In this document: positions 1 to 64,000 of the stretch, piece by piece | Position numbering within the stretch: position 1 is the stretch's first letter | Layout: the number at the start of each line of letters is the position of its first letter | NCBI RefSeq assembly: GCF_900104095.1 | Contig: NZ_FNJO01000004.1 | Location: 310,001 to 374,000 of the forward strand | Reading direction: 5' to 3' | Origin: Ralstonia sp. 25mfcol4.1 | Lineage (GTDB): Bacteria > Pseudomonadota > Gammaproteobacteria > Burkholderiales > Burkholderiaceae | Length of the DNA: 64,000 nucleotides | The notes under the pieces: model-generated | The model's input: only the letters and a program-made list of their open reading frames with translations | Databases searched by the model: none | Told to the model about the DNA's origin: nothing | Program-made: the position numbers and the translations under genes

Positions 1-463
1 ATTGCGTGTCACCGCGCCCGTTCCGCTGGTCGTTCCAGCCCGCGGTGTGCAGCTTCGCCCTGGCGTTGGCGTCGAGATCTTCGTCGCTGAGCATGGCACG
101 CCTGCGGGCGTGGCGATCCTCGTGCCCGTCCTTCACCAGCACGATCGGCCGGCCGGCGATGGCCCGGTCCACCGCCGGCCATGTTGCAGACAGCATGCAC
201 ACCAGCCGATGCATGAAGACCAGGACGGCCGCCGCCGCCAGCGTGCCAAGGATCGGACTGGCGCCCACCACCGCGCGCGACAGGATCGCCCCGAGCAGCA
301 GCATGATGCAGAGGTCGAACGCGGTCTTCTGGGCGAAGGTCCGCCGGCCCGCAGCGCGCAGCAACAGCCATGTGGCCAGGAACACCAGCGCCGCACGCGC
401 GGACATCTGATACCACGCGAGCTCCCTGCCCGTGCCGAATACGGCCTCGAATGCCGCCTCCAT
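1..463 (-). CDS. DUF421 (YetF-like) membrane protein, 3' end cut off
   Basis: This reading frame starts at an ATG at 463 and stays open to the window edge, so the C-terminus is missing. The protein begins MEAAFEAVFGTG and has two or three hydrophobic helices (about residues 18-35, 52-70 and 72-90). Between helices 1 and 2 lies the AGRRTFAQKTAFD segment typical of DUF421/YetF proteins, and further on a cytosolic part with IVLVKDGH and the start of the family's small alpha/beta domain. The family's biochemical role is not settled; some members are linked to spore or stress physiology. It lies 21 bases after the DUF2188 gene on the same strand, so the two are probably co-transcribed. The opposite-strand frames here are shadows. 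Confidence 0.8.
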   Translation of the reverse strand, partial: MEAAFEAVFGTGRELAWYQMSARAALVFLATWLLLRAAGRRTFAQKTAFDLCIMLLLGAILSRAVVGASPILGTLAAAAVLVFMHRLVCMLSATWPAVDRAIAGRPIVLVKDGHEDRHARRRAMLSDEDLDANARAKLHTAGWNDQRNGRGDTQ

Positions 464-484
464 GTTCCACCCCCACCGCAGCGT

Positions 485-709
485 TCAGCCCCGGATCGAC
501 CTGGGATCGTGCCCGAACGAATTGCGCGCCCGGATCTGGCCGTCCCGGCCGTGGATAAACAGTTCCGCCTGGTTCTTCCGGGCCATCTCGGTAGCCACTT
601 CGATGGCGTCTTCCTGCGTCGCAAACAGCTTCCGGCCTTCCGGGCTCTTGGCCTCTTCCACGGCCCAGCCATCCGGGGCCGGCACCACGTGTACGTCCTT
701 GCCGCTCAT
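485..709 (-). CDS. DUF2188 family small protein
   Basis: A 74-residue cytosolic protein starting MSGKDVHVVPAPDGWAV. The pattern HVVP..DGWAV..., then an ATQEDAIEVATEMAR helix, then ELFIHGRDGQI..R..FG.DP, matches the short DUF2188 domain over its full length. The function of this family is unknown. A GGAGA ribosome-binding site precedes the ATG by a few bases. It is followed closely by the DUF421 gene, and the pairing of these two domains suggests one transcription unit. Confidence 0.8.
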   Translation of the reverse strand: MSGKDVHVVPAPDGWAVEEAKSPEGRKLFATQEDAIEVATEMARKNQAELFIHGRDGQIRARNSFGHDPRSIRG

Positions 710-906
710 TTAAGTCTCCATGGGTGTCTGTCGCATGTCTTACTTATTCACCCAAAACGGCTGGCGCGGTAGTCGGCCATGGTCTGACAACTGCGTCAGC
801 CAACGTCGGTGTTCACAAAGCTGCCGTCCACAACGCGCCGCCGTGTCCGGAACGGGTGCTTTCCGTACCGGCTGACACCTCCACTTCTGACCTAGATTAT
901 TTACGT

Positions 907-980
907 GCCCGGCGGTCCAGACCCGTCGGGCCTCCCTTGATCCATGGCGCCCGCTCTCCCGGAGGGGCGCTTCTTTTTTG
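907..980 (+). ncRNA. candidate small RNA with its own promoter and terminator
   Basis: No protein gene on the plus strand accounts for a strong plus-strand terminator here. Upstream, CTGACA at 872-877 and GATTAT at 895-900 are 17 bases apart and would place a start near 906-907. The transcript would open with a nine-pair hairpin (907-915 with 923-931, loop 916-922), then a CCUCCC-containing linker, then the terminator hairpin and U tract. The CCUCC motif could pair with ribosome-binding sites, as in known base-pairing sRNAs. It lies just beyond the 3' end of glmS on the opposite strand. The existence of the transcript is an inference. Confidence 0.4.
947..980 (+). terminator. rho-independent terminator with no upstream gene on its strand
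   Basis: GCGCCC (947-952) pairs with GGGCGC (965-970), extended inside by CTC/GAG pairs, and is followed by TTCTTTTTT. The T tract is only on the plus strand, so it cannot serve glmS, which ends at 993 on the minus strand. Confidence 0.65.
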
Positions 981-992
981 CGCGCGCCGCCC

Positions 993-2822
993 TCACTCCA
1001 CCGTGACCGATTTGGCCAGGTTCCGAGGCTTGTCGATATCGGTGCCTCGCGCCAGCGCGGTGTGATACGCCAGCAACTGCATCGGAATGGTGTGGACGAT
1101 GGGCGATAGCAGCCCATAGTGCTCGGTCAGCCGGATGATTTCCAGGCCCTCGCCCGGCTGCAGCGCGCAGTCGATATCCGCGAACACATAGAGCTTGCCG
1201 TTGCGCGCGTGTACCTCGTGCATGTTCGACTTCAGTTTTTCGAGCAGGCTGTCATTGGGCGCCACGGCCACCACGGGCATCTGGTCGCTGATCAGCGCCA
1301 GCGGCCCATGCTTGAGTTCGCCCGCCGCGTAGCCCTCCGCGTGGATGTAGGAGATCTCCTTCATCTTCAGCGCGCCTTCGAGCGCGATCGGATAGTGCAT
1401 GCCGCGCCCCAGGAACAGGATGTTCTCCGTACGGGTCAGCTGATCGGCCCAGCCGATGAAGTGCGGTTCCAGCGCCAGCACCCGGCTCAGTGCGTCGGGC
1501 AGGTGCCGCAGCGCGCGCAGGTGGTCCTGTTCTTCGGCGTCCGACAGGCGGCCGCGCATCTGCGCCAGCGTCAGCGCCAGCAGGAACAGCGCCACCAGTT
1601 GTGTGGTGAATGCCTTCGTGGACGCCACGCCGATTTCCACGCCTGCCCGCGTGATGAACTGCATCGTGCAGGCCCGCACCAGGGCGCTGGTGGCCACGTT
1701 GCAGATGGCCAGCGTGCGATGCATGCCGCGTTCGCGCGCCGCCTGCACGGCGCCAAGCACGTCGGCGGTCTCACCGCTCTGCGACACCGCCACGACCAGC
1801 ATGTTCGGATTGCTGAATCCGTCCCGATACCGATACTCGCTGGCGATTTCCACCCGCACCGGCAGGTTGGCCAGCCGTTCGATCCAGTAGCTGGCGGTCA
1901 GCGCCGCATGATAGCTGCCGCCACACGCCAGCAGCAGCACGGCATCCACCGTTTCGAGCTGCCGATACGCGCCGTCGCCAAACAGCTCGGGCATGATCGA
2001 GGTGATGTCCTGCAGCGTGTCGGCCACGGCGCGCGGCTGCTCGAAAATCTCCTTCTGCATGTAGTGCTGGTACAGCCCCAGATCGGCCGCCGCGCTGTGC
2101 GCCGCCACCGTATGCACGGCACGCTCCGCCCGCTGACCGGCGGCATCGACGATCCAGTGGCGATGCATCTGCACATCGGCCACATCGCCATCCTCCAGGT
2201 AGACGATCCGGTTCGTGACGGCGGCCACAGCGATGGCATCGGACGCCAGGTAGTTCTCGTCTTCGCCGACGCCGACCACCAGCGGCATGCCGTACCGGGC
2301 GCCCACTAGCCGGTGCGGCTCGTCGCGGCACAGCACGGCGATCGCATAGCTGCCGCGCAGCCGCCTGACAGCCTCGCGCACCGCCTCGAACAGGTCGCCG
2401 TTGTAGAGATGATCCACCAGGTGCGCAATCACCTCGCTGTCGGTCTGGCTGGCGAACACGTAGCCGTGGGCTTCCAGTTCGCCGCGCAGGGCCTCGTGGT
2501 TTTCGATGATGCCGTTGTGGGACAGCGCGATACGCGGTGCGCGATCGTTCGGCGAGAAGTGGGGGTGGGCATTGGCCGTGACCGGCTTGCCATGCGTGGC
2601 CCAGCGCGTGTGGGCAATGCCGGTGTATCCGTCGATGGCCTGTTCGGCCACGTCACGCTGCAGCGCCGCCACGCGGTCCACGCTGCGCGACCGCACCAGC
2701 CGCCCACCCTGCAAGGCGGCCACGCCGCATGAGTCGTAGCCGCGATATTCCAGCCGCTTCAGGCCATCGACCAGTTCTCCAACGATATCGCGCTGCGCCA
2801 CCGCGCCCACAATTCCGCACAT
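993..2822 (-). CDS. glmS: glutamine--fructose-6-phosphate aminotransferase (isomerizing)
   Basis: A 609-residue protein, the same length as the Escherichia coli enzyme. It makes glucosamine-6-phosphate from fructose-6-phosphate and glutamine, the first step towards UDP-GlcNAc for peptidoglycan and LPS. It starts [14 protein letters not shown], so Cys2 becomes the N-terminal nucleophile after Met removal. The glutaminase domain (about 1-240) carries HTRWATHG and SHNGIIEN; two SIS sugar-isomerase domains follow (about 290-430 and 460-600), ending in [12 protein letters not shown]. An upstream in-frame ATG at 2912 exists, but the start at 2822 has a GGAGGG site and gives the essential Cys2. A short intergenic region separates it from a divergent Lrp-type regulator. 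No glmS ribozyme is expected or seen. Confidence 0.98.
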
Positions 2823-2891
2823 AGACCCTCCGGTTTCGGTATCCCACATCGATTTGATGCGATGGACCGGATGGTAGGCTGCCCGCCATGA

Positions 2892-2962
2892 AATTTTCTT
2901 TCGAAAATTCACTTCCTATGACGTTTTCAATTGCAGTAAGATATGTCTGAAATTTTATTTCA
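2892..2962. promoter_or_regulatory. AT-rich inverted repeats, likely Lrp/AsnC operator
   Basis: Between glmS and the divergent regulator there are two AT-rich palindromes: AATTTTC/GAAAATT (2892-2898 and 2903-2909) and a perfect TGAAAT-TTT-ATTTCA (2948-2962) ending 12 bases before the regulator's start codon. Lrp/AsnC proteins commonly bind such AT-rich dyads and autoregulate. Binding here is inferred from position and symmetry. Confidence 0.4.
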
Positions 2963-2974
2963 CTGAGACTTGCC

Positions 2975-3469
2975 ATGATTTCCATCGCCCTCGATGACCT
3001 CGACCTGCGCATCCTCCAGGTCATGCAAGCCGATGCCTCGCTGACCAATGTCGAGCTGGCGGCACGCGTCTTCGCGTCGGCGCCCACTACCATGCGCCGC
3101 GTACGCCGCTTGCGCGAAAACGGCGTTATCGCTCGCGAGATCGCCGTGCTCGACGCCGAAAAGGTTGGCCATGCCCTGACGGCCATCATCGAAGTGACGC
3201 TCGACCGGCAGACGGCCGAGGACTACGCGGCGTTCGAAAGCCAGGTCTGCGCGGAGCCGGCGGTGACACAGTGCTACCGCGTCTCGCCGGGGCCGGATTT
3301 CGTGGTGATGGTGGCATTGCGCGACATGGCCGCCTACGATGCCTTCGCGCGGCGCCTGTTCCGCGGCGCCAGCAATGTCCGAAACGTGCGCACGTTCTTT
3401 TCGACCCATTGCGCCCGGTTCGCGGCCAATCCGCCGGTCACCGCAGACCGCGCCGCAGACGCGTCCTGA
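2975..3469 (+). CDS. Lrp/AsnC family transcriptional regulator
   Basis: A 164-residue cytosolic DNA-binding protein. Residues about 5-65 form the AsnC-type helix-turn-helix (LDDLDLRILQVMQADASLTN then LAARV and MRRVRRLRENGVI). Residues about 70-150 form the RAM/ligand-binding domain (TAIIEVTLD, YRVSPGPDFVVMVALRDM, FFSTHCARF), which in relatives senses amino acids and forms octamers. It is divergent from glmS with palindromes between. It could control itself, and whether it touches glmS is unknown. Its effector cannot be read from the sequence. Confidence 0.92.
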   Translation: MISIALDDLDLRILQVMQADASLTNVELAARVFASAPTTMRRVRRLRENGVIAREIAVLDAEKVGHALTAIIEVTLDRQTAEDYAAFESQVCAEPAVTQCYRVSPGPDFVVMVALRDMAAYDAFARRLFRGASNVRNVRTFFSTHCARFAANPPVTADRAADAS

Positions 3470-3519
3470 TCCACCACCCAGCCGACCGGGAACGGCCCGG
3501 CGCCACGCCCTGGGCCGTC

Positions 3520-5082
3520 CTAAGCCGCCTGGCGCGGCAACGCTCCGCTGAAGCAGTAGCCGTTCTTGCCCGACCGCTTGGCCACGTACATGCTTTCGTC
3601 GGCCAGGTTCAGCAAGTAGTCGGGTTCGCCGGCATCGTCCGGGTACAGGGCGATGCCGATGCTTGGCGTAATGCGGATCGGACAATCGTTGATGGTATCG
3701 ATCCCGCCCACCGTCTGCACCAGCCTTTCCGCCAGCGGCGCCACGTTGCCGATGTCCGCCACATCCTCCAGCACGATGGCGAACTCGTCGCCGCCCAGGC
3801 GCGCCACGGTATCGCCTTCGCGCAACTGGGCCTTCAGGCGCTGGGCCACCGTGATCAGCGTCTCGTCGCCAATGCCGTGCCCCAGCGTGTCATTGACCGC
3901 CTTGAACCCGTCCAGATCGATGAACATGACGGCGACATGCGTGCCGCTCCGGCGCGCCCTGCCGATGGCCTGCTCCAGCCGCTCGCCCAGCAAGGTGCGA
4001 TTGGGCAGCCCGGTGAGCGCATCGTGCGTGGCCAGGTAACCCAGCCGGTCCTGTGCCAGCTGGCGCTGGGTAATGTCGGCGCAGACCGCCACAAAGTTGG
4101 ACACCTCCCCCCTGGGGCCCCGGATGCCGTGGATCGACAGCGATTCGCGATAGATCGCGCCGTCCTTGCGCCGGTTCCATAGTTCGCCGCGCCAGTGGCC
4201 CGATTCGCGCAACGCCTGCCACATATCGCGATAGAACTCGGGCGGCTGGCGGCCCGAGCTGAGCATGCGCGGCGTGTTGCCGATCAGTTCCGCTTCCGTA
4301 TAGCCCGTGAGCCGCACAAAGGCGGGATTCACTTTCTCGATCACACCATGCACGTCGGTGATCATCATGCCGTCCTGCGTCAGTTCGAATGCCTGGTCCA
4401 CCAGCCACAGGCTGTAGCGCGACGACCGTCGCGCATCGTCACGCTCGCGCAGCAGCCGGAAGCCAAAGGTCAGCGACACGACCATGGCGATGGCCAGCAC
4501 CGCCGCCGCGGCCTGCGCGGTTTGCTCCAGCATGCGCGTGCTGCCCTGCGCCAGGGAGGCAGCCTGCGCGACATTGGCATCGATGGCCCGCGTCATCAGG
4601 TCATCCAAGTGCCGCATCAGGCCAATCTGTGCGCCCAGGTAAGTCCGGGCCGCGTCGTGATGGCCGCCGGCGATCATCCCGGCTGCGGCCAGTGCCAGAT
4701 TGCGAAACTGGGCAAGTTCCTGGCCCAGGGCCTCTGCCGCCTGCTGATCGCGCGGTCCGCTGACATTTGCCCCGAAGTACGCGGCCCAGGCCTTGTCCAT
4801 GCGCGCCAGGTCATCGCGCACGCCGGCAACGATGGCGTGATCGTCCCCATGCGTGCGCATGGCCAGCGCCTTCCAGAGCCGTCGCCTGGCTTCCAGGCAA
4901 CTGGCCCGCAGTTCGCCAAGCTGCCCCACAGGCAGCGTATTGCCGACATAGATGGTGGTGACGTAGGAATCGAGCCGCTTCATGACAAACAGCCCGCCGC
5001 CCACCAGCAAGGCAGTGACCAGTGCGCCTAGCGCCATCGTACGTATCAGGCCGAACCTCACCGAGCGGAGATATGTCTTCAT
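3520..5082 (-). CDS. membrane diguanylate cyclase with PAS and GGDEF domains
   Basis: A 520-residue inner-membrane protein predicted to make c-di-GMP from two GTP. A first transmembrane helix (about 15-34) is followed by a periplasmic helical sensor region (35-185), a second helix (190-210), a PAS domain (about 230-340, with AFELTQDGMMITDVHG) and a GGDEF domain (about 350-510). The catalytic GGDEF (430-434) is intact, and RxxD five residues before it (421-424) is the product-inhibition I-site. There is no EAL domain. The frame is open further upstream, but the ATG at 5082 begins MKTYLRSVRFGL directly before the first helix, and upstream codons look non-coding. It is convergent with the Lrp-type gene. 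Confidence 0.9.
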   Translation of the reverse strand: MKTYLRSVRFGLIRTMALGALVTALLVGGGLFVMKRLDSYVTTIYVGNTLPVGQLGELRASCLEARRRLWKALAMRTHGDDHAIVAGVRDDLARMDKAWAAYFGANVSGPRDQQAAEALGQELAQFRNLALAAAGMIAGGHHDAARTYLGAQIGLMRHLDDLMTRAIDANVAQAASLAQGSTRMLEQTAQAAAAVLAIAMVVSLTFGFRLLRERDDARRSSRYSLWLVDQAFELTQDGMMITDVHGVIEKVNPAFVRLTGYTEAELIGNTPRMLSSGRQPPEFYRDMWQALRESGHWRGELWNRRKDGAIYRESLSIHGIRGPRGEVSNFVAVCADITQRQLAQDRLGYLATHDALTGLPNRTLLGERLEQAIGRARRSGTHVAVMFIDLDGFKAVNDTLGHGIGDETLITVAQRLKAQLREGDTVARLGGDEFAIVLEDVADIGNVAPLAERLVQTVGGIDTINDCPIRITPSIGIALYPDDAGEPDYLLNLADESMYVAKRSGKNGYCFSGALPRQAA

Positions 5083-5389
5083 GGATTGTCTGAGCCATCG
5101 GATGCGGGGGTACCGGGGATAACGGCAGCGCGGGCCAATCCCTATACGTCTGGCGACGCTATCAGACGGGCCTGACGCCGACCTGACCCGGCAGCGAGGT
5201 GTTTGCCCACGGCCGCCATCGGGCTGGCGCGGTGTTGGCGCGCGACCAACGTCCGATGGCAATTTTCAGCCTTGGCGCGTCAGCCGCGCCACATTCGGCC
5301 CCCTGCATCCGCTGGTACGGGAACTGCGTAATAGCAGAGGAACGCCTCGCGGCGTTCCGTTGTGTTTCACCTGCCTTTGGAGTTTTGCC
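5083..5389. other. intergenic region with a leader hairpin
   Basis: No gene is seen between the divergent diguanylate cyclase and repeat-protein genes. A perfect hairpin GGAACGCC-TCGC-GGCGTTCC occupies 5339-5358, about 30 bases before the repeat gene's start codon. It lacks a strong T tract and may be an mRNA leader structure. Confidence 0.4.
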
Positions 5390-5860
5390 ATGTCACGCAG
5401 ATTCACCATTTCCGTTCTCTCCACCACTGCCCTGGCCCTCGGCCTGGCGGCAGGCGGCGCCCAGGCCTCGGGCCCGCGCGACAGCACCCATGCTGGCGAC
5501 AGGTACGGCTACACCTTCCGCATGGACACGCGCGATGTCTTCACCGACGGCGCGCGCACCGGCCGATTTGACACGTTCAGCGAAGGCGCACGTGTCGTGG
5601 CCCCGACCACGCGCGAAGTCGACAACGACCGTTCCCTGTCCGGGATGGACCTCCGGGGCGTATCGGCCGAGCCCTCGCGCACGATTGACGTCTACACCGA
5701 CGGCGCGCTGGCCGGCATGGACCGCAGCGGCGTATCCGCCGAGCCCTCCCGCACGATCGACGTCTACACCGATGGCGCGCTGGCCGGCATGGACCGCAGC
5801 GGCGTGTCGGCCGAGCCCTCCCGCACGATCGACGTCTACACCGATGGCGCGCTGGCCTGA
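5390..5860 (+). CDS. secreted tandem-repeat protein (DGAR/DGAL type), paralogue 1
   Basis: A 156-residue protein of unknown function. MSRRFTISVLSTTALALGLA and GGAQAS form a Sec signal peptide. The mature part is made of short units ending in DGAR, EGAR or DGAL: DTRDVFTDGAR, DTFSEGAR, then three nearly identical 24-residue copies of the pattern GMDRSGVSAEPSRTIDVYTD plus GALA. There is no transmembrane helix, Cys or known catalytic motif. A paralogue with the same signal-peptide design and the same GxDRTGVSA..ARS.DPYxDGA unit lies at 9825-10436. The start at 5390 is preferred over an upstream in-frame ATG because it has GGAG upstream and begins the signal peptide. Periplasmic or extracellular location is inferred. 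Confidence 0.8.
   Translation: MSRRFTISVLSTTALALGLAAGGAQASGPRDSTHAGDRYGYTFRMDTRDVFTDGARTGRFDTFSEGARVVAPTTREVDNDRSLSGMDLRGVSAEPSRTIDVYTDGALAGMDRSGVSAEPSRTIDVYTDGALAGMDRSGVSAEPSRTIDVYTDGALA
5642..5857 (+). repeat. three tandem 72-bp coding repeats
   Basis: Units at 5642-5713, 5714-5785 and 5786-5857 each encode 24 residues. Units 2 and 3 differ by only a couple of bases and unit 1 is more diverged, which suggests recent duplication of the terminal unit. The array ends directly at the stop codon, so copy-number change would alter protein length without breaking the frame. Confidence 0.9.
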
Positions 5861-6127
5861 GCAGCGGTAGCGGGTATCACTGGCGGGGCGTGTCCGACGG
5901 CTCATACCCGGCGCGACGCGGCTCGTCAGACCCGGCCCTCGCCTTCGTCGGACGGCCTCGCCAGTGTTGCGAACGCCAAGCCACCCGCCGGCCGACATAC
6001 GCTGCCTGCGCCACATTCGCGCGCTGCCGTCCTGTGCCTTGCTGCCGATTTGGCCATAGACTGAAACCTGCCGCGCGCAGGAAGGCGCGGCCTTGGAACA
6101 AGCCAATCCCAGTCAGCGAGCGAAGCC

Positions 6128-6481
6128 ATGTCGATCCCCCACCTGTCTTCCGGCCAGACCGCCAGCGTGCTACCGCTGGGCGCCAACCTCAAGAACACCC
6201 CCACCACCGCGCTGTTCAAGGCCCCGCACATGGAAGTGGCCCGCTTGGTGATGCTGGCAGGCAAACAGTTGCCCCCACACGCCGTGGCCGGCCCGCTGAC
6301 CATCCAGTGCATCGAGGGAGAAGTCGAAGTCGCGCTGGACCACGGCTCGCAACGCCTGAAACCGGGCGACCTGATCTACCTGGCCGGCAACGTCCGGCAC
6401 GATCTAAAGGCCGTGACCGATGCGTCGGTGTTGTTGACGATTGTGTTGATGGATGGGGGAGTAGCGCCGGAAGATGGTTAA
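6128..6481 (+). CDS. cupin-domain protein
   Basis: A 117-residue cytosolic single-domain cupin. The first cupin motif is degenerate (LPPHAVAGPLTIQCIEGEVEV) and the second is LKPGDLIYLAGNVRHDLKA. One histidine near residue 51 and the H of VRHDL could bind metal. Small cupins of this type are often accessory or stress proteins, and no substrate can be assigned. An AGCGAAG stretch precedes the ATG. The stretch 5861-6127 before it holds no recognisable gene. A GCCATTC/GAATGGC hairpin lies just after the stop (6487-6508) but lacks a T run. Confidence 0.85.
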   Translation: MSIPHLSSGQTASVLPLGANLKNTPTTALFKAPHMEVARLVMLAGKQLPPHAVAGPLTIQCIEGEVEVALDHGSQRLKPGDLIYLAGNVRHDLKAVTDASVLLTIVLMDGGVAPEDG

Positions 6482-6557
6482 GGACGGCCATTCCCGATTG
6501 AGAATGGCGTCTTGACTTCACTACGTATGACATATGGAACTGCTAAAGTATTTCGAT

Positions 6558-6980
6558 CTAATTCTCGTCGACGGAAACGCACGCCGACCATTCGCGCCGC
6601 ACGGTAATATTTTCTGCTATCTCTGAGGCGTGTCCACAGTAGTTCCATCTTTTTGTGATCTTTAAGTGTAGTGTCAATAAATCGCCGCATCGGAAAATAG
6701 TCACAACGTCCTCGTCCTGCAGTGGAATTGCGATTGTCCTCCACATCGCCGATCGCACCGCGCCCATTCCTTGAAGACGGCAATTGTTTTTTCCCGCCTC
6801 TGTTTTCGTGAGCGACCGGTAGTCGAGAATTGCGCCGTCGCCGTTTTTAATAGTCACGAAGACTTCATGCATCACTCCATCTTTTTCAATAGAACAATGG
6901 AATTTTTCATCCTTGGGCGTCGCAAATGCATCCTGAACCAGCAGTGCGATAATCGTCGCAATAATATTAACCCCTCTCAT
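6558..6980 (-). CDS. small secreted protein, candidate immunity partner of the upstream muramidase
   Basis: A 140-residue protein of unknown family. The N-terminus MRGVNIIATIIALLVQDAFA is a signal peptide, so the mature protein should be periplasmic. The mature part has four cysteines and a mixed, soluble composition. The gene starts 14 bases inside the end of the muramidase frame, with a GAGGAAGGG ribosome site, so translation is coupled. It shares that gene's low GC content, unlike flanking DNA. A periplasmic protein encoded directly after a peptidoglycan hydrolase is the usual arrangement for effector-immunity pairs. That role is inferred from context only; it could also be an unrelated lipoprotein-like or stress protein. 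Confidence 0.6.
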   Translation of the reverse strand: MRGVNIIATIIALLVQDAFATPKDEKFHCSIEKDGVMHEVFVTIKNGDGAILDYRSLTKTEAGKNNCRLQGMGAVRSAMWRTIAIPLQDEDVVTIFRCGDLLTLHLKITKRWNYCGHASEIAENITVRREWSACVSVDEN

Positions 6981-8431
6981 TTCTGCCCTTCCTCAAGAAA
7001 TCGGAGATGTCGATAATGGACCGCCCACTCGGAATATTAGTCGGATCGCAACAAAAAGCCTTGGGAACAATCTTCCCCTCTATATAATCGTTCAACCAAT
7101 AACGCTGCGCCGCAACATATTCGCCTTCTTGAGCCGCCGCCAATAACTCTGCGCGGGCCTTACCCACCTGCGCCACAAGCAGTTCCTTTGCCCGATCCTC
7201 TTCGATTGCGTCATTAATGTAATTCAACAAATCACCGCCGCCTAAGTGATGACTCGCATACATTAATTTTACGGTGTCCGATGAATCGAGAGCATCTATT
7301 GGGTAACCCTTGCCCGCGATCCACCGCGCATTTTTAACAGCGTAATCGGCTAGGGCTTGAATTGCGCACTCTGCATCGAATCTGAGATCGAGTAACGCTA
7401 GAACGTTGGCATCCCTGGCAGTTTCCTGTTTCCTCAAAATTTTCTTCATATTTTCGACAGTTAATGCACTGGAGCTTCCGTCCGTCAGCGTAAAGATTAA
7501 CTGACCCTTCGGGTCAGTGGAGAAAATACCGCGCTCAATCGCTCTCGCGTGTAAAAACGTATCTTTCGCGACTGCCAACCCCATCCATGTAGCGGCGAGA
7601 AACTGAGACATACCCCGCGCAGAAGAATTTTTCGCTGCAGACTTCGGATCCCATTCCCTGGTGGTTATTTTCTGCTTTCTAGTTTTTGGAGATCCGTCCT
7701 TATTGAATTGCGGCTTCCCCTTCGCAAGACTTGCTTTTCAACAACGATGGAAATCTTTGCAGCTTCTGCATCGATCATCGCTGCCAAGCCTTGCGGCTGA
7801 ATTCCGGCGCGACTAGCGGCCTGCACAATAAACTTCCGATATTTATCGTTGACTCCAAGGCGGAGGTTCTCTCGATTGGGACACTCAACTCCCACGTTGA
7901 GCACAGGATTTCCAGCCAAATCTCGATGCGAAGACACGCCTTCCGCGCTGAAACTAGCGTGAGTATTCGTATCAGGAAGCCCGTCATGCCGTCGCAAAGC
8001 AACGTTTATCTTTTTTTTGGACTGACGAATGTGAGCTGATGAACACCCCAAGACGCCGCGATCTCCGATAATAATTTTTCACCCCCTCCCATCTTCTCGA
8101 CGAATATGCGCGGCCACTCGTCCTTGTCGAATACGCGAAATGGGGGAAGCACGCCGAAACTGTCGGTAGAGACTCTATACTCGTCCAAGCCGCTATAGAT
8201 ATGAACCCTAAGATCGGCGATAGGACTCCCGATCGAATCGACGAAATAAAGCCAGAATTCGATAAATTCTTTTTCCTGCCGCGGAATCCGCAAGTACTGG
8301 CCGGCGTAAATAAAGTTCGATTCGCGGATATGGTTCGCCATTAGCAGTTCCTGCGCGTCGACGCCATGATCGCTTGCAATTTTATCCACGGTGTCGCCAT
8401 TTTCGACGCGATATAAAATATCTTGCTTCAT
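6967..8431 (-). pseudogene. LysM-muramidase-like protein gene, split by two single-base frameshifts
   Basis: Three consecutive frames read as one protein of about 488 residues if one A is added to each of two A runs. Frame 1 (8431 to about 8011) starts MKQDILYRVENGDTVDKIAS, a LysM domain, followed by a beta-rich linker ending VHQLTFVSPK. At the eight-A run (8011-8018) the frame shifts into KINVALRRHDGLPDTNT and on to AGIQPQGLAAMIDAEAAK. At the four-A run (7735-7738) it shifts again into KPQFNKDGSPK, EWDPKSAAKNSSARGMSQFL and ATWMG, a lysozyme/transglycosylase-like fold, continuing to 6967. As given, the product would stop after LysM. The region is clearly AT-richer than its neighbours. True decay or homopolymer sequencing error are both possible. 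Related LysM-muramidases are often type VI secretion cargo, but no T6SS gene lies in the window. Confidence 0.75.
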
Positions 8432-8625
8432 TTTCGCTCCGCTGCACGTGTTTAACTCCCGGCGCTTGGTCTCCTATCCAGAATCGAAAACCCTAAGCAC
8501 GGTTGACTACCCCTCTGCGACGCACGCTACACCGACTTCCTGCCGCGAAAGCTACCGATTTCGCAGTGATCTAATCCGACGCAACCGCACGCAGAATTCG
8601 TCGGATTGCGATTTACGCGCAAATG

Positions 8626-8655
8626 AAAAGGGCCCTGCGAAGCAAGGCCCCTTTC
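8626..8655 (-). terminator. rho-independent terminator of the thioredoxin-like gene
   Basis: On the minus strand GGGGCCTTGC pairs with GCAGGGCCC around a short TTC loop, and TTTTC follows. It lies about 50 bases beyond the 3' end of the gene at 8706-9260. The rest of 8432-8705 shows no gene. Confidence 0.7.
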
Positions 8656-8705
8656 CGGGTTCCGAGACAGGCTCGGACTATGATCCATTCACGGCGACAG
8701 TGCAC

Positions 8706-9260
8706 TCAGCCCGGCTGCGCCGCCCTGCGTTCCGCCAGCAGCTTCTGGATGGCCGCCTCGATTTCCTTGTAGCGGCCTTCGCCGTAGTGCTGGTAGACGA
8801 TGCGGCCATTGGCGTCGATCAGGTAGAGCGCGGGCCAGTACTGGTTGCGATAGGCCGACCACGTGCCGTACATGTTGTCCTGCGCCACCGGGTAGCGGAT
8901 GTCGTATCGCTTGAGCGCCGCCTGTACGTTCTCGGTCGATTTCTCGAACGGGAATTCCGGCGTGTGCACGCCGACCACCACCAGGCCCTGGTCCTTGTAC
9001 TTGTCGTACCACTGTTTCACATACGGCAGCGTGTTCACGCAGTTGCCGCAGGCGTACGTCCAGAAGTCGACCAGCACCACCTTGCCACGCAGTTGCTGCA
9101 TCGTGAGTGGCTCGGAATTCAGCCAGTTGTTGATGCCCACGAATTCGGGGGCGGCGCCCTGGTCGCCCACCTTTGGAATTTCGGCGATGGCGCCGGTGCC
9201 GAAGGTATAGATGGCCGCGATGCCGATGGCGGCAAGCATGGCGCGCAGTACGTTACGCAT
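8706..9260 (-). CDS. periplasmic thioredoxin-like (TlpA/redoxin family) protein
   Basis: A 184-residue protein with an N-terminal signal or anchor (MRNVLRAMLAAIGIAAIYTF), then a TlpA-like thioredoxin fold. The redox motif is CGNC at residues 71-74 in DFWTYACGNCVNTLPY. The long insertion VVGVHTPEFPFEKSTENV matches the C-terminal thioredoxin domain of the dipZ-like protein encoded at 13132-14946, so the two are paralogues. It should carry out thiol-disulfide exchange in the periplasm, probably accepting electrons from a DsbD/CcdA-type partner. It is followed by its own terminator and is preceded, 73 bases away, by ohr on the same strand. Confidence 0.85.
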   Translation of the reverse strand: MRNVLRAMLAAIGIAAIYTFGTGAIAEIPKVGDQGAAPEFVGINNWLNSEPLTMQQLRGKVVLVDFWTYACGNCVNTLPYVKQWYDKYKDQGLVVVGVHTPEFPFEKSTENVQAALKRYDIRYPVAQDNMYGTWSAYRNQYWPALYLIDANGRIVYQHYGEGRYKEIEAAIQKLLAERRAAQPG

Positions 9261-9333
9261 GATTCAGGGGCCTCTTTCCGAAAATGCTCGCCCCGTGTGC
9301 GCATGGCGGACCAACGGGGCGATGGGGCACTGG

Positions 9334-9753
9334 TCAGACCAGTTCGGTTTCGATATGGATGTTGCCGTGCAGGGCCTTCGAGTACGGGCAGGTGCGGTGG
9401 GCGGTGTCCACCAGCGCCTGCGCCACCTCGCGCTCGATGCCGGGGATATGCACGCGTAGCCGGGCCTGCAGCAGGTACTCCACACCGGCCGTGCCGAGGT
9501 CCACTTCGGCATCGACAGACAGGTCTTCCGGCAGCTCGATCTTCTGCTTGCCGGCGGCCAGGCCGATGGCACCGATGAAGCAGGCAGACCAGCCGGCGGC
9601 CAGCAGCTGCTCGGGGTTGGTGCCGTTGCCCTTGCTGCCCGGCGACGACAGGTCGATGTCGAGCTTGCCGTCGTCGCTGCGGGCCGAGCCGTCGCGGCCG
9701 CCGGACGTGATGTGGACCTTGCCGGTGTACAGGACTTTTTCGATGCGGGTCAT
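9334..9753 (-). CDS. ohr: organic hydroperoxide resistance protein (Ohr/OsmC family)
   Basis: A 139-residue cytosolic thiol peroxidase that reduces organic hydroperoxides. The two catalytic cysteines are Cys58 in GWSACFIGA and Cys122 in HRTCPYSKA, the standard Ohr arrangement, with the NPEQLLAAGWSACF signature. Length matches the family. The usual MarR-type OhrR regulator is not adjacent, so control must come from elsewhere. It lies between two minus-strand genes, a thioredoxin-like protein and a secreted repeat protein, which gives the neighbourhood a redox or oxidative-stress flavour. Confidence 0.93.
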   Translation of the reverse strand: MTRIEKVLYTGKVHITSGGRDGSARSDDGKLDIDLSSPGSKGNGTNPEQLLAAGWSACFIGAIGLAAGKQKIELPEDLSVDAEVDLGTAGVEYLLQARLRVHIPGIEREVAQALVDTAHRTCPYSKALHGNIHIETELV

Positions 9754-9824
9754 GGTGGATTCCTTGTCTGGTTCAGTGGTTTGGTTGTGGTGAAGCGGAT
9801 TCGAAGCTTGCTGTGGGGCCGGGC

Positions 9825-10436
9825 TCAGGCGTAGGCGCCATCCAGGTACGGATCGACGCTGCGTGCCGGGTCGGCCGACACGCCGGTGCGGTCCATGCCG
9901 GCCAGCGTGCGGGCGCCTTCGTAGTACGGGTCGAGCGTGCGGGCGCCGTCATAGAACGGGTTGCGCTGGTCCTGCACCGAGCGTGCGCCGTCCAGGTACG
10001 GGTCGGCCGAGCGGGCCGGCGGGGCCGACACGCCGGTGCGATCCAGGCCGGCTACCGTATGGGCGCCGTCGTAGTAGGGGCTGCGCGGCTCTTGCACCGA
10101 GCGGGCACCGTCGTAGTACGGGCTGCGCTGGTCCTGTACCGAACGCGCGCCGTCGCTGAACGGATCGGCCGAGCGGTACGACAGGCTGGCTACCGTGCGG
10201 GCGCCGTCGGTGTACGGGCTGCGCGGTTCCTGCGCCGAGCGGGCGCCTTCGGTGTACGGGTCGCGGGCGTCGGTGGCCGACCGGGCGCCTTCGCTGAACA
10301 CGTCGCGGGCACCTTGCACGGCGCGGGCGCCGTCGATGTACACATCGCGGGCGCCTACAACGGAAGCCTGTGCGCCTGCAGCGGCGGCAACCAGGGCAAC
10401 GGCGAGGACAAGGCGCTTGGTGAGGTTCTTGGACAT
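9825..10436 (-). CDS. secreted tandem-repeat protein (DGAR type), paralogue 2
   Basis: A 203-residue protein of unknown function. MSKNLTKRLVLAVALVAAAA and GAQAS form a signal peptide. The mature region is a chain of about twelve 11-16-residue units ending DGAR/EGAR, such as DVYIDGAR, DVFSEGAR, DPYTEGAR, SVQDQRSPYYDGAR and SVQEPRSPYYDGAH, interrupted twice by a longer unit GLDRTGVSAPPARSADPYLD or GMDRTGVSADPARSVDPYLD. The long unit matches the 24-residue repeat of the gene at 5390-5860. Asp, Tyr, Arg and Gly dominate, and there is no Cys. The ATG at 10436 has AAAAGGAAA upstream; the frame is open further upstream without support. The two-component genes next upstream on the same strand might regulate it, which is inference. 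Confidence 0.8.
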   Translation of the reverse strand: MSKNLTKRLVLAVALVAAAAGAQASVVGARDVYIDGARAVQGARDVFSEGARSATDARDPYTEGARSAQEPRSPYTDGARTVASLSYRSADPFSDGARSVQDQRSPYYDGARSVQEPRSPYYDGAHTVAGLDRTGVSAPPARSADPYLDGARSVQDQRNPFYDGARTLDPYYEGARTLAGMDRTGVSADPARSVDPYLDGAYA

Positions 10437-10689
10437 GATGGTTTCCTTTTCAGTGGGATGCGGTCGATTCGGTGGATTGCCGTGGCAGCGTTTTGGCGTG
10501 TCGTTTGTGCGTCGCGCTGCCATGGACCGTATTTAAGGCGGCCCACGTATCGCGCCCGTAGCGACTTGGCAGCCGTTCTGTCAGGGCACGTATCGTCGCG
10601 GTGGCCTGATACAAAGGCGTACAAAAAGGAAGGAAGCCTGCAGCGGGCTGGCACTACGGGGAGGGGAGGAACGAGAGACGTGCGCCTTG

Positions 10690-10825
10690 CGGCACTACCC
10701 TCATCCGTGAATGGGAGAGGGTTGGGGAGAGGACGGCAAGGCGCCGCTGGCCTGCCGGTTGCGATTCGAACCGCCTGCCCTCTCCGTCCGGCACCTCTCC
10801 CGCGGGCGGGAGAGGAAAGCAAGCC
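10690..10825. repeat. intergenic REP-like element with GC-rich palindrome
   Basis: The 420-bp gap 10437-10856 holds no gene. Its centre contains GAGAGGGTTGGGGAGAGG at about 10714-10731 and CCCTCTCC at about 10778, then a palindrome CCTCTCCCGC-GG-GCGGGAGAGG at about 10793-10815. A shorter related palindrome, CTCCCGCG-TGG-CGCGGGAG, occurs at 26563-26581. Such CTCTCCC palindromes recur between genes in Burkholderiales genomes. The boundaries given are approximate. Confidence 0.45.
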
Positions 10826-10856
10826 ATCGGTCGCTGGAAACGATCGCCAGGAAACC

Positions 10857-12157
10857 TCAGCCCAGCCGGATATCGGCGGCCAGGCCGCCGCCTTCGCGGT
10901 TGCGCAGCGTCAGCGAGCCGCCGATGGCCGCAGCAAGCTGGTGGGCGATGGCCAGGCCCAGGCCGGTGCCGCCGGTTTCGCGGTTGCGCGAACCCTCCAG
11001 GCGGACAAACGGCTGCAACACGGCTTCGAGCTTGTCTTCGGGGATGCCGGGCCCCCGGTCCATGATCGATATGATCACGGCGTCACGTTCGCGGTGGACG
11101 CCCACTTCGGCCGCCCCGCCGCCGTATTTGATGGCGTTGTCGATCAGGTTGGTCAGCACGCGCCTCAGCGCGTTGCGGCGCGTCACGATGGCGCCGCCAG
11201 CGTTCTCGCCGATCGACACATCCTTGCCGGTGTCCTGGTAGTCGTAGACCAGGCTTTCGACAAACGACCCCAGGTCGATGCGGGACGCCTCCTCGCCGTC
11301 GCCGCCGGAACTGCGCGCATAGGCCAGCCCTTCCCGCACCAGTGTCTCGATTTCCGCCAGGTCGTTGACCAGCTTGCGCTTTTCCTCGGAGTCCTCGGCC
11401 ATTTCCGCGCGCAGCTTCATCCGCGTGATGGGCGTCTGCAGGTCATGCGAGATGGCGGCCAGGATCTGCACGCGCTCCTCGACAAATTGCGCGATGCGGT
11501 CGCGCATGGCATTGAACGCCCGCGCCGCCTGCGCCAGTTCCGTGGGGCCTTGCTCATCCAGCGGCTGCGACCGGGTATTGGGGTTGAGTGCGTCCGCGGC
11601 ATCGGCCAGCGCCACCAGCGGGCGGATCGACAGGCGCACGGCGAACCAGCAGCACAGGATCAGCAGCAGCAACTGCAGCACCAGCACATAGGGCAGCCAC
11701 TGGGCGATGGGGGTCATGCGCGGATGCACGTCGATGGTCAGCGGGCTGCCGTCGGTGAGCGTCAGATGCGCCTGCAGCTGCTTGCCGTCCCCCGGAATCG
11801 ACTGCACCGTCACCGGGTAGTGCGTGCCGGTGGCTTCCATGATCCGCTCGGCGATGTCGCGCCCGCGCTCGGTCATCTCCGGCACCCCCGGCGAACCGGG
11901 CCCCAGGATGTACTGATAGTTGCCACGGTTCACGCGTGGCAGCCACTGCGGGCGCTCGGCGGCGGGAATCCGGTCAAGAATCGCCACCGACGTCGCCACG
12001 TCGGTCTCCAGCGTGCCCAGCATGACCTGCCGCGCCGACATGTACCGCTCCGAAAACAGCACGGCAAACGACATCAGGTGCGCGACGATCATGCCCGCCA
12101 GCAAGATCAGGAACAGGCGCGACCCCATGGTACGGGGCCAGCGCCAGCGGCGAGTGC

Positions 12158-12161
<4 letters not shown>
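10857..12161 (-). CDS. EnvZ-like sensor histidine kinase
   Basis: A 434-residue inner-membrane kinase. Transmembrane helices at about 14-36 and 156-176 enclose a periplasmic sensor of roughly 120 residues. A HAMP domain (about 175-230) follows, then the dimerisation domain with phospho-accepting His239 in AISHDLQTPITRMKLR, and a HATPase domain with N (NLIDNAIKYGG), G1 (DRGPGIPED) and G2 (GGTGLGLAIAHQ) boxes. Its start overlaps the end of the response regulator gene by four bases, so the pair is one operon. The signal is unknown. Nearby redox and repeat-protein genes are plausible targets by position. Confidence 0.93.
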
Positions 12162-12901
<740 letters not shown>

Positions 12902-12963
12902 CAGCTTCACCCCTGGGCAATCTATTTCTAGGAAAAATGTGAACAATCAGTCTGTTGGCGAGA

Positions 12964-13032
12964 TTGTATGGGCGCGGGCGGCTTCGCGTGTATCGCAATG
13001 TATCTGGCGGCCGCCGCCCCACAAAGCCATAC
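12964..13032. promoter_or_regulatory. repeats between response regulator and dipZ-like gene
   Basis: TGTATC occurs twice, at 12989-12994 and 12999-13004, ten bases apart on the same face of the helix, as expected for an OmpR-type dimer site. TTGTATGG at 12964-12971 and CCATACAA at about 13025-13032 form a wider inverted repeat. The use of either by the adjacent regulator is inferred. Confidence 0.3.
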
Positions 13033-13131
13033 AACTTTGCCGGTTGGCGACACATTTACGGTAGATCACGGGCGTCTCATTGGGGCATGCCAGATGGCTG
13101 GCCCCTCATTCCTGCCGAAAGGAACCCGACC

Positions 13132-14946
13132 ATGACGCTGCTGATCCTTGCCTACCTGGGTGGTGCCCTGACCATCCTGAGCCCGTGCATCCTGCCCGTG
13201 CTGCCGTTCGTGCTGAGCGGCAGCGGCCAGCCGTTCCTGCGCGGGCGGCTGCCGATGCTGGCCGGCATGGCGGTGACCTTTGCGGCGGTGGCCACGCTGG
13301 CGTCCGTGGGCGGCGCCTGGGCGGTGCGCGCCAACGAATATGGCCGCTATGCCGCGCTGGCGCTGCTGGCGCTGTTCGGGTTGTCGCTGCTGGTGCCCCG
13401 GCTGGCCGAAGCGCTGACCCGGCCCGTGGTGGCGCTGGGCAACCGGCTGGCTGGCGATGGCACGGCCGGCGCCGCGTCGCCGTGGGCATCGCTGCTGCTC
13501 GGGGTCGCCACGGGCATGCTGTGGGCACCCTGTGCCGGCCCCATCCTGGGCATCGTGCTGACCACGGCCGCGCTGCAGGGCGCCAGCGTGCAAAGCTCGC
13601 TGCTGCTGGCGGCATATGCGGCCGGTGCGGCCACGTCCCTGGCCGCCGCGCTTGGGCTGGGCGGCCGCCTGTTCGCGGCGATGAAGCGGTCGATGGGGGC
13701 CGGCGAATGGCTGCGTCGCGGGCTGGGCGTGGGCGTGCTGGGCGGCGTGGCGGCCATCGCCATCGGCGCCGATACCGGCTTGCTGGCGCGGCTGTCCATC
13801 AGCGGCCCGGCCCGGCTGGAGCAGGCATTGATCGACCGGCTGCACCACGCATCGGCGGCGGCACCGCGGGCGAGCCATGAAGATCCGTCCACGACCGTTG
13901 CCGCAGGCAGCGCGGGCGCCGACGCGGGCATGCTGCTGGCCGCCAACGACACCAGCTACGGCTTCGGCGGCCGCCTGCCGGTCGAAGGCCAGTTGCCGTC
14001 GCTCGAGGGCGCGGTCCAGTGGTTCAACACGCCGGGCGGCGCACCGATCACGCGCCAGCAGTTGCAGGGCAAGGTCACGCTGGTCTATTTCTGGACGTAC
14101 TCGTGCATCAACTGCATCCGCACGCTGCCCTACCTGCGCGCCTGGGCCGACAAGTATCCGGGGCTGCAGGTGATCGGCGTGCACACGCCCGAGTTTGCGT
14201 TCGAGAAGAAGCCCGACAACGTGCGCCGCGCCATTGGCGACTTCAGGATCGGCTTTCCGGTGGCCGTGGACAGCGACTACACCATCTGGCGCGCCTTCCA
14301 CAACAACTACTGGCCGGCGGCGTACTTTGTCGATGCGCGCGGCAATATCCGCTACCACCAGTTCGGCGAAGGCGACTACGCCCAATCCGAGCGCGTGATC
14401 CAGACCCTGTTGGCCGAGGCTGGCCAGCCGTCGGCGTCGCGCGATGTGGTGGTGCCCGCCGCCACGGGCGCGCAGGCTGCCCCCGATCTGCGCAACGTCC
14501 GCTCCGGTGAGACCTATGTGGGCTACAACCAGGCGTCGAACTTCGCCTCGCCGGGCGGCATCCGGCCGGACGCTCCGCGCAACTACACCGTGGACGGCAA
14601 CCTGCGCCTGAACCAGTGGGGACTGGCCGGGCAATGGACGGTCGGACCGGAATTCGCCACCGTGGAACGCGCCGACGGCAGCATCCGCTACCGCTTCCAG
14701 GCGCGCGACCTGCATCTGGTGCTTGGGCCGGCCGCCAACGGACGCGCCGTGCGCTTCGTGGTGACCATCGACGGCAAGGCACCGGGCGACAGCCATGGCG
14801 CCGATATCGACGCCAATGGCAACGGGGCCATCACCGCCACGCGGCTCTACCAGCTGGTGCGCCAGGCCGGCGAAGTGGGCGAACACACGTTCGAGATCCG
14901 CTTCCTCGACCCGGGCGCCCAGGCCTACGCGTTCACGTTCGGCTGA
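13132..14946 (+). CDS. dipZ: DipZ-like thiol-disulfide transporter (CcdA domain plus thioredoxin domain)
   Basis: A 604-residue fusion protein. Residues 1-225 are a CcdA/DsbD-type membrane domain with about six helices and the paired cysteines in LSPCILPVLPF (Cys19) and WAPCAGPILG (Cys134), which carry electrons across the membrane. Residues about 285-420 are a periplasmic TlpA-like domain with CINC at 325-328. Residues about 450-600 form a beta-rich DipZ C-terminal domain resembling a carbohydrate-binding module. The ATG at 13132 follows GAAAGGAA and starts the first membrane helix; upstream codons of the open frame are not coding. It likely takes electrons from cytosolic thioredoxin to reduce periplasmic thiols. 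Its thioredoxin domain is paralogous to the protein at 8706-9260, and a two-component system is encoded divergently. Confidence 0.9.
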   Translation: MTLLILAYLGGALTILSPCILPVLPFVLSGSGQPFLRGRLPMLAGMAVTFAAVATLASVGGAWAVRANEYGRYAALALLALFGLSLLVPRLAEALTRPVVALGNRLAGDGTAGAASPWASLLLGVATGMLWAPCAGPILGIVLTTAALQGASVQSSLLLAAYAAGAATSLAAALGLGGRLFAAMKRSMGAGEWLRRGLGVGVLGGVAAIAIGADTGLLARLSISGPARLEQALIDRLHHASAAAPRASHEDPSTTVAAGSAGADAGMLLAANDTSYGFGGRLPVEGQLPSLEGAVQWFNTPGGAPITRQQLQGKVTLVYFWTYSCINCIRTLPYLRAWADKYPGLQVIGVHTPEFAFEKKPDNVRRAIGDFRIGFPVAVDSDYTIWRAFHNNYWPAAYFVDARGNIRYHQFGEGDYAQSERVIQTLLAEAGQPSASRDVVVPAATGAQAAPDLRNVRSGETYVGYNQASNFASPGGIRPDAPRNYTVDGNLRLNQWGLAGQWTVGPEFATVERADGSIRYRFQARDLHLVLGPAANGRAVRFVVTIDGKAPGDSHGADIDANGNGAITATRLYQLVRQAGEVGEHTFEIRFLDPGAQAYAFTFG

Positions 14947-15527
14947 TCGTCGCCGAACGCCGGCGCGGCCAGTTTGCGGGCGTGGTCGCGCAGGTCGGCG
15001 GGCCACGCCTGGGACAACGCCTCGAAGCGATCCCGGTCGCCGCCATACAGCGCGCGGGATGCCTCCTCGTAGCCGGGCTGGTTGCCGAGCATCGTCGACA
15101 TGAACCGGTCCGCCGCGGCCTTGGCACGGCTGGCGGCCACACCCGCGTCGGCCCCCTGCCCCTTGCGCGCGGCGTCCACCAGCTTGCGCAGCGTCACCGA
15201 CGCCCCGCCCGGCTGCTCGCCCAGCCATTCCCAGTGGCGCGGCAGCAGTGTGACCTCGCGCGCGACGACCCCGAGCTTCGGCCGCCCGGCGCCCTTCCTG
15301 GCCGGCCCCTCCTCGGCAGCCGGAGGCGCCAGCCGCGCGGCAATGTCGGCATCGCTGCCGCGCAGGTCGAAATCCACCTGCCGGCCCGTGACATCGCCAA
15401 ACGCCAGAATCGATTGATGCGGATCGGCACGCAGCGCGGCCGCCACGGCCAGCGCCACTTCCAGCGACGTACCGGACGCCAGCCGCCGCTCGCCAGCGAA
15501 GGCGGTACAGGATTCGTTGTCTTCCAT
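14925..15527 (-). CDS. DUF2239 family protein
   Basis: A 200-residue cytosolic protein starting MEDNESCTAFAGERRLASGT. The central part has the pattern LLPRHWEWLGEQPGGASVTL followed by RKLVDAARK, and later FMSTMLGNQPGYEEASRALY, which is the DUF2239 signature over the full length. Function is unknown. The 3' end overlaps the dipZ-like gene tail to tail by 22 bases. A perfect inverted repeat lies upstream of its start, which suggests control by a dimeric repressor encoded elsewhere. Confidence 0.85.
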   Translation of the reverse strand: MEDNESCTAFAGERRLASGTSLEVALAVAAALRADPHQSILAFGDVTGRQVDFDLRGSDADIAARLAPPAAEEGPARKGAGRPKLGVVAREVTLLPRHWEWLGEQPGGASVTLRKLVDAARKGQGADAGVAASRAKAAADRFMSTMLGNQPGYEEASRALYGGDRDRFEALSQAWPADLRDHARKLAAPAFGDDQPNVNA

Positions 15528-15563
15528 GCGGGTCTCCCGACTCCGTTTGAGATGGGAGTAGAT

Positions 15564-15606
15564 ATTACCCGGATAATATTTCCGTAGTCAATTACATCCG
15601 GGTAAT
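15564..15606. promoter_or_regulatory. perfect 11-bp inverted repeat, candidate operator
   Basis: ATTACCCGGAT at 15564-15574 and ATCCGGGTAAT at 15596-15606 are exact inverse complements, 21 bases apart, in an AT-rich patch between the DUF2239 gene and the divergent lipoprotein gene. The left arm is itself part of a near-palindrome TTACCCGGATAA. A TetR- or MarR-type regulator could bind; none is encoded adjacent. Confidence 0.5.
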
Positions 15607-15705
15607 ATTTTTTCGTCCCGGGAAGGGTCGCGCACTGCGTAGCCGTTTTGACCCGAGGCGCCGCGCATGGCAGCATCGCGGGGCAGATTTTCCAGACGAC
15701 TTCTT

Positions 15706-16107
15706 ATGAATCCTTCAATGATCGGAATCCGGCCACTGCTGATCGCGGTGATCGTCGCCCCGCTGCTGGCGGCCTGCGCCAGCGGCAGCTCCGTGGAATA
15801 CCTTGAATCGCAGGACGGCAAGCCGTTCCATTCCGACGCCAGCGTGGGCGACATCGTCGTCTGCCTGAAGCAGAAGCTCGGCGACGACGCGAACGTGCTG
15901 GCCTATCCCGAACCCGGCAAGGTCGACGTGCGCGTGGGCTACGGCCACCGGGCCGACGCCGGCTACTCGTACCTCATCAACCTGCGCGCCGCCCGCCAGG
16001 GCACCGACGTGGAAATCCGCAGCGCCGGAGACTTCCGGCCGATGCTGAGCCAGGGGCGCGTGACGGGCTATATCAAGGACTGCAAGCCGGGCACCCCGGC
16101 GCGATAA
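15706..16107 (+). CDS. small lipoprotein of unknown function
   Basis: A 133-residue protein with lipoprotein signal MNPSMIGIRPLLIAVIVAPL followed by LAAC, so the mature protein begins at a lipidated Cys24. The mature part is about 110 residues of mixed soluble sequence with VGDIVVCLKQKLGDDANV and RVGYGHRADAGYSYLINLRA; two further cysteines could form a disulfide. In-frame starts also exist at 15667 and 15718, and none has a strong ribosome site; 15706 gives the best-sized signal peptide. It is convergent with the lyase gene, 7 bases from it. Confidence 0.75.
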   Translation: MNPSMIGIRPLLIAVIVAPLLAACASGSSVEYLESQDGKPFHSDASVGDIVVCLKQKLGDDANVLAYPEPGKVDVRVGYGHRADAGYSYLINLRAARQGTDVEIRSAGDFRPMLSQGRVTGYIKDCKPGTPAR

Positions 16108-16114
16108 GCAGGCT

Positions 16115-16981
16115 TCAGCCCGTCCAGCCCAACGTCCGCGCCTGTGCCAGCACGGCGCGGGCGCGCTCCACGAACGGCCGGTCCACCATCTTGCCGTCGA
16201 CCAGATAGGCGCCCACGCCCCTGGCGTCGGCCTCGTCGGCGGCGGCCACGATCCGTTGCGCGGCGGCGATTTCCGCTTCGGTCGGCTGGAATACTTCGTT
16301 GGCCAGCACGATCTGGCTCGGATGGATGCAGCTCTTGCCCAGATACCCCAGGCGACGCGCCAGTTCGGCCTCGGCACGGTAGCCATCGGCATCCTTGACG
16401 TCCGCGAAGGCCGCGTCATACGCAAACACGCCGGCTTCGGCGGCGGCCATGCGCATCTGGAACATGGTCTGCGCCACGGCCAGCGTCTCGCGCCGGTGGA
16501 TGCCGGCCGGCTCGAACAGGTCGGCATAGCCCAGCTGCAGGCCCGCCACGCGAGGATCGGCGGCGGCCAGCTCATGCGCGCGGCGCAGCCCGCGCGGCGA
16601 TTCGATATTGAGCAGCAGCTTGACCGGCGTGGTCACGCCGTTGGCGGCCTCGGCCAGTGCCACCGCCTTGGCGGCCAGGTGCACCTGCTCGACCTCTTCC
16701 ACCTTCGGCACGTTGACCAGATGCAGCCCGTTGCGTACCACGGCCACGATATCGGGCGCGAAGTGGGCGGTGTCCGGGGCGTTCACCCGCACGATGAGCG
16801 TCTTGCCCGATGCCGCCGTGCGGCCCGAAGCCAGCAGGTCCTGCAGCGCGGCGCGGGCCTCGGCCTTGCGCGGCTCGGCCACGGCGTCCTCCAGGTCGAA
16901 CGACAGCGCGTCGGCCGCGCTGGCCAGCGCCTTGTCGAACAGTTCCGGGCGCGATCCCGGTACAAACAGTTTGCTGCGCAT
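16115..16981 (-). CDS. HpcH/HpaI-type (CitE-like) CoA-ester lyase
   Basis: A 288-residue TIM-barrel lyase of the citrate lyase beta/malyl-CoA lyase family. The start MRSKLFVPGSRPELFDKA is the family's canonical N-terminus, with LSFDLEDAVAE supplying metal-binding acids, then VRVNAPDT, LLLNIESPRGL and GYADLFE. Relatives split malyl-CoA, beta-methylmalyl-CoA or citramalyl-CoA to acetyl-CoA plus a keto acid. It is the last gene of a five-gene operon with a CoA transferase, two receptors and a cyclase, so it probably cleaves the CoA ester made by that transferase. An ATG at 16999 overlapping the upstream stop is an alternative start, but GAGGG precedes 16981. The substrate is inferred. Confidence 0.85.
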   Translation of the reverse strand: MRSKLFVPGSRPELFDKALASAADALSFDLEDAVAEPRKAEARAALQDLLASGRTAASGKTLIVRVNAPDTAHFAPDIVAVVRNGLHLVNVPKVEEVEQVHLAAKAVALAEAANGVTTPVKLLLNIESPRGLRRAHELAAADPRVAGLQLGYADLFEPAGIHRRETLAVAQTMFQMRMAAAEAGVFAYDAAFADVKDADGYRAEAELARRLGYLGKSCIHPSQIVLANEVFQPTEAEIAAAQRIVAAADEADARGVGAYLVDGKMVDRPFVERARAVLAQARTLGWTG

Positions 16982-16995
16982 GATCGCCCTCACCG

Positions 16996-17955
16996 TCATT
17001 CCGCCCGGATGTTGCGCTGCTTGACCAGCGCCCCCCAGCGCGCGGCCTCGCCCTGCACGAACTTGCCGAACTGCTGCGGCGAGTTGCCCACCGGCTCCAG
17101 GCCCATCTGGCGCAGCTTGTCCTGCACGTGCGGGTCGGCCACGGCGCCCTGCACTTCCTTCGCCAGCCGCGCCACCACCTCGGGCGGCGTGCCCCTGGGC
17201 ACCCACACGCCGTTCCACTCCAGCACCTCGAAATCGGGCAGGCCGCTCTCAGCCAGCGCCGGTACATCGGGCAGCCCCGGGTTGCGCTTGAGCGACGTCA
17301 CCGCCAGCGCCTTGAGCTTGCCGCCCCTGGCGTAGTTGAGCGTGGAAGCCACGTTGCCGAAGTACGCCGACACCTGGTTGCCCATCACGTCGGTCAGCGC
17401 CGGCGCACCGCCCTTGTACGGTACGTGCAGCAGGTCGATGCCGGCCTTGGCGTTGAGCAGTTCGCCCGCCAGGTGCGACCCGCTGCCCGAGCCGGCCGAC
17501 GCGAACGTCAGCTTGCCGGGGTTGGCCTTGGCGTAGGCGATGAATTCCTTGACCGTCTTGTACGGCGCGTTGGGCGGCACCACGAGGATGTTGGCCGCCG
17601 TGGCCACCAGCGAGATCGGCACCAGATCCTTGAGCGGATCGAAAGACATCCTGCGCAGGCTCGGATTCACGGCGAACGCCGACGCGTCGTACAGCACCGT
17701 GTAGCCGTCGGGCGTGGCCTTGGCCACCGCTTCCTCGCCGATCACGCCGGCCGCGCCGGGGCGGTTGTCGATCACCACCTGCTGCCCCATCGACGCGCTC
17801 ATGCGCTGCGCGATCACACGCGCCGTGTTGTCGGCGCCGCCGCCGGCGGAGTACGGCACTATCATGCGGATCGGGCGGTCGGGATAGGCTGCGGCGGCCA
17901 GCAGCGGCGCGCAGGCGGCCACTGCGACCAGCAGTTTGCGGCAGGTCGGATGCAT
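16996..17955 (-). CDS. Bug/TctC-family periplasmic substrate-binding protein
   Basis: A 319-residue secreted receptor. A signal peptide (MHPTCRKLLVAVAACAPLLA then AAAYP) is followed by the Bug signatures YPDRPIRMIVPYSAGGGADN, ARVIAQRMS, VVIDNRPGAAGVIGEEAVAK and the LTFASAGSGSGSHLAGELL loop. Bug proteins bind small carboxylates or related compounds for tripartite TctABC uptake, yet no tctA/tctB genes are present here, as is common for orphan Bug genes in Burkholderiales. It is the fourth gene in the operon and is closely followed by the lyase gene. The ligand is probably the acid handled by the neighbouring enzymes. Confidence 0.93.
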   Translation of the reverse strand: MHPTCRKLLVAVAACAPLLAAAAYPDRPIRMIVPYSAGGGADNTARVIAQRMSASMGQQVVIDNRPGAAGVIGEEAVAKATPDGYTVLYDASAFAVNPSLRRMSFDPLKDLVPISLVATAANILVVPPNAPYKTVKEFIAYAKANPGKLTFASAGSGSGSHLAGELLNAKAGIDLLHVPYKGGAPALTDVMGNQVSAYFGNVASTLNYARGGKLKALAVTSLKRNPGLPDVPALAESGLPDFEVLEWNGVWVPRGTPPEVVARLAKEVQGAVADPHVQDKLRQMGLEPVGNSPQQFGKFVQGEAARWGALVKQRNIRAE

Positions 17956-17991
17956 GGATGGGTCTCCTGGTGTCTTGAAGTTGTGCGGTCG

Positions 17992-19008
17992 TCAGACCGT
18001 GGCAATCGGGTTGGCCGGCGATCCCACGGCGCGCGGCAGGTGCATCGGCGGGGCGGTCAGCAGGAACGAGGCCCGCCCGGCCTGGTGCAGCCATGCGGCC
18101 AGCGGCGTCAGGTGCCACATCTCGCCCAGCGGGATGCCCAGCTTGACCAGGCAGAGTTCGTGCAGCGGCAGCAGCGGCCCGGTGGCGCCGGGCGGCAGCG
18201 CATGGCGGCGCTCTTCCACCGCGTGGTTGTCGGCGGCGATGGCGGCAATGCCGGCTTCGTCGATCCAGCGCAGCAGCCGCGCGTCGGTGCCGTCGAGCAC
18301 GGCGCAGGCGTTGCGCAGCCCGGCATGGTCGTCGGCGGCGGACAACCGCAGCGCCATGTCGGCCAGCCCGGTATGCACGCAGAGGATGTCGCCGCGCTGC
18401 ACTGCCACGCCATCGGCCTCGATCACGCGCATCAGGTCGTCATAGCCCACCGCGCGCCGCGCCGGGCCGAAATGCCGGTGCAGGTCCACCAGCGTGCCGC
18501 GTCCCTGGATGCCGCGCGCCGCCATCGGGGCAATCGACAGCGCCTGGGCGCCGACGAACGTGCCGTCGGCCGCGCTGCCGGTGCCCACCGAGTAGCCGTT
18601 GTAGCCCACCGTTTCGGGCAAGCCGTCGCCGTCGGCATCGAACAGGCAGTTCACATGGCCCAGCGCGTCCCACTGCGTGGAGTATTGCGGCGACAGCGTG
18701 ACGTGGTCGTCGCTGATCACGTCGGTGGCGCCCGGCACATCGCCAGCCATCGGGCGATTGAACACGCGCTGGCCGTCCTTTTCGGATGGATGCAGCACGG
18801 GCGGCCGCCGTCGCGGGTTCAGCACGCCGGCGCGCGGCACATCGAGCGGCAGGCTCAGCGAGAACGTCAGCCCCTCGCGCACTTCGCGCACGGCGGCCAG
18901 CACCTGCGCAGGGCCGATCAGGTTGAGCCGGCCAAGCTGGTCGTCGGGACCGAAGTCGCCCCAGTTGGATCCTTGCGGACGGTGCTTCCAGCGCGGGTTC
19001 GCAGCCAT
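17992..19008 (-). CDS. cyclase-family (kynurenine formamidase-like) hydrolase
   Basis: A 338-residue cytosolic protein of the putative cyclase family PF04199. Typical features are SNWGDFGPDDQLGRLNLIGP near the N-terminus, a TQWDALGHV segment that replaces the usual metal-binding histidine-rich motif, and GRGTLVDLHRHFG. Family members hydrolyse amides or lactones such as N-formylkynurenine. Its start overlaps the stop of the CoA-transferase gene (ATG and TGA share bases near 19008), so it is translationally coupled. A lactone- or amide-opening step before CoA activation would fit, but this is speculative. Confidence 0.85.
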   Translation of the reverse strand: MAANPRWKHRPQGSNWGDFGPDDQLGRLNLIGPAQVLAAVREVREGLTFSLSLPLDVPRAGVLNPRRRPPVLHPSEKDGQRVFNRPMAGDVPGATDVISDDHVTLSPQYSTQWDALGHVNCLFDADGDGLPETVGYNGYSVGTGSAADGTFVGAQALSIAPMAARGIQGRGTLVDLHRHFGPARRAVGYDDLMRVIEADGVAVQRGDILCVHTGLADMALRLSAADDHAGLRNACAVLDGTDARLLRWIDEAGIAAIAADNHAVEERRHALPPGATGPLLPLHELCLVKLGIPLGEMWHLTPLAAWLHQAGRASFLLTAPPMHLPRAVGSPANPIATV

Positions 19009-20249
19009 CAGTGGTCCTTGCCGCCGTCGCCGGCGTCGATCACCACGCCGGCGGCCTGCAGCGCGGCGATACGTGCCTCGTCCAGCCCGGCCGCGCGGAG
19101 GGCTTCGACCGAATGCTCGCCCAGCGCCGGTGCCGCGCGCCGGAAGGCGCCCGGCGTACCCCCCAGGCGCGGCGAGATGTTATGAACCGGAATCCGGCCC
19201 ATCTCGGCGTCGGGAATTTCCACCACGATGTCGCGCGCGTGGAAGTGGGGGTCGTGCTCGATGTCGGAAATGTCGTAGATCGGCCCGATCGTCACGCCGG
19301 CCTTGTCGAAGAACGCCACGCAATCGGGCTGGGTCATCGTGCCCAGGAATTCGCCGATGATGCCGTCCAGCAGCGCCGCGTGCTTCACGCGTTCGGCATT
19401 GGTGGCGAAACGCGGATCGGCAATCAGCTCCGGCCGGCCGATGGCCCGGAACAGCCTTTCGGTCATGGCCTGCGTGGATGCCGACAGGCACACCCACTTG
19501 CCATCGGCCGTCTGGTAGGCATTGCGCGGCGCACTGTTGGTGGACCGGCTGCCGGTGCGCGGCTTGACCTTGCCGGTCAGCCGGTAGTTGGCCGCCTGCG
19601 CGCCCAGGATGGCGAAGATCGGGTCGAGCAGCGGCAGGTCGATCACCTGGCCCACGCCGCCGCGCACTTCCACGTTGCGCACGGCGCTGAGCACGCCGAT
19701 GGCGCCGTACAGGCCGGCGGTCATGTCGCCCAGGTAGATCGGCGGCAGCACCGGCTCGCGATCGGCAAAGCCGTTCATCGACGCAAACCCCGACATGCCT
19801 TCGACCAGCGTGCCGAAGCCGGGGCGATGCGAATACGGGCCGTCCTGGCCCCAGCCCGACACGCGCACGATCACCAGCCTCGGGTTGCGCGCCATCAGCA
19901 CGTCGGGGCCCAGGCCCATGGTTTCGAGCGTGCCGGGCTTGAAGCTCTCGACGAACACGTCGGCGTGGGCCACAAGATCCAGAATCACGCCGATGGCGCC
20001 TTCGGCCCGGAAGTTCAGGCACAGGCTGCGCTTGTTGCGGCAGTAGGCCTTCCACGCGGTGGGCACGTCCTTGACCTTCCAGTCGCGCAGCGTGTCGCCG
20101 CTGGCCGGTTCCACCTTCAGCACATCGGCGCCCAGGTCGGCCAGCGCCATCGTCAGCGTGTTGCCCGCCACCAGGCGGGAGAGGTCGAGGATGCGGATGC
20201 CGTCGAGCGGTCCGGTGGCGTCGGGCGCCAGGGCTTGCTGCCTGAACAT
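19008..20249 (-). CDS. CaiB/BaiF family III CoA transferase
   Basis: A 413-residue cytosolic enzyme that moves CoA between carboxylic acids. It shows GPLDGIRILDLSRLVAGN at the N-terminus, DVLKVEPASGDTLRDW, then CRNKRSLCLN and FVESFKPGTLE, and the likely catalytic Asp175 in PPIYLGDMTAGLYGA, which forms the acyl-anhydride intermediate in this family. Length matches the family. Family III includes succinyl-CoA:malate/citramalate transferases, so together with the CitE-like lyase in the same operon it could activate a hydroxy-dicarboxylate for cleavage. It follows the first receptor gene by 16 bases and overlaps the cyclase gene. Confidence 0.92.
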   Translation of the reverse strand: MFRQQALAPDATGPLDGIRILDLSRLVAGNTLTMALADLGADVLKVEPASGDTLRDWKVKDVPTAWKAYCRNKRSLCLNFRAEGAIGVILDLVAHADVFVESFKPGTLETMGLGPDVLMARNPRLVIVRVSGWGQDGPYSHRPGFGTLVEGMSGFASMNGFADREPVLPPIYLGDMTAGLYGAIGVLSAVRNVEVRGGVGQVIDLPLLDPIFAILGAQAANYRLTGKVKPRTGSRSTNSAPRNAYQTADGKWVCLSASTQAMTERLFRAIGRPELIADPRFATNAERVKHAALLDGIIGEFLGTMTQPDCVAFFDKAGVTIGPIYDISDIEHDPHFHARDIVVEIPDAEMGRIPVHNISPRLGGTPGAFRRAAPALGEHSVEALRAAGLDEARIAALQAAGVVIDAGDGGKDH

Positions 20250-20265
20250 GGGAAGACTCTGTGAA

Positions 20266-21273
20266 TTATTCGGCGGTGATGTTGCGGGCCTTGGCCACCT
20301 GCTTCCAGCGCGCGCTGTCGCGGCGGATATGCTCGGCGAACTGGGCCGCGGTCATCGCGGATGGCTCGGCGCCCTCGCGCGAGAAGATCTCGCGCATTTC
20401 GGGCGTGGCGATGATGTCGCGGATCTCTGCGTTGAGCTTGTCCACCAGCGGCTGCGGCGTGCCGGCCGGCGCGAACACGCCCCACCAGAGTTCGGCGGAA
20501 TAGTTCGGCACGGTCTCGGCCACCGACGGCCACTGCGGCGCAAAGCGCGAACGCGCCGGCGACGTCACGCCCAGCGCGCGCACCTTGCCGCCCTTCACCT
20601 GCGTGGCCACCGACGGGAAGCTGGCAATCACGAACTGCACCTGCCCGGCGATGAGGTCGGTCAGCGCGTTCGAGATGCCCTTGTACGGCACGTGCGTGAA
20701 TTCGATACCGGCGTCGCCGGCCAGCAGTTCGCTGGACATCTGGTTGATCGATCCGATACCGGCCGACCCGTAGTTGATCGCACCCTTTTCCTTCTTCGCG
20801 GCGGCAATCAGGTCGGCCACGGTCTTGTATGGCGACTTGTCGGACACGGCCAGCACCATCGGGCCGCTCGCCAGCATCGCCACGGGCGCGAAGCTCCGGT
20901 TCACGTCGTAGCTGGTCTTCGGCTGCACGGCGGCATTGGCGGTCAGCGTGGACGAAGTCACCAGCAGCGTCGCGCCGTCGGGCGCGGAGCGCGCCACGAA
21001 TTCGGCGCCGATGGCGCCGCCGGCGCCCGGCTTGTTGTCGACGATGGCCGTGACGCCGAGCTTCTTCGACAGCTTCTCGCTGACCAGGCGCGCGAACACG
21101 TCGTTGCTGCCGCTGGGCGGGAACGGCACGACCATGCGGATCGTCTTCGGCACCGCCGGCTCGGCCGCCTGCGCGGGGGCCGCGGCAAGCGCAGCGCCGG
21201 CAATGGCCAGGGCGATGGCGGACGCGGTGGAAAAAGCGGTGGCAAGGGGGCGCAGGCGCGGTCGATGCGGCAT
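20266..21273 (-). CDS. Bug/TctC-family periplasmic substrate-binding protein
   Basis: A 335-residue secreted receptor, the first gene of the operon. The signal peptide MPHRPRLRPLATAFSTASAI runs to APAQA, followed by IRMVVPFPPSGSNDVFARLV, ATVDNKPGAGG-like VDNKPGAGGAIGAEFVAR, and GAINYGSAGIGSINQMSSEL. It differs clearly from the Bug protein at 16996-17955, so the operon encodes two receptors that may bind different acids or enantiomers. The ATG at 21273 starts the signal peptide and is preferred to an open upstream extension. The divergent LysR gene begins 125 bases away. Confidence 0.92.
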   Translation of the reverse strand: MPHRPRLRPLATAFSTASAIALAIAGAALAAAPAQAAEPAVPKTIRMVVPFPPSGSNDVFARLVSEKLSKKLGVTAIVDNKPGAGGAIGAEFVARSAPDGATLLVTSSTLTANAAVQPKTSYDVNRSFAPVAMLASGPMVLAVSDKSPYKTVADLIAAAKKEKGAINYGSAGIGSINQMSSELLAGDAGIEFTHVPYKGISNALTDLIAGQVQFVIASFPSVATQVKGGKVRALGVTSPARSRFAPQWPSVAETVPNYSAELWWGVFAPAGTPQPLVDKLNAEIRDIIATPEMREIFSREGAEPSAMTAAQFAEHIRRDSARWKQVAKARNITAE

Positions 21274-21361
21274 CACGGCGTTGTCTCCAGATATTGTGCG
21301 GTGCGGCACCTGTCGATCGGCACCGTCTGGCAAGCATCGTAGCCATCCCCTCGATTGAGAT

Positions 21362-21383
21362 ATAGTGACGTTTTTAAACCTAT
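21362..21383. promoter_or_regulatory. possible LysR-type binding dyad
   Basis: ATAG at 21362-21365 and CTAT at 21380-21383 form a short interrupted dyad in the AT-rich divergent promoter between the receptor operon and the LysR gene. Position fits a LysR site; the symmetry is short, so support is weak. Confidence 0.25.
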
Positions 21384-21398
21384 CGGTGAGAAAAACTC

Positions 21399-22274
21399 AT
21401 GAAGGTCGAGTGCTTCCAGACGCTGGCGGCCGTCCTGCGCTGTGGCAGCTTTGCCGGCGCGGCGGCCGAGATGAGCCTGTCGCCCAGCGCGGTCAGCCTG
21501 CAGATGAAGCAGCTGGAAACCTACTTCGGCCAGCCGCTGTTCGACCGCTCGGCCCTGCAGGTGCGGCCCACGCCGTTCGCGCTGGAGGTCAGCGCCACGC
21601 TGGACGGCGCGATCCATGCGATGGAGTCGCTGCGTCGCCGCTCCGCGCCCGTGGTGGAGGGCAAGGTCACGCTGGGCATCATCGAACCGATGCAGGTGAC
21701 GCTGCTGCCGCCGTTCACGGCGCTGGTGCGCGAGCGTTATCCCAATCTGGACGTGCGGCTGGAACGCGGGCGCTCCACAGGGCTCGTGGACGCGCTGCGC
21801 TCGGGCACCATCGACGCCGCCGTGGTGGCCCAGCCGGAATCGGGCGCCTCGACGAGGGTGCGCTGGGCGCCGCTGTTCCGCGAGCCGTGCGTGCTGGTGG
21901 CACCGGTCGATTCCACGGGCCGCACCGCGAAGGCGCTGCTCAGGGCCTACGAGTGGATCCGCTTCGATACGTCGACCATTGCCGGGTCGGTGGCTGCCGA
22001 TTTCGTGCGCCGCACGGCCCCCGACGTGCGCTCGCGCATCGAGCTGCTGTCTATTCCGGCCATCGTCGCCATGGCATCGCGCGGCTTGGGCGTGTCCGTG
22101 CTGCCTCAACCCGACCCCTATCTGCTTGAGGCATTTCCGGTGCGCGTCATGACGCTCGGCGACGCACCGCCTTCGCGCCAGATCTCGTTCGTGTCGCGCG
22201 TGGCGCCGGCCGAAGACCGCGTCATCGCCGCGCTGCTCGACACCCTGCGCAGCGCCGCGGCCGGAAAGGTCTGA
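21399..22274 (+). CDS. LysR family transcriptional regulator
   Basis: A 291-residue regulator. Residues 1-60 form the winged helix (MKVECFQTLAAVLRCGSFAG, then LSPSAVSLQMKQLE and GQPLFDRS); residues about 90-290 form the periplasmic-binding-like effector domain (EGKVTLGIIEPMQVTLLPPF and others). It is divergent from the five-gene acid-uptake operon and is its likely activator, with the substrate or a CoA intermediate as probable inducer by analogy with other LysR-operon pairs. Confidence 0.93.
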   Translation: MKVECFQTLAAVLRCGSFAGAAAEMSLSPSAVSLQMKQLETYFGQPLFDRSALQVRPTPFALEVSATLDGAIHAMESLRRRSAPVVEGKVTLGIIEPMQVTLLPPFTALVRERYPNLDVRLERGRSTGLVDALRSGTIDAAVVAQPESGASTRVRWAPLFREPCVLVAPVDSTGRTAKALLRAYEWIRFDTSTIAGSVAADFVRRTAPDVRSRIELLSIPAIVAMASRGLGVSVLPQPDPYLLEAFPVRVMTLGDAPPSRQISFVSRVAPAEDRVIAALLDTLRSAAAGKV

Positions 22275-22425
22275 GCGCGGGCCCGCCAGGTCGCCACCCG
22301 GTCAGTTAAACGGTTTCGACACGCGATCTGACTCATTTCGAACGTTGCTTGCGCACCGGGTGCCTTGCGGCATACTGGCCCGCGAAGCGGCCTTCCGGCC
22401 ACGCTTCCTTGACAAAGGTGAGCCC

Positions 22426-23478
22426 GTGAAAAAGACACAGATCGTCAAAGTGGTCAACGCCATCGCGGTGGCGGCCCTTGCAGGTGCCGGCATGGCCCAT
22501 GCGCAGGACAAACCCGCCGCGGAAGGCGCCCCGGTGCCGGTCACCGCCGACAACTTCGTGCGCGCCGAATCGGACATGTACATCGCCGGCCTGGCCAAGC
22601 AGGGCGGCGTGGGCAAGCTGCTGCACCGGCGCGAGCCCGCTTCGATCGACCACCAGACCGTGATCCGCCTGAACCGCGACACGATCTATTCGTCCGGCGT
22701 GTTCGACCTCGACGCGGGCCCGGTGACCATCACCATGCCCAATCCGGGCAAGCGCTTCATGTCGATGCAGGTCATCAACGAAGACCACTACGTGCCGGCC
22801 GTGTACTACGGCGCCGGCAAGCATGTGCTGACGCGCGAGAACGTGGGCACGCGCTACGTGGTGGTGGGCATCCGCACGCTGGTGGACCCCGCCAGCCCCG
22901 AGGACATCAAGCAGGTTCACGCGCTGCAAGACGCCATCCTGGTCAGCCAGAAGGCGCCGGGCACGCTGCAGTTGCCCGACTGGGACGCCGCCAGCCAGAA
23001 GAAGGTGCGCGACGCCATCCTGGTGCTGCAGTCCACCTTGCCCGACTTCAAGGGCGCCTTTGGCAAGAAGGGCGAAGTCGATCCTGTCCGGCACCTGCTG
23101 GGCACGGCCGCGGGCTGGGGCGGCAACCCCGACAAGGACGCGACCTACCTGAACGTGACGCCGCCGAAGAACGACGGCAAGACCGTCTACCGGCTGCATG
23201 TGAAGGATGTGCCCGTGGATGGCTTCTGGTCGGTCAGCGTCTACAACGCCAAGGGTTACTTCGAGAAGAACCCCGCCGGCGCCTATACCCTGAACAACCT
23301 CACGGCAAAGCGGGATGCGGACGGCGGCGTCACCATCCAGTTCGGCGGCTGCGAGGCCAATACCGCCAACTGCCTGCCCATCGTCGACGGATGGAACTAC
23401 ACGGTGCGGATGTACCGCCCGCGCCATGACGTGCTCAGCGGCCGCTACCAGTTCCCGGCACCGCAGCCCGTGAACTGA
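22426..23478 (+). CDS. secreted DUF1254/DUF1214 protein
   Basis: A 350-residue protein using a GTG start (22426) with AAAGGTG upstream; the N-terminus VKKTQIVKVVNAIAVAALAG then AGMAHAQ is a signal peptide, which an upstream ATG would bury. The DUF1254 part (about 35-160) includes RLNRDTIYSSGVFDLDAGPV and DDHYV-like EDHYVPAVYY; the DUF1214 part (about 240-345) includes YRLHVKDVPVDGFWSVSVYN and ends in NYTVRMYRPRHDVLSGRYQF. These paired domains occur in many periplasmic or surface proteins of unknown role. It follows the LysR gene by 150 bases, probably with its own promoter. Confidence 0.88.
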   Translation: MKKTQIVKVVNAIAVAALAGAGMAHAQDKPAAEGAPVPVTADNFVRAESDMYIAGLAKQGGVGKLLHRREPASIDHQTVIRLNRDTIYSSGVFDLDAGPVTITMPNPGKRFMSMQVINEDHYVPAVYYGAGKHVLTRENVGTRYVVVGIRTLVDPASPEDIKQVHALQDAILVSQKAPGTLQLPDWDAASQKKVRDAILVLQSTLPDFKGAFGKKGEVDPVRHLLGTAAGWGGNPDKDATYLNVTPPKNDGKTVYRLHVKDVPVDGFWSVSVYNAKGYFEKNPAGAYTLNNLTAKRDADGGVTIQFGGCEANTANCLPIVDGWNYTVRMYRPRHDVLSGRYQFPAPQPVN

Positions 23479-23595
23479 ACTATAGCGGCCGGCAATGCGC
23501 CGCGCGTCAATGGACAGGGGGCGTGCAGACACGCCCCCTGTTTATATTGGCATCGGCGCCGGCATTGGCGCCCGCCCGGCGCCGTGGGCCAGTGC

Positions 23596-24153
23596 CTAGT
23601 GTTTGCTCTCGTCTTCGGGATGCGACGACAGCAGGTCAAGCATCTCGTCCGCGTGCTCTTCCTCGACGGCCAGGATGCTCTCCATCAGCCGGCGCGAAGT
23701 GGGGTCTTTCTGGCCGATGTACTGCACGATCTCGCGATAGGTGTCGATGGCAATCCGTTCGGCCACCAGGTTTTCCTTGATCATGTCGGTCAGCGACGTG
23801 CCTTCCACATATTCGGCGTGGCTGCGCGACGCCAGCCCGTCGGGTGACAGGTCGGGCTCGCCGCCCAGCTGGACGATCCGCTCGGCGATCTGGTCGGCAT
23901 GACCCTGCTCTTCGTTGGAGTGGGCCAGGAATTCTTCAGCCACACTCTTCGAGTTCGGCCCCTTGGCCATGAAGTAGTGGCGGCGATAACGCAGGGTGCA
24001 CACGATCTCCGTGGCCAGCGCCTCGTTCAGCAGCTTGATCACGGTGTCGCGTTCCGCATCGTACCCAGCGGTCACCGCGCCGTCGTCGATGTGTTGGCGG
24101 GCACGCTCGCGAATGGTCTTGATGTCCGTCAGGAACGGTTGCTTGTCAGACAT
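23596..24153 (-). CDS. ferritin-like (bacterioferritin/Dps-type) protein
   Basis: A 185-residue four-helix-bundle protein. Metal-ligand patterns are EALATEIVCTLRYRRHYF in helix 1, EEFLAHSNEEQGHADQIAER in helix 2, ENLVAERIAIDTYREIVQYI in helix 3 and ILAVEEEHADEMLDLL in helix 4, i.e. paired ExxH di-iron motifs. It likely oxidises and stores iron or detoxifies peroxide in the cytosol. A GAAGGAG site precedes the ATG. It stands alone, convergent with the DUF1254 gene and divergent from the MBL-fold gene. Confidence 0.88.
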   Translation of the reverse strand: MSDKQPFLTDIKTIRERARQHIDDGAVTAGYDAERDTVIKLLNEALATEIVCTLRYRRHYFMAKGPNSKSVAEEFLAHSNEEQGHADQIAERIVQLGGEPDLSPDGLASRSHAEYVEGTSLTDMIKENLVAERIAIDTYREIVQYIGQKDPTSRRLMESILAVEEEHADEMLDLLSSHPEDESKH

Positions 24154-24480
24154 GGGGGGACTCCTTCGTCATCGTTCGAATGGTCCCGCGCCCCGCTGCA
24201 TGCGGGGGCGGCTTTTATCGCTGCAGGCAAAAACGGTGCCATTCCGCCAGCCCCGATATTGCTGGGGCCATCCACCTGCCGCCCGTGTGCTTTTTACAAA
24301 GTCGGCGCATCGGACCTTGCAATACAACGCGGCCGCCCCCGCCCGCACATCCGCCAACAGTCTTACCCCGACTGCCCAAAGGCCCAACTTGCGGGTGCCG
24401 GGAGATCCGCGTAGTGTGACGATTTGCGTACATCTGTGACGAATTGCAGATGTCGACCCTCGTTCACTCGGAGAACTACG
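24154..24480. other. divergent intergenic region, no gene seen
   Basis: This 327-bp stretch separates the ferritin-like gene from the divergent MBL-fold gene. It has a GC-rich hairpin with TTTT at about 24188-24216 and presumably both promoters. No convincing small gene is visible. Confidence 0.4.
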
Positions 24481-25545
24481 ATGGAACCGCGCCGCCTGCC
24501 CCGCGCTCGCATGTCCCCTTCCCCACTGTCTGCGCGGCTGTCGCCGTTGCTGTCCCGCCTGTCGGCTGCCGCTACCGCCACTGCCGTGGCCGCCGTGATG
24601 GCCACCGCGCTGCCGCTGGCGGCCACCGACGCCCATGCCGCCCCGCCCGCCCAACAGAAGACGCAGGTACCGGGCTACTACCGCATGATGGTGGGCCAGC
24701 TTGAAGTCACCGCGCTTTACGACGGCTATATCGATCTGGACCCCAAGATGCTGAAGTACACCAGCGCGCGTGAGGTACAGAGCCTGCTCGCGCGCATGTT
24801 CGTGGCCTCCACGCCGGGCATGCAGACGGCGGTCAATGCCTATCTGGTCAACACGGGCACGCACCTTGTGCTGGTGGATACCGGCGCGGCCGCCTGCTTC
24901 GGCCCGACGCTGGGCGGCATCCTGCAGAACCTGCGTGCATCCGGCTACACCCCGGAACAGGTGGATACGGTGCTGCTGACCCACCTGCACGGCGACCACG
25001 CCTGCGGCCTGACCGCCGACGGCAAGCCGGTGTTCCCGAACGCCACGGTCTACGCCGACAAGGCCGATGCCGATTACTGGCTCAGCGAATCGGCGGCGGC
25101 CAGCGCCCCGGAAGGCGCCAGGCCGCTGTTCGGCATGGCGCGGGATGCCGTGGCGCCGTACCAGGCCGCCAACCATTTCCGCACCTTCAACGCCACCGCC
25201 GGCGAAGAACCGATCCCGGGCGTCCGGGCCGTGCCCACGCGCGGCCACACGCCGGGCCATACCGGCTACCTGTTCGCGTCGGGCAAGGAAAACCTGCTGC
25301 TGTGGGGCGACATCGTCCACAGCCACGCCACGCAGTTCCGCCGCCCGAACATCGCCATCGAGTTCGACGTGGACAGCCACCAGGCCGTGCTGACGCGCCA
25401 GCGCGTGCTGGCCGATGCGGCAAAGGGCAAGCTGTGGGTGGGCGGCGCGCACCTGCCGTTCCCGGGGCTGGGGCACGTGCGGCGCGACCAGGTGGGCTAC
25501 ACCTGGGTACCGGTGGAATTCGGGCCGATCCGCAGCGATCGCTGA
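24481..25545 (+). CDS. exported MBL-fold metallo-hydrolase
   Basis: A 354-residue protein with a long N-terminal signal sequence (to about residue 54, ATDAHAAPP). The metallo-beta-lactamase fold carries the zinc-binding HLHGDH at 168-173, then TRGHTPGHTGYL and LLWGDIVHSH for the remaining ligands. The overall pattern (NAYLVNTGTHLVLVDTGAAA, then LGHVRRDQVGYTWVPVEF at the end) resembles secreted lactonase/quorum-quenching-type MBL proteins common in proteobacteria. GGAGAA precedes the ATG at 24481. The substrate is not known; lactones are possible. Confidence 0.87.
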   Translation: MEPRRLPRARMSPSPLSARLSPLLSRLSAAATATAVAAVMATALPLAATDAHAAPPAQQKTQVPGYYRMMVGQLEVTALYDGYIDLDPKMLKYTSAREVQSLLARMFVASTPGMQTAVNAYLVNTGTHLVLVDTGAAACFGPTLGGILQNLRASGYTPEQVDTVLLTHLHGDHACGLTADGKPVFPNATVYADKADADYWLSESAAASAPEGARPLFGMARDAVAPYQAANHFRTFNATAGEEPIPGVRAVPTRGHTPGHTGYLFASGKENLLLWGDIVHSHATQFRRPNIAIEFDVDSHQAVLTRQRVLADAAKGKLWVGGAHLPFPGLGHVRRDQVGYTWVPVEFGPIRSDR

Positions 25546-25617
25546 TCGCCCCGCCCCTCTGTCGGCCGGCGCGCCGGCGTGCGAACATGGCATCTTTGCC
25601 CCGATGTCCGCACGCCG

Positions 25618-26529
25618 ATGATTACCCGCCCGCCGCTCCACTGGTTCAAGATGCTGTTCGTGCTGCGGGGGTCGGTCCTGCCCAGGATTGCCCCGCAGCT
25701 CGTCACGATCACGCTGTTCGCGGCGGTCATCACGTTCTTTCACGGGCGGATCGGCGAATGGAAGGTGTCGCTGAACTTCGTGCCGTTCTCGCTGATCGGC
25801 CTGACGCTGGCCATCTTCCTGGGTTTTCGCAACAGCACCAGCTACGCGCGCTTCTGGGAAGGCCGTACACTCTGGGGCAGCGTGCTCAACGAATCGCGAT
25901 CCCTGACCCGCCAGGCGCTGACGCTGGTGGCCGACCAGCACGACGCGCGGCGGCTGGCCTATCGGCTCTGCGCGTTCGTGCACGCGTTGCGCCACCAGTT
26001 GCGCGGCACCGACGCATGGCCCGACGTGGCCCCGTTCCTCGATGAAGCCGATGCCGCCCGGCTGAAGGCGGCGCGGTTCAAGCCGGCGATCGCGCTGCTG
26101 ATGGCTGGCGAATGGGTCGGCGAGCGGCTTCGGGCGGGCCAGCTGGCGCCGGCGCTGGCCCAGCCGATGGAGATGTCGCTGAACCAGCTCAGCACCGCGC
26201 TGGGCGGATGCGAACGGCTGGCCGGCACGCCGATTCCGTTCACGTACTCGGTCATCATCCACCGCTGCATCTATCTCTATTGCGTGCTGCTGCCGTTCGG
26301 GCTGCTCGACTCGATCGGCCTGATGACGCCGGTCATCGTCTGCTTCATCGCCTACACCTTCTTCGCGCTCGAAGCCTTGAGCGCCGAGATCGAGGAGCCG
26401 TTCGGCGAGGAACCCAACGACCTGGCCCTGACGGCCATGTCCTGCATGATCGAGTCCACGGTGCTGGAGATGATTGGCGAGCCACCGAAAAGCGTCGCAC
26501 CGTCGCCGCACGACTTCATCCAGGTCTGA
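25618..26529 (+). CDS. bestrophin-like (UPF0187) membrane channel
   Basis: A 303-residue membrane protein of the bacterial bestrophin family, which form pentameric ion channels. Helices lie at about 28-47, 52-72, 210-232 and 235-255. Family landmarks are MLFVLRGSVLPRIAPQLVTI, FLGFRNSTSYARFWEGRTLW, the helical cytosolic part with PIPFTYSVIIHRCIYLYC, and EIEEPFGEEPNDLAL near the end. An in-frame ATG lies 13 codons upstream; 25618 gives MITRPPLHWFKMLFVLRGS, the common family start. It follows the MBL-fold gene by 72 bases on the same strand. Confidence 0.9.
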   Translation: MITRPPLHWFKMLFVLRGSVLPRIAPQLVTITLFAAVITFFHGRIGEWKVSLNFVPFSLIGLTLAIFLGFRNSTSYARFWEGRTLWGSVLNESRSLTRQALTLVADQHDARRLAYRLCAFVHALRHQLRGTDAWPDVAPFLDEADAARLKAARFKPAIALLMAGEWVGERLRAGQLAPALAQPMEMSLNQLSTALGGCERLAGTPIPFTYSVIIHRCIYLYCVLLPFGLLDSIGLMTPVIVCFIAYTFFALEALSAEIEEPFGEEPNDLALTAMSCMIESTVLEMIGEPPKSVAPSPHDFIQV

Positions 26530-26597
26530 CGCCCGGGGGTCCCTGATCCCGGCCTGCTCCCTCTCCCGCGTGGCGCGGGAGGGAAGAAAAACCCGCC

Positions 26598-27230
26598 TTA
26601 CCTCGGCCGCTTCACCGCCCGCACCTTGCCGCTGTTGCCGCCACCGCAGTAGAAACGGTCGGCGCCGTCCGACTCCAGGCCCGACACCGCCACGCCGGCC
26701 GGCATTTCCACCGCTTCGAGCACCTTCCCCGATTGGGGATCGATATGGCGCAGTTCGCTCTGGTCGTTCTCCCAGGTGCCGTGCCAGAGCTGGCCATCGA
26801 CCCACGTGACGCCCGTGACGAAGCGGCTCGATTCGATGGTGCGTCGGATCGCGCCGGTTCCGGGATCGATCTCGTGGATCCTGCGGTCGCGATACTGGCC
26901 CACCCAGAGCGACCCTTCGGCCCAGGCCAGGCCCGAATCATTCCCGTTGCCCGGCGCGGGGATCGTGGCCACCACCGCCCCGGTCTGCGGGTCGATCTTC
27001 TGGATGCGCCGCTCCGCGATCTGGAACAGGTACCGACCATCGAACGCGGTCCCGGCATGCGCGGGCACGCTGATCGCGTGGTCGGTCTTGCCACTGGCGG
27101 GGTCCAGGGCCAGCAGCCTGTCGCCCACGGCGAACCAGACCTGCTTGCCGTCGTACGTCAGGCCGTGGACATGATCGACACCCGGGAAGGGGCCGTACTC
27201 CTGGACAATCTCTGCGGCAATACGCTTCAT
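26598..27230 (-). CDS. beta-propeller protein of glutamine-cyclotransferase/YncE type
   Basis: A 210-residue protein without signal peptide, made of about five repeated blades such as GLTYDGKQVWFAVGDRLLAL, DPASGKTDHAISVP, GRYLFQIAERRIQKIDPQTG, GLAWAEGSLWVGQYRDRRIH and VTWVDGQLWHGTWENDQSEL. The blade pattern resembles plant-type glutaminyl cyclases and Vgb-like streptogramin lyases, but no catalytic residues can be assigned. Its start is 69 bases from the end of the regulator gene encoded upstream on the same strand, so the two may be co-transcribed. A cytosolic sensor or binding role is possible. Confidence 0.75.
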   Translation of the reverse strand: MKRIAAEIVQEYGPFPGVDHVHGLTYDGKQVWFAVGDRLLALDPASGKTDHAISVPAHAGTAFDGRYLFQIAERRIQKIDPQTGAVVATIPAPGNGNDSGLAWAEGSLWVGQYRDRRIHEIDPGTGAIRRTIESSRFVTGVTWVDGQLWHGTWENDQSELRHIDPQSGKVLEAVEMPAGVAVSGLESDGADRFYCGGGNSGKVRAVKRPR

Positions 27231-27299
27231 GATGGTTTCCTTTCGACGTTTGCAGCCGGCGCGTGGCTGCGTGGCTGCGTGGTGGATCTGGAAACCATG

Positions 27300-28520
27300 C
27301 TACGCGCCGGGCAGCGGCGGCGGGAGTAACAAGGCCGTCGCGAATCCGGCCTTCGGCGGCGTCATCCAGCGGCGCGCACGGCCGCCGCCCACCGGCTGGA
27401 CCTTGCCCGCCCCCGCCAACGCATCGAGCGCCCGCTGCACCGTGCGCTGGCTGGTGCCCAGTGCCAGCGCCAGCGCCGAACTCGACCACGATTCGCCATC
27501 GGCCAGACACGCCAGCACCGCCGCGTGGGCTTGCTCGACGGGATGCGTCATCACCACGATCTCGACCCCGGCCGGCGGCAGCAGCGCAAAGCCCCGCGGC
27601 GTGGCGTGGATGCGCGCCAGCTCGCCCAGCGCCTTGCGCAGCCTCCCGATTTCCACACGCAGGCGCGCGCGGTGCGTGTCGTCGGGGTGTCGCATGCGGA
27701 AGGCCGTGGCGATCAGCGCGTCGCGCGGCACGTCGCCGGGCCATGCCTGCGCCAACGCGCGGGCCAGCGCAAACAGCACCGGCCGCCGCGCCAGCGGCAC
27801 GATCGTGTCGCGCTGCCGCACGGCCATGCGGCAGGCATCGACGATCAGGGCCCCGGACGCGAACCAGGCCTCGACGGCGTCCAGCCGCAGCGGCTGCTCC
27901 GCGCCCCGCGCCAGCAGACGGGCCACCGGCGCGCGCAGCGTGTCCAGTGCGCCATCGACTTCCGCCATCAACGCGGGAATGCCGGCCTGCCGCGCCGCGA
28001 TGCCGGCACGCTGCAAGGCATCGCGTGCCGGCGAAAACGACACGCGACGCATGGCGATGCCGGCCGCCACCAGTTCATGCGCGGCGCGCAATGCGGGCGG
28101 CAACGGGGCGGGATCGACCGTGGCAATGGTCTGCTCGGCATCGTCGAGCTGGCCGGTAAGCAGGTGATGCCGCGCGATCAGGTAGCGCGCGTGCGCGGCG
28201 TTGAGCGTGTCGCCATGGGTGTCGAGCACTTGCCAGGCCGCGTCCAGCGCCCTGGCGGGCCAGCCAAGGTCGCGCGAGACCAGCGCGATCTCGGCTTCGG
28301 CCACGGTGCAGCGGGCACGCGCGATGCTTTCCCTGGGGCCAAAGGCGCGCGCCGCGCCGCGCAACAGCGCACGGGCACGCGTGAAATCGCCCAGTTGCGA
28401 CATGGCAATGCCGCGCAGGGCCAGCGCGGGGGCATCATCGCGCAGGGCGATGCGGTTCAGCGCGCCGAGCGGGTCGCCGGCCGCCAGCGCGCGCGCAGCC
28501 GCCGTGATCAGTGAGTCCAT
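27300..28520 (-). CDS. helix-turn-helix regulator with TPR-like repeats
   Basis: A 406-residue cytosolic protein. The first 200 residues are alpha-helical repeats (ALALRGIAMSQLGDFTRARA, LIARHHLLTGQLDDAEQTIA) resembling TPR units. The middle part (about 255-320) looks like the winged-helix of LuxR/MalT or BTAD-type regulators (RRPVLFALARALAQAWPGDV, RLRVEIGRLRKAL). The C-terminal 70 residues contain another HTH (SALALALGTSQRTVQRALDA). The gene precedes the propeller gene on the same strand, suggesting a regulator/effector pair. No ligand domain is recognised. Confidence 0.75.
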   Translation of the reverse strand: MDSLITAAARALAAGDPLGALNRIALRDDAPALALRGIAMSQLGDFTRARALLRGAARAFGPRESIARARCTVAEAEIALVSRDLGWPARALDAAWQVLDTHGDTLNAAHARYLIARHHLLTGQLDDAEQTIATVDPAPLPPALRAAHELVAAGIAMRRVSFSPARDALQRAGIAARQAGIPALMAEVDGALDTLRAPVARLLARGAEQPLRLDAVEAWFASGALIVDACRMAVRQRDTIVPLARRPVLFALARALAQAWPGDVPRDALIATAFRMRHPDDTHRARLRVEIGRLRKALGELARIHATPRGFALLPPAGVEIVVMTHPVEQAHAAVLACLADGESWSSSALALALGTSQRTVQRALDALAGAGKVQPVGGGRARRWMTPPKAGFATALLLPPPLPGA

Positions 28521-28779
28521 GGAAATCCCGCCACCTGTTACGCCCCATGCCGGGAGCCGGCGCCTAATCTAGCACACGACCCTCGCCGATGATGGGCACC
28601 CGGCGACGACAACGCCGCCGCCCGGATCGACCGTGCACATTGCCGCGACATGGCGAATACATGACGAATAAGCGGCCGTGGCGCGCGAGCGCGTCCCCGG
28701 CACTGCGGCCATGCAGCAGGAGATCCGATGTTATCGTTGCGCCTGATCCCGCCATGGCCGCCGTCCGGGCCCCTCGTCC

Positions 28780-29673
28780 ATGCCAGAACGCACGTTGCAG
28801 GCGCCGGCCACCCCGCTCTGGCTGCGCCTGGCCCCCGCCCTGTTCCTGCTGCTGTGGTCCTGCGGCTTCGTCTTTCTGAAGCTGGGCCTGCAGTATGCCG
28901 ATCCGCTGACATTCCTGGCGCTGCGCTACGCCTGCGTGGTGGCGCTGCTGATCGGCCCCTGCCTGTGGCTGCGCCCGCCGATGCCGCGCGGCGCGGCGCC
29001 GTGGCTGCATCTGGCGATGATCGGCCTGCTGATCCAGGCCGGGTATTTTGCGTGTACCTACCTGAGTCTCAAGCTTGGCATGTCGGCGGGCGCGGTGGCG
29101 CTGGTCACGTCGCAACAGCCGATCCTGATCGGGCTGCTGGCGCCGGCCATCGCCGGCGAGCGCGTGGACCGCGTGCGGTGGGCAGGGCTGGCGCTCGGGG
29201 TGGCCGGTGCCGTGATGGTCATCACGGCCAAGTCCTCGGTGCAGATGACGTCGCCGCTGGGGCTCGCCTTCGCCGTGCTGGCGCTGCTGGCAATGACCAG
29301 CGGCACACTATGGGAAAAGCGCTTTGGCGCGCCGGTGCACCCGGTACTGGCCAACACGGTGCAGTACACGGTGGCGCTGCTGGTCACCGCCCCGCTGGCC
29401 TGGTGGCTGGAGCCGATGCACGTGCAATGGACGCCGGGCCTGTTCGGATCGCTGGCGTACCTGGTCATCGGCAACTCGCTGGTGGCGATCTCGCTGCTGC
29501 TGGCGATGATCCGGCATGGCGAGGCGTCGCGCGTGTCGGCGTTGTTCTTCCTGGTCCCGCCGGCCACGGCGGTCATCGCGTTCGTCCTGCTTGGCGAATC
29601 GCTGCCGCCGATGGCCTGGCCCGGCATGGCCATCGCAGCGGCGGGGCTGTACCTGGTCATGCGCCGCCGCTAG
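28780..29673 (+). CDS. EamA (DMT superfamily) exporter
   Basis: A 297-residue inner-membrane protein with about ten helices forming two EamA repeats. Repeat 1 starts LWLRLAPALFLLLWSCGFVF and LKLGLQYADPLTFLALRYAC; repeat 2 runs from PLGLAFAVLALLAMTSGTLW to the C-terminus with LFFLVPPATAVIAFVLLGES and LPPMAWPGMAIAAAGLYLV. Such proteins export amino acids or other metabolites. It stands alone; 28521-28779 upstream shows no gene. It is not closely similar to the other EamA protein at 51890-52801. Confidence 0.9.
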   Translation: MPERTLQAPATPLWLRLAPALFLLLWSCGFVFLKLGLQYADPLTFLALRYACVVALLIGPCLWLRPPMPRGAAPWLHLAMIGLLIQAGYFACTYLSLKLGMSAGAVALVTSQQPILIGLLAPAIAGERVDRVRWAGLALGVAGAVMVITAKSSVQMTSPLGLAFAVLALLAMTSGTLWEKRFGAPVHPVLANTVQYTVALLVTAPLAWWLEPMHVQWTPGLFGSLAYLVIGNSLVAISLLLAMIRHGEASRVSALFFLVPPATAVIAFVLLGESLPPMAWPGMAIAAAGLYLVMRRR

Positions 29674-29696
29674 GCCGGCGGCTCAGTAGTGCCCAC

Positions 29697-29722
29697 GAAA
29701 AAGCGGGCCCCGCGGGGCCCGC
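29697..29722 (-). terminator. terminator for the Ser/Gly-rich lipoprotein gene
   Basis: A perfect palindrome GCGGGCCCCGCGGGGCCCGC at 29703-29722 is followed on the minus strand by TTTTTC. It ends the minus-strand lipoprotein gene and may also serve the convergent EamA gene. Confidence 0.75.
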
Positions 29723-29754
29723 CGTGTGCTGCCGGTGCGCCAACCGGTTCGGGC

Positions 29755-29991
29755 TCAGCGCGAAGAGCTGCCCGAAGTGGCGCCGCTGCCGCTGGTGCTA
29801 CCGCTCGTGCTGCCGCTGGGGGCCGAGCCATAGCCGCCGCCTCCGTAATGGCCGCTGCGCGAATCCGTCGGGGTCACGGCGCCGGAGCCCGCCACCGAGC
29901 CGGAGCCTGTACCACTGCCGGCGGCGGTACAGCCGCCGAGCATCGCCATTACCAAGGCCAGTGCTGCTGCCGTCGTTGTTGTCTTCCGCAT
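29755..29991 (-). CDS. small Ser/Gly-rich lipoprotein
   Basis: A 78-residue protein with lipoprotein signal MRKTTTTAAALALVMAMLGG and lipidated Cys21. The rest is low-complexity Ser, Gly and Thr (SGSGSVAGSGAV, SGSTSGSTSGSGATSGSSS), probably unstructured. GAGGAAACC precedes the ATG at 29991, which is preferred over in-frame ATGs upstream. Function unknown. Confidence 0.75.
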   Translation of the reverse strand: MRKTTTTAAALALVMAMLGGCTAAGSGTGSGSVAGSGAVTPTDSRSGHYGGGGYGSAPSGSTSGSTSGSGATSGSSSR

Positions 29992-30351
29992 GGTTTCCTC
30001 CATCGAACCGTTAGTCACCCCCCCAGCCCGGGCGGAAGCACAAGGGGACTCCCCCGTCTGTCACGCAAGCGCCGTTCCAGTGTCCGGAAGCGCAGGCCGG
30101 CAGACATTTCGTAATCCTGCGCTCAGGCAAGGCACGGCCGGATGGCAGCGGCTACTCACGGTTGTAAGCATTGCCCGCGCGGGCGCAGCGCATGGGTTGC
30201 TTACTTCAAAGGCGTGACACGTGATTCCACGTCGTGGATTAGCGTTTGATTCAACGCAAAGCGAATAGCAATATGGCCAAATCCGCGTGATGAACGGACT
30301 ACTATCGATGGCGTCGGCGTGCCCTTTGCCCCGCACGCCCGCGCATTCGCC
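29992..30351. other. intergenic region, no gene seen
   Basis: These 360 bases between the divergent lipoprotein and DUF3079 genes contain short palindromes (for example around CCACGTCGTGG at 30228-30238) and an AT-richer part near 30240-30280 that may hold promoters. No coding region is convincing here. Confidence 0.35.
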
Positions 30352-30588
30352 ATGGCCAAGAAATTTCCGATTCATCCGAAACATCCCGAGCGCATCTGCT
30401 GGGGCTGCGACAAGTACTGTCCGGTCGATGCCATGGGCTGCGGCAATGGGTCGAGCCGTACACAGCATCCGATGGAACTGCTGGGCGACGACTGGTACGA
30501 ACACGGCGACTGGGGCATCGACGTCGGGGATGCGCCATCACCATCGGCTGTCCCCGCCCTGCCGAAGTTTCGACCTGAGGCCGCCTGA
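30352..30588 (+). CDS. DUF3079 family cysteine-containing small protein
   Basis: A 78-residue protein starting MAKKFPIHPKHPERICWGCD. The CWGCDKYCPVDAMGCGNGSSRTQHP stretch (split here as CWGCDKYC, then AMGCGNG and RTQHP) followed by ELLGDDWYEHGDWGID is the DUF3079 signature. Four cysteines in CxxC..C..C arrangement could bind metal. Function is unknown. It is preferred over an upstream in-frame ATG because the family starts here. It is convergent with the amidohydrolase gene. Confidence 0.88.
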   Translation: MAKKFPIHPKHPERICWGCDKYCPVDAMGCGNGSSRTQHPMELLGDDWYEHGDWGIDVGDAPSPSAVPALPKFRPEAA

Positions 30589-30614
30589 CTGCGGCAGGCC
30601 CCAGTCGGCGCGGC

Positions 30615-31811
30615 TCAGTCCGGGCGCTTCAGATACCCCTCCGCCAGCGCCACCCAGCATGCCGCCCCCAGCGGAATGAGCGCGTCGTTGAAGTCGTAGC
30701 CGTCGTTGTGGACCGAGCAGCCCACCCACTGGCCCGTGCCATTGCCCAGCACGAAGTAGCAGCCGGGCACCTTTTCCAGCATCCACGCGAAGTCTTCGCT
30801 GCCCATCTGCGTCGATGGCGGCACCTGAATCACCTTGTCGTCGCCCAGCACGCTGGCCACTGCCGCCCGCGCGATGGCGCTTTCCGCCACCGTGTTGCAG
30901 ATGGCAGGCACCAGATGCCGGTAGTCGATCTCGGCCGTCACGCCACACGACGCGGCCTGGTGCGTCACCACTTCGCGGATGCGGTCTTCCAGCAGCGTGC
31001 GCACCTCCGGCCTGGTCGCGCGCACGCTGAGCTGGAGCGTGGCGGTCTCCGGGATGATGTTGTACGACGTGCCCGCCTGGATCTGGCCGACGCTGATCAC
31101 GGCGGCGTCCACCGGCGCCACGTTGCGCGCCACGATGCCCTGCAGCGCCACCACCGTCTGCGCCAGCGCCAGCGTGGGGTCGGCCGCACGGTGCGGAATC
31201 GCGCCGTGGCCGCCCTTGCCGCGGAACGTCACGGTCACGCGATCGGACGATCCGCCCTGCGGGCCGGGTTGCACCACGGCCATGCCCACCGGCAGGCCGG
31301 GCGCGTTGTGGTACGCGTAGATCGCATCGCACGGAAAGCGCTCGAACAGGCCGTCTTCCATCATCGCCAGCGCGCCGGTCATGCCTTCCTCGTCGGGCTG
31401 GAAGATCAGGTTCAGCGTGCCGTCGAAGTGCCGCGTGGCGGCCAGGTATTCGGCGGCGGCCAGCAGCGTGGCCGTGTGTCCGTCGTGGCCGCACGCGTGC
31501 ATGCGGCCCGGCACCTGGCTCTGGTACGGCAGGCCAGTGCGCTCGTGCAGCGACAGCGCGTCCATGTCGGCACGAATGCCGATGCGGCGCGGACCGTCGC
31601 CCACCCTGAGTTGCGCGACGATGCCATGGCCACCCACGCCGGTGTGCACGTCATAGCCCCACTCGCGCAACAGCCCCGCCACGATGCCGGCGGTGCGTGG
31701 CACTTCGGCACCGAGTTCGGGGTGGGCATGGATGCCGTGGCGCAGTTCGGCAAAGCGTTCGGCCGATGCGGCCAGTGCCGCGCGCGCGGCGTTTGGAAGA
31801 TTGGTCGTCAT
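30615..31811 (-). CDS. M20 family amidohydrolase (hippurate hydrolase-like)
   Basis: A 398-residue cytosolic metallo-hydrolase. It has RHGIHAHPELGAEVPRTAG, the metal-binding GIRADMDAL and GRMHACGHDGHTATLL motifs, FQPDEEGMTGA with the catalytic Glu, and the lid domain TFRGKGGHGAIPH. Family members hydrolyse N-acyl amino acids or hippurate. The gene starts 8 bases after an MFS transporter gene on the same strand, so the substrate is probably imported by that transporter. A LysR gene lies upstream of both. Confidence 0.92.
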   Translation of the reverse strand: MTTNLPNAARAALAASAERFAELRHGIHAHPELGAEVPRTAGIVAGLLREWGYDVHTGVGGHGIVAQLRVGDGPRRIGIRADMDALSLHERTGLPYQSQVPGRMHACGHDGHTATLLAAAEYLAATRHFDGTLNLIFQPDEEGMTGALAMMEDGLFERFPCDAIYAYHNAPGLPVGMAVVQPGPQGGSSDRVTVTFRGKGGHGAIPHRAADPTLALAQTVVALQGIVARNVAPVDAAVISVGQIQAGTSYNIIPETATLQLSVRATRPEVRTLLEDRIREVVTHQAASCGVTAEIDYRHLVPAICNTVAESAIARAAVASVLGDDKVIQVPPSTQMGSEDFAWMLEKVPGCYFVLGNGTGQWVGCSVHNDGYDFNDALIPLGAACWVALAEGYLKRPD

Positions 31812-31818
31812 ATGAAGG

Positions 31819-33141
31819 TCACTCGCGGCCGGGGTGGCTGGGAAACAGCAGCAGTGCGGTAAAGCTGATGGCCGCTGCGCAGAACAGGTAGCCGGCCGGC
31901 GCCATGGGGCTGCCGGTGGCGGCGATCAGCCAGGTGACGATCAGCGGCGCAAACCCGCCGAACACGGTCACGCCCACGCTGTACATGATCGACATGCCGG
32001 TGGCACGGTGATGGCGCGGCAGGGCCTCCATCATCATCGCGGCGCCTGCGCCGCTGCCCACCGAGCCGATGGTGACCGACAGCGCGATGCAGCACAGCGT
32101 CAGCGGCAGGCCCGGCCCCGACGACAGCAGCGCGAAGTTGGGCAGCATCACGCAGAGCGCCACGATGCTGTTGGCGATCAGCAGCGGCTTGCGGCGCGGC
32201 AGCCGGTCGGCCAGGCGGCCGAACACCGGCGCCATCACCAGCATCGTCAGCCCGGCCACGCAGGCAGCCAGGAACGCCGTTACCTGCGGCATATGCACGG
32301 TGTTGACCAGGTACGTCGGCATGTAGAACACCATGATGTACATCGACGACGTGCTGCTGGTGGTCAGGAACACCCCCAGCAACAGTGTGCGGCCATGCTC
32401 GCGCAGCACGGCGCGCAGGCTGGCGTGGGCGCGGCTTTCGGTGTGGGTTTCTTCCAGATGGCGGCGGATGTAGATGCCGACCGGCGCAATCAGCAGACCT
32501 ATCACGAACGGCACGCGCCAGCCCCACGACTGCAGCGCCTCGGGGCTCAGCGTGGCCGACACCGCCGCGCCGGTAAGCGCCCCCAGCAGCGCGGCCGCGC
32601 CCTGCGTGGCGGCCTGCCAGCTCACCAGGAAGCAGCGGCGCCCCTGGGCGGCCGATTCCATCAGCAGCGCCGACGCCGCACCCACTTCGCCGCCGGCGGA
32701 CAGCCCCTGCAGCAGCCGGCCCAGCACCACCAGCACGGTGGCGGCCACGCCGATGGTGGCGTACGACGGGGTAAAGGCGATCAGCGCGGTGCCCGCCGTC
32801 ATCAAGCCGATGGTCAGCGTCAGCGCGGCCTTGCGCCCGCGCCGGTCCGCCATGCTGCCGATCAGCACGGCGCCCAGCGGACGCATCACAAAGCCCGCGC
32901 CGAACGTGGCGAACGACAGCAGCAGCGACGCCAGGGGACTGCTGGCCGGGAAGAACAGCCGGCCGATGGTGGCGGCAAAGAAGCTGTAGACCGTGAAATC
33001 GTAGATTTCGAGGCCGTTGCCGATGGCGGCGGCTATCACGGCCCGGTGGCGGGCGGGGCTGCGGGCAGCAGGGGCACTGCCTGCGGGCAGGACAATGTCC
33101 GCTGCGGCATCGCTGCGCAGCGGCATACTGGCTTCGTTCAT
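31819..33141 (-). CDS. MFS transporter, metabolite:H+ symporter type
   Basis: A 440-residue inner-membrane protein with about twelve helices. It begins with AAIGNGLEIYDFTVYSFFAA and has GSMADRRGRKAAL between helices 2 and 3, RLLQGLSAGGEVGAASALLM and GWRVPFVIGLLIAPVGIYIR, all typical of the metabolite:proton symporter (ShiA/KgtP/ProP) branch. It probably takes up an acyl amino acid or organic acid for the neighbouring M20 hydrolase. A promoter lies in 33142-33296, between it and the LysR gene. Confidence 0.93.
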   Translation of the reverse strand: MNEASMPLRSDAAADIVLPAGSAPAARSPARHRAVIAAAIGNGLEIYDFTVYSFFAATIGRLFFPASSPLASLLLSFATFGAGFVMRPLGAVLIGSMADRRGRKAALTLTIGLMTAGTALIAFTPSYATIGVAATVLVVLGRLLQGLSAGGEVGAASALLMESAAQGRRCFLVSWQAATQGAAALLGALTGAAVSATLSPEALQSWGWRVPFVIGLLIAPVGIYIRRHLEETHTESRAHASLRAVLREHGRTLLLGVFLTTSSTSSMYIMVFYMPTYLVNTVHMPQVTAFLAACVAGLTMLVMAPVFGRLADRLPRRKPLLIANSIVALCVMLPNFALLSSGPGLPLTLCCIALSVTIGSVGSGAGAAMMMEALPRHHRATGMSIMYSVGVTVFGGFAPLIVTWLIAATGSPMAPAGYLFCAAAISFTALLLFPSHPGRE

Positions 33142-33296
33142 GAGGCTCCTCGTGGTGATGCGTCCGGAGCGGTCATCGATCTGCCGCCCTTTTTATTCTG
33201 GGTTGTGCTGTCCGGACGATCTTAGGAGGGGCCTACCCGCAAAGCACGCCGCTTTTTTTCATGGGTATAAGCGTTGGTAATCACCGGCCCGGGCGC

Positions 33297-34202
33297 TCAG
33301 GTGCCGGGAAAGTCCTCGCGCAGCGCGGCCAGCAGCGCGTCGTGCAGGCGCGACGCGGCCAGTGTCAGCGTGTGGCGGTCACGCGTGACCAGCGAGATGG
33401 TGCGGTCCGGCATCGGCTCGGCGATCTCGATGAAATCCATGGTCTGCACCAGGAATCGACTGCGGCGCGACTCTTCGGAAAGCAGCAGCAACGCATCGCC
33501 AAGGCGGCTCATCTCCAGCGCCAGGGTCATCGAGTTGCACTCGACCACGCGCGCGGGAAGTTCCAGCCCGTTGACGGCAAACAGCTGGTGGAAAGGGGTG
33601 TGGGGATCGGAAAGCGGGTCCAGCACCATCCAGTCGGCCGCGACCAGTTGACCAAGCGACGTCGCGCCGCGCAGCGGATGGCCCCTGCGGCCAGCGATCA
33701 GCGTGGGCACGCGGCACGCCTGCGTGCAATCGAGCGCGCGGTCCACGGGCAGCGATTGCGAGGTCAGCGCAAAGTCCAGCGTGCCTTCGCGCACCTGCTC
33801 CAGAAGCTGGGCGGGCCGCATTTCGAGAATGCGCAGCCGGGCATGCGGGAAATCGGCACGGAAGGCAGTCAGGCAGGCACCCACGGACCGCAGCAACGCG
33901 CTGACGGGCGTGACGCCGATCACGATGTCGCTGACCACCGTGCCCTTCATGTCTTCGAGGTCCTGGCGCGCGCGGCGCACGTTCTCGCTGATCAGCCGCG
34001 CATGGGCGACCAGCCGCTGGCCATGGGGCGTCAGTTGCACACCCTTGCTGGTGCGCACGAACAGCGTGGCGCCGACGCTGGTTTCCAGTTCCTTGATGGC
34101 CTTGCTCAACGCCGGCTGGGTGACATGCAGCAGGCGCGAGGCCTCCTGGATGCTGCCGGTTTCGGAGACGGCGGCCAGCGCGCGCAGCTGATGGAGCTTC
34201 AT
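33297..34202 (-). CDS. LysR family transcriptional regulator
   Basis: A 301-residue regulator with N-terminal winged helix (MKLHQLRALAAVSETGSIQE, LLHVTQPALSKAIKELE, FVRTSKGVQLTPHG) and effector domain. It lies upstream of, and in the same direction as, the MFS transporter and M20 amidohydrolase genes. It is their likely regulator, although most LysR genes are divergent from targets. Confidence 0.92.
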   Translation of the reverse strand: MKLHQLRALAAVSETGSIQEASRLLHVTQPALSKAIKELETSVGATLFVRTSKGVQLTPHGQRLVAHARLISENVRRARQDLEDMKGTVVSDIVIGVTPVSALLRSVGACLTAFRADFPHARLRILEMRPAQLLEQVREGTLDFALTSQSLPVDRALDCTQACRVPTLIAGRRGHPLRGATSLGQLVAADWMVLDPLSDPHTPFHQLFAVNGLELPARVVECNSMTLALEMSRLGDALLLLSEESRRSRFLVQTMDFIEIAEPMPDRTISLVTRDRHTLTLAASRLHDALLAALREDFPGT

Positions 34203-34380
34203 GGGGGCTTTCCGGGGGACACGCCGCGCGGCTGGCGGCGGAAAGCGGCCATTCTAGGCCGCCCGCCAGATCTCCCTCAATACGGGGACGCCCGCCCGTG
34301 GTCAGGCATGGGCCGGCGTCGAACCGGCCCGCGCCGCCCCGTGCCGCCCCGTGCCGCCCGTACTGCCTGTACTGCCTGCC

Positions 34381-34731
34381 TCAATACCCGTAGTACTGCT
34401 GCGGCGGGGCGTACTGCACCGGCGCCGGACGGCCGCACGGCACGTAGCCGCCCTGGTAGTTGCTATAGCAGTAGCCCGGCGGCACGGCCGGCGCGGCATA
34501 GGCCACCGGCTGCGGCGGCGCGTAGACCGGCGCCGGCGCGGCGTAGGCGGGCTGGCTGCTGGCCACCAGCGCGCCCAGGGCCAGGCCCGCCACGGCCGCC
34601 ACGGCAATGGCGGCTCCTGCCGAAGATCCGCCACCGCCACGGTGATAGCGGTCGTGGGCCGAGGCGGTCCCGGCGACCAGCATGGCGGCACTCAGGACAG
34701 CGATACCGGTGTAACGAATCGACTTGCGCAT
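34381..34731 (-). CDS. secreted Ala/Pro/Tyr-rich small protein with glycine-zipper-like helix
   Basis: A 116-residue protein. The signal peptide MRKSIRYTGIAVLSAAMLVA with GTASAHD is followed by HDRYHRGGGGSS, a small-residue helix SAGAAIAVAAVAGLALGALV, and a proline/tyrosine-rich tail (PVYAPPQPVAYAAPAVPPGY, ending QYYGY) with two cysteines. GAAGGAG precedes the ATG. Such short envelope proteins are common in Burkholderiales and have no assigned role. Short direct repeats (GCCGCCCCGT units and GTACTGCCT units, about 34335-34377) lie just after its stop. Confidence 0.75.
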   Translation of the reverse strand: MRKSIRYTGIAVLSAAMLVAGTASAHDRYHRGGGGSSAGAAIAVAAVAGLALGALVASSQPAYAAPAPVYAPPQPVAYAAPAVPPGYCYSNYQGGYVPCGRPAPVQYAPPQQYYGY

Positions 34732-35066
34732 CTTTTGCTCCTTCAGTCGGGCCAACCTTGGCCCTCTCTACGGCATGCATGATGGACGCCCGATGATTAC
34801 AGTGGGTTACGCCGTCGTGAGCAGATGTAAGCGCGGGGCGACATCGCTGCCCGCCGGACGGCCTGCCGGCGCGTGCGGATCGCCGTTTCTTGAATTTGGC
34901 GTTACAACTTCGCGTGGCTGCCGGCCCGGCCTGGGTGGGAAACGCCGGTTGACAGCGTATCGGCGCATGGAAATACTCGACCTCGCAACGCCTCAGTGCC
35001 TGCGCGAATACCCCCTGAAGCGGTGCGGTTTTGGCAATGTCGAGACAACTTCAACCAGGGACGACC
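34732..35066. other. divergent intergenic region, no gene seen
   Basis: These 335 bases separate two divergent exported-protein genes. Nothing beyond presumed promoters is recognisable. Confidence 0.35.
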
Positions 35067-35993
35067 ATGATCACACGCCGCCTTCCGGGGCTTTCGCGCC
35101 TGCAATCCTGTGCGCCACGCCTGCTTCTGGCCAGCGCCATCGGGCTGCTGGGCGCCTGCGCCGCCAGCGTTTCGAATCCACCCGTGCCGGCACAGCCGGC
35201 CGCCCCGGCCGCCGCCACCGTCGCGGCGCCAGTGGCCGCGGGCAAGACCGAAGTGCTCTGGCTTGGCCAGGCCGCCATGCGCATCTCCACGCCGGGCGGC
35301 AAGGTCATCGTCGTGGACCCATGGCTGACCGGCAATCCGAAGACGCCCGCCGCCTACAAGCAGTTGTCCGCGCTGGGCAAGGTCGACCTGATCCTGGTCA
35401 CGCACGCGCATGGCGACCACCTGGGCGATGCCGTCGCGCTGGCAAAGCTCAACAACGCACCGCTGTGGAATGCCGGCGGCCTGAGCCAGCAGCTGATTAC
35501 GCTCGGACAGCTGCCAGCCACCCAGGCCATGCGCTTCGGCAAAGGGGGCACCATCGCGCCGCTGGGCGACAACGGTCCGAAAATCACGGCCGTCCACGCC
35601 GAGCATTCGTCGGAACTGGTCTGGAAGAACCCCGCCACCGGCAAGGACGAAACCCATTACGGCGGCGAGCCCGTGGGCTACATCATCGAGATGGAAAACG
35701 GCTTCAAGATCTGGCACATGGGCGATACCGGCCTCTACGGCGACATGATGATGGTGGCCGACCGCTACAAGCCCGACCTGGTGCTGATCCCGATCGGCGG
35801 CCACTTCACGATGGGCCCGCAGGACGCCGCCATCGCGCTGCGCGACTTCATCAAGCCCAGGTACGCGATCCCCATGCACTACGGCACCAGCCCGATGCTG
35901 CGCGGGACGCCCGCCGAACTGAAGACGGCGCTCGGTACATCGGCCACCACGGCGGTGATCGTGCCGGAACCGGGTCAGAAGGTGGATTTTTGA
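35067..35993 (+). CDS. MBL-fold metal-dependent hydrolase, UlaG/UPF0173-like lipoprotein
   Basis: A 308-residue protein. Its lipoprotein signal ends LGLLGAC-like (IGLLGAC, Cys31), so it is anchored to a membrane facing the periplasm. The metallo-beta-lactamase fold shows HAHGDH at 113-118, NGPKITAVHAEHSSEL, IWHMGDTGLYGDMMM and IPMHYGTSPMLRGTPAEL, the pattern of UPF0173/UlaG-like hydrolases. The ATG at 35067 follows AGGGA. The substrate is unknown. A strong terminator follows at 36038-36063. Confidence 0.87.
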   Translation: MITRRLPGLSRLQSCAPRLLLASAIGLLGACAASVSNPPVPAQPAAPAAATVAAPVAAGKTEVLWLGQAAMRISTPGGKVIVVDPWLTGNPKTPAAYKQLSALGKVDLILVTHAHGDHLGDAVALAKLNNAPLWNAGGLSQQLITLGQLPATQAMRFGKGGTIAPLGDNGPKITAVHAEHSSELVWKNPATGKDETHYGGEPVGYIIEMENGFKIWHMGDTGLYGDMMMVADRYKPDLVLIPIGGHFTMGPQDAAIALRDFIKPRYAIPMHYGTSPMLRGTPAELKTALGTSATTAVIVPEPGQKVDF

Positions 35994-36037
35994 GCGCGCC
36001 GCGCCCCGCGCCCCGCGGTCAGTCGGCACACCAGACG

Positions 36038-36063
36038 AAAAAACCCGCCGAGGCGGGTTTTTT
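36038..36063. terminator. bidirectional rho-independent terminator
   Basis: A-run, CCCGCC-GA-GGCGGG, TTTTTT. The symmetric A and T tracts let it end both the plus-strand MBL gene and the minus-strand lipoprotein gene whose stop lies at 36107. Confidence 0.9.
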
Positions 36064-36106
36064 CTTATGTCGATCTGGCGGGCGGTCCGAGGCTGCCCGA
36101 TCGTCG

Positions 36107-37717
36107 TTACTGCGGACGGTTCACCGAGATATCGTAGAACAGCGAGCTATTGTCGAGGCTGATCAGCGCACCCACACCGGTTGAGCCAAGCGTCATCGCG
36201 ATGCCCCTGCGGGACGATGCATCGCCCGCGCGATAGCGCAAGCCACTGATCGGCGAATTCTGCACCCATGTGTCGACGCGGCCATCGCCGCGCAGACGCG
36301 TATAGGCGCTAGTCATCGCATTCACGCTCGTGATCGTGGTCGATGCCTCGGCCATCTCGGAGCTCAGGTTCGGGTACACCGTCACGTCCCAGTACGAATT
36401 GGTGTCACCAACCGTTGGCAACAGACGCACCACCTGCTTGGTGGCGATGATCAGGCCATTCGCCGAAGACACCACGGCAACCACGGTGCCTTCAGTGTCC
36501 TTGAAGGCGGCCACGGCGGCAGTGCCGTTCGCGTCCGTCAGCGTGTAGTCGCCGTGCGCGGTCTGGGTCAGCACAGGCAGGTCGGACTGCGCCCAGGGCG
36601 AGCACGTCGTGCTCGTACCAGTGCAGTCGGCTCCCGCGATAAACTGTCCGGACGCGTTGATCGTGAACGTGCCGCGGGTCGGGTAGAACGGCTGACCAGG
36701 TGCGGCGCGCTCGAAGCCCACCGCGTTCCAGTCTCCCGCCAGCTCAGACATCGCCAGCTGCTGCGCCGGCACCATCAGCGCCGGCAGCTGCCACGAGGAC
36801 AGATTGCGCATCAGCGCCAGGCCCGAACGCGACACCATCACGTCGTTCACGACACCATTGCCCGTAGCGATGTAGCGACAGGCCTCGCCCTGGTAGGGCA
36901 TGAACGGCGACTTGGCCGTGACGTTGCCCTGGCTGTCGAGCGTGCTGAGCTGGGCCGTAGCCGTGTCATAGCGCACGCGGCGGAAGCCACCCTGGCCGGC
37001 CACGAAGAAATCGCCCGCCGTCTTCATGACGTTGCAGTTTTCAGTCCCGGGCTGCAGCTTGGCTGGAACGTTGTCGCCCCTGCCCACGGCGCTGGACAGG
37101 TCGCCCACCGAAGTGCGGGCGGCTGCCAAGCGGGCAGCCAGGATGTCCAGGAGCTGGTCGAGCGCATTACCAGTCTGGCCGCTCGTTGCAGCGACCAACG
37201 GATCCTTGATCGGGTTGGCGCCACCCAGGTCGACGCTGCCGCTGAGCAACTGCTTGACGAGGCCCAGGGCGGTTGCGAGGTTGGCCTCGGTCAGGCGCGC
37301 CTGGGAAGCCGCGCTGAACGTGGCGAACTGAGCGGTGCTGCCTTGGGCCAGCGCGGCCGTGATCAATTCGGTCAGCGGCGTGATGTTGGCCACGATATCG
37401 GGCGCATTGCCGGCTGGCACCAGGGAATGCAGCGGCGATCCGTCTGGCGCCACGGTCGACAGTACGCAGGGCCGGATGGCATCAGCAATGCTCACCTTGA
37501 AAGCACCGTCAGCGGCCGTGGTGGCAGTGCCCGCGCCCTGGGCGCACTTCACCGTCACCTTGGCGGCGGGCAGCGCAGCGCCTACTGCTACGGTACCGCT
37601 GATGTTCGCATTGATGGCCTGGGGCGTTGCAGTCGCCGGCGCGCTATCGCCCCCGCCACCCCCGCACGCCGTCAGCACGACAGCGGCCAGACCCGTCAAA
37701 AGAAGTCTCGATTTCAT
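36107..37717 (-). CDS. large secreted lipoprotein of unknown function
   Basis: A 536-residue lipoprotein: MKSRLLLTGLAAVVLTAC with lipidated Cys18 followed by GGGGG. Residues about 35-110 look like a carboxypeptidase-regulatory/Big-type beta-sandwich (ISGTVAVGAALPAAKVTVKC, TATTAADGAFKVSI), typical of surface lipoproteins. Then comes a helical part (ALAQGSTAQFATFSAASQAR) and a long beta-rich C-terminal half with no known enzyme motif. ATGs further upstream are open but lack a lipoprotein signal. Outer-membrane or surface location is likely. Confidence 0.8.
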   Translation of the reverse strand: MKSRLLLTGLAAVVLTACGGGGGDSAPATATPQAINANISGTVAVGAALPAAKVTVKCAQGAGTATTAADGAFKVSIADAIRPCVLSTVAPDGSPLHSLVPAGNAPDIVANITPLTELITAALAQGSTAQFATFSAASQARLTEANLATALGLVKQLLSGSVDLGGANPIKDPLVAATSGQTGNALDQLLDILAARLAAARTSVGDLSSAVGRGDNVPAKLQPGTENCNVMKTAGDFFVAGQGGFRRVRYDTATAQLSTLDSQGNVTAKSPFMPYQGEACRYIATGNGVVNDVMVSRSGLALMRNLSSWQLPALMVPAQQLAMSELAGDWNAVGFERAAPGQPFYPTRGTFTINASGQFIAGADCTGTSTTCSPWAQSDLPVLTQTAHGDYTLTDANGTAAVAAFKDTEGTVVAVVSSANGLIIATKQVVRLLPTVGDTNSYWDVTVYPNLSSEMAEASTTITSVNAMTSAYTRLRGDGRVDTWVQNSPISGLRYRAGDASSRRGIAMTLGSTGVGALISLDNSSLFYDISVNRPQ

Positions 37718-38154
37718 CCCTGTTGTCTCTTCTTGGTTGGTTTTCATGACACACGCCGGCGCTTCTGACCCTGGCTGCGTTGAGGTGGCGCGTGTGCTGC
37801 TTACAGCATATTCAACGGCATGCGACCCATCACCAGGCGGCGGGCAGTTTGTCCCAGCAGTTTTGTGCCGGATAACCCTCCTGAGGGGCATTGACAAATA
37901 ACAGATTTGTAATCTTTGCCATACATGGCCGATACACGGGGTCGGCACTTTCGTGCCGGCCTTCGGGCCGGGCCAAACGCACGTTTGCTCCATGCCCGCC
38001 TTATCGGCACGCCCCGCCAAGTGGCGCGCCAGACGGCCTCCGTCGTCACAATTTCGCACCGCACATAGCGAAAACGCCACTATTGCCTATACTCGTCCTT
38101 GTCCTCGCGGAATATCCATGACCGGTCGTCGATCCGGTCCCAGGAGGTGTACCC
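37718..38154. other. long divergent promoter region upstream of the formate dehydrogenase operon
   Basis: These 437 bases have no convincing gene. A TATACT element at 38088-38093 could be the -10 box of the fdn operon; no good -35 is seen 17 bases before it, so an activator may be needed. A GC-rich dyad (GTCGGCACTTTCGTGCCGGC) lies near 37941. A GGAGG ribosome site precedes the fdnG start by 8 bases. Confidence 0.35.
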
Positions 38155-41100
38155 ATGGTTACGATGAACCGCCGACAGTTCCTGAAGTTCACGGGAGCGT
38201 CGCTGGCGGGGTCGAGTCTGGCGCTGATCGGGTTCACGCCCGACGTGGCGCTGGCGGAGGTGCGGGCGTACAAGCTGGCGCGCACCACCGAGACCCGCAA
38301 TACATGTCCCTACTGCTCGGTGGCGTGTGGGCTGCTGATGTACAGCCTTGGCGACAACGCCAAGAACGCAAAGGCCAGCATCATCCATATCGAGGGCGAC
38401 CCCGATCACCCGGTGAACCGCGGCACGCTGTGCCCCAAGGGGGCCGGACTGATCGACTTCATTCATAGTCCCAACCGCCTGCAATACCCCGAATACCGCG
38501 CGCCGGGCTCCGACAAGTGGCAGCGCATGACCTGGGACGACGCGCTGGACCGCATCGCCAGGCTCATGAAGCAGGACCGCGACGCCAACTTCATCGAGAA
38601 GAACGAGCAGGGCACCACGGTCAACCGCTGGCTAAGTACCGCGATGCTGGCGGCGTCCGCCAGCAGCAACGAGGTGGGCTACATCACGCACAAGACTGTC
38701 CGCAGTCTGGGCATGCTGGGATTCGACAACCAGGCACGTGTCTGACACGGCCCGACGGTGGCAGGTCTTGCCCCGACGTTTGGCCGTGGCGCGATGACGA
38801 ACCATTGGGTCGACATCAAGAACGCGGACGTCATCCTGATCATGGGCGGCAATGCCGCCGAGGCACACCCGTGCGGATTCAAGTGGGTCACCGAGGCCAA
38901 GGCGCACAACAAGGCGCGGCTGATCGTGGTGGACCCGCGCTTCACGCGGTCGGCATCGGTGGCGGACTACTACGTGCAGATCCGCACCGGCACGGACATC
39001 GTGTTCCTGGGCGGCGTGATCCGCTGGCTGCTGGAAAACGACAAGATCCAGCACGAGTACGTGAAGAACTACACGGACATGTCGTTCATCGTCCGCGAGG
39101 ACTACCAGTTCAAGGACGGCATCTTCTCGGGCTACGACGCCGAGAAGCGCCACTACCTCAAGGAGACCTGGGACTGGGAAACGGGCGACGACGGCTTCGT
39201 GAAGACCGACCCCACACTGGCCCATCCGCGCTGCGTCTACAACCTGCTGAAGGCCCACTACGCGCGCTATACGCCCGAGATGGTGGAACGCGTCTGCGGC
39301 ACGCCGCAGGACAAGTTCCTGAAGGTCTGCGAGATGATGGCCTCGACGGCCACGCCCGACCGCGCCATGACGATCATGTACGCGCTGGGCTGGACGCAGC
39401 ACTCGATCGGCTCCCAGATGATCCGCACCGGCGCCATGGTGCAGCTGCTGCTGGGCAATATCGGCATTGCCGGCGGCGGCATGAACGCGCTGCGCGGGCA
39501 CTCGAACATCCAGGGCCTGACCGACCTGGGCCTGATGACCAACCTGCTGCCGGGCTACCTGACGCTGCCGTCGGACCCCGAGGCGGACTACGACAAGTAC
39601 ATCGAGGCCCGCTCGTTCAAGCCGCTGCGGCCCAACCAGCTCAGCTACTGGCAGAACTACGGCAAGTTCCACGTGAGCCTGATGAAGGCCTGGTGGGGGC
39701 CGGCCGCCACCAGGGACAACAACTGGGCATTCGACTACCTGCCCAAGCTCGACAAGCCGTACGACATGCTGCAGGTGTTCGAGATGATGAACGCCGGGCG
39801 CATCAACGGCTACATCCTGCAGGGCTTCAACCCGCTGGCGGCGGCGCCCAACAAGGCCAAGCTGCTGAAGGGCCTGAGCCAGCTCAAGTTCATGGTGGTG
39901 ATGGACCCGCTGGCTACCGAGACCAGCGAATTCTGGCGAAATTACGGCGAATCGAACAACGTCGATTCGAAGTCGATCCAGACCGAGGTGTTCCGCCTGC
40001 CCACCACCTGCTTTGCCGAGGAAAACGGCGCGCTGGTCAATTCGTCGCGCTGGCTGCAATGGCACTGGCAGGGCGCCGATCCGCCGGGCGAGGCGCGCAG
40101 CGACATCGAGATCATGTCGGCGCTGTGGCTGCGCATTCGTGCGATGTACCAGAAGGAAGGCGGCAAGTATCCCGATCCGATCGTCAACCTGTGGTGGCCC
40201 TATGCGGTGCCGCACTCGCCCACGCCCGAGGAACTGGCCAAGGAATACTCCGGGAAGGCCCTGACCGACCTGGTGGACCCGAAGGACCCGACCAAGGTGG
40301 TGCGCAAGGCCGGCGAGCAGCTCAACAGCTTTGGCGAGCTGCAGGCCGACGGCAGCACCATGAGCGGCTGCTGGATCTACTGCGGGTCATGGACGCAGGC
40401 CGGCAACCAGATGGCCAAGCGCGACAACAGCGACCCCACCGGCATCGGCCAGAACCTGAACTGGTCGTGGGCCTGGCCGGCCAACCGCCGCGTGCTGTAC
40501 AACCGCGCATCGTGCGACGTGAGCGGCAAGCCGTTCAACCCGGCGCGCAAGCTGATCGCCTGGAACGGCAAGAGCTGGACCGGCTTCGACACGCCCGACT
40601 TCAAGCTCGACGAAGACCCGGCCAACGGCATGGGCCCGTTCATCATGCAGGCCGAAGGCGTGGCGCGGTTCTTTGCGCGGCAGACCATGGTGGAGGGGCC
40701 GTTCCCCGAGCACTACGAACCGTTCGAGAACCCGCTGGGCTACAACCCGCTCAACGGCAAGGACTCCAAGGTCATCAGCAACCCGGCGGCGCGCGTGTTC
40801 AAGGACGACTGGGCGCAGTTCGGCAAGCCCGATGCCTACCCGGTCATCGCCACCACGTATCGCCTGACCGAGCACTTCCACTACTGGACCAAGCACGCGC
40901 GCATCAACGCCATCCTGCAGCCGGAACAGTTCGTGGAAATTGGCGAGGAGCTTGCGAAGCAGGTAGGCGTCAAGGCCGGCGACCGCGTCAAGGTGACGTC
41001 GATGCGCGGCTACATCCGCGCCGTGGCGCTGGTGACCAAGCGGATCAAGCCGTTCCGGATCGACGGCAAGACCGTGCACATGGTGGGCATACCGCTGCAC

Positions 41101-41223
41101 TGGGGCTTCACCGGGCTGACCAAGCCGGGCTTCCTGGCCAACACGCTGACGCCGTTCGTGGGAGACGGCAACACCCAGACGCCCGAGTTCAAGTCGTTCA
41201 TGGTCAAGGTCGAACGGGCATAG
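38155..41223 (+). CDS. fdnG: formate dehydrogenase alpha subunit, selenocysteine-containing (UGA recoded)
   Basis: A 1022-residue protein when the in-frame TGA at 38743-38745 is read as selenocysteine 197 (context QARV-U-HGPTVA). It oxidises formate to CO2 in the periplasm using bis-MGD molybdenum or tungsten. The twin-arginine signal NRRQFLKFTGAS is followed by a [4Fe-4S] site (Cys51, 54, 58 and 93). C-terminal molybdopterin-binding sequence ends near IPLHWGFTGLTKPGF. E. coli FdnG has Sec at 196, so length and position agree. A SECIS hairpin follows the codon. GGAGG at an 8-base distance supports this start; the frame on each side of TGA would otherwise look like two genes. It is the first gene of the fdn-fdhE-sel cluster. 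Confidence 0.97.
38743..38775 (+). promoter_or_regulatory. bacterial SECIS element after the selenocysteine UGA
   Basis: After TGA (38743-38745) and ten bases, CGG-U-GGCA, loop GGUCU, UGCC-CCG folds at 38756-38775. The bulged U at 38759 and the GGUCU loop are the features SelB recognises in the E. coli fdhF and fdnG elements. Confidence 0.93.
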
Positions 41224-41232
41224 GAGACCGAC

Positions 41233-42207
41233 ATGGCACTACAGTCCCTGGATATCGTGCGCCGGTCGGCCACCACCACGCCGTCGCCCAGCGTGCGCGA
41301 GCCCGTGACGGGCAGTGTGGCCAAGCTGATCGACACCACCAAGTGCATCGGCTGCAAGGCCTGCCAGGCCGCGTGCATGGAGTGGAACGACCTGCGCGGC
41401 GATGTGGGCACCAACGTGGGCGTCTATGACAATCCGGCCGACCTGGACGAGCATACGTGGACGCTGATGCGGTTTTCCGAGTACGAAAACCCCAACGGCA
41501 ACCTCGAATGGCTGATCCGCAAGGACGGCTGCATGCACTGCGAGGACCCTGGCTGCCTGAAGGCCTGCCCCGCACCGGGCGCCATCGTGCAGTACGCGAA
41601 CGGCATCGTCGACTTCCACGAGGAAAACTGCATCGGCTGCGGCTATTGCATCACCGGCTGCCCGTTCAACATCCCGCGCATCTCCAAGCAGGACCACAAG
41701 GCCTACAAGTGCACGCTGTGCTCCGACCGCGTGGCCGTGGGCCAGGAGCCGGCCTGCGTGAAGACCTGCCCGACCGGCGCCATCGTGTTCGGCACCAAGA
41801 CGGACATGATCCAGCATGCCGAGGAACGCATCGTCGACCTGAAATCGCGCGGCTTCGAGAAGGCCGGCCTGTACAACCCGGCCGGGGTGTCGGGCACCCA
41901 CGTGATGTACGTGCTGCACCACGCCGACCAGCCGAGCCTGTACCACGGCCTGCCTGACGATCCGCATATCAGCCCGCTGGTGAGCCTGTGGAAGGGCCTG
42001 GCCAAGCCGCTGGCCGTGGCCGGCATGGCCATCGCGGCGCTGGCCGGCTTCTTCCACTACATCCGCGTGGGCCCGAACGAGACCGGCCCCGAGGACGAAG
42101 CGGCGGCCGAGGACGAGATCGTGCGCTGGGGCCGGGACAACCCCAGGCCGCGCGGCACGCCCGATGAAGTGGTGCCCCCCGAGGAGGTCCGCGATGAGAA
42201 TCGATAA
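41233..42207 (+). CDS. fdnH: formate dehydrogenase iron-sulfur (beta) subunit
   Basis: A 324-residue electron-transfer subunit. Four cysteine groups bind [4Fe-4S] clusters: [41 protein letters not shown] and [22 protein letters not shown]-terminal transmembrane helix (about 252-272, [20 protein letters not shown]) anchors it on the periplasmic side of the inner membrane. It takes electrons from the alpha subunit to the cytochrome subunit. It starts 9 bases after fdnG, and its end overlaps the start of fdnI. Confidence 0.96.
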
Positions 42208-42838
42208 GCGCCGCGAGGCAACCATCCGCCGCTACACCGCCGGCGAACGCAGCAACCACTGGATCGTCGCGCTGACGTTCGTGCTGCTGGCGCTGTCCGG
42301 GCTGGCATTGTTCCATCCGTCGATGTTCTGGATGAGCGCGCTGTTCGGCGGCGGCACCTGGACGCGCATCCTTCACCCGTTCCTGGGCGTGGTGATGTTC
42401 CTGGCCTTCCTGATCCTGGCCGTGAAGTTCTGGCATCACAACCTGATGACATGGAGCGACCGCGAATGGCTGCGCCACGGACGCGATGTACTGACCAACC
42501 ACGAGGAAAACCTGCCCGACGTGGGCCGCTACAACGCCGGCCAGAAGCTGCTGTTCTTCCTGATGGTGGGCTGCCTGGTGCTGTTGCTGCTGAGCGGCAT
42601 CGTCATCTGGCGCACCTACTTCTCGGCGTTCTTCCCGATCTGGGCCCTGCGGGTGGCGTCGGTCGTGCATGCCGTTTGCGCCTTCGCGCTGATTTGCGGC
42701 ATCATTGTCCACATCTATGCAGCCGTATGGGTCAAGGGTTCCGTGCAGGCCATGACGCGCGGAACGGTCACGCCCGGCTGGGCGTGGAAACATCATCGCA
42801 CCTGGTTCCGGGAGAACTTCCGGCCGGGCGACAAATAG
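42194..42838 (+). CDS. fdnI: formate dehydrogenase cytochrome b556 (gamma) subunit
   Basis: A 214-residue inner-membrane di-heme cytochrome with four helices (about 22-42, 55-75, 112-132 and 150-172). Histidines for heme lie in [31 protein letters not shown] and [20 protein letters not shown]. It passes electrons to the quinone pool. The ATG at 42194 has GAGGAGG upstream and overlaps the fdnH gene by 14 bases, so translation is coupled. Confidence 0.94.
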
Positions 42839-42897
42839 CGGGCCGGTGGCGTAGGCCGATACGCCAGACACGCCGGACTGCCAGGGGATGACGACTG

Positions 42898-43863
42898 ATG
42901 GTGCAGCGCATTCTGGAGCCGGCGGAAATCGAATCGATCGACCACATCGCCATCGCGCGTGTGCGTCTGCCCGATCGCGCGGATGTGTTTGCCGCGCGGG
43001 CGCAGCGGCTACGCCAGCTGGCGCCGGGCAACCCGATCGGCCCGTACCTGCTGCTGATGGCCGCCGTGGCCGACGCGCAGCATGTGGTGGCGCAGTCGCT
43101 CGCCGGGTCTTCCGATCTCGCGCCCCTTTCCCCCGAAGCCATCCACCGCGCGGGCGAGCACTGCATGCCGCTGCTGCCCGCACAGGACGCCGGCGCGCCA
43201 CATGCCGCCGCCGCACTGTTCGGCCGGCTGGCTGACACCTGCCCCGAACTCGCGGCCCCGCTGGCCACTCTGCGTGCGATGCCGGCCGACGCGCTGGCCA
43301 ACGCCGTGCAGGAGCTGCTGGGACTGCGCCATGCCGGCGGCCGCCCCATCGACACCGCCACCGCGCCGCTGCTGATGGCGGCGCTGCAGCTGGACCGCAC
43401 CGTGCTGGCCAGCCAGCTGCGCGAGCAGGACATGCCGATGCTGGACGTCCACACGGTCTGCCCGGTCTGCGGCACGCCACCGGTGGCCAGCATCGTACGC
43501 ATCGGCGGGCGCTACCAGGGGCTGCGCTATCTGCACTGCGGCCTGTGCGCCACCGAATGGCACATGGTGCGCGTCAAGTGCAGCCATTGCGAAACCACCG
43601 AGGGCATCAGCTACTACGCCGTCGAAGGCCAGGGCGACGCGCTCAAGGCCGAGACCTGCGGCCAATGCCATCACTATCGCAAGATCGCCTACATGGAGAA
43701 GGATCCGATGGTCGAGCCGCTGGCCGACGACCTGGCCTCTCTGGCGCTTGACGTGATGATGGGCGAAGCCGGCTACGGCCGCGCCAACGGCAACCCGCTG
43801 CTATGGCTGGCCGATGACGAAGACGATGACGGCGGCGTGGAGATGCCGGAGGTGCGCGGATGA
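42898..43863 (+). CDS. fdhE: formate dehydrogenase accessory protein FdhE
   Basis: A 321-residue cytosolic maturation factor needed for active periplasmic formate dehydrogenases. The C-terminal half has the four rubredoxin-like cysteine pairs, [25 protein letters not shown] and CGQCHHYRK, that define FdhE. The N-terminal half is helical. AGGGG lies before the ATG, and the stop overlaps the selA start (ATGA at 43860-43863). Confidence 0.95.
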
Positions 43864-45299
43864 ACGACACCGTGTCGATGCCCGCCCGCCCCGCAGACAT
43901 TCCATCGGTCGACCGCGTGCTGCGGCTGCCCGGCCTGCAGCCGCTGCTGGAACGCTACGGCCGCACACCGGCCACCAGCGCGCTGCGCCGCCTGCTCGAC
44001 GCGCTGCGCGCCCAGGCCGTGGCCGGTCAGCTGGCGCGCCAGGCCATCGGCGACGACGCGCTGTGCGAAGCCCTGGCCGCGCAGCTGGCGCGCGACGCCC
44101 AGCCGCGCCTGCGCGCCGTGTTCAACCTGACCGGCACGGTGCTGCATACCAACCTCGGCCGCGCTCTGCTGCCCGACAGCGCCGTCCAGGCAGTCGTCCG
44201 TGCCATGACCACGCCGGCCAATCTCGAATTCGATCTGGACACGGGCGGCCGTGGCGACCGCGACGATCTGGTCGCCGATCTGCTGTGCGAACTGACCGGC
44301 GCGCAGGCCGCCACGGTGGTCAACAACAACGCGGCGGCCGTGCTGCTGATGCTCAACACGCTGGCGCAGCGGCGCGAGGTGGTGGTGTCGCGCGGCGAAC
44401 TGGTGGAAATCGGCGGCGCCTTCCGCATTCCCGATGTCATGCAGCGCGCCGGGGTCAAGCTGGTGGAGATCGGCACGACCAACCGCACGCATCCGCATGA
44501 CTACGCCGATGCCATTGGCGCGCGTACGGCGCTGCTGATGAAGGTGCATTGCAGCAACTACGAGATCACCGGCTTCACGCGCAGCGTGGAAGTGGCCGAC
44601 GTGGCGCGCATCGCGCAGCCGCTGGGCCTGCCCGTGGTGGTGGATCTGGGCAGCGGCACGCTGGGCGACCTCACCCAGTGGGGCCTGCCACGCGAGACCA
44701 CGGTGCGCGAGACCATCGCCGCAGGCGCGGACCTGGTCACGTTCAGCGGCGACAAACTGCTGGGCGGCCCCCAGGCCGGCCTGATCGTCGGACGTGCCGA
44801 CCTGGTCGCGAAGATCAAGAAGAACCCGCTCAAGCGCGCGCTGCGGGTGGGCAAGCTCACGCTCGCCGCGCTGGAGCCGGTGCTGCAGCTGTATCGCGAT
44901 CCGGACACGCTGGTGCAGTCGCTGCCCACGCTGCGCCTGCTGGCGCGGCCCGCCGGCGAGATGGCGGCCATGGCCGAGCGCCTGCGGCCCGTGGTCCAGG
45001 CGCCGCTGGGCGATGGCTGGCAGGTTTCGGCCGTTCCCATGGTCAGCCAGATCGGCAGCGGTGCGATGCCCGGCGGGCAACTGGCCAGCTTCGGGCTGGT
45101 CATCGGCCCGCGCGACGCCGGCAAGCGTACCGGCCGGCGTCTGCAGCAACTGGAAGCCGCGCTGCGCGCGCTGCCGCGCCCCGTGATCGGCCGCGTCAGC
45201 GAAGACGCGCTCTGGCTCGACCTGCGCTGCCTGGAAACCGCCGATGAAGTTGCGTTCTCGGCCCAGTGGCCCCTGCTGGCGGAGGCGCTGCGCTCATGA
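43860..45299 (+). CDS. selA: L-seryl-tRNA(Sec) selenium transferase
   Basis: A 479-residue PLP enzyme that turns Ser-tRNA(Sec) into Sec-tRNA(Sec) with selenophosphate. It shows [44 protein letters not shown] and the PLP-binding Lys299 in [18 protein letters not shown]. Length is close to the E. coli enzyme (463). It overlaps fdhE by four bases and selB by four bases, so all three are translationally coupled. Confidence 0.97.
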
Positions 45300-47221
45300 T
45301 CGTCGGCACGGCCGGACATATCGACCACGGCAAGACCACGCTGGTGCGCGCGCTGACCGGCGTCGATACCGATCGGCTCAAGGAAGAGAAGGCGCGCGGC
45401 ATCTCGATCGAACTCGGCTATGCCTATACGCCGCTGCCCGATGGCGACGTGCTGGGCTATATCGACGTGCCCGGTCACGAACGCCTGATTCATACGATGG
45501 CCGCCGGGGCCAGCGGCATCGACCTGGCCCTGCTGGTGGTGGCCGCCGATGATGGCGTCATGCCGCAGACGCGCGAGCACCTGACCATCGTCGAGCGACT
45601 TGGCGTGCCGCGCGCCGTGGTGGCACTGACGAAGGCCGACCGGGCCGACGCCACGCAACTGGCCAGCGTGCGCGGCGAGATCGAGGCACTGCTGGCGGGC
45701 ACTCCCTATGCTGGCGCCGACGTATTCCCGCTCAATGCCACCGACGATGCCGATCCCGGCGTCGCGGCGCTGCGCGCGTGGCTGCAGGACACCGCGCAGC
45801 ATACGCCCGCGCATGGCGCCGGCGGGTTGTTCCGTCTGGCGGTGGATCGCGTGTTCACGCTGGGCGGCCATGGCACTGTCGTCACCGGCACCGTGTTCGG
45901 CGGCCGGGTGGCGGTAGGCGATGTGATGCAGGTGGCGCCGTCGGGCCTGCCCGCGCGCGTGCGCAGCATCCACGCCCAGAACCGGCCGGCGGAGGCCGGC
46001 CTGGCGGGCCAGCGTTGCGCGCTGAACCTGGCCGGCATCGACAAGGCGGACATCCATCGCGGCGACTGGATCGTCGACCCCGCCTTGATGGCGCCGGTCA
46101 CGCGCATCGATGTCCGGCTCACGCTGCATCCGGGCGCCGGTTCCCGCATCGGCCACTGGTCGCCGCTGCACGTACATCTGGGCGCCGCGCATCGCATGGC
46201 CAATGCCGTGCTGCTTGACTGCGAAGCCCTGGAGCCAGGCGGCACCGCGCTGGCCCAGCTCGTGTTCGCCGCGCCGGTCTGCGCGGTGGCCGGCGACCAC
46301 TTCATCCTGCGCAATCCGCAGGCCACGCAGACGGTGGGCGGCGGCGTGGTGCTCGACAACGTGGCACCCGAGCGGCATCGACGTGCGCCCGGGCGTCTCG
46401 CCTGGCTGCTGGCAGTGGAGCAGATGCTCGGCGGCTGCGGCATCCTGCCGCTGCTGGACAATGCGCCGCACGGCGTGGCCGAGACCCGGCTGGTGCGCCT
46501 GACGGGCCTGCCGGCCAGCGCCATGACGTTGCCGCCTGCCGTTCTTCGCATCGGCGAGACGCTGATCCTGTCGCGCTATCTCGATGCGCTGCGCACCGGC
46601 GTGCTGGACACGCTGACGGCGTTCCATGCGCGCATGCCCGACGAACCCGGCCTGGGCGCCGGTTCGCTGCGCCGGGTGGCATTTGCCGGCGCGCCGATTC
46701 CCGACGCGCTGTGGTCCGCCTTGCTCGACACGCTGCTGCAGCAACGTGCCGTGGAACGGCATGGCGGATGGATGCGCCTGCCGGGCCATGCCATCACCTT
46801 CACCGATGCCGAACAGGCGCTGGGCGCCCAATTGCTGCCCCGGGTGGCGGCGGGGGGGTTCGACCCGCCCTGGGTGCGCGAGCATGCGGTGGCGCTGAAC
46901 GCGCCCGAGGAACAGGTCCGCCACGTGCTAGGCAAACTGGCGCGCCAGGGCACCGTGCATCAGGTGGTGCGCGACCTGTTCTATGCCGAAGCCGCCATCG
47001 AAACGCTGGCGCGGCTGTTCGGCACGATGGCCGCGGCGCAGGGTCATGTGGAAGTGATTGCGTTTCGCGATGCCGTGGGGCTGGGCCGCAAGCGCACGAT
47101 CCAGATTCTGGAGTTCTTCGATCGCGCGGGATACACTCGCCGCGTGGGCAATGCGCGCATGCTGCGCCCCGATAGTGAATGGCGTCCGCTGGCCACGCCT
47201 GCCCGGCCAGCGCCGTCATAG
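45296..47221 (+). CDS. selB: selenocysteine-specific translation elongation factor
   Basis: A 641-residue GTPase that delivers Sec-tRNA to ribosomes stopped at UGA by binding the SECIS hairpin. The G1 motif GHIDHGKT is at residues 7-14, then [19 protein letters not shown] and TKADRAD. Domains 2 and 3 follow, and the C-terminal 270 residues carry the winged helices that bind SECIS RNA (for example [20 protein letters not shown]). The ATG at 45296 overlaps the selA stop; an open extension upstream is not coding. The selC tRNA begins 9 bases after its stop. Confidence 0.97.
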
Positions 47222-47230
47222 ATCCGCAAG

Positions 47231-47326
47231 GGAAGGCATCCGTATCCGGTGATGCGGCCGGGCTTCAAACCCGGTTGGGGGCGCCAGACGTTCCCAGGTA
47301 GGTTCGACTCCTGCTGCTTTCCGCCA
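47231..47326 (+). tRNA. selC: tRNA-Sec, anticodon TCA (selC)
   Basis: A 96-nt tRNA with the oversized shape of bacterial selenocysteine tRNAs. The acceptor stem has eight pairs (GGAAGGCA with TGCTTTCC, one G-U) and a GCCA tail encoded at 47323-47326. The anticodon stem CCGGG (47258-47262) and CCCGG enclose loop CTTCAAA with anticodon TCA at 47265-47267. A long variable arm (about 47275-47299) and T-loop GGTTCGACTCC follow. It closely resembles E. coli selC and lies directly after selB. Confidence 0.96.
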
Positions 47327-47437
47327 TTCCTCTCCGGTTTCCCTCCGATTTCCCTGTTGCCACGCGCATGACCTACCATGCATAAGCAGCGGTTGGGCAT
47401 GTTTCGAGTCTCGAACTTCTCATCCAGAGGAATCATC

Positions 47438-48604
47438 ATGGACAGACGCGCATTCCTGCGGCTGGGTGCCGCAGTACCGGTTTCCATAGGCGCGGGCGTC
47501 GGCCCGGCATTCTCCGCCCCCTCCTCAGCCCCCTCCTCCCCCGCCGATCCGTATCCGGCCTCCGCCGGCTGGCGCGTCTACGAACTGACCACCGAAGTGC
47601 ACCTGCCGGCCGCCGCGGCGCCGGCCACGGTGTGGCTGCCCGTCCCCGCCCCGAACCTCGGCGACTATCAGCACACCGTATCGAACGAATGGATCGCACC
47701 CGGCGCGCGGGCCCGGGCAGCGCGCACCGGGCGCTACGGCGTGGACATGCTGGTCATCGACTGGCCCACCGCCACGCACGGCGCACCGCTGTCGGCGCGG
47801 CTCACCAGCACCGTGGCGCTGCGCGACCGCGATGTCGATCTTGGCACGGCACCGTCGCTCGAGTGGGCGCCGTCGGCACGGTCGGCGCGGTCGGCGCAAT
47901 CGGCTGAGTCCGCTGCGTCGCTGGCCGAGTATCGTCGGCCCACGCAGCTGATGCCCACCGATGGCATCGTGCGCGAGACAGCGCTGGGCATTACCGCCGG
48001 GCTGACCGACGACATGAGCCGCGCGCAGGCCATCTACCAGTGGGTGGTGGACCATACCTGCCGCGACGCCAGCGTACGCGGCTGCGGCACCGGCGACGTG
48101 GTGAGGATGCTGAAGACCGGCGGCGTCATGAATGGCAAGTGCGCGGACATCAACGGCCTGTTCGTGGCGTTGACGCGCGCGGTCGGCATCCCGGCGCGCG
48201 ATGCGTACGGCATCCGCGTGGACGATTCCCAGCGCGGCTTCCGCGCGCTCGGCAAGGCCGGCGACATCTCCAGGGCGCAGCATTGCCGGGCCGAGTTCCA
48301 TGCCGCGGGCTATGGATGGATTCCCGCCGATCCGGCCGATGTCCGCAAGGTGGCGCTCGAAGAGGTGCCAGGCGGCCTGCCGATGACGGACGGCAAGGTC
48401 CGGGCCGCCCGCGCGCTGCTGTTCGGCGCCTGGGAGGGCAACTGGGTCGCCTACAACCATGGCCACGACGTGCGTCTGCCCGACAGCGGCATGGCGCCGG
48501 TGCCCTTCCTGATGTATCCGCAGGCGAAGACCGTGGCGGGTACGCTGGACAGCCTCGACCCGGCCGCGTTCGGCTATCGCATCGCGTCGCGGAGGGTGGC
48601 CTGA
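47438..48604 (+). CDS. Tat-exported transglutaminase-like protein inside the sel operon
   Basis: A 388-residue protein with a twin-arginine signal (MDRRAFLRLGAAVPVSIGAG). An N-terminal beta domain (about 45-140) is followed by the transglutaminase-like fold (about 175-300). The catalytic triad is visible: Cys235 in NGKCADINGLFVALTRAVGI, His288 (or His282) in AEFHAAGYGWIP, and Asp298. GAGG lies before the ATG at 47438, chosen over an upstream in-frame ATG because it starts the Tat signal. The stop overlaps the selD start (TGATG). Residues 147-161 are a short Ser-Ala-rich repeat. A selenium role is unknown, although both this protein and the formate dehydrogenase use Tat export. Confidence 0.85.
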   Translation: MDRRAFLRLGAAVPVSIGAGVGPAFSAPSSAPSSPADPYPASAGWRVYELTTEVHLPAAAAPATVWLPVPAPNLGDYQHTVSNEWIAPGARARAARTGRYGVDMLVIDWPTATHGAPLSARLTSTVALRDRDVDLGTAPSLEWAPSARSARSAQSAESAASLAEYRRPTQLMPTDGIVRETALGITAGLTDDMSRAQAIYQWVVDHTCRDASVRGCGTGDVVRMLKTGGVMNGKCADINGLFVALTRAVGIPARDAYGIRVDDSQRGFRALGKAGDISRAQHCRAEFHAAGYGWIPADPADVRKVALEEVPGGLPMTDGKVRAARALLFGAWEGNWVAYNHGHDVRLPDSGMAPVPFLMYPQAKTVAGTLDSLDPAAFGYRIASRRVA

Positions 48605-49671
48605 TGACGACATCGATCGAACACAACGGCGGCGAAGTGCGCCTGACATCGCTGGCGCACGGCGGCGGCTGCGGCTGCAAGATCGCGCCGGGCGTGCTAG
48701 GCGACATCCTGCGCAACACCCGGCAGTTCCCGGCGCCGCCGGGGCTGCTGGTGGGCATCGAGACCAGCGATGACGCGGCGGTGTACCGGCTCAACGATAC
48801 GCAGGCGCTGGTGGCCACCACGGACTTCTTCATGCCCGTGGTGGACGACCCCTACGATTTCGGCCGCATCGCGGCCACCAATGCGATTTCCGATGTCTAT
48901 GCGATGGGCGGCACGCCAATCATGGCACTGGCGCTGGTGGGCATGCCCGTCGACAAGCTGTCGCCCGAGACCATCGGCAAGATCCTGGAAGGCGGCCAAT
49001 CGATCTGCGCCGAGGCCGGCATTCCGATTGCGGGCGGCCATTCGATCGACTCGGTCGAGCCGATCTATGGGCTGGTAGTGATGGGCCTGGTGCATCCCGA
49101 CCGCATCCGCCGCAATCGCGACGCGCAGGCCGGCGACGTGCTGGTACTGGGCAAGCCGCTGGGCGTGGGGGTCTATTCCGCCGCGATCAAGAAGGAATCG
49201 CTCGACGACTACGGCTACCGGCAGATGATCGCCAGCACCACGCAGCTCAACACACCGGGCAAGGCGCTTGGCGCGCTGGATGGCGTGCATGCGATCACCG
49301 ACGTGACCGGCTTTGGCCTGCTCGGCCATCTGCTGGAGGTTTGCCGTGGCAGCGGGCTGGGCGCCACGATCGACATGGCGCATGTGCCGCTGCTGCCCGG
49401 CGTGGCCGCGCTGGCGGAAGGGGGCGCAGTCACGGGCGCCTCGCGGCGCAACTGGGCCAGCTATGGCCATGACGTCACGGTCGATACCGGGGTGTCGCAC
49501 GTCCAGCAGGCGCTGCTGACGGACCCGCAGACCAGCGGAGGATTGCTGGTGTCTTGTGCGCCCGATGCCGTCGACGCGGTGCTGGGCATCTTCCGCAAGG
49601 AGGGATTCGGACACGCCGCCGTGGTGGGCGCGATGCATGCCGGGGCGCCGGGTGTGCGGGTGACCGCGTAA
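48604..49671 (+). CDS. selD: selenide, water dikinase (selenophosphate synthase)
   Basis: A 355-residue enzyme that makes selenophosphate from selenide and ATP, the selenium donor for SelA. The active-site region is HGGGCGCKIAPGVLG with the catalytic Cys in GGGCGCK (about residue 23), then TSDDAAVYRL, ATTDFFMPVVDDPYDFGRIA and TDPQTSGGLLVS. The ATG overlaps the transglutaminase stop. This closes the cluster of all four sel genes with their target enzyme. Confidence 0.97.
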   Translation: MTTSIEHNGGEVRLTSLAHGGGCGCKIAPGVLGDILRNTRQFPAPPGLLVGIETSDDAAVYRLNDTQALVATTDFFMPVVDDPYDFGRIAATNAISDVYAMGGTPIMALALVGMPVDKLSPETIGKILEGGQSICAEAGIPIAGGHSIDSVEPIYGLVVMGLVHPDRIRRNRDAQAGDVLVLGKPLGVGVYSAAIKKESLDDYGYRQMIASTTQLNTPGKALGALDGVHAITDVTGFGLLGHLLEVCRGSGLGATIDMAHVPLLPGVAALAEGGAVTGASRRNWASYGHDVTVDTGVSHVQQALLTDPQTSGGLLVSCAPDAVDAVLGIFRKEGFGHAAVVGAMHAGAPGVRVTA

Positions 49672-49705
49672 TCCGCGGTCGCCGTCCGACGCCCGCCGGG
49701 CCGTT

Positions 49706-50434
49706 TCAGGTCGCGTCGTGGAAGATGATGCCCAGCGTCTGCCGGTGCCCGGTGTGCAACCGGCTGACGCCATGCCGCAGATTCACGCGGTAGGTGCCCC
49801 GCGTACCGGGTACCGGCCGCTGGCTCACCGCGAACACCACGGCATCGCCCTTGCCCAGCGACACCACTTCGGCCCGCGACTGCATGCGCGGACGCTGCTC
49901 GGTCATCACGAATTCGCCGCCGGTGAAGTCCTTGCCGGGTTCGGATAGCAGAATCGCCACCTGCAGCGGAAACACGTGTTCGCCATACAGGTCCTGATGC
50001 AGACAGTTGTAATCGCCCGCCGCGTAGCGCAGCAGCAGCGGCGTGGGGCGCGACTGGCCGGCGCGATGGCAGCGGGCCAGGTAGTCGCCGTGCGCGACCG
50101 GGTAATCGGCGGCAATGCCCATGGCCGTGTTCCAGCGGTTGGCGATCGGTGCCAGATGCGGGTAGAGCCCGGTGCGCAGCGCGTCAACGGGATCGGGCAG
50201 GGGATAGGCGAAGTACTTGTACTCGCCACGGCCGAAGCCATGCCGGCGCATGTCGATACGCGAGCGGTAAAGCGCTTCATTCGGATAGAGCGCGGCCAGC
50301 GCATCGCACATCGCCGGAGAGATCAGCGCCCGGATCGCCGCGCACCCGTAGGCATCGAGATCCTGCCCGATGCCGGGCCAGTCGAGGGCGTCGATGTGGG
50401 CGCGGATGGCCGTCGATGTCTGTTCGGTCTTCAT
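49706..50434 (-). CDS. 2-oxoglutarate/Fe(II)-dependent dioxygenase
   Basis: A 242-residue cytosolic oxygenase of the prolyl-4-hydroxylase-like superfamily. Iron ligands are His146 and Asp148 in NCLHQDLYGEHVFPLQ and a distal His, probably His221 in RVNLRHGVS; an Arg a few residues on could bind 2-oxoglutarate. The substrate is unknown. The frame is open to 50494, but the ATG at 50434 (MKTEQTSTAIRAHID) starts the fold. A Fur-box-like palindrome lies 42-62 bases upstream and a Fur-family gene is encoded next door, so iron control is likely. Confidence 0.87.
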   Translation of the reverse strand: MKTEQTSTAIRAHIDALDWPGIGQDLDAYGCAAIRALISPAMCDALAALYPNEALYRSRIDMRRHGFGRGEYKYFAYPLPDPVDALRTGLYPHLAPIANRWNTAMGIAADYPVAHGDYLARCHRAGQSRPTPLLLRYAAGDYNCLHQDLYGEHVFPLQVAILLSEPGKDFTGGEFVMTEQRPRMQSRAEVVSLGKGDAVVFAVSQRPVPGTRGTYRVNLRHGVSRLHTGHRQTLGIIFHDAT

Positions 50435-50475
50435 GTCAAAACCACTCCCGAAACCAGGGACAAAAATATTCCTTG

Positions 50476-50496
50476 AAATGAGATCGATTCCCATTT
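50476..50496. promoter_or_regulatory. Fur-box-like palindrome upstream of the dioxygenase
   Basis: AAATGAGA-TCGAT-TCCCATTT is a 21-bp near-palindrome resembling the Fur consensus in its ATGAGA/TCTCAT halves. It sits in the promoter of an iron-dependent oxygenase beside a Fur-family gene. Confidence 0.45.
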
Positions 50497-50904
50497 ACTA
50501 TCCAACCACTGTCTGACGCACGGCACCGCCGGGGCGGACAGGAACAGATTGCTGGGCGTGGTAGCGATGGATCGATACGGCGCCCGATACCGTCTTTTGT
50601 GGGGACCGCTCCGACACACGGAGCGTTTGGTAGTAGCCAGCTCCAGGAAGATCGGGAAAACATCCAGACCCCGTTTTCCCGATCGCGTCATCCTGCAGCA
50701 AGCCAGGCCACCTTTTTATTCCGCGCGCCACGCAGGCACAGCGCGCCGTCCGGAGCGATGCCGCTCGTCGATCCGGCGCTTCCCGCCTGCTTCCGCCACG
50801 ATCTGGCGGAAGGTTGGCCGGCCAAGGGCGCCGGCCCCAGCTTTCCGCCGTCGATCCACCGCCTGGAGTATTAACCGTGCGTCCCAGTGGGCGCGAGCTG
50901 CCGC
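50497..50904. other. intergenic region, no convincing gene
   Basis: About 408 bases between the divergent dioxygenase and Fur-family genes. Open frames here look like shadows. It presumably holds the promoters for both genes. Confidence 0.35.
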
Positions 50905-51372
50905 ATGACTACTTCCACAGTGAACTCCGAAGCCGTACCACTCAAGCGCGCGGGCCTGAAAGCCACGTCGCCGCGCATGCACGTGCTGGAAGCGTTCCGC
51001 AATAGCGACCGTCGCCACCTCAGCGCGGAAGATGTCTATCGGATCCTGCTCGACCTCGATGTCGATGCGGGACTGTCCACCGTCTACCGCGTGCTCAACC
51101 AGCTGGTGCAGGCCAATATCCTGCTGCGCCACAGCTTCGAGTCCGACCATGCCGTGTTCGAACTCAACGAGGGCGGCCATCACGATCATCTGATCTGTAT
51201 CGCCTGCGGCGTGGTGGAGGAATTCAGCGACGAAGGCATCGAGGCGCGACAAAGGCAGGTGGCCGCCCAGAACGACTTTGTCCTGCGCGAGCACATGCTG
51301 GTGCTCTATGGCCTGTGCCCGGCCTGCCAGCAGTCGGATGTCGAGACGGCCACCGGCACCACCCGGAAGTAA
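50905..51372 (+). CDS. Fur family metalloregulator
   Basis: A 155-residue dimeric repressor. The DNA-binding domain (about 10-85) has LKRAGLKATSPRMHVLEAFR, HLSAEDVYRIL and GLSTVYRVLNQLVQANIL. The metal domain has HHDHLICIACGVVEEF for ligand binding and a structural CPAC near the C-terminus (LYGLCPACQQ). Length and motifs match Fur. It may be a second Fur copy, as a typical genome would carry another. An in-frame GTG at 50887 is an alternative start. The adjacent palindrome suggests it controls the dioxygenase gene or itself. Confidence 0.93.
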   Translation: MTTSTVNSEAVPLKRAGLKATSPRMHVLEAFRNSDRRHLSAEDVYRILLDLDVDAGLSTVYRVLNQLVQANILLRHSFESDHAVFELNEGGHHDHLICIACGVVEEFSDEGIEARQRQVAAQNDFVLREHMLVLYGLCPACQQSDVETATGTTRK

Positions 51373-51480
51373 CGCGGACGTTTCTTACACAAACACCAAG
51401 TGCCGTTACAAAGGCGTGCAATCGGTAATACGCCGGATGGGTAGAGTGGAGCCATAGCACCTCACCCACTGGTGATTACG

Positions 51481-51864
51481 ATGAACAAGCGCCCCCTGTA
51501 TCTTTCCCTCCTCGTCGCCGGCACCGCCGCGCTGGCCACTTCCACTGCCGCCATGGCGCGCGTCGATGTCGACGTGAACTTCGGCGTGCCCGTGGCACCG
51601 GCTCCGGTCGTCGTGGCGCCCGCCCCGGTCTATGTGCAGCCCCAACCCGTCTATGTGGCGCCGCCGCCTCCGCCGCCGGTGGTCTATCGCCCGGCACCGC
51701 CGGTTGTCGTTGCACCGGCACCCGCCGTGGTGATCGGCTGGCATAACGACCGATACTGGGACGGCCGCCGCTGGTATGACCGCCGCGAGTATCACGCCTG
51801 GCACGACCATGGCCGGGGCCCGGACCACTATCGCGGCGATGATCGCGGCTACTACCGTCGCTAA
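51481..51864 (+). CDS. secreted Pro/Val/Tyr-rich small protein
   Basis: A 127-residue protein. MNKRPLYLSLLVAGTAALAT followed by STAAMA is a signal peptide. The middle is a proline/valine repeat region (PVVVAPAPVYVQPQPVYVAP, PPPPPVVYRPAPPVV), and the tail (WHNDRYWDGRRWYDRREYHA then WHDHGRG) is rich in His, Asp, Arg and Tyr. Such YXXXW/WHDHG tails occur in many envelope proteins of this group, without assigned function. It is preceded by a short intergenic region after the Fur-family gene. Confidence 0.75.
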   Translation: MNKRPLYLSLLVAGTAALATSTAAMARVDVDVNFGVPVAPAPVVVAPAPVYVQPQPVYVAPPPPPPVVYRPAPPVVVAPAPAVVIGWHNDRYWDGRRWYDRREYHAWHDHGRGPDHYRGDDRGYYRR

Positions 51865-51889
51865 GCGCCGGCTATCGACCGTCGCGTCG

Positions 51890-52801
51890 TCATGACCGCG
51901 CCACGGCCGGCGCAGACGCCGGCGTGGCGGGTCGCAGCACCAGCCAGACCGCCCCGCCGATCAGCAGCATGCCGGCCGCGTGCGCCCACGACAGCGTCTC
52001 GCCCAGGAACATCCATCCCCACACGATGCCGAAAGGCGGAATCAGGAAGGTGACGGTCAGCGATCGCACCGGGCCGAGATCGGCGATCAGCCTGAAATAC
52101 AACACGTAGGCGATGGCTGTGCAGAACATGCCCAGTCCGAGCATGCCAGCCCACACACCCAGGCCGGCCGCAGGCAGCGTGTTCTCGCGGAGCAGCGCCA
52201 CCGCGCTGAAGGGCAACAGGAACAGCGTGGCACCGACCAGGCTGCCGCCCGCCACCAGCCGGCTGTCCAGCCCGCCGCGCGCCGTGATCCAGCGACGCGT
52301 CAGAAACCCGGCCAGCCCGTAACACGACGTCGCCACCAGGCACGCCAGCGCGCCCAGCAGCACATCGTGCGAGAAGACCACTGGGCCCGTGCGGGTCAGC
52401 ACCGCCACGCCCGCCAGGCCCAGCAGCACCCCCGCCGCCTTGGCACGGGTCAGCCTCTCGGCAAAGAACAGCGAGCCGATCACCGCCCCCATCAGCGGTG
52501 TCATGGCGTTGAAAATGGCCGAATAGCCAGCCGGCAGCCACAATGCGGCCACCGAATACATCACAAACGGGATGCCGGAATTGATGATCCCCAGCATGAC
52601 CACCGCTGGCCACTTGCCCTGCATGTCCCATTTCAGCCCCAGCAGGGGCAGACAGGCTGCCAGCGTCACGGCGCCAATCAGCACGCGAAAGAAGGCGGTC
52701 GGCAACGGGCCCAGCACCGGCGCGGCGATGCGGATGAACAGGAAGCTGGCGCCCCAGATGGCGGAGAGCAGCAACAGGCGAAACAGGTCGGCGAGCTTCA
52801 T
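51890..52801 (-). CDS. EamA (DMT superfamily) exporter
   Basis: A 303-residue inner-membrane protein with about ten helices in two EamA repeats, such as LLLLSAIWGASFLFIRIAAP, SGIPFVMYSVAALWLPAGYS, and LGLGMFCTAIAYVLYFRLIA with TFLIPPFGIVWGWMFLGETL. It begins MKLADLFRLLLLSAIWGASF at 52801; an open upstream extension is not part of the family. It probably exports small metabolites. It is convergent with the secreted Pro-rich gene. Confidence 0.9.
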   Translation of the reverse strand: MKLADLFRLLLLSAIWGASFLFIRIAAPVLGPLPTAFFRVLIGAVTLAACLPLLGLKWDMQGKWPAVVMLGIINSGIPFVMYSVAALWLPAGYSAIFNAMTPLMGAVIGSLFFAERLTRAKAAGVLLGLAGVAVLTRTGPVVFSHDVLLGALACLVATSCYGLAGFLTRRWITARGGLDSRLVAGGSLVGATLFLLPFSAVALLRENTLPAAGLGVWAGMLGLGMFCTAIAYVLYFRLIADLGPVRSLTVTFLIPPFGIVWGWMFLGETLSWAHAAGMLLIGGAVWLVLRPATPASAPAVARS

Positions 52802-53150
52802 CAGTTCAGTTGAGGCAATGATTGAATTCAAAGATGGCAAACCGTTGCAGAAGTGCGACAAGTGCATCACTTTCCGCCGGATCGACGCGATTTTCGCGGT
52901 GGTTCACGACGGTTATTTCAGCCCAAAACGGGGCCCGTGGCTGGCTGGAAGCGGACATGCGACACCGAGTGGGTGACCGAAGAAGTGACGACAAAGCGGC
53001 GAAATTTGGCACAAAAATGGGGCAATGGCGACGTTTGTTGCGCCTTCGCCGCAATCTCGCTTTCGAAACCCTTACGGAATCACCCCCCGGTGGTAGGGGT
53101 CACTACCACAGCGCGTGACATCGCGTATTCAGTTCCATTAAAATCTGCCC

Positions 53151-53222
53151 TGCGCCAGAGTTAATTGACCCCTCCGACGCATTCCCGACAAGCCGCCAGG
53201 CAATCCTGGCGGCTTCTTTTTT
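53151..53222 (+). ncRNA. candidate short transcript ending in a strong terminator
   Basis: In the 538-bp gap 52802-53339 no protein gene is convincing. GTGACA at 53115-53120 and TAAAAT at 53139-53144 are 18 bases apart and could start a transcript near 53151. A terminator hairpin (GCCGCCAGG 53192-53200 with CCTGGCGGC) with loop and T8 follows at 53214-53222. The transcript of about 72 nt has a CCCUCC stretch. A GTGGTAG/CTACCAC dyad lies upstream at 53090-53109. It could instead be a leader of the downstream regulator gene. Confidence 0.35.
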
Positions 53223-53339
53223 TTCTACGGTCGAGAATCACGTATCGTAGCGGCTACGGAGCGTGCAAGGGGATGGGACGCTTCGTTCACGTTGCATTCT
53301 CGCGTCAACCGCCGCCCCAGGTTTTGCGTTGCCTGCCAC

Positions 53340-53669
53340 ATGAAACGACAGTTCCTCGGCTTGCTAGCCCGCGTCTACGTCATGCAATTCGCCATGGAGG
53401 TGCCCGCCACCGTGGCCATGCTTGCAGAAATGCTCATGGAATACGGATTCCAGGTGGACATCGGCACGGTACGACCTCTGCTGCGCGCGCTGCAGATGGA
53501 AGGCTATCTCGAAAGCGTCCTGCGCGATGGCATCGGGCGCGTCTACCTGCTGACCGAACAGGGCCGCGAAGAACTCGCGAGCAGCCGGTCGCGCATCGAC
53601 GACCTGTACCGGCGCCTTCACAATCCTACGGGGGTCGGAGAACCGGCCGTCGTCACCACGAACACCTGA
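53340..53669 (+). CDS. PadR-like winged-helix protein
   Basis: A 109-residue protein: MKRQFLGLLARVYVMQFAME, then VDIGTVRPLLRALQMEGYLE and GRVYLLTEQGREELASSRSR, a compact winged helix with a C-terminal helix, matching PadR-type regulators or small HTH proteins. The ATG at 53340 is preferred to an in-frame upstream start. A terminator follows. The target is unknown. Confidence 0.75.
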   Translation: MKRQFLGLLARVYVMQFAMEVPATVAMLAEMLMEYGFQVDIGTVRPLLRALQMEGYLESVLRDGIGRVYLLTEQGREELASSRSRIDDLYRRLHNPTGVGEPAVVTTNT

Positions 53670-53691
53670 GCGCCCCCGCTCACACCGAAAA

Positions 53692-53727
53692 CCCGGCTAC
53701 GCGCGACGCGCCAGCCGGGTTTCTTTT
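53692..53727 (+). terminator. rho-independent terminator of the PadR-like gene
   Basis: ACCCGGCT (53692-53699) pairs with AGCCGGGT (53714-53721), and TTCTTTTT follows on the plus strand. Confidence 0.75.
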
Positions 53728-53793
53728 TGGCCGGAGCGTACCCGTTTCTGCGTGCATGTTTGAGTGGCGCGTGGCGTGGCACGTTTGTGCCAC

Positions 53794-56634
53794 TCACGCC
53801 GCGTCGGCAAACCCTTTTCCGCCCAGCAGAATCTGGCGCAGCGCATCGAGCCCCACGGGCTGGCAGAACAGGAAGCCCTGCACCGCATCGCAGCCTTCGC
53901 CGCGCAGGAATTCGAACTGCGCCTTCGACTCGACGCCCTCCGCCACCACCTGCAGGTGCAGCTGATGGCCTAGCGCGATGATTGCGGCAGCCACGGCGCG
54001 GTCGTGCCCCGGCATGGCCAGGTCATCGACAAAGGACTTGTCGATCTTCAGCTTGCTGATCGGCAGGCGCGTCAGGTAGCCCAGGCCCGAATAGCCGGTG
54101 CCGAAGTCGTCGATCGACACGCCCACGCCAAGCTGCCGCACGCGGCGGAACGTCTCGATCGTCTTTTCGCCACCGTCCACCAGGATGCCTTCTGTGACCT
54201 CGATCGTCAGGCTGGCCGCCGGCAGATCGGCGGCTTGCAGGCACTGCGCCACGGTTTCCTGGAAATTTGCCTGCCGCAGTTGCAGCGGCGAGATGTTGAC
54301 GGCCACGTCGATGTCGAGCCCCAGCTCTTGCCGCAGGGACTGGATCTCGCGGCAGGCCGTGGCCAGCGTCCACGCGCCCAGCGCGCCGATCAGGCCGCAC
54401 TGCTCGGCAACGGGGATGAACTCGGCGGGGCGCATCGGTCCGCGCTCGGGCGTTTCCCAGGCGATCAGGGCTTCCACGCCTACCACGGCGAGGGTGGCGA
54501 CATCGACGATCGGCTGGTAGCGAAGCCGGAACTCCTGCTCGGCCAGCGCACGGCGCAGCAGCGCCTCGATCGTGAAGCGGGCCAGCGATGCCTGCGCCAT
54601 CTCCGTGGCAAACCGGCGCAATTGGGCGCGGCCATCCTGCTTGGCGGCGTACATCGCCGAATCGGCCGATTTCATCAGGTTGGTCAGCGTATCGCCATCG
54701 TCCGGATAGACGGCCATGCCCAGCGACGGCGTCACGCGCAGCGACTGCCCCGCGATCTGCAGGTCTTCGGACACCCGCGCCAGGATCTTGGCCGCCGCCA
54801 GTTCGGCTTCGCTGTCATGACGCAGGCCGCCCAGCACCACGGCGAACTCGTCCCCACCCATGCGGGCCACCACGTCACGCGGACGCACCGCGCCGCGGAT
54901 GCGGTCGGCGATGGTGCGCAGCACGTCGTCGCCCACCGGATGCCCCAGCGTTTCGTTGATGTGCTTGAAATGGTCCAGGTCCAGCAGCAACAGGGCCACG
55001 CGATGGCCATGGCGGCGTGCGTCGGCCAGCACCGTTTCGGTACGTGCGTTCAGCTCGGTGCGATTGGGCAGACCGGTCAGCGCATCGTGCTGGGCCAGAT
55101 GCCGGATGTATTCGTCCACGCGCCGGCGTTCGGTCAGGTCGTGGGCGATCACCAGGAAACCGCCTTCGGTGCTGCCGTCGGCCAGCGCCGTCACCGTCAG
55201 ATGCACGGGCAACCGCGATCCACCCTTGCGCAGGTATGTCCAGTCACGCCCATCGGTCACGCCCAGCCGGGCCTTGGCCACCAGCGCTGGCAGCCCCGGC
55301 TCGACCGTTTCGCCGATCTCGCCCGACAGCTCGCGCGCGTGCGCGGCCACCTCGTCGGCGTCGTGCAGGCTGGCGTAGGGCATGCGGCCGACGAGTTCGG
55401 TCTCGGCGTACCAGAGCATGCGCTGCCCGGCACGGTTGATGCCCGTGATCATGCCGTACGCATCGAACGTGATGACGCAGAACGGCGCGTGGTCCATCAG
55501 CCGCGCGTAGCGCAGGCTGGCGGTGGCCGCGCTCTGTTCGGCGCGGGCCAGGCTTTCTCGCAGGCCGGCGGCCACCGCGCTGCCCGCCTGTCCGGCCAGC
55601 GAGGCCTGCCGGCGGGCATCGCGCCGTTCCCGTGCCAGCCGGAATGCCAGCCATGCCATCAGCCAGGTGGCCAGCGCGCCCAGCGCCAGCACGCGCACGC
55701 CATAGCGGCCGGCGTGCGTGGCCTCGAAGCCGGGCCGCGTGGCGGCGCGCAGCGTCCAGGTGCGGCCGCCGAATTCGATCTGGCGGTCGGCCTCGATCAT
55801 CGGCTTGCGGTGATCGTCGCGGCGTTCGGCCTCGGGCATGCCGCCGGACAGCAAGGCGCCGGCGGCCGAAGGCCCTTCGAACAGCGTCAGCACCAGATCC
55901 CCCGACACGCCGCCGCTCACGCCGCGCATCAGGTCGCCAAGCCGCAGCGAGACATACACCACGCCGGACAGCGCATCGCGCCGCTCGGCGGCGGTGGCTG
56001 ACGGTACCCCGGCCGGGAACACCGGCGCATAGAGCAACGCACCGCGCTGCGGCGCCTGCGCTTCCACCTCGCGGATCAGGGCCAGGCCTTCGGTCAGCCT
56101 GGGCTGGCCGCTGTCGCGCGCCGCTTCGAGCGCCGCGCGGCGCACCGGATCGCTGAGCAGGTCAAAGCCCAGCGCCCTGGCGTTGCGGCCGCTGGGTGGC
56201 TCATTGAAGAGAATCGGGGCGTACTGCGCCCGCTCGCCCGGCGGATAGACCTCGAAGTCGCTCACGCCATCGGCATGGGCGCCGGCCACGACGCCGGCCA
56301 GTTGTGCCTGTGGCACGAGCGGTGCATAGCCGATCGACTGCGTGCCCGGCGGCAGTTCGTCAAGTTGTGCCGAATACAGGTAGTTGCGCCACTGCGCCCG
56401 CGTGGTATTTCCATTGGCCGCCATCAGGGCGGCGGCCCCGCGCAGCAGGCGTTCGTTTTCCTGCAGGCGGTCGGTCAGCGCATCGGCGGTGCGGCCCAGC
56501 ATGGCGCCCACATCCTGTTCGGCGACCCGGCGCTCCAGGCCGGTGGCCAGGCGCCAGGCGCCCGCCGTCAGCAGCGCCCCCCCTGCGGTAACCAGCAGCG
56601 AGAGCACGACAGGAGACAGCAGGCGCGATTTCAT
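53794..56634 (-). CDS. bifunctional c-di-GMP protein with CHASE, PAS, GGDEF and EAL domains
   Basis: A 946-residue inner-membrane protein. Helices at about 8-30 and 314-333 enclose a periplasmic CHASE domain (about 60-300, with GFDLLSDPVRRAALEAARDS and GVVYVSLRLGDLMRG). A PAS domain follows (about 375-500), then GGDEF (RMGGDEFAVV, 593-597) with an intact I-site RxxD (584-587), then EAL (EALIAW at 721, DDFGTGYSGLGYLTRLPISK and KIDKSFVDD). All key residues seem intact, so it could both make and break c-di-GMP. The ATG at 56634 starts the first helix; longer upstream frames are not coding. It is divergent from another GGDEF protein. Confidence 0.92.
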   Translation of the reverse strand: MKSRLLSPVVLSLLVTAGGALLTAGAWRLATGLERRVAEQDVGAMLGRTADALTDRLQENERLLRGAAALMAANGNTTRAQWRNYLYSAQLDELPPGTQSIGYAPLVPQAQLAGVVAGAHADGVSDFEVYPPGERAQYAPILFNEPPSGRNARALGFDLLSDPVRRAALEAARDSGQPRLTEGLALIREVEAQAPQRGALLYAPVFPAGVPSATAAERRDALSGVVYVSLRLGDLMRGVSGGVSGDLVLTLFEGPSAAGALLSGGMPEAERRDDHRKPMIEADRQIEFGGRTWTLRAATRPGFEATHAGRYGVRVLALGALATWLMAWLAFRLARERRDARRQASLAGQAGSAVAAGLRESLARAEQSAATASLRYARLMDHAPFCVITFDAYGMITGINRAGQRMLWYAETELVGRMPYASLHDADEVAAHARELSGEIGETVEPGLPALVAKARLGVTDGRDWTYLRKGGSRLPVHLTVTALADGSTEGGFLVIAHDLTERRRVDEYIRHLAQHDALTGLPNRTELNARTETVLADARRHGHRVALLLLDLDHFKHINETLGHPVGDDVLRTIADRIRGAVRPRDVVARMGGDEFAVVLGGLRHDSEAELAAAKILARVSEDLQIAGQSLRVTPSLGMAVYPDDGDTLTNLMKSADSAMYAAKQDGRAQLRRFATEMAQASLARFTIEALLRRALAEQEFRLRYQPIVDVATLAVVGVEALIAWETPERGPMRPAEFIPVAEQCGLIGALGAWTLATACREIQSLRQELGLDIDVAVNISPLQLRQANFQETVAQCLQAADLPAASLTIEVTEGILVDGGEKTIETFRRVRQLGVGVSIDDFGTGYSGLGYLTRLPISKLKIDKSFVDDLAMPGHDRAVAAAIIALGHQLHLQVVAEGVESKAQFEFLRGEGCDAVQGFLFCQPVGLDALRQILLGGKGFADAA

Positions 56635-56999
56635 GAATGGGATGGGGCGGAACAAAATCGGGCGGCGATTCAGGTGTCGCCCGGCATGCCGAGCCCGGGC
56701 ATACATTACGTAACATTGGTTCGCCGCACTATAACCTGCCCACTTGCGCCCGCACAGTGGCGCCACGCACACATGCGCGCGGGCCGCGCCGGGCAGGACC
56801 ACGTGCCCTGTCACGCGATTGTCAAACCCCGGATTGCCCGGGCTGACCCAAACGGGTGTGCCGTGATACCGTTCGGCTGCCTTGTCGCACCCTTGCACTC
56901 GCTGTACAGCGCGACGAAAGGCCTTTCGGACGCCGTGACCCTTGAGCCGCCCTGACCTCTGACATCCCGCATTGCCGTGCCGGCGTCGTATTTGGACCC
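56635..56999. other. intergenic region between divergent c-di-GMP genes
   Basis: These 365 bases hold the promoters for both genes. No gene is recognised. TTGTCAAACC near 56819 and an AT-richer patch around 56703-56732 are the only visible promoter-like parts. Confidence 0.35.
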
Positions 57000-58988
57000 A
57001 TGCCCCGATTTTTGCCATCGCTCAAGGCGCGCATTGCGCTGATCACCACGGTGCTCGCCGCCGTGCTGGGCAGCGGCATCGTGCTCGGTTCGCTCTATTA
57101 CGCGCACCGCGACCTCGAGGAAGTGCTGCAGAACCAGCAGGACTCGATCGTCAAGCTGTCGGTCGACCAGCTCGACACGGCCATGGAAGACCGCATCGTG
57201 ATGCTGACGCACCTGGCGCCGCAGTTGAGCGCGCCGCTGGCGGCCGCGCAAGGCATGTCGCCCGAGGCGCTACGCGACCGGGTCAAGGAAGTGGTGACGC
57301 GCACGGTGCCGGTGCCCGAGGCATTCGATTCCGTGCTGGTGGCCGACGCCAGCGGCACCCTGATCAACATGGGCGGGGCCGCCCCGGCCGACATCAGCGA
57401 CCGCACCTACTTTCGCGAAACCGCCCGTACCCGCAACGTGGTCGTCGCCGCCCCGTTGCGGGCGCGTATCGACGGCTCGATGGGCGCGCTGCTGGCGGTG
57501 CCGATCCTGTCGCCATCGGGCGCGTTCCTGGGTCTGGTGGCTGGCTGGCTCAACCTCGGGCATCCGAATTTTCTGGTGGAAATCGGCCATAGCCGGCTGG
57601 GGATCACAGGCTTCTACTGCCTGGTGTCGGCCGGCGCGGCACCGGTGTACATCGAACATCCCGACCCTGCCCAGGCCCACCAGCCCGCCAGCGCCGCGGG
57701 CGACACCTGCGGTGTCGACGATAATGCCGCGCCACTGGAATTCCTGACGCCCACACGCCCTGTGATCGCCCGGCGGCTGATGGCCACCACCGGCTGGGAG
57801 CTGGTGGCCGTGCTGCCCGCGCACGAGGCCTACACACCGCTGCGGCAGTTGCAGCGGCGCTTCCTGATGATGTCGGGCATCGTGCTGGCCGTGGTGGCCC
57901 TGCTGATCTGGCTGGCGGTGCGCCGGCTGCTGACGCCGTTGTCGCGGCTGCACCAGGTGGTGCGCGACAGCGCCAGCGACGTGGACGCCTTCGAGCGGCT
58001 GCCGCAGCGGCCCCAGCGTGACGAGATCGGCGACGTCACGCGTGCCTTTATCGGCCTGATGCGCGACGTGCGGCAGCGCGGGCAGCAGCTGGCGCGCAGC
58101 GAACGCCGGTTGCGCGCCGTGACCGATACCCTGCCCGCGCTGCTGGCGTTCATCGACAACGACGAGCGCTACGTCTTCAACAACGCGGCCTATGAAAGTG
58201 CGTTCGGCCTGTCTGTCGAGCAGATCCGCGGCATGACCGTGCGCGAACTGCTGGGCGAGGAACGCTACCTGCGCGCCCGCCCGTACCTGCAGCAGGCGCT
58301 GGCGGGCAGCGTGGTCAGTTTCGAGGGCGAATACGAATTCCCACGCCATCACTGGATGGAAACCACCTATCGGCCGGAATGGAGCGAGGACGGCCAGCAG
58401 GTGGTGGGCGTGCATATCCACGTGCTGGACATCACGCAGCGCAAGCTGGAAAACCAGCGGCTGTCCCATCTGTCGCGCACCGACCACCTGACCCAGCTGC
58501 AGAATCGCAGCGCGTTCGAGGCGCATCTGCGCGACGCCATGGCGCTCGCCCGGGCCGAGGATCGCCTGATGGCGCTGCTTTACCTGGACATGGACCGCTT
58601 CAAGGCCGTGAACGACATCCACGGCCATGCCACCGGCGACCTGCTGCTGCAATCATTTGCGTTGCGGCTGCGCCGCTGCGCGCGCAGCCAGGACCACGTT
58701 GCCCGGCTGGGCGGCGACGAATTCGCGGTGATCCTGGCGGACATCGAATCCCCGTTGACAGCGCGGCGCGTGGCCGAGGCCATCCTGGAATCGGTGGGCC
58801 GGCAGTTCTATTTCGATGGGGTCGTGACCGATGTGGACGTCAGCATCGGCGTGGCCCTGTACCGGGGTGCGCCGCTCAGCGAGGAGGCGCTGATGCGCAC
58901 GGCCGACGTGCTGCTGTATCGCGCCAAGGCGCTTGGCCGGGGCCGCTATGAAATCGGCCCCACGGAGCTGCTGCAGATGGAAGCGTGA
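57000..58988 (+). CDS. diguanylate cyclase with Cache, HAMP, PAS and GGDEF domains
   Basis: A 662-residue inner-membrane protein predicted to make c-di-GMP. Helices at about 13-34 and 287-308 enclose a large periplasmic double-Cache sensor (DRTYFRETARTRNVVVAAPL, GALLAVPILSPSGAFLGLVA). HAMP (about 308-360), PAS (about 370-480, with AFIDNDERYVFNNAAYESAF) and GGDEF (571-575 in RLGGDEFAVIL) follow, with I-site RxxD five residues upstream. No EAL domain. It lies divergent from the GGDEF-EAL protein, as a possible balanced pair. Confidence 0.92.
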   Translation: MPRFLPSLKARIALITTVLAAVLGSGIVLGSLYYAHRDLEEVLQNQQDSIVKLSVDQLDTAMEDRIVMLTHLAPQLSAPLAAAQGMSPEALRDRVKEVVTRTVPVPEAFDSVLVADASGTLINMGGAAPADISDRTYFRETARTRNVVVAAPLRARIDGSMGALLAVPILSPSGAFLGLVAGWLNLGHPNFLVEIGHSRLGITGFYCLVSAGAAPVYIEHPDPAQAHQPASAAGDTCGVDDNAAPLEFLTPTRPVIARRLMATTGWELVAVLPAHEAYTPLRQLQRRFLMMSGIVLAVVALLIWLAVRRLLTPLSRLHQVVRDSASDVDAFERLPQRPQRDEIGDVTRAFIGLMRDVRQRGQQLARSERRLRAVTDTLPALLAFIDNDERYVFNNAAYESAFGLSVEQIRGMTVRELLGEERYLRARPYLQQALAGSVVSFEGEYEFPRHHWMETTYRPEWSEDGQQVVGVHIHVLDITQRKLENQRLSHLSRTDHLTQLQNRSAFEAHLRDAMALARAEDRLMALLYLDMDRFKAVNDIHGHATGDLLLQSFALRLRRCARSQDHVARLGGDEFAVILADIESPLTARRVAEAILESVGRQFYFDGVVTDVDVSIGVALYRGAPLSEEALMRTADVLLYRAKALGRGRYEIGPTELLQMEA

Positions 58989-59061
58989 CTGGCTGGCCGG
59001 CCGCCCAGGCAAGTGACGACTTTCGGCGCTGAAAGCCGCCCCTGTGGCCGCCAGCGCTTGG

Positions 59062-59433
59062 TCAGTGTTTGGTCGATTCGTCGGAAGCGTCCGATGCCAG
59101 CGGTGCGTCGGCGTCGAACGGCACGTGGCGGCCGTCCGCCGACTGGTAACCGAGCTTGGCGTTTTCGCCCATCATCCGCTCGTAGGCCAGCATGGCTTCG
59201 GCCACCGCCTTCGATTCGCCCTTGAACACCACCACGTCGTTGCCGCAGTTCGGGCACTGTCCGCCGAACACCGCGTCGATGCCGTGCAGGCCCGGTGCGG
59301 GAATGGCATCGAAATTCGTGAATGCGGTCTTGCAAGATCCGCAGACCAGTTGCGCAGGCCGCAGCGCGTCGATGCGTGCCCGTGCCTGTTGTGCCCGTTC
59401 CTCGGGCGTACCCCGCCGTTTTGCGTCACCCAT
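59062..59433 (-). CDS. small zinc-ribbon protein
   Basis: A 123-residue cytosolic protein starting MGDAKRRGTPEERAQQARAR. Two CxxC pairs (LVCGSCKTAF and GQCPNCGNDV) form a likely zinc ribbon, followed by a helical part (SKAVAEAMLAYERMMGENAK) and an acidic tail. The MGDAKRR start is common in related Burkholderiales proteins of unknown role. It is convergent with the diguanylate cyclase gene. Confidence 0.75.
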   Translation of the reverse strand: MGDAKRRGTPEERAQQARARIDALRPAQLVCGSCKTAFTNFDAIPAPGLHGIDAVFGGQCPNCGNDVVVFKGESKAVAEAMLAYERMMGENAKLGYQSADGRHVPFDADAPLASDASDESTKH

Positions 59434-59675
59434 GATGCTGTCCTTTCCACTGGCGGATTGTGTCAATCACTGCCTTCTGCGCGCTTCGTCGGTCATCCGC
59501 CATTTGCATGGCCGACCATGAACGTCACAGAAACAATGCAGTGGCGGCCATTGTAGAACAGTCCGGCGAGGGGGCCATGAACGGGCGTGCCAGCCCGGCG
59601 GGCCGGCATGGTCGCGGTACGCCTGCTATTGTGAATAACGGTTGCCTACCCTTTACCCCCCTTAGGAGGACACCG

Positions 59676-60026
59676 ATGATTCGACCCAACGTGAAGGAAA
59701 ACTTCAACCGTTACGCCGACTGCATCGCCGCGTGCAATGCCGCCGCAGCGGCCTGCCTCAAATGCGCCGCCGCGTGCCTGGAAGAGCCCGACACGAAGAA
59801 AATGACCCGCTGCATCGCCCTGGACATGGATTGCGCAGGCATTGCCAACCTGGCCGCGTCATACATGCTGCGCAACAGCGAATTCGCGCCACTGGTGTGC
59901 GAAGACTGCGCCGAAGTGTGCAAGTGGTGCGCCGAGGAATGCGAGCGCCACGACCACTGGCACTGCCAGGAATGTGCCAAGGCGTGTGCCGCCTGCATGG
60001 AAATGTGCCTGAAGATGACCGCCTGA
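59676..60026 (+). CDS. cysteine-rich four-helix copper-storage-type protein (Csp3/DUF326)
   Basis: A 116-residue protein with 17 cysteines arranged as CxxxC along helices: CIAACNAAAAACLKCAAAC, CAGIANLAASYMLR, VCEDCAEVCKWCAEEC and HCQECAKACAACMEMC. This matches the DUF326/Csp3 family, which store Cu(I) ions inside a four-helix bundle in the cytosol. There is no signal peptide, so it is the cytosolic type. AGGAGG precedes the ATG at 59676; longer upstream starts add non-family sequence. No copper-efflux genes are adjacent. Confidence 0.9.
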   Translation: MIRPNVKENFNRYADCIAACNAAAAACLKCAAACLEEPDTKKMTRCIALDMDCAGIANLAASYMLRNSEFAPLVCEDCAEVCKWCAEECERHDHWHCQECAKACAACMEMCLKMTA

Positions 60027-60218
60027 CCCCGTCGCCCGCGTTGATCGCACGTAAATCGTTACGCTAGATCGACGCGGGCATTTCGCCAGGCAACCGCCGC
60101 CGGCCGCGCTCGCAAGCACACGCCGGCGGCAGGGCTATGCGGCGCATATGCCACCGGACGGCTATCCTCTAGGTCTGCCCAGGTTCAGCTGTGATCTCTT
60201 TCCTGAAGGAGTCAGTCC

Positions 60219-61622
60219 ATGTCCGACAAGTCCACCGCCACCCGCATCGAGAAAGACAGCCTCGGAGACGTTGCCGTCCCCGCCGATCATCTCTGGGGTG
60301 CGCAGACCGAAAGGTCACGTCAGAATTTCCGTATCGGCAGCGAAAAGATGCCGCCCTCGCTGATCGAGGCATTCGCGGTCCTGAAGCTGTGCGCCGCGCG
60401 CGCCAACCGCGAACTGGGCGTACTGAAGCCCGAGGTGGCCGACGCCATCGAAAAGGCCGCCGAGGAAGTGATCGCCGGAAAATGGCCCAACGAATTCCCG
60501 CTGGTGGTCTGGCAGACCGGCTCCGGCACGCAGACCAACATGAACCTCAACGAGGTCATCTCGAATCGCGCCATCCAGATGCTGGGCGGCGAGGTCGGCA
60601 GCAAGAAGCCGGTGCATCCGAACGACCACGTCAACGCCAGCCAGTCGTCGAACGACAGTTTTCCGACGGCGATGCATATCGCCGCCACGCGTGCCATCCA
60701 GCAGACACTGTTGCCTTCGCTGGAGAAACTGCAACAGACCTTCGCAAAGAAGGTGGAAGCCTTCTCCGATATCGTCAAGGTCGGCCGCACCCATCTGCAG
60801 GATGCGGTGCCGCTGACGCTGGGCCAGGAATTTTCCGGCTACATGACGCAGGTGGCCGATGCCCAGTCGCGCCTGCAGCAGGCCATGCTGCGGGCGATGC
60901 CGGTGCCGCAGGGCGGCACGGCCGTAGGGACGGGCCTGAATGCGCCACAGGGCTTCGCCGCCGCGTTCGCGCGCGCGCTGGCCGGCTACACCGGCCTGCC
61001 GTTCGAACCGGCGCCCAACCGCTATGCGCTGCAGGCCGCGCACGATGCGCTGGCCGACCTGTCGGGCGCGCTCAACACCACCGCGTCGTCGTTCCTGAAA
61101 ATCGCTCGCGACTTCATGCTGCTGGGCTCGGGCCCGCGCGCGGGATTTGCCGAGTTGCAGTTGCCGGCCAACGAGCCCGGTTCGTCGATCATGCCCGGCA
61201 AGGTCAATCCGACCCAGGCCGAGGCGCTGGCCATGGTCTGCTGCCGCGTGATCGGCAACCACACCACGGTGACGCTGGCCAACAGCCTGGGCACGCTGGA
61301 GCTGAACGCGTACAAGCCGGTCATCATCTACAGCCTGTTGCAGTCTGTGACATTGCTGGCCGATGCGGCCGCCAGCTTCGCCGAACACATGGTGGAAGGC
61401 GTGGAGCCCGACCGTGCCCGCATCCAGGAACTGCTGGAACGGTCGCTGATGTCGGTGACGGCGCTGAACCCGTATATCGGTTACGACAAGGCGGCCGAGA
61501 TCGCCAAGCTGGCGGTCAAGAAAAACCTGTCGCTGCGTGAAGCGGCCATCGATTCCGGCCACGTTACCAACGAGCAGTTCGACCAGTGGATCGACTTCAA
61601 GGCACTGACCAGAGAAGTCTGA
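60219..61622 (+). CDS. fumC: fumarate hydratase class II
   Basis: A 467-residue iron-independent fumarase of the TCA cycle. Signatures are GDVAVPADHLWGAQTERSRQ, TGSGTQTNMNLNEVISNRAI, NDHVNASQSSNDSFPTAMHI, KVGRTHLQDAVPLTLGQE and the catalytic-loop GSSIMPGKVNPTQAEA. GAAGGAG precedes the ATG. The length equals E. coli FumC. It may replace iron-sulfur fumarase under iron limitation or oxidative stress; regulation is not visible. Confidence 0.97.
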   Translation: MSDKSTATRIEKDSLGDVAVPADHLWGAQTERSRQNFRIGSEKMPPSLIEAFAVLKLCAARANRELGVLKPEVADAIEKAAEEVIAGKWPNEFPLVVWQTGSGTQTNMNLNEVISNRAIQMLGGEVGSKKPVHPNDHVNASQSSNDSFPTAMHIAATRAIQQTLLPSLEKLQQTFAKKVEAFSDIVKVGRTHLQDAVPLTLGQEFSGYMTQVADAQSRLQQAMLRAMPVPQGGTAVGTGLNAPQGFAAAFARALAGYTGLPFEPAPNRYALQAAHDALADLSGALNTTASSFLKIARDFMLLGSGPRAGFAELQLPANEPGSSIMPGKVNPTQAEALAMVCCRVIGNHTTVTLANSLGTLELNAYKPVIIYSLLQSVTLLADAAASFAEHMVEGVEPDRARIQELLERSLMSVTALNPYIGYDKAAEIAKLAVKKNLSLREAAIDSGHVTNEQFDQWIDFKALTREV

Positions 61623-61724
61623 CGCCGATGCCACACGGCAAAGCGGAACGGCCGGCGGCGTAGCGCGGTCTATGCGAAACCCAGGCCGCGCGGCGCGACG
61701 CCGCGCGCAACTCAAGAATCTGCC

Positions 61725-63377
61725 ATGTTCCGCTTTCGCCTTTCTATCGCCTTTGCCCTGCTCGTGGCGCTGGTCTGCATCCAGGCCGGCTTTGTCTACT
61801 GGGGCGCCAATCGCGTCAACGACTACGCGCAGCACAGCCGGCTGGCCAGCGACATCCTGTCCGAACTGCTGGACCTGTCCGCCAACAAGCAGCGGCTGCG
61901 CGTGTGGGCATCGCAGCGGCTGATGAATGCCGATGCCGCGCCCGAGGTGCGTGACCGCGTGCTGGACACCATGAAACGCGGGGCCGCCCGGCTGCAGGAA
62001 CTTGCGCAGCGCGACATCGTGCTATGGAACGAGATCTCCGCGCTCGACGGCGTACCGATCCCGCCCGAAGTCAACGCGCTGGCCAGCATGACCGACCTGC
62101 TCGGCGACAACATCGTCGCCGTGGAAAAGCGGCTGGTGGCCCTGCAGCCTTTGCCGCGCGACGCCGACTTCGCCGGGGTATGGCGGGAGCTGAACGACGT
62201 CTTCGACAAGGCGCGCGGCCGCGATTTAAGAGAATTGCTATATGGCGCGATTGATCGTCAGCGCGCCGCCGTGCCGCTGGCGCGGGCTGCCACCGAGCGT
62301 GGCCTGGACCGCGTGCGCGCCCAGGCCTTCGGCATGGCCGCGGTTACGCTGCTGGCCGCCATCGTGCTGGCCTGGCAACTGGGGCGCAGGCTAAAGCGCC
62401 CACTGGACCAGTTGCTGGAAGGCGTGGGCGCGCTGCGGGCCGGCGCGCTCGACTACCGGCTGCCGATTCGTTCGGGCGACGAATTCGAGCATGTGGCGGA
62501 GGGCTTCAATGCCATGGCCGCCGAACTGCAACAGCATCGAAGCGATGCCGACGCCGCACGTCGCCGTCTGGAAGACGCCGTGCAGGCCCGTACGGCCGAA
62601 CTGAGTTCCGCGCACGAAACACTCCAGCGCATCGACCAGCGCCGCCGGCAACTGTTTGCCGACCTCGGGCACGAATTGCGCACGCCGACCACGGCCATCC
62701 GGGGCGAGGCCGAGATCGCGCTACGTGGCGGCGAGAAGCCGGCGCAGGAATATCGCCATGCCTTGCAGCAGATTGTCGGCGCCGCCGAGCAACTGACCGG
62801 GCATATCAACGATCTGCTACTGATTGCCCGTGCCGAAGCTGACCAGCTGGTGATGCAGCCGCAAAGCGTTGCCCTGTTGCCGCTGCTGCAGGACGCCGCG
62901 GACTTTGCCGATGCGCTGGGCGCCGAGCATGACGTGCGCATCGCACTGCAATGTCCCGAAGCGGCCGGCGGCATCACGGTCATGGCCGATGCCGACCGGC
63001 TGCGCCAGGCCATCGTGATCCTGCTGGATAACGCGATCCGCTATTCGCCGCGTGGCAGCACCGTGTATCTGCGCTGTCAGGTGGTGCCGACCGGCGTGCG
63101 TATCGAAGTGGAGGACCATGGCATCGGCATCGATGCCGACGAACTGGCGCTGGTCTTCGAGCGTTTCGTGCGGGGTCGGCGCGCGCGGGCCCATCGCGCC
63201 GACGGCACCGGCATCGGCCTGTCGATCGCGCAGGCCATCGTCCAGGCCCATCACGGCAACCTCACGCTGGCCCAGGTCGACCCGCACGGCACGCGTGCTT
63301 GCATCGACATCCCCGGCGGCCCCCGTCCCGCTGTCACCGCCAACGCCACCGCACGCCATGAACATTCTGGTCATTGA
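61725..63377 (+). CDS. sensor histidine kinase
   Basis: A 550-residue inner-membrane kinase. Helices at about 6-28 and 200-219 enclose a helical periplasmic sensor (about 30-200). HAMP (about 220-275), a coiled linker, dimerisation domain with phospho-accepting His316 in FADLGHELRTPTTAI, and HATPase with N (ILLDNAIRYSPRG), G1 (EDHGIGIDADE) and G2 (GTGIGLSIAQAI) boxes follow. Its stop lies 20 bases inside the next gene, a response regulator. The signal is unknown. Confidence 0.92.
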   Translation: MFRFRLSIAFALLVALVCIQAGFVYWGANRVNDYAQHSRLASDILSELLDLSANKQRLRVWASQRLMNADAAPEVRDRVLDTMKRGAARLQELAQRDIVLWNEISALDGVPIPPEVNALASMTDLLGDNIVAVEKRLVALQPLPRDADFAGVWRELNDVFDKARGRDLRELLYGAIDRQRAAVPLARAATERGLDRVRAQAFGMAAVTLLAAIVLAWQLGRRLKRPLDQLLEGVGALRAGALDYRLPIRSGDEFEHVAEGFNAMAAELQQHRSDADAARRRLEDAVQARTAELSSAHETLQRIDQRRRQLFADLGHELRTPTTAIRGEAEIALRGGEKPAQEYRHALQQIVGAAEQLTGHINDLLLIARAEADQLVMQPQSVALLPLLQDAADFADALGAEHDVRIALQCPEAAGGITVMADADRLRQAIVILLDNAIRYSPRGSTVYLRCQVVPTGVRIEVEDHGIGIDADELALVFERFVRGRRARAHRADGTGIGLSIAQAIVQAHHGNLTLAQVDPHGTRACIDIPGGPRPAVTANATARHEHSGH

Positions 63378-64000
63378 AGACGACGCCCGCGTGGCCGATT
63401 TCCTGGTGCGCGGCCTGCGCGCCGAGGGCTATCTCGTCCAGCTGGCCCGCACCGGCCCCGAGGGCCTGGACATGGCGCGCCGCGGCGATGCCGCGCTGTT
63501 GCTGCTCGATCTGATGCTGCCCGGCATCAATGGCCTGGAGCTTTGCCAGACGTTGCGTGCCGAGCGCAATCACGTGCCGATCCTGATACTGACCTCGCTC
63601 AGCGACGTGGGCGACCGCGTGGCGGGCCTGCGTCTGGGCGCCGACGACTACCTGACCAAGCCGTTCGCGTTCGAAGAACTGCTGGCGCGCATCGAGGCCC
63701 TGCTGCGGCGCGGCCGGGAACAGCAGCCCAAGGCTCAGCAGTTGCAGGTGGCCGACCTGGTCCTCGACCGCGACCGCATGCAGGTCTCGCGCGGCGGCAA
63801 TGCCATCGCGCTGACAGCCAAGGAACTGGCCTTCCTGGAACTGCTGATGAGCGCGCCGGGGCGCGTCTTCAGCCGCGAGCGCATCTTGTCGAACGTCTGG
63901 GGCGCCAACGAAGACCCGCTGACCAATATCGTCGACGTCTATGTGCGCCGCCTGCGTGGCAAGATCGACGATGGCCACGCGCTGCCGTTGCTGAAGACCG
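63358..64000 (+). CDS. OmpR family response regulator, 3' end cut off
   Basis: An ATG at 63358 starts MNILVIEDDARVADFLVRGL. The receiver domain has phospho-acceptor Asp51 in LLLLDLMLPGINGLE and YLTKPFAFEELL, and a winged helix begins about residue 130 (ELLMSAPGRVFSRERILSNV, VDVYVRRLRGKI). The frame runs open to the window edge, so a few C-terminal residues are missing. It overlaps the sensor-kinase gene by 20 bases, so they form one two-component operon. Confidence 0.93.
   Translation, partial: MNILVIEDDARVADFLVRGLRAEGYLVQLARTGPEGLDMARRGDAALLLLDLMLPGINGLELCQTLRAERNHVPILILTSLSDVGDRVAGLRLGADDYLTKPFAFEELLARIEALLRRGREQQPKAQQLQVADLVLDRDRMQVSRGGNAIALTAKELAFLELLMSAPGRVFSRERILSNVWGANEDPLTNIVDVYVRRLRGKIDDGHALPLLKT

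What the first reader, a model, noticed from the sequence alone, without database searches (positions are those of the whole stretch)
38155..41223. In-frame UGA in fdnG recoded as selenocysteine 197
The frame continues through TGA with a textbook SECIS: GGUCU loop and bulged U at the right distance. Automatic annotation would split this into a truncated protein and an N-terminally shortened one.
Basis: partly seen in the sequence, partly recalled or inferred. Interest (0 to 1): 0.6.

Follow-up and report, generated by a model that had tools for sequence, protein, structure and literature searches.

The report
Ordinary selenocysteine formate dehydrogenase gene
The in-frame UGA in this bacterial formate dehydrogenase gene is a genuine selenocysteine codon with its hairpin signal and complete decoding machinery next door, but this is a well-known arrangement already described in many related bacteria.

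Summary
Window 38155-41223 (+) is one gene, fdnG (formate dehydrogenase-N alpha). Its only internal in-frame stop is UGA at codon 197 (38743-38745), followed by a SECIS hairpin (Rfam SECIS_3, 85.5 bits) with a GGUCU loop and bulged U17. E. coli FdnG aligns over its whole length, with its non-standard residue at the same place.

Everything needed to decode the UGA lies within 8.5 kb downstream: fdnH, fdnI, fdhE, selA, selB, tRNA-Sec and selD. Of 60 genomes of the genus, 15 pass the SECIS_3 cut-off; the same 15 have tRNA-Sec at 70 bits or more and the UGA-type gene. The best 80 of 594 named relatives all have TGA there. Across 93 UGA homologues the most constrained synonymous sites of the gene are exactly the SECIS.

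The interpretation (selenocysteine) is therefore supported. The aside that automatic annotation would split the gene is not generally true: E. coli K-12 and a Caballeronia record carry it as one CDS.

Nothing here is new: formate dehydrogenase alpha is the commonest bacterial selenoprotein, and its linkage to the sel genes is in print. The only odd observation lies elsewhere: two genus-mates keep an intact SelB but have no detectable SelA or tRNA-Sec.

The parts
38155..41223 (+). fdnG: formate dehydrogenase-N alpha subunit, 1022 aa with Sec197
   Evidence: TIGR01553 1499.9 bits against cut-off 814.2; E. coli FdnG 1kqf_A 1554 bits over residues 4-1022; single internal stop TGA
38743..38745 (+). 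UGA codon read as selenocysteine 197
   Evidence: aligned to X of E. coli FdnG; TGA in 80 of 80 named loci kept
38740..38798 (+). bacterial SECIS element; stem 38746-38788, bulged U 38759, GGUCU loop 38764-38768
   Evidence: Rfam RF01989 85.5 bits, E 6.6e-19; fold; lowest synonymous entropy in the gene
41233..42207 (+). fdnH: formate dehydrogenase beta subunit (Fe-S)
   Evidence: TIGR01582 461.3 bits, cut-off 334.7
42164..42838 (+). fdnI: formate dehydrogenase gamma subunit (cytochrome b); start probably 42194
   Evidence: TIGR01583 191.5 bits, cut-off 115.85, from residue 21; second ATG read
42898..43863 (+). fdhE: formate dehydrogenase accessory protein
   Evidence: TIGR01562 241.7 bits, cut-off 187.65
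43860..45299 (+). selA: L-seryl-tRNA(Sec) selenium transferase
   Evidence: TIGR00474 585.2 bits, cut-off 267.9
45266..47221 (+). selB: selenocysteine-specific elongation factor; start probably 45296
   Evidence: TIGR00475 428.3 bits, cut-off 242.25, from residue 11; C-terminal winged helices
47231..47322 (+). selC: tRNA-Sec, anticodon TCA
   Evidence: Rfam RF01852 72.5 bits, gathering 47; ARAGORN 47230-47326
47378..48604 (+). transglutaminase-like gene between selC and selD; role in the module not known
   Evidence: Pfam PF01841 72.9 bits
48640..49671 (+). selD: selenophosphate synthetase (core match 48640-49569; start lies somewhat upstream)
   Evidence: TIGR00476 443.6 bits, cut-off 125

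Best explanation
This is a standard selenocysteine-containing, probably Tat-exported formate dehydrogenase-N alpha subunit, encoded in a cluster with its own selenium machinery. SelD makes selenophosphate, SelA converts Ser-tRNA(Sec) to Sec-tRNA(Sec), and SelB-GTP carries it while its C-terminal winged helices hold the SECIS loop just 3' of the UGA. The ribosome thus inserts Sec at codon 197 instead of terminating. The Sec ligates Mo (or W) in the active site, and with FdnH and FdnI the enzyme oxidises formate and feeds the quinone pool. Shown here: the gene, the codon, the SECIS, the complete gene set and the evolutionary constraint. Inferred from the known E. coli system (recalled): decoding in vivo, metal ligation, localisation and activity.
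For: SECIS_3 85.5 bits and tRNA-Sec 72.5 bits (ARAGORN). FdnG, FdnH, FdnI, FdhE, SelA and SelB all above curated cut-offs; SelD 443.6 bits. PDB E. coli FdnG aligned end to end with X at the UGA. TGA at the site in 80 of 80 named loci kept (the best 80 of 594), while Cys-type FdnG of the genus (56-60% identical) have TGC or TGT there. In 60 genus genomes, SECIS above cut-off in 15, tRNA-Sec of 70 bits or more in the same 15, and UGA-type FdnG in the same 15 (one of them, G047, frameshifted). Among 93 UGA homologues the 12 lowest 15-codon windows of synonymous entropy all start at codons 195-206; codons 201-206 and 208 carry no synonymous variation among rows with the common amino acid, against a gene mean of 0.93 bits.
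Against: No expression, labelling or mass-spectrometry data. Folding energy of the hairpin alone is unremarkable (11 of 200 shuffles as good). The 80 named relatives are those most similar to the query, and at least two of the 93 rows probably duplicate others (L014/L102, L015/L105), so the counts are not independent.
Confidence: 0.98

Rival explanations
1. The UGA terminates: fdnG is a pseudogene or makes a 196-aa fragment, with the rest restarted at 38758.
For: Mechanical ORF calling gives exactly these two pieces.
Against: All sel genes and tRNA-Sec are adjacent and intact; the frame is conserved on both sides, TGA is universal in the near relatives, and SECIS codons are frozen.
Confidence: 0.01
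2. Sequencing error or recent mutation of a Cys codon (TGC or TGT to TGA).
For: Cys-type FdnG exists in the same genus.
Against: The same TGA plus SECIS occurs in 15 of 60 genus genomes and 80 of 80 named loci kept. Cys-type genes score at most 43.2 bits on the SECIS model (34.8-43.2 where listed).
Confidence: 0.003
3. UGA is read through as another residue, such as Cys or Trp, without selenium.
For: None found here; not directly testable by sequence (no call bears on it).
Against: Constraint on the SECIS and co-occurrence with tRNA-Sec and SECIS in exactly the same 15 genomes.
Confidence: 0.007

Closest known systems
Escherichia coli FdnG/FdnH/FdnI (formate dehydrogenase-N; PDB 1kqf)
   Same: Full-length alignment of the alpha subunit, non-standard residue at the same place, same fdnGHI order, SECIS at the same distance
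   Different: The E. coli fdnG SECIS has AGUCU where this one has GGUCU. In the E. coli record only fdnGHI lie in the stretch shown, whereas here fdhE, selA, selB, selC and selD follow directly.
fdnGHI-fdhE-selA-selB-selC clusters of Burkholderiales and relatives (e.g. Cupriavidus plantarum L014, Achromobacter, Burkholderia)
   Same: 68 of 80 named loci held show FdnH, FdnI, FdhE, SelA, SelB and an ARAGORN tRNA-Sec in the held DNA, counted by eye; of the other 12, several are short contigs
   Different: Position of selD varies (upstream, downstream or outside the held DNA); no difference of substance

Membership tests
Formate dehydrogenase-N alpha subunit (TIGR01553) | match above curated score over full length | tested here: met
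   1499.9 bits against 814.2, residues 4-1020
Formate dehydrogenase-N alpha subunit (TIGR01553) | Fe4S4, molybdopterin and dinucleotide-binding domains | tested here: met
   PF04879, PF00384, PF01568 above gathering scores
Formate dehydrogenase-N alpha subunit (TIGR01553) | Tat signal peptide | tested here: inconclusive
   NRRQFLKFTG near the N-terminus, but PF10518 scores 19.6 bits against a cut-off of 22.7
Bacterial SECIS (Rfam RF01989) | hairpin directly 3' of an in-frame UGA, above gathering score | tested here: met
   85.5 bits against 63; GGUCU loop and bulged U17
Bacterial selenocysteine decoding trait | selA, selB, selC and selD in the genome | tested here: met
   all four in the window
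Selenoprotein | selenium present in the protein | not testable with these tools
   needs 75Se labelling or mass spectrometry

The most novel reading that the evidence does not exclude
The most novel reading not excluded is that the whole cluster behaves as one selenium cassette that is gained or lost as a unit within the genus. It is present in 15 of 60 genomes; Cys-type FdnG stands instead in others and beside it in at least three (G004, G029, G045). Two genus-mates keep an isolated, intact-length SelB with no detectable SelA or tRNA-Sec, which might be a remnant or a repurposed factor.
Probability: 0.35. Interest if true: 0.25.

Novelty: already known. Interest (0 to 1): 0.06.

Why it matters
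It matters mainly for correct annotation: this genome encodes a functional-looking selenoprotein and the means to make it. It settles nothing open in the field, because formate dehydrogenase alpha is the most widespread bacterial selenoprotein (PMC5029168, passages read) and its close linkage to the sel genes is already described there (section 13).

Tried and rejected
Hairpin free energy as proof: weak (z -1.93), set aside in favour of the covariance model and codon constraint.

Missing tRNA-Sec in five relatives (L052, L061, L070, L075, L085): first looked like a variant decoding system. Genome-wide search found a tRNA-Sec of 61.8-71.3 bits elsewhere in each of the five genomes, so rejected. 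In L085 nothing tRNA-Sec-like lies behind selB.

A stop in a second FdnG-like gene (G029, L123) was checked as a possible UAG-recoded site: the residue at the Sec position is TGC and the TAG lies elsewhere, near query residue 293, so rejected as recoding.

Two genomes with SelB above cut-off but no UGA-type FdnG (G019, G038) were followed up: no SelA, no tRNA-Sec above 48.6 bits, SelD present. Left as an observation. The literature search for orphan SelB (phrases 'orphan selb', 'selb without sela', 'orphan seld', 'lack selc', 'loss of selenocysteine') had no occurrence of 'orphan selb' or 'selb without sela' in the 15 of 30 papers listed; this is not proof that none is in print.

Not tried: an empty-site comparison of the flanks or a tree of the cluster; structure prediction was not needed.

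Full report
What was checked. The stretch 38155-41223 (+) is one frame of 1023 codons with a single internal stop, TGA at codon 197 (38743-38745), and a final TAG. Reading TGA as Sec gives 1022 residues. This protein matches NCBIfam TIGR01553 (formate dehydrogenase-N alpha) with 1499.9 bits against a cut-off of 814.2, and PDB 1kqf (E. coli FdnG) with 1554 bits over residues 4-1022; the depositors' X falls exactly on the UGA. Nothing else in the window's own genome resembles it beyond general molybdopterin enzymes (next best 110.8 bits).

The SECIS. Rfam SECIS_3 matches 38740-38798 with 85.5 bits, E 6.6e-19. The predicted fold pairs 38746-38788 with GGUCU (38764-38768) as the loop and U 38759 bulged. 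The energy is only moderately low (11 of 200 shuffles as good). The stronger test is codon usage across relatives. In 93 UGA homologues (80 named loci plus 13 of the genus, with at least two probable duplicates) the mean synonymous entropy of the gene is 0.93 bits over 926 codons, and the 12 lowest 15-codon windows all start between codons 195 and 206. Codons 201-206 and 208 show no synonymous variation among rows with the common amino acid. In Cys-type FdnG of the same genus the same site is TGC or TGT, and where the SECIS model reports them at all they score only 34.8-43.2 bits (10 genomes), below its cut-off of 63.

The machinery. In the same direction follow fdnH, fdnI, fdhE, selA and selB (all above curated cut-offs), tRNA-Sec with anticodon TCA, a transglutaminase-like gene and selD (443.6 bits). 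The genome also has a tRNA 2-selenouridine synthase elsewhere (347 bits), so SelD probably serves two uses. Only one SECIS_3 match was found in the genome.

Co-occurrence. Of 60 genomes of the genus, 15 have a SECIS_3 above cut-off: G000, 001, 004, 006, 016, 022, 027, 028, 029, 030, 031, 035, 042, 045, 047. The same 15 have a tRNA-Sec of 70 bits or more and a UGA-type FdnG (G047 in frameshifted pieces). SelB passes its cut-off in 16: 14 of these 15 (G047's is split and its best piece falls just below) plus G019 and G038. Searches used stricter filters because over 40 genomes were searched. In 68 of these 80, FdnH, FdnI, FdhE, SelA, SelB and an ARAGORN tRNA-Sec lie in the held DNA (counted by eye); several of the other 12 are short contigs. 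For five of them (L052, L061, L070, L075, L085) a tRNA-Sec was found elsewhere in the genome. The named loci place the window nearest to Cupriavidus (86% to C. plantarum; a 97.4% match on a Cupriavidus sp. EM10 record).

Annotation. Mechanical ORF lists split the gene, but E. coli K-12 fdnG and the Caballeronia sp. SBC2 fdnG are each one CDS through a TGA.

Mechanism. SelA, SelB, SelC and SelD act as in E. coli (recalled; a summary was seen in passages of PMC5029168). Decoding, Mo or W ligation and export are inferred, not shown.

Literature. PMC5029168 (section 13 read, passages) reports formate dehydrogenase alpha as the most widespread selenoprotein (822 organisms), cites earlier reports of horizontal transfer of the Sec pathway between Pseudomonadales and Betaproteobacteria, and describes close linkage of sel genes with this gene as the only selenoprotein gene in most donors and recipients of recent transfers. 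PMC1273633 (passages) also shows conflict between sel trees and species trees for Burkholderia. Two further searches were made (listings only); passages of PMC3037878 on archaeal SelB-like proteins were seen.

Verdict. A correct reading of an ordinary, already known kind of gene.

Noticed in passing
L128:9956-11866 (G019) and L129:9721-11628 (G038): Two genus-mates carry a full-length SelB (397 and 402 bits, cut-off 242.25) without SelA and with no tRNA-Sec above 48.6 bits; SelD is present and their FdnG is the Cys type. In L128 the P-loop reads GHIHHGKTS instead of GHIDHGKTT. Remnant or repurposed factor.
   Followed up: partly
L123 (G029), near query residue 293: A Cys-type FdnG has an internal TAG in a genome that also has an intact UGA-type FdnG.
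   Followed up: partly
L126 and L130 (G047): fdnG is in frameshifted pieces, selB is split and selA matches only in part, in an otherwise similar cluster; sequencing errors or decay.
   Followed up: no
window 47378-48604: A transglutaminase-like gene sits between selC and selD; a relative lies in the held DNA of 9 of 80 named loci, in some in the opposite direction (counted by eye).
   Followed up: no
genus genomes: Rfam RF01852 passes its gathering score in 57 of 60 genomes, but only 15 score 70 bits or more; the rest cluster at about 47-49 bits and are probably tRNA-Ser (not checked).
   Followed up: partly
L085: A Janthinobacterium locus has fdnG, selA and selB but no tRNA-Sec behind selB, unlike its relatives; the genome's tRNA-Sec (67.9 bits) lies at another place.
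   Followed up: yes
L045: Candidatus Burkholderia verschuerenii keeps the TGA-type fdnG but shows no SelA match and only partial FdhE and SelB matches in the held DNA; possibly decaying.
   Followed up: no
L067:1962-2020: This SECIS has AGUCU in place of GGUCU, as E. coli fdnG does.
   Followed up: no
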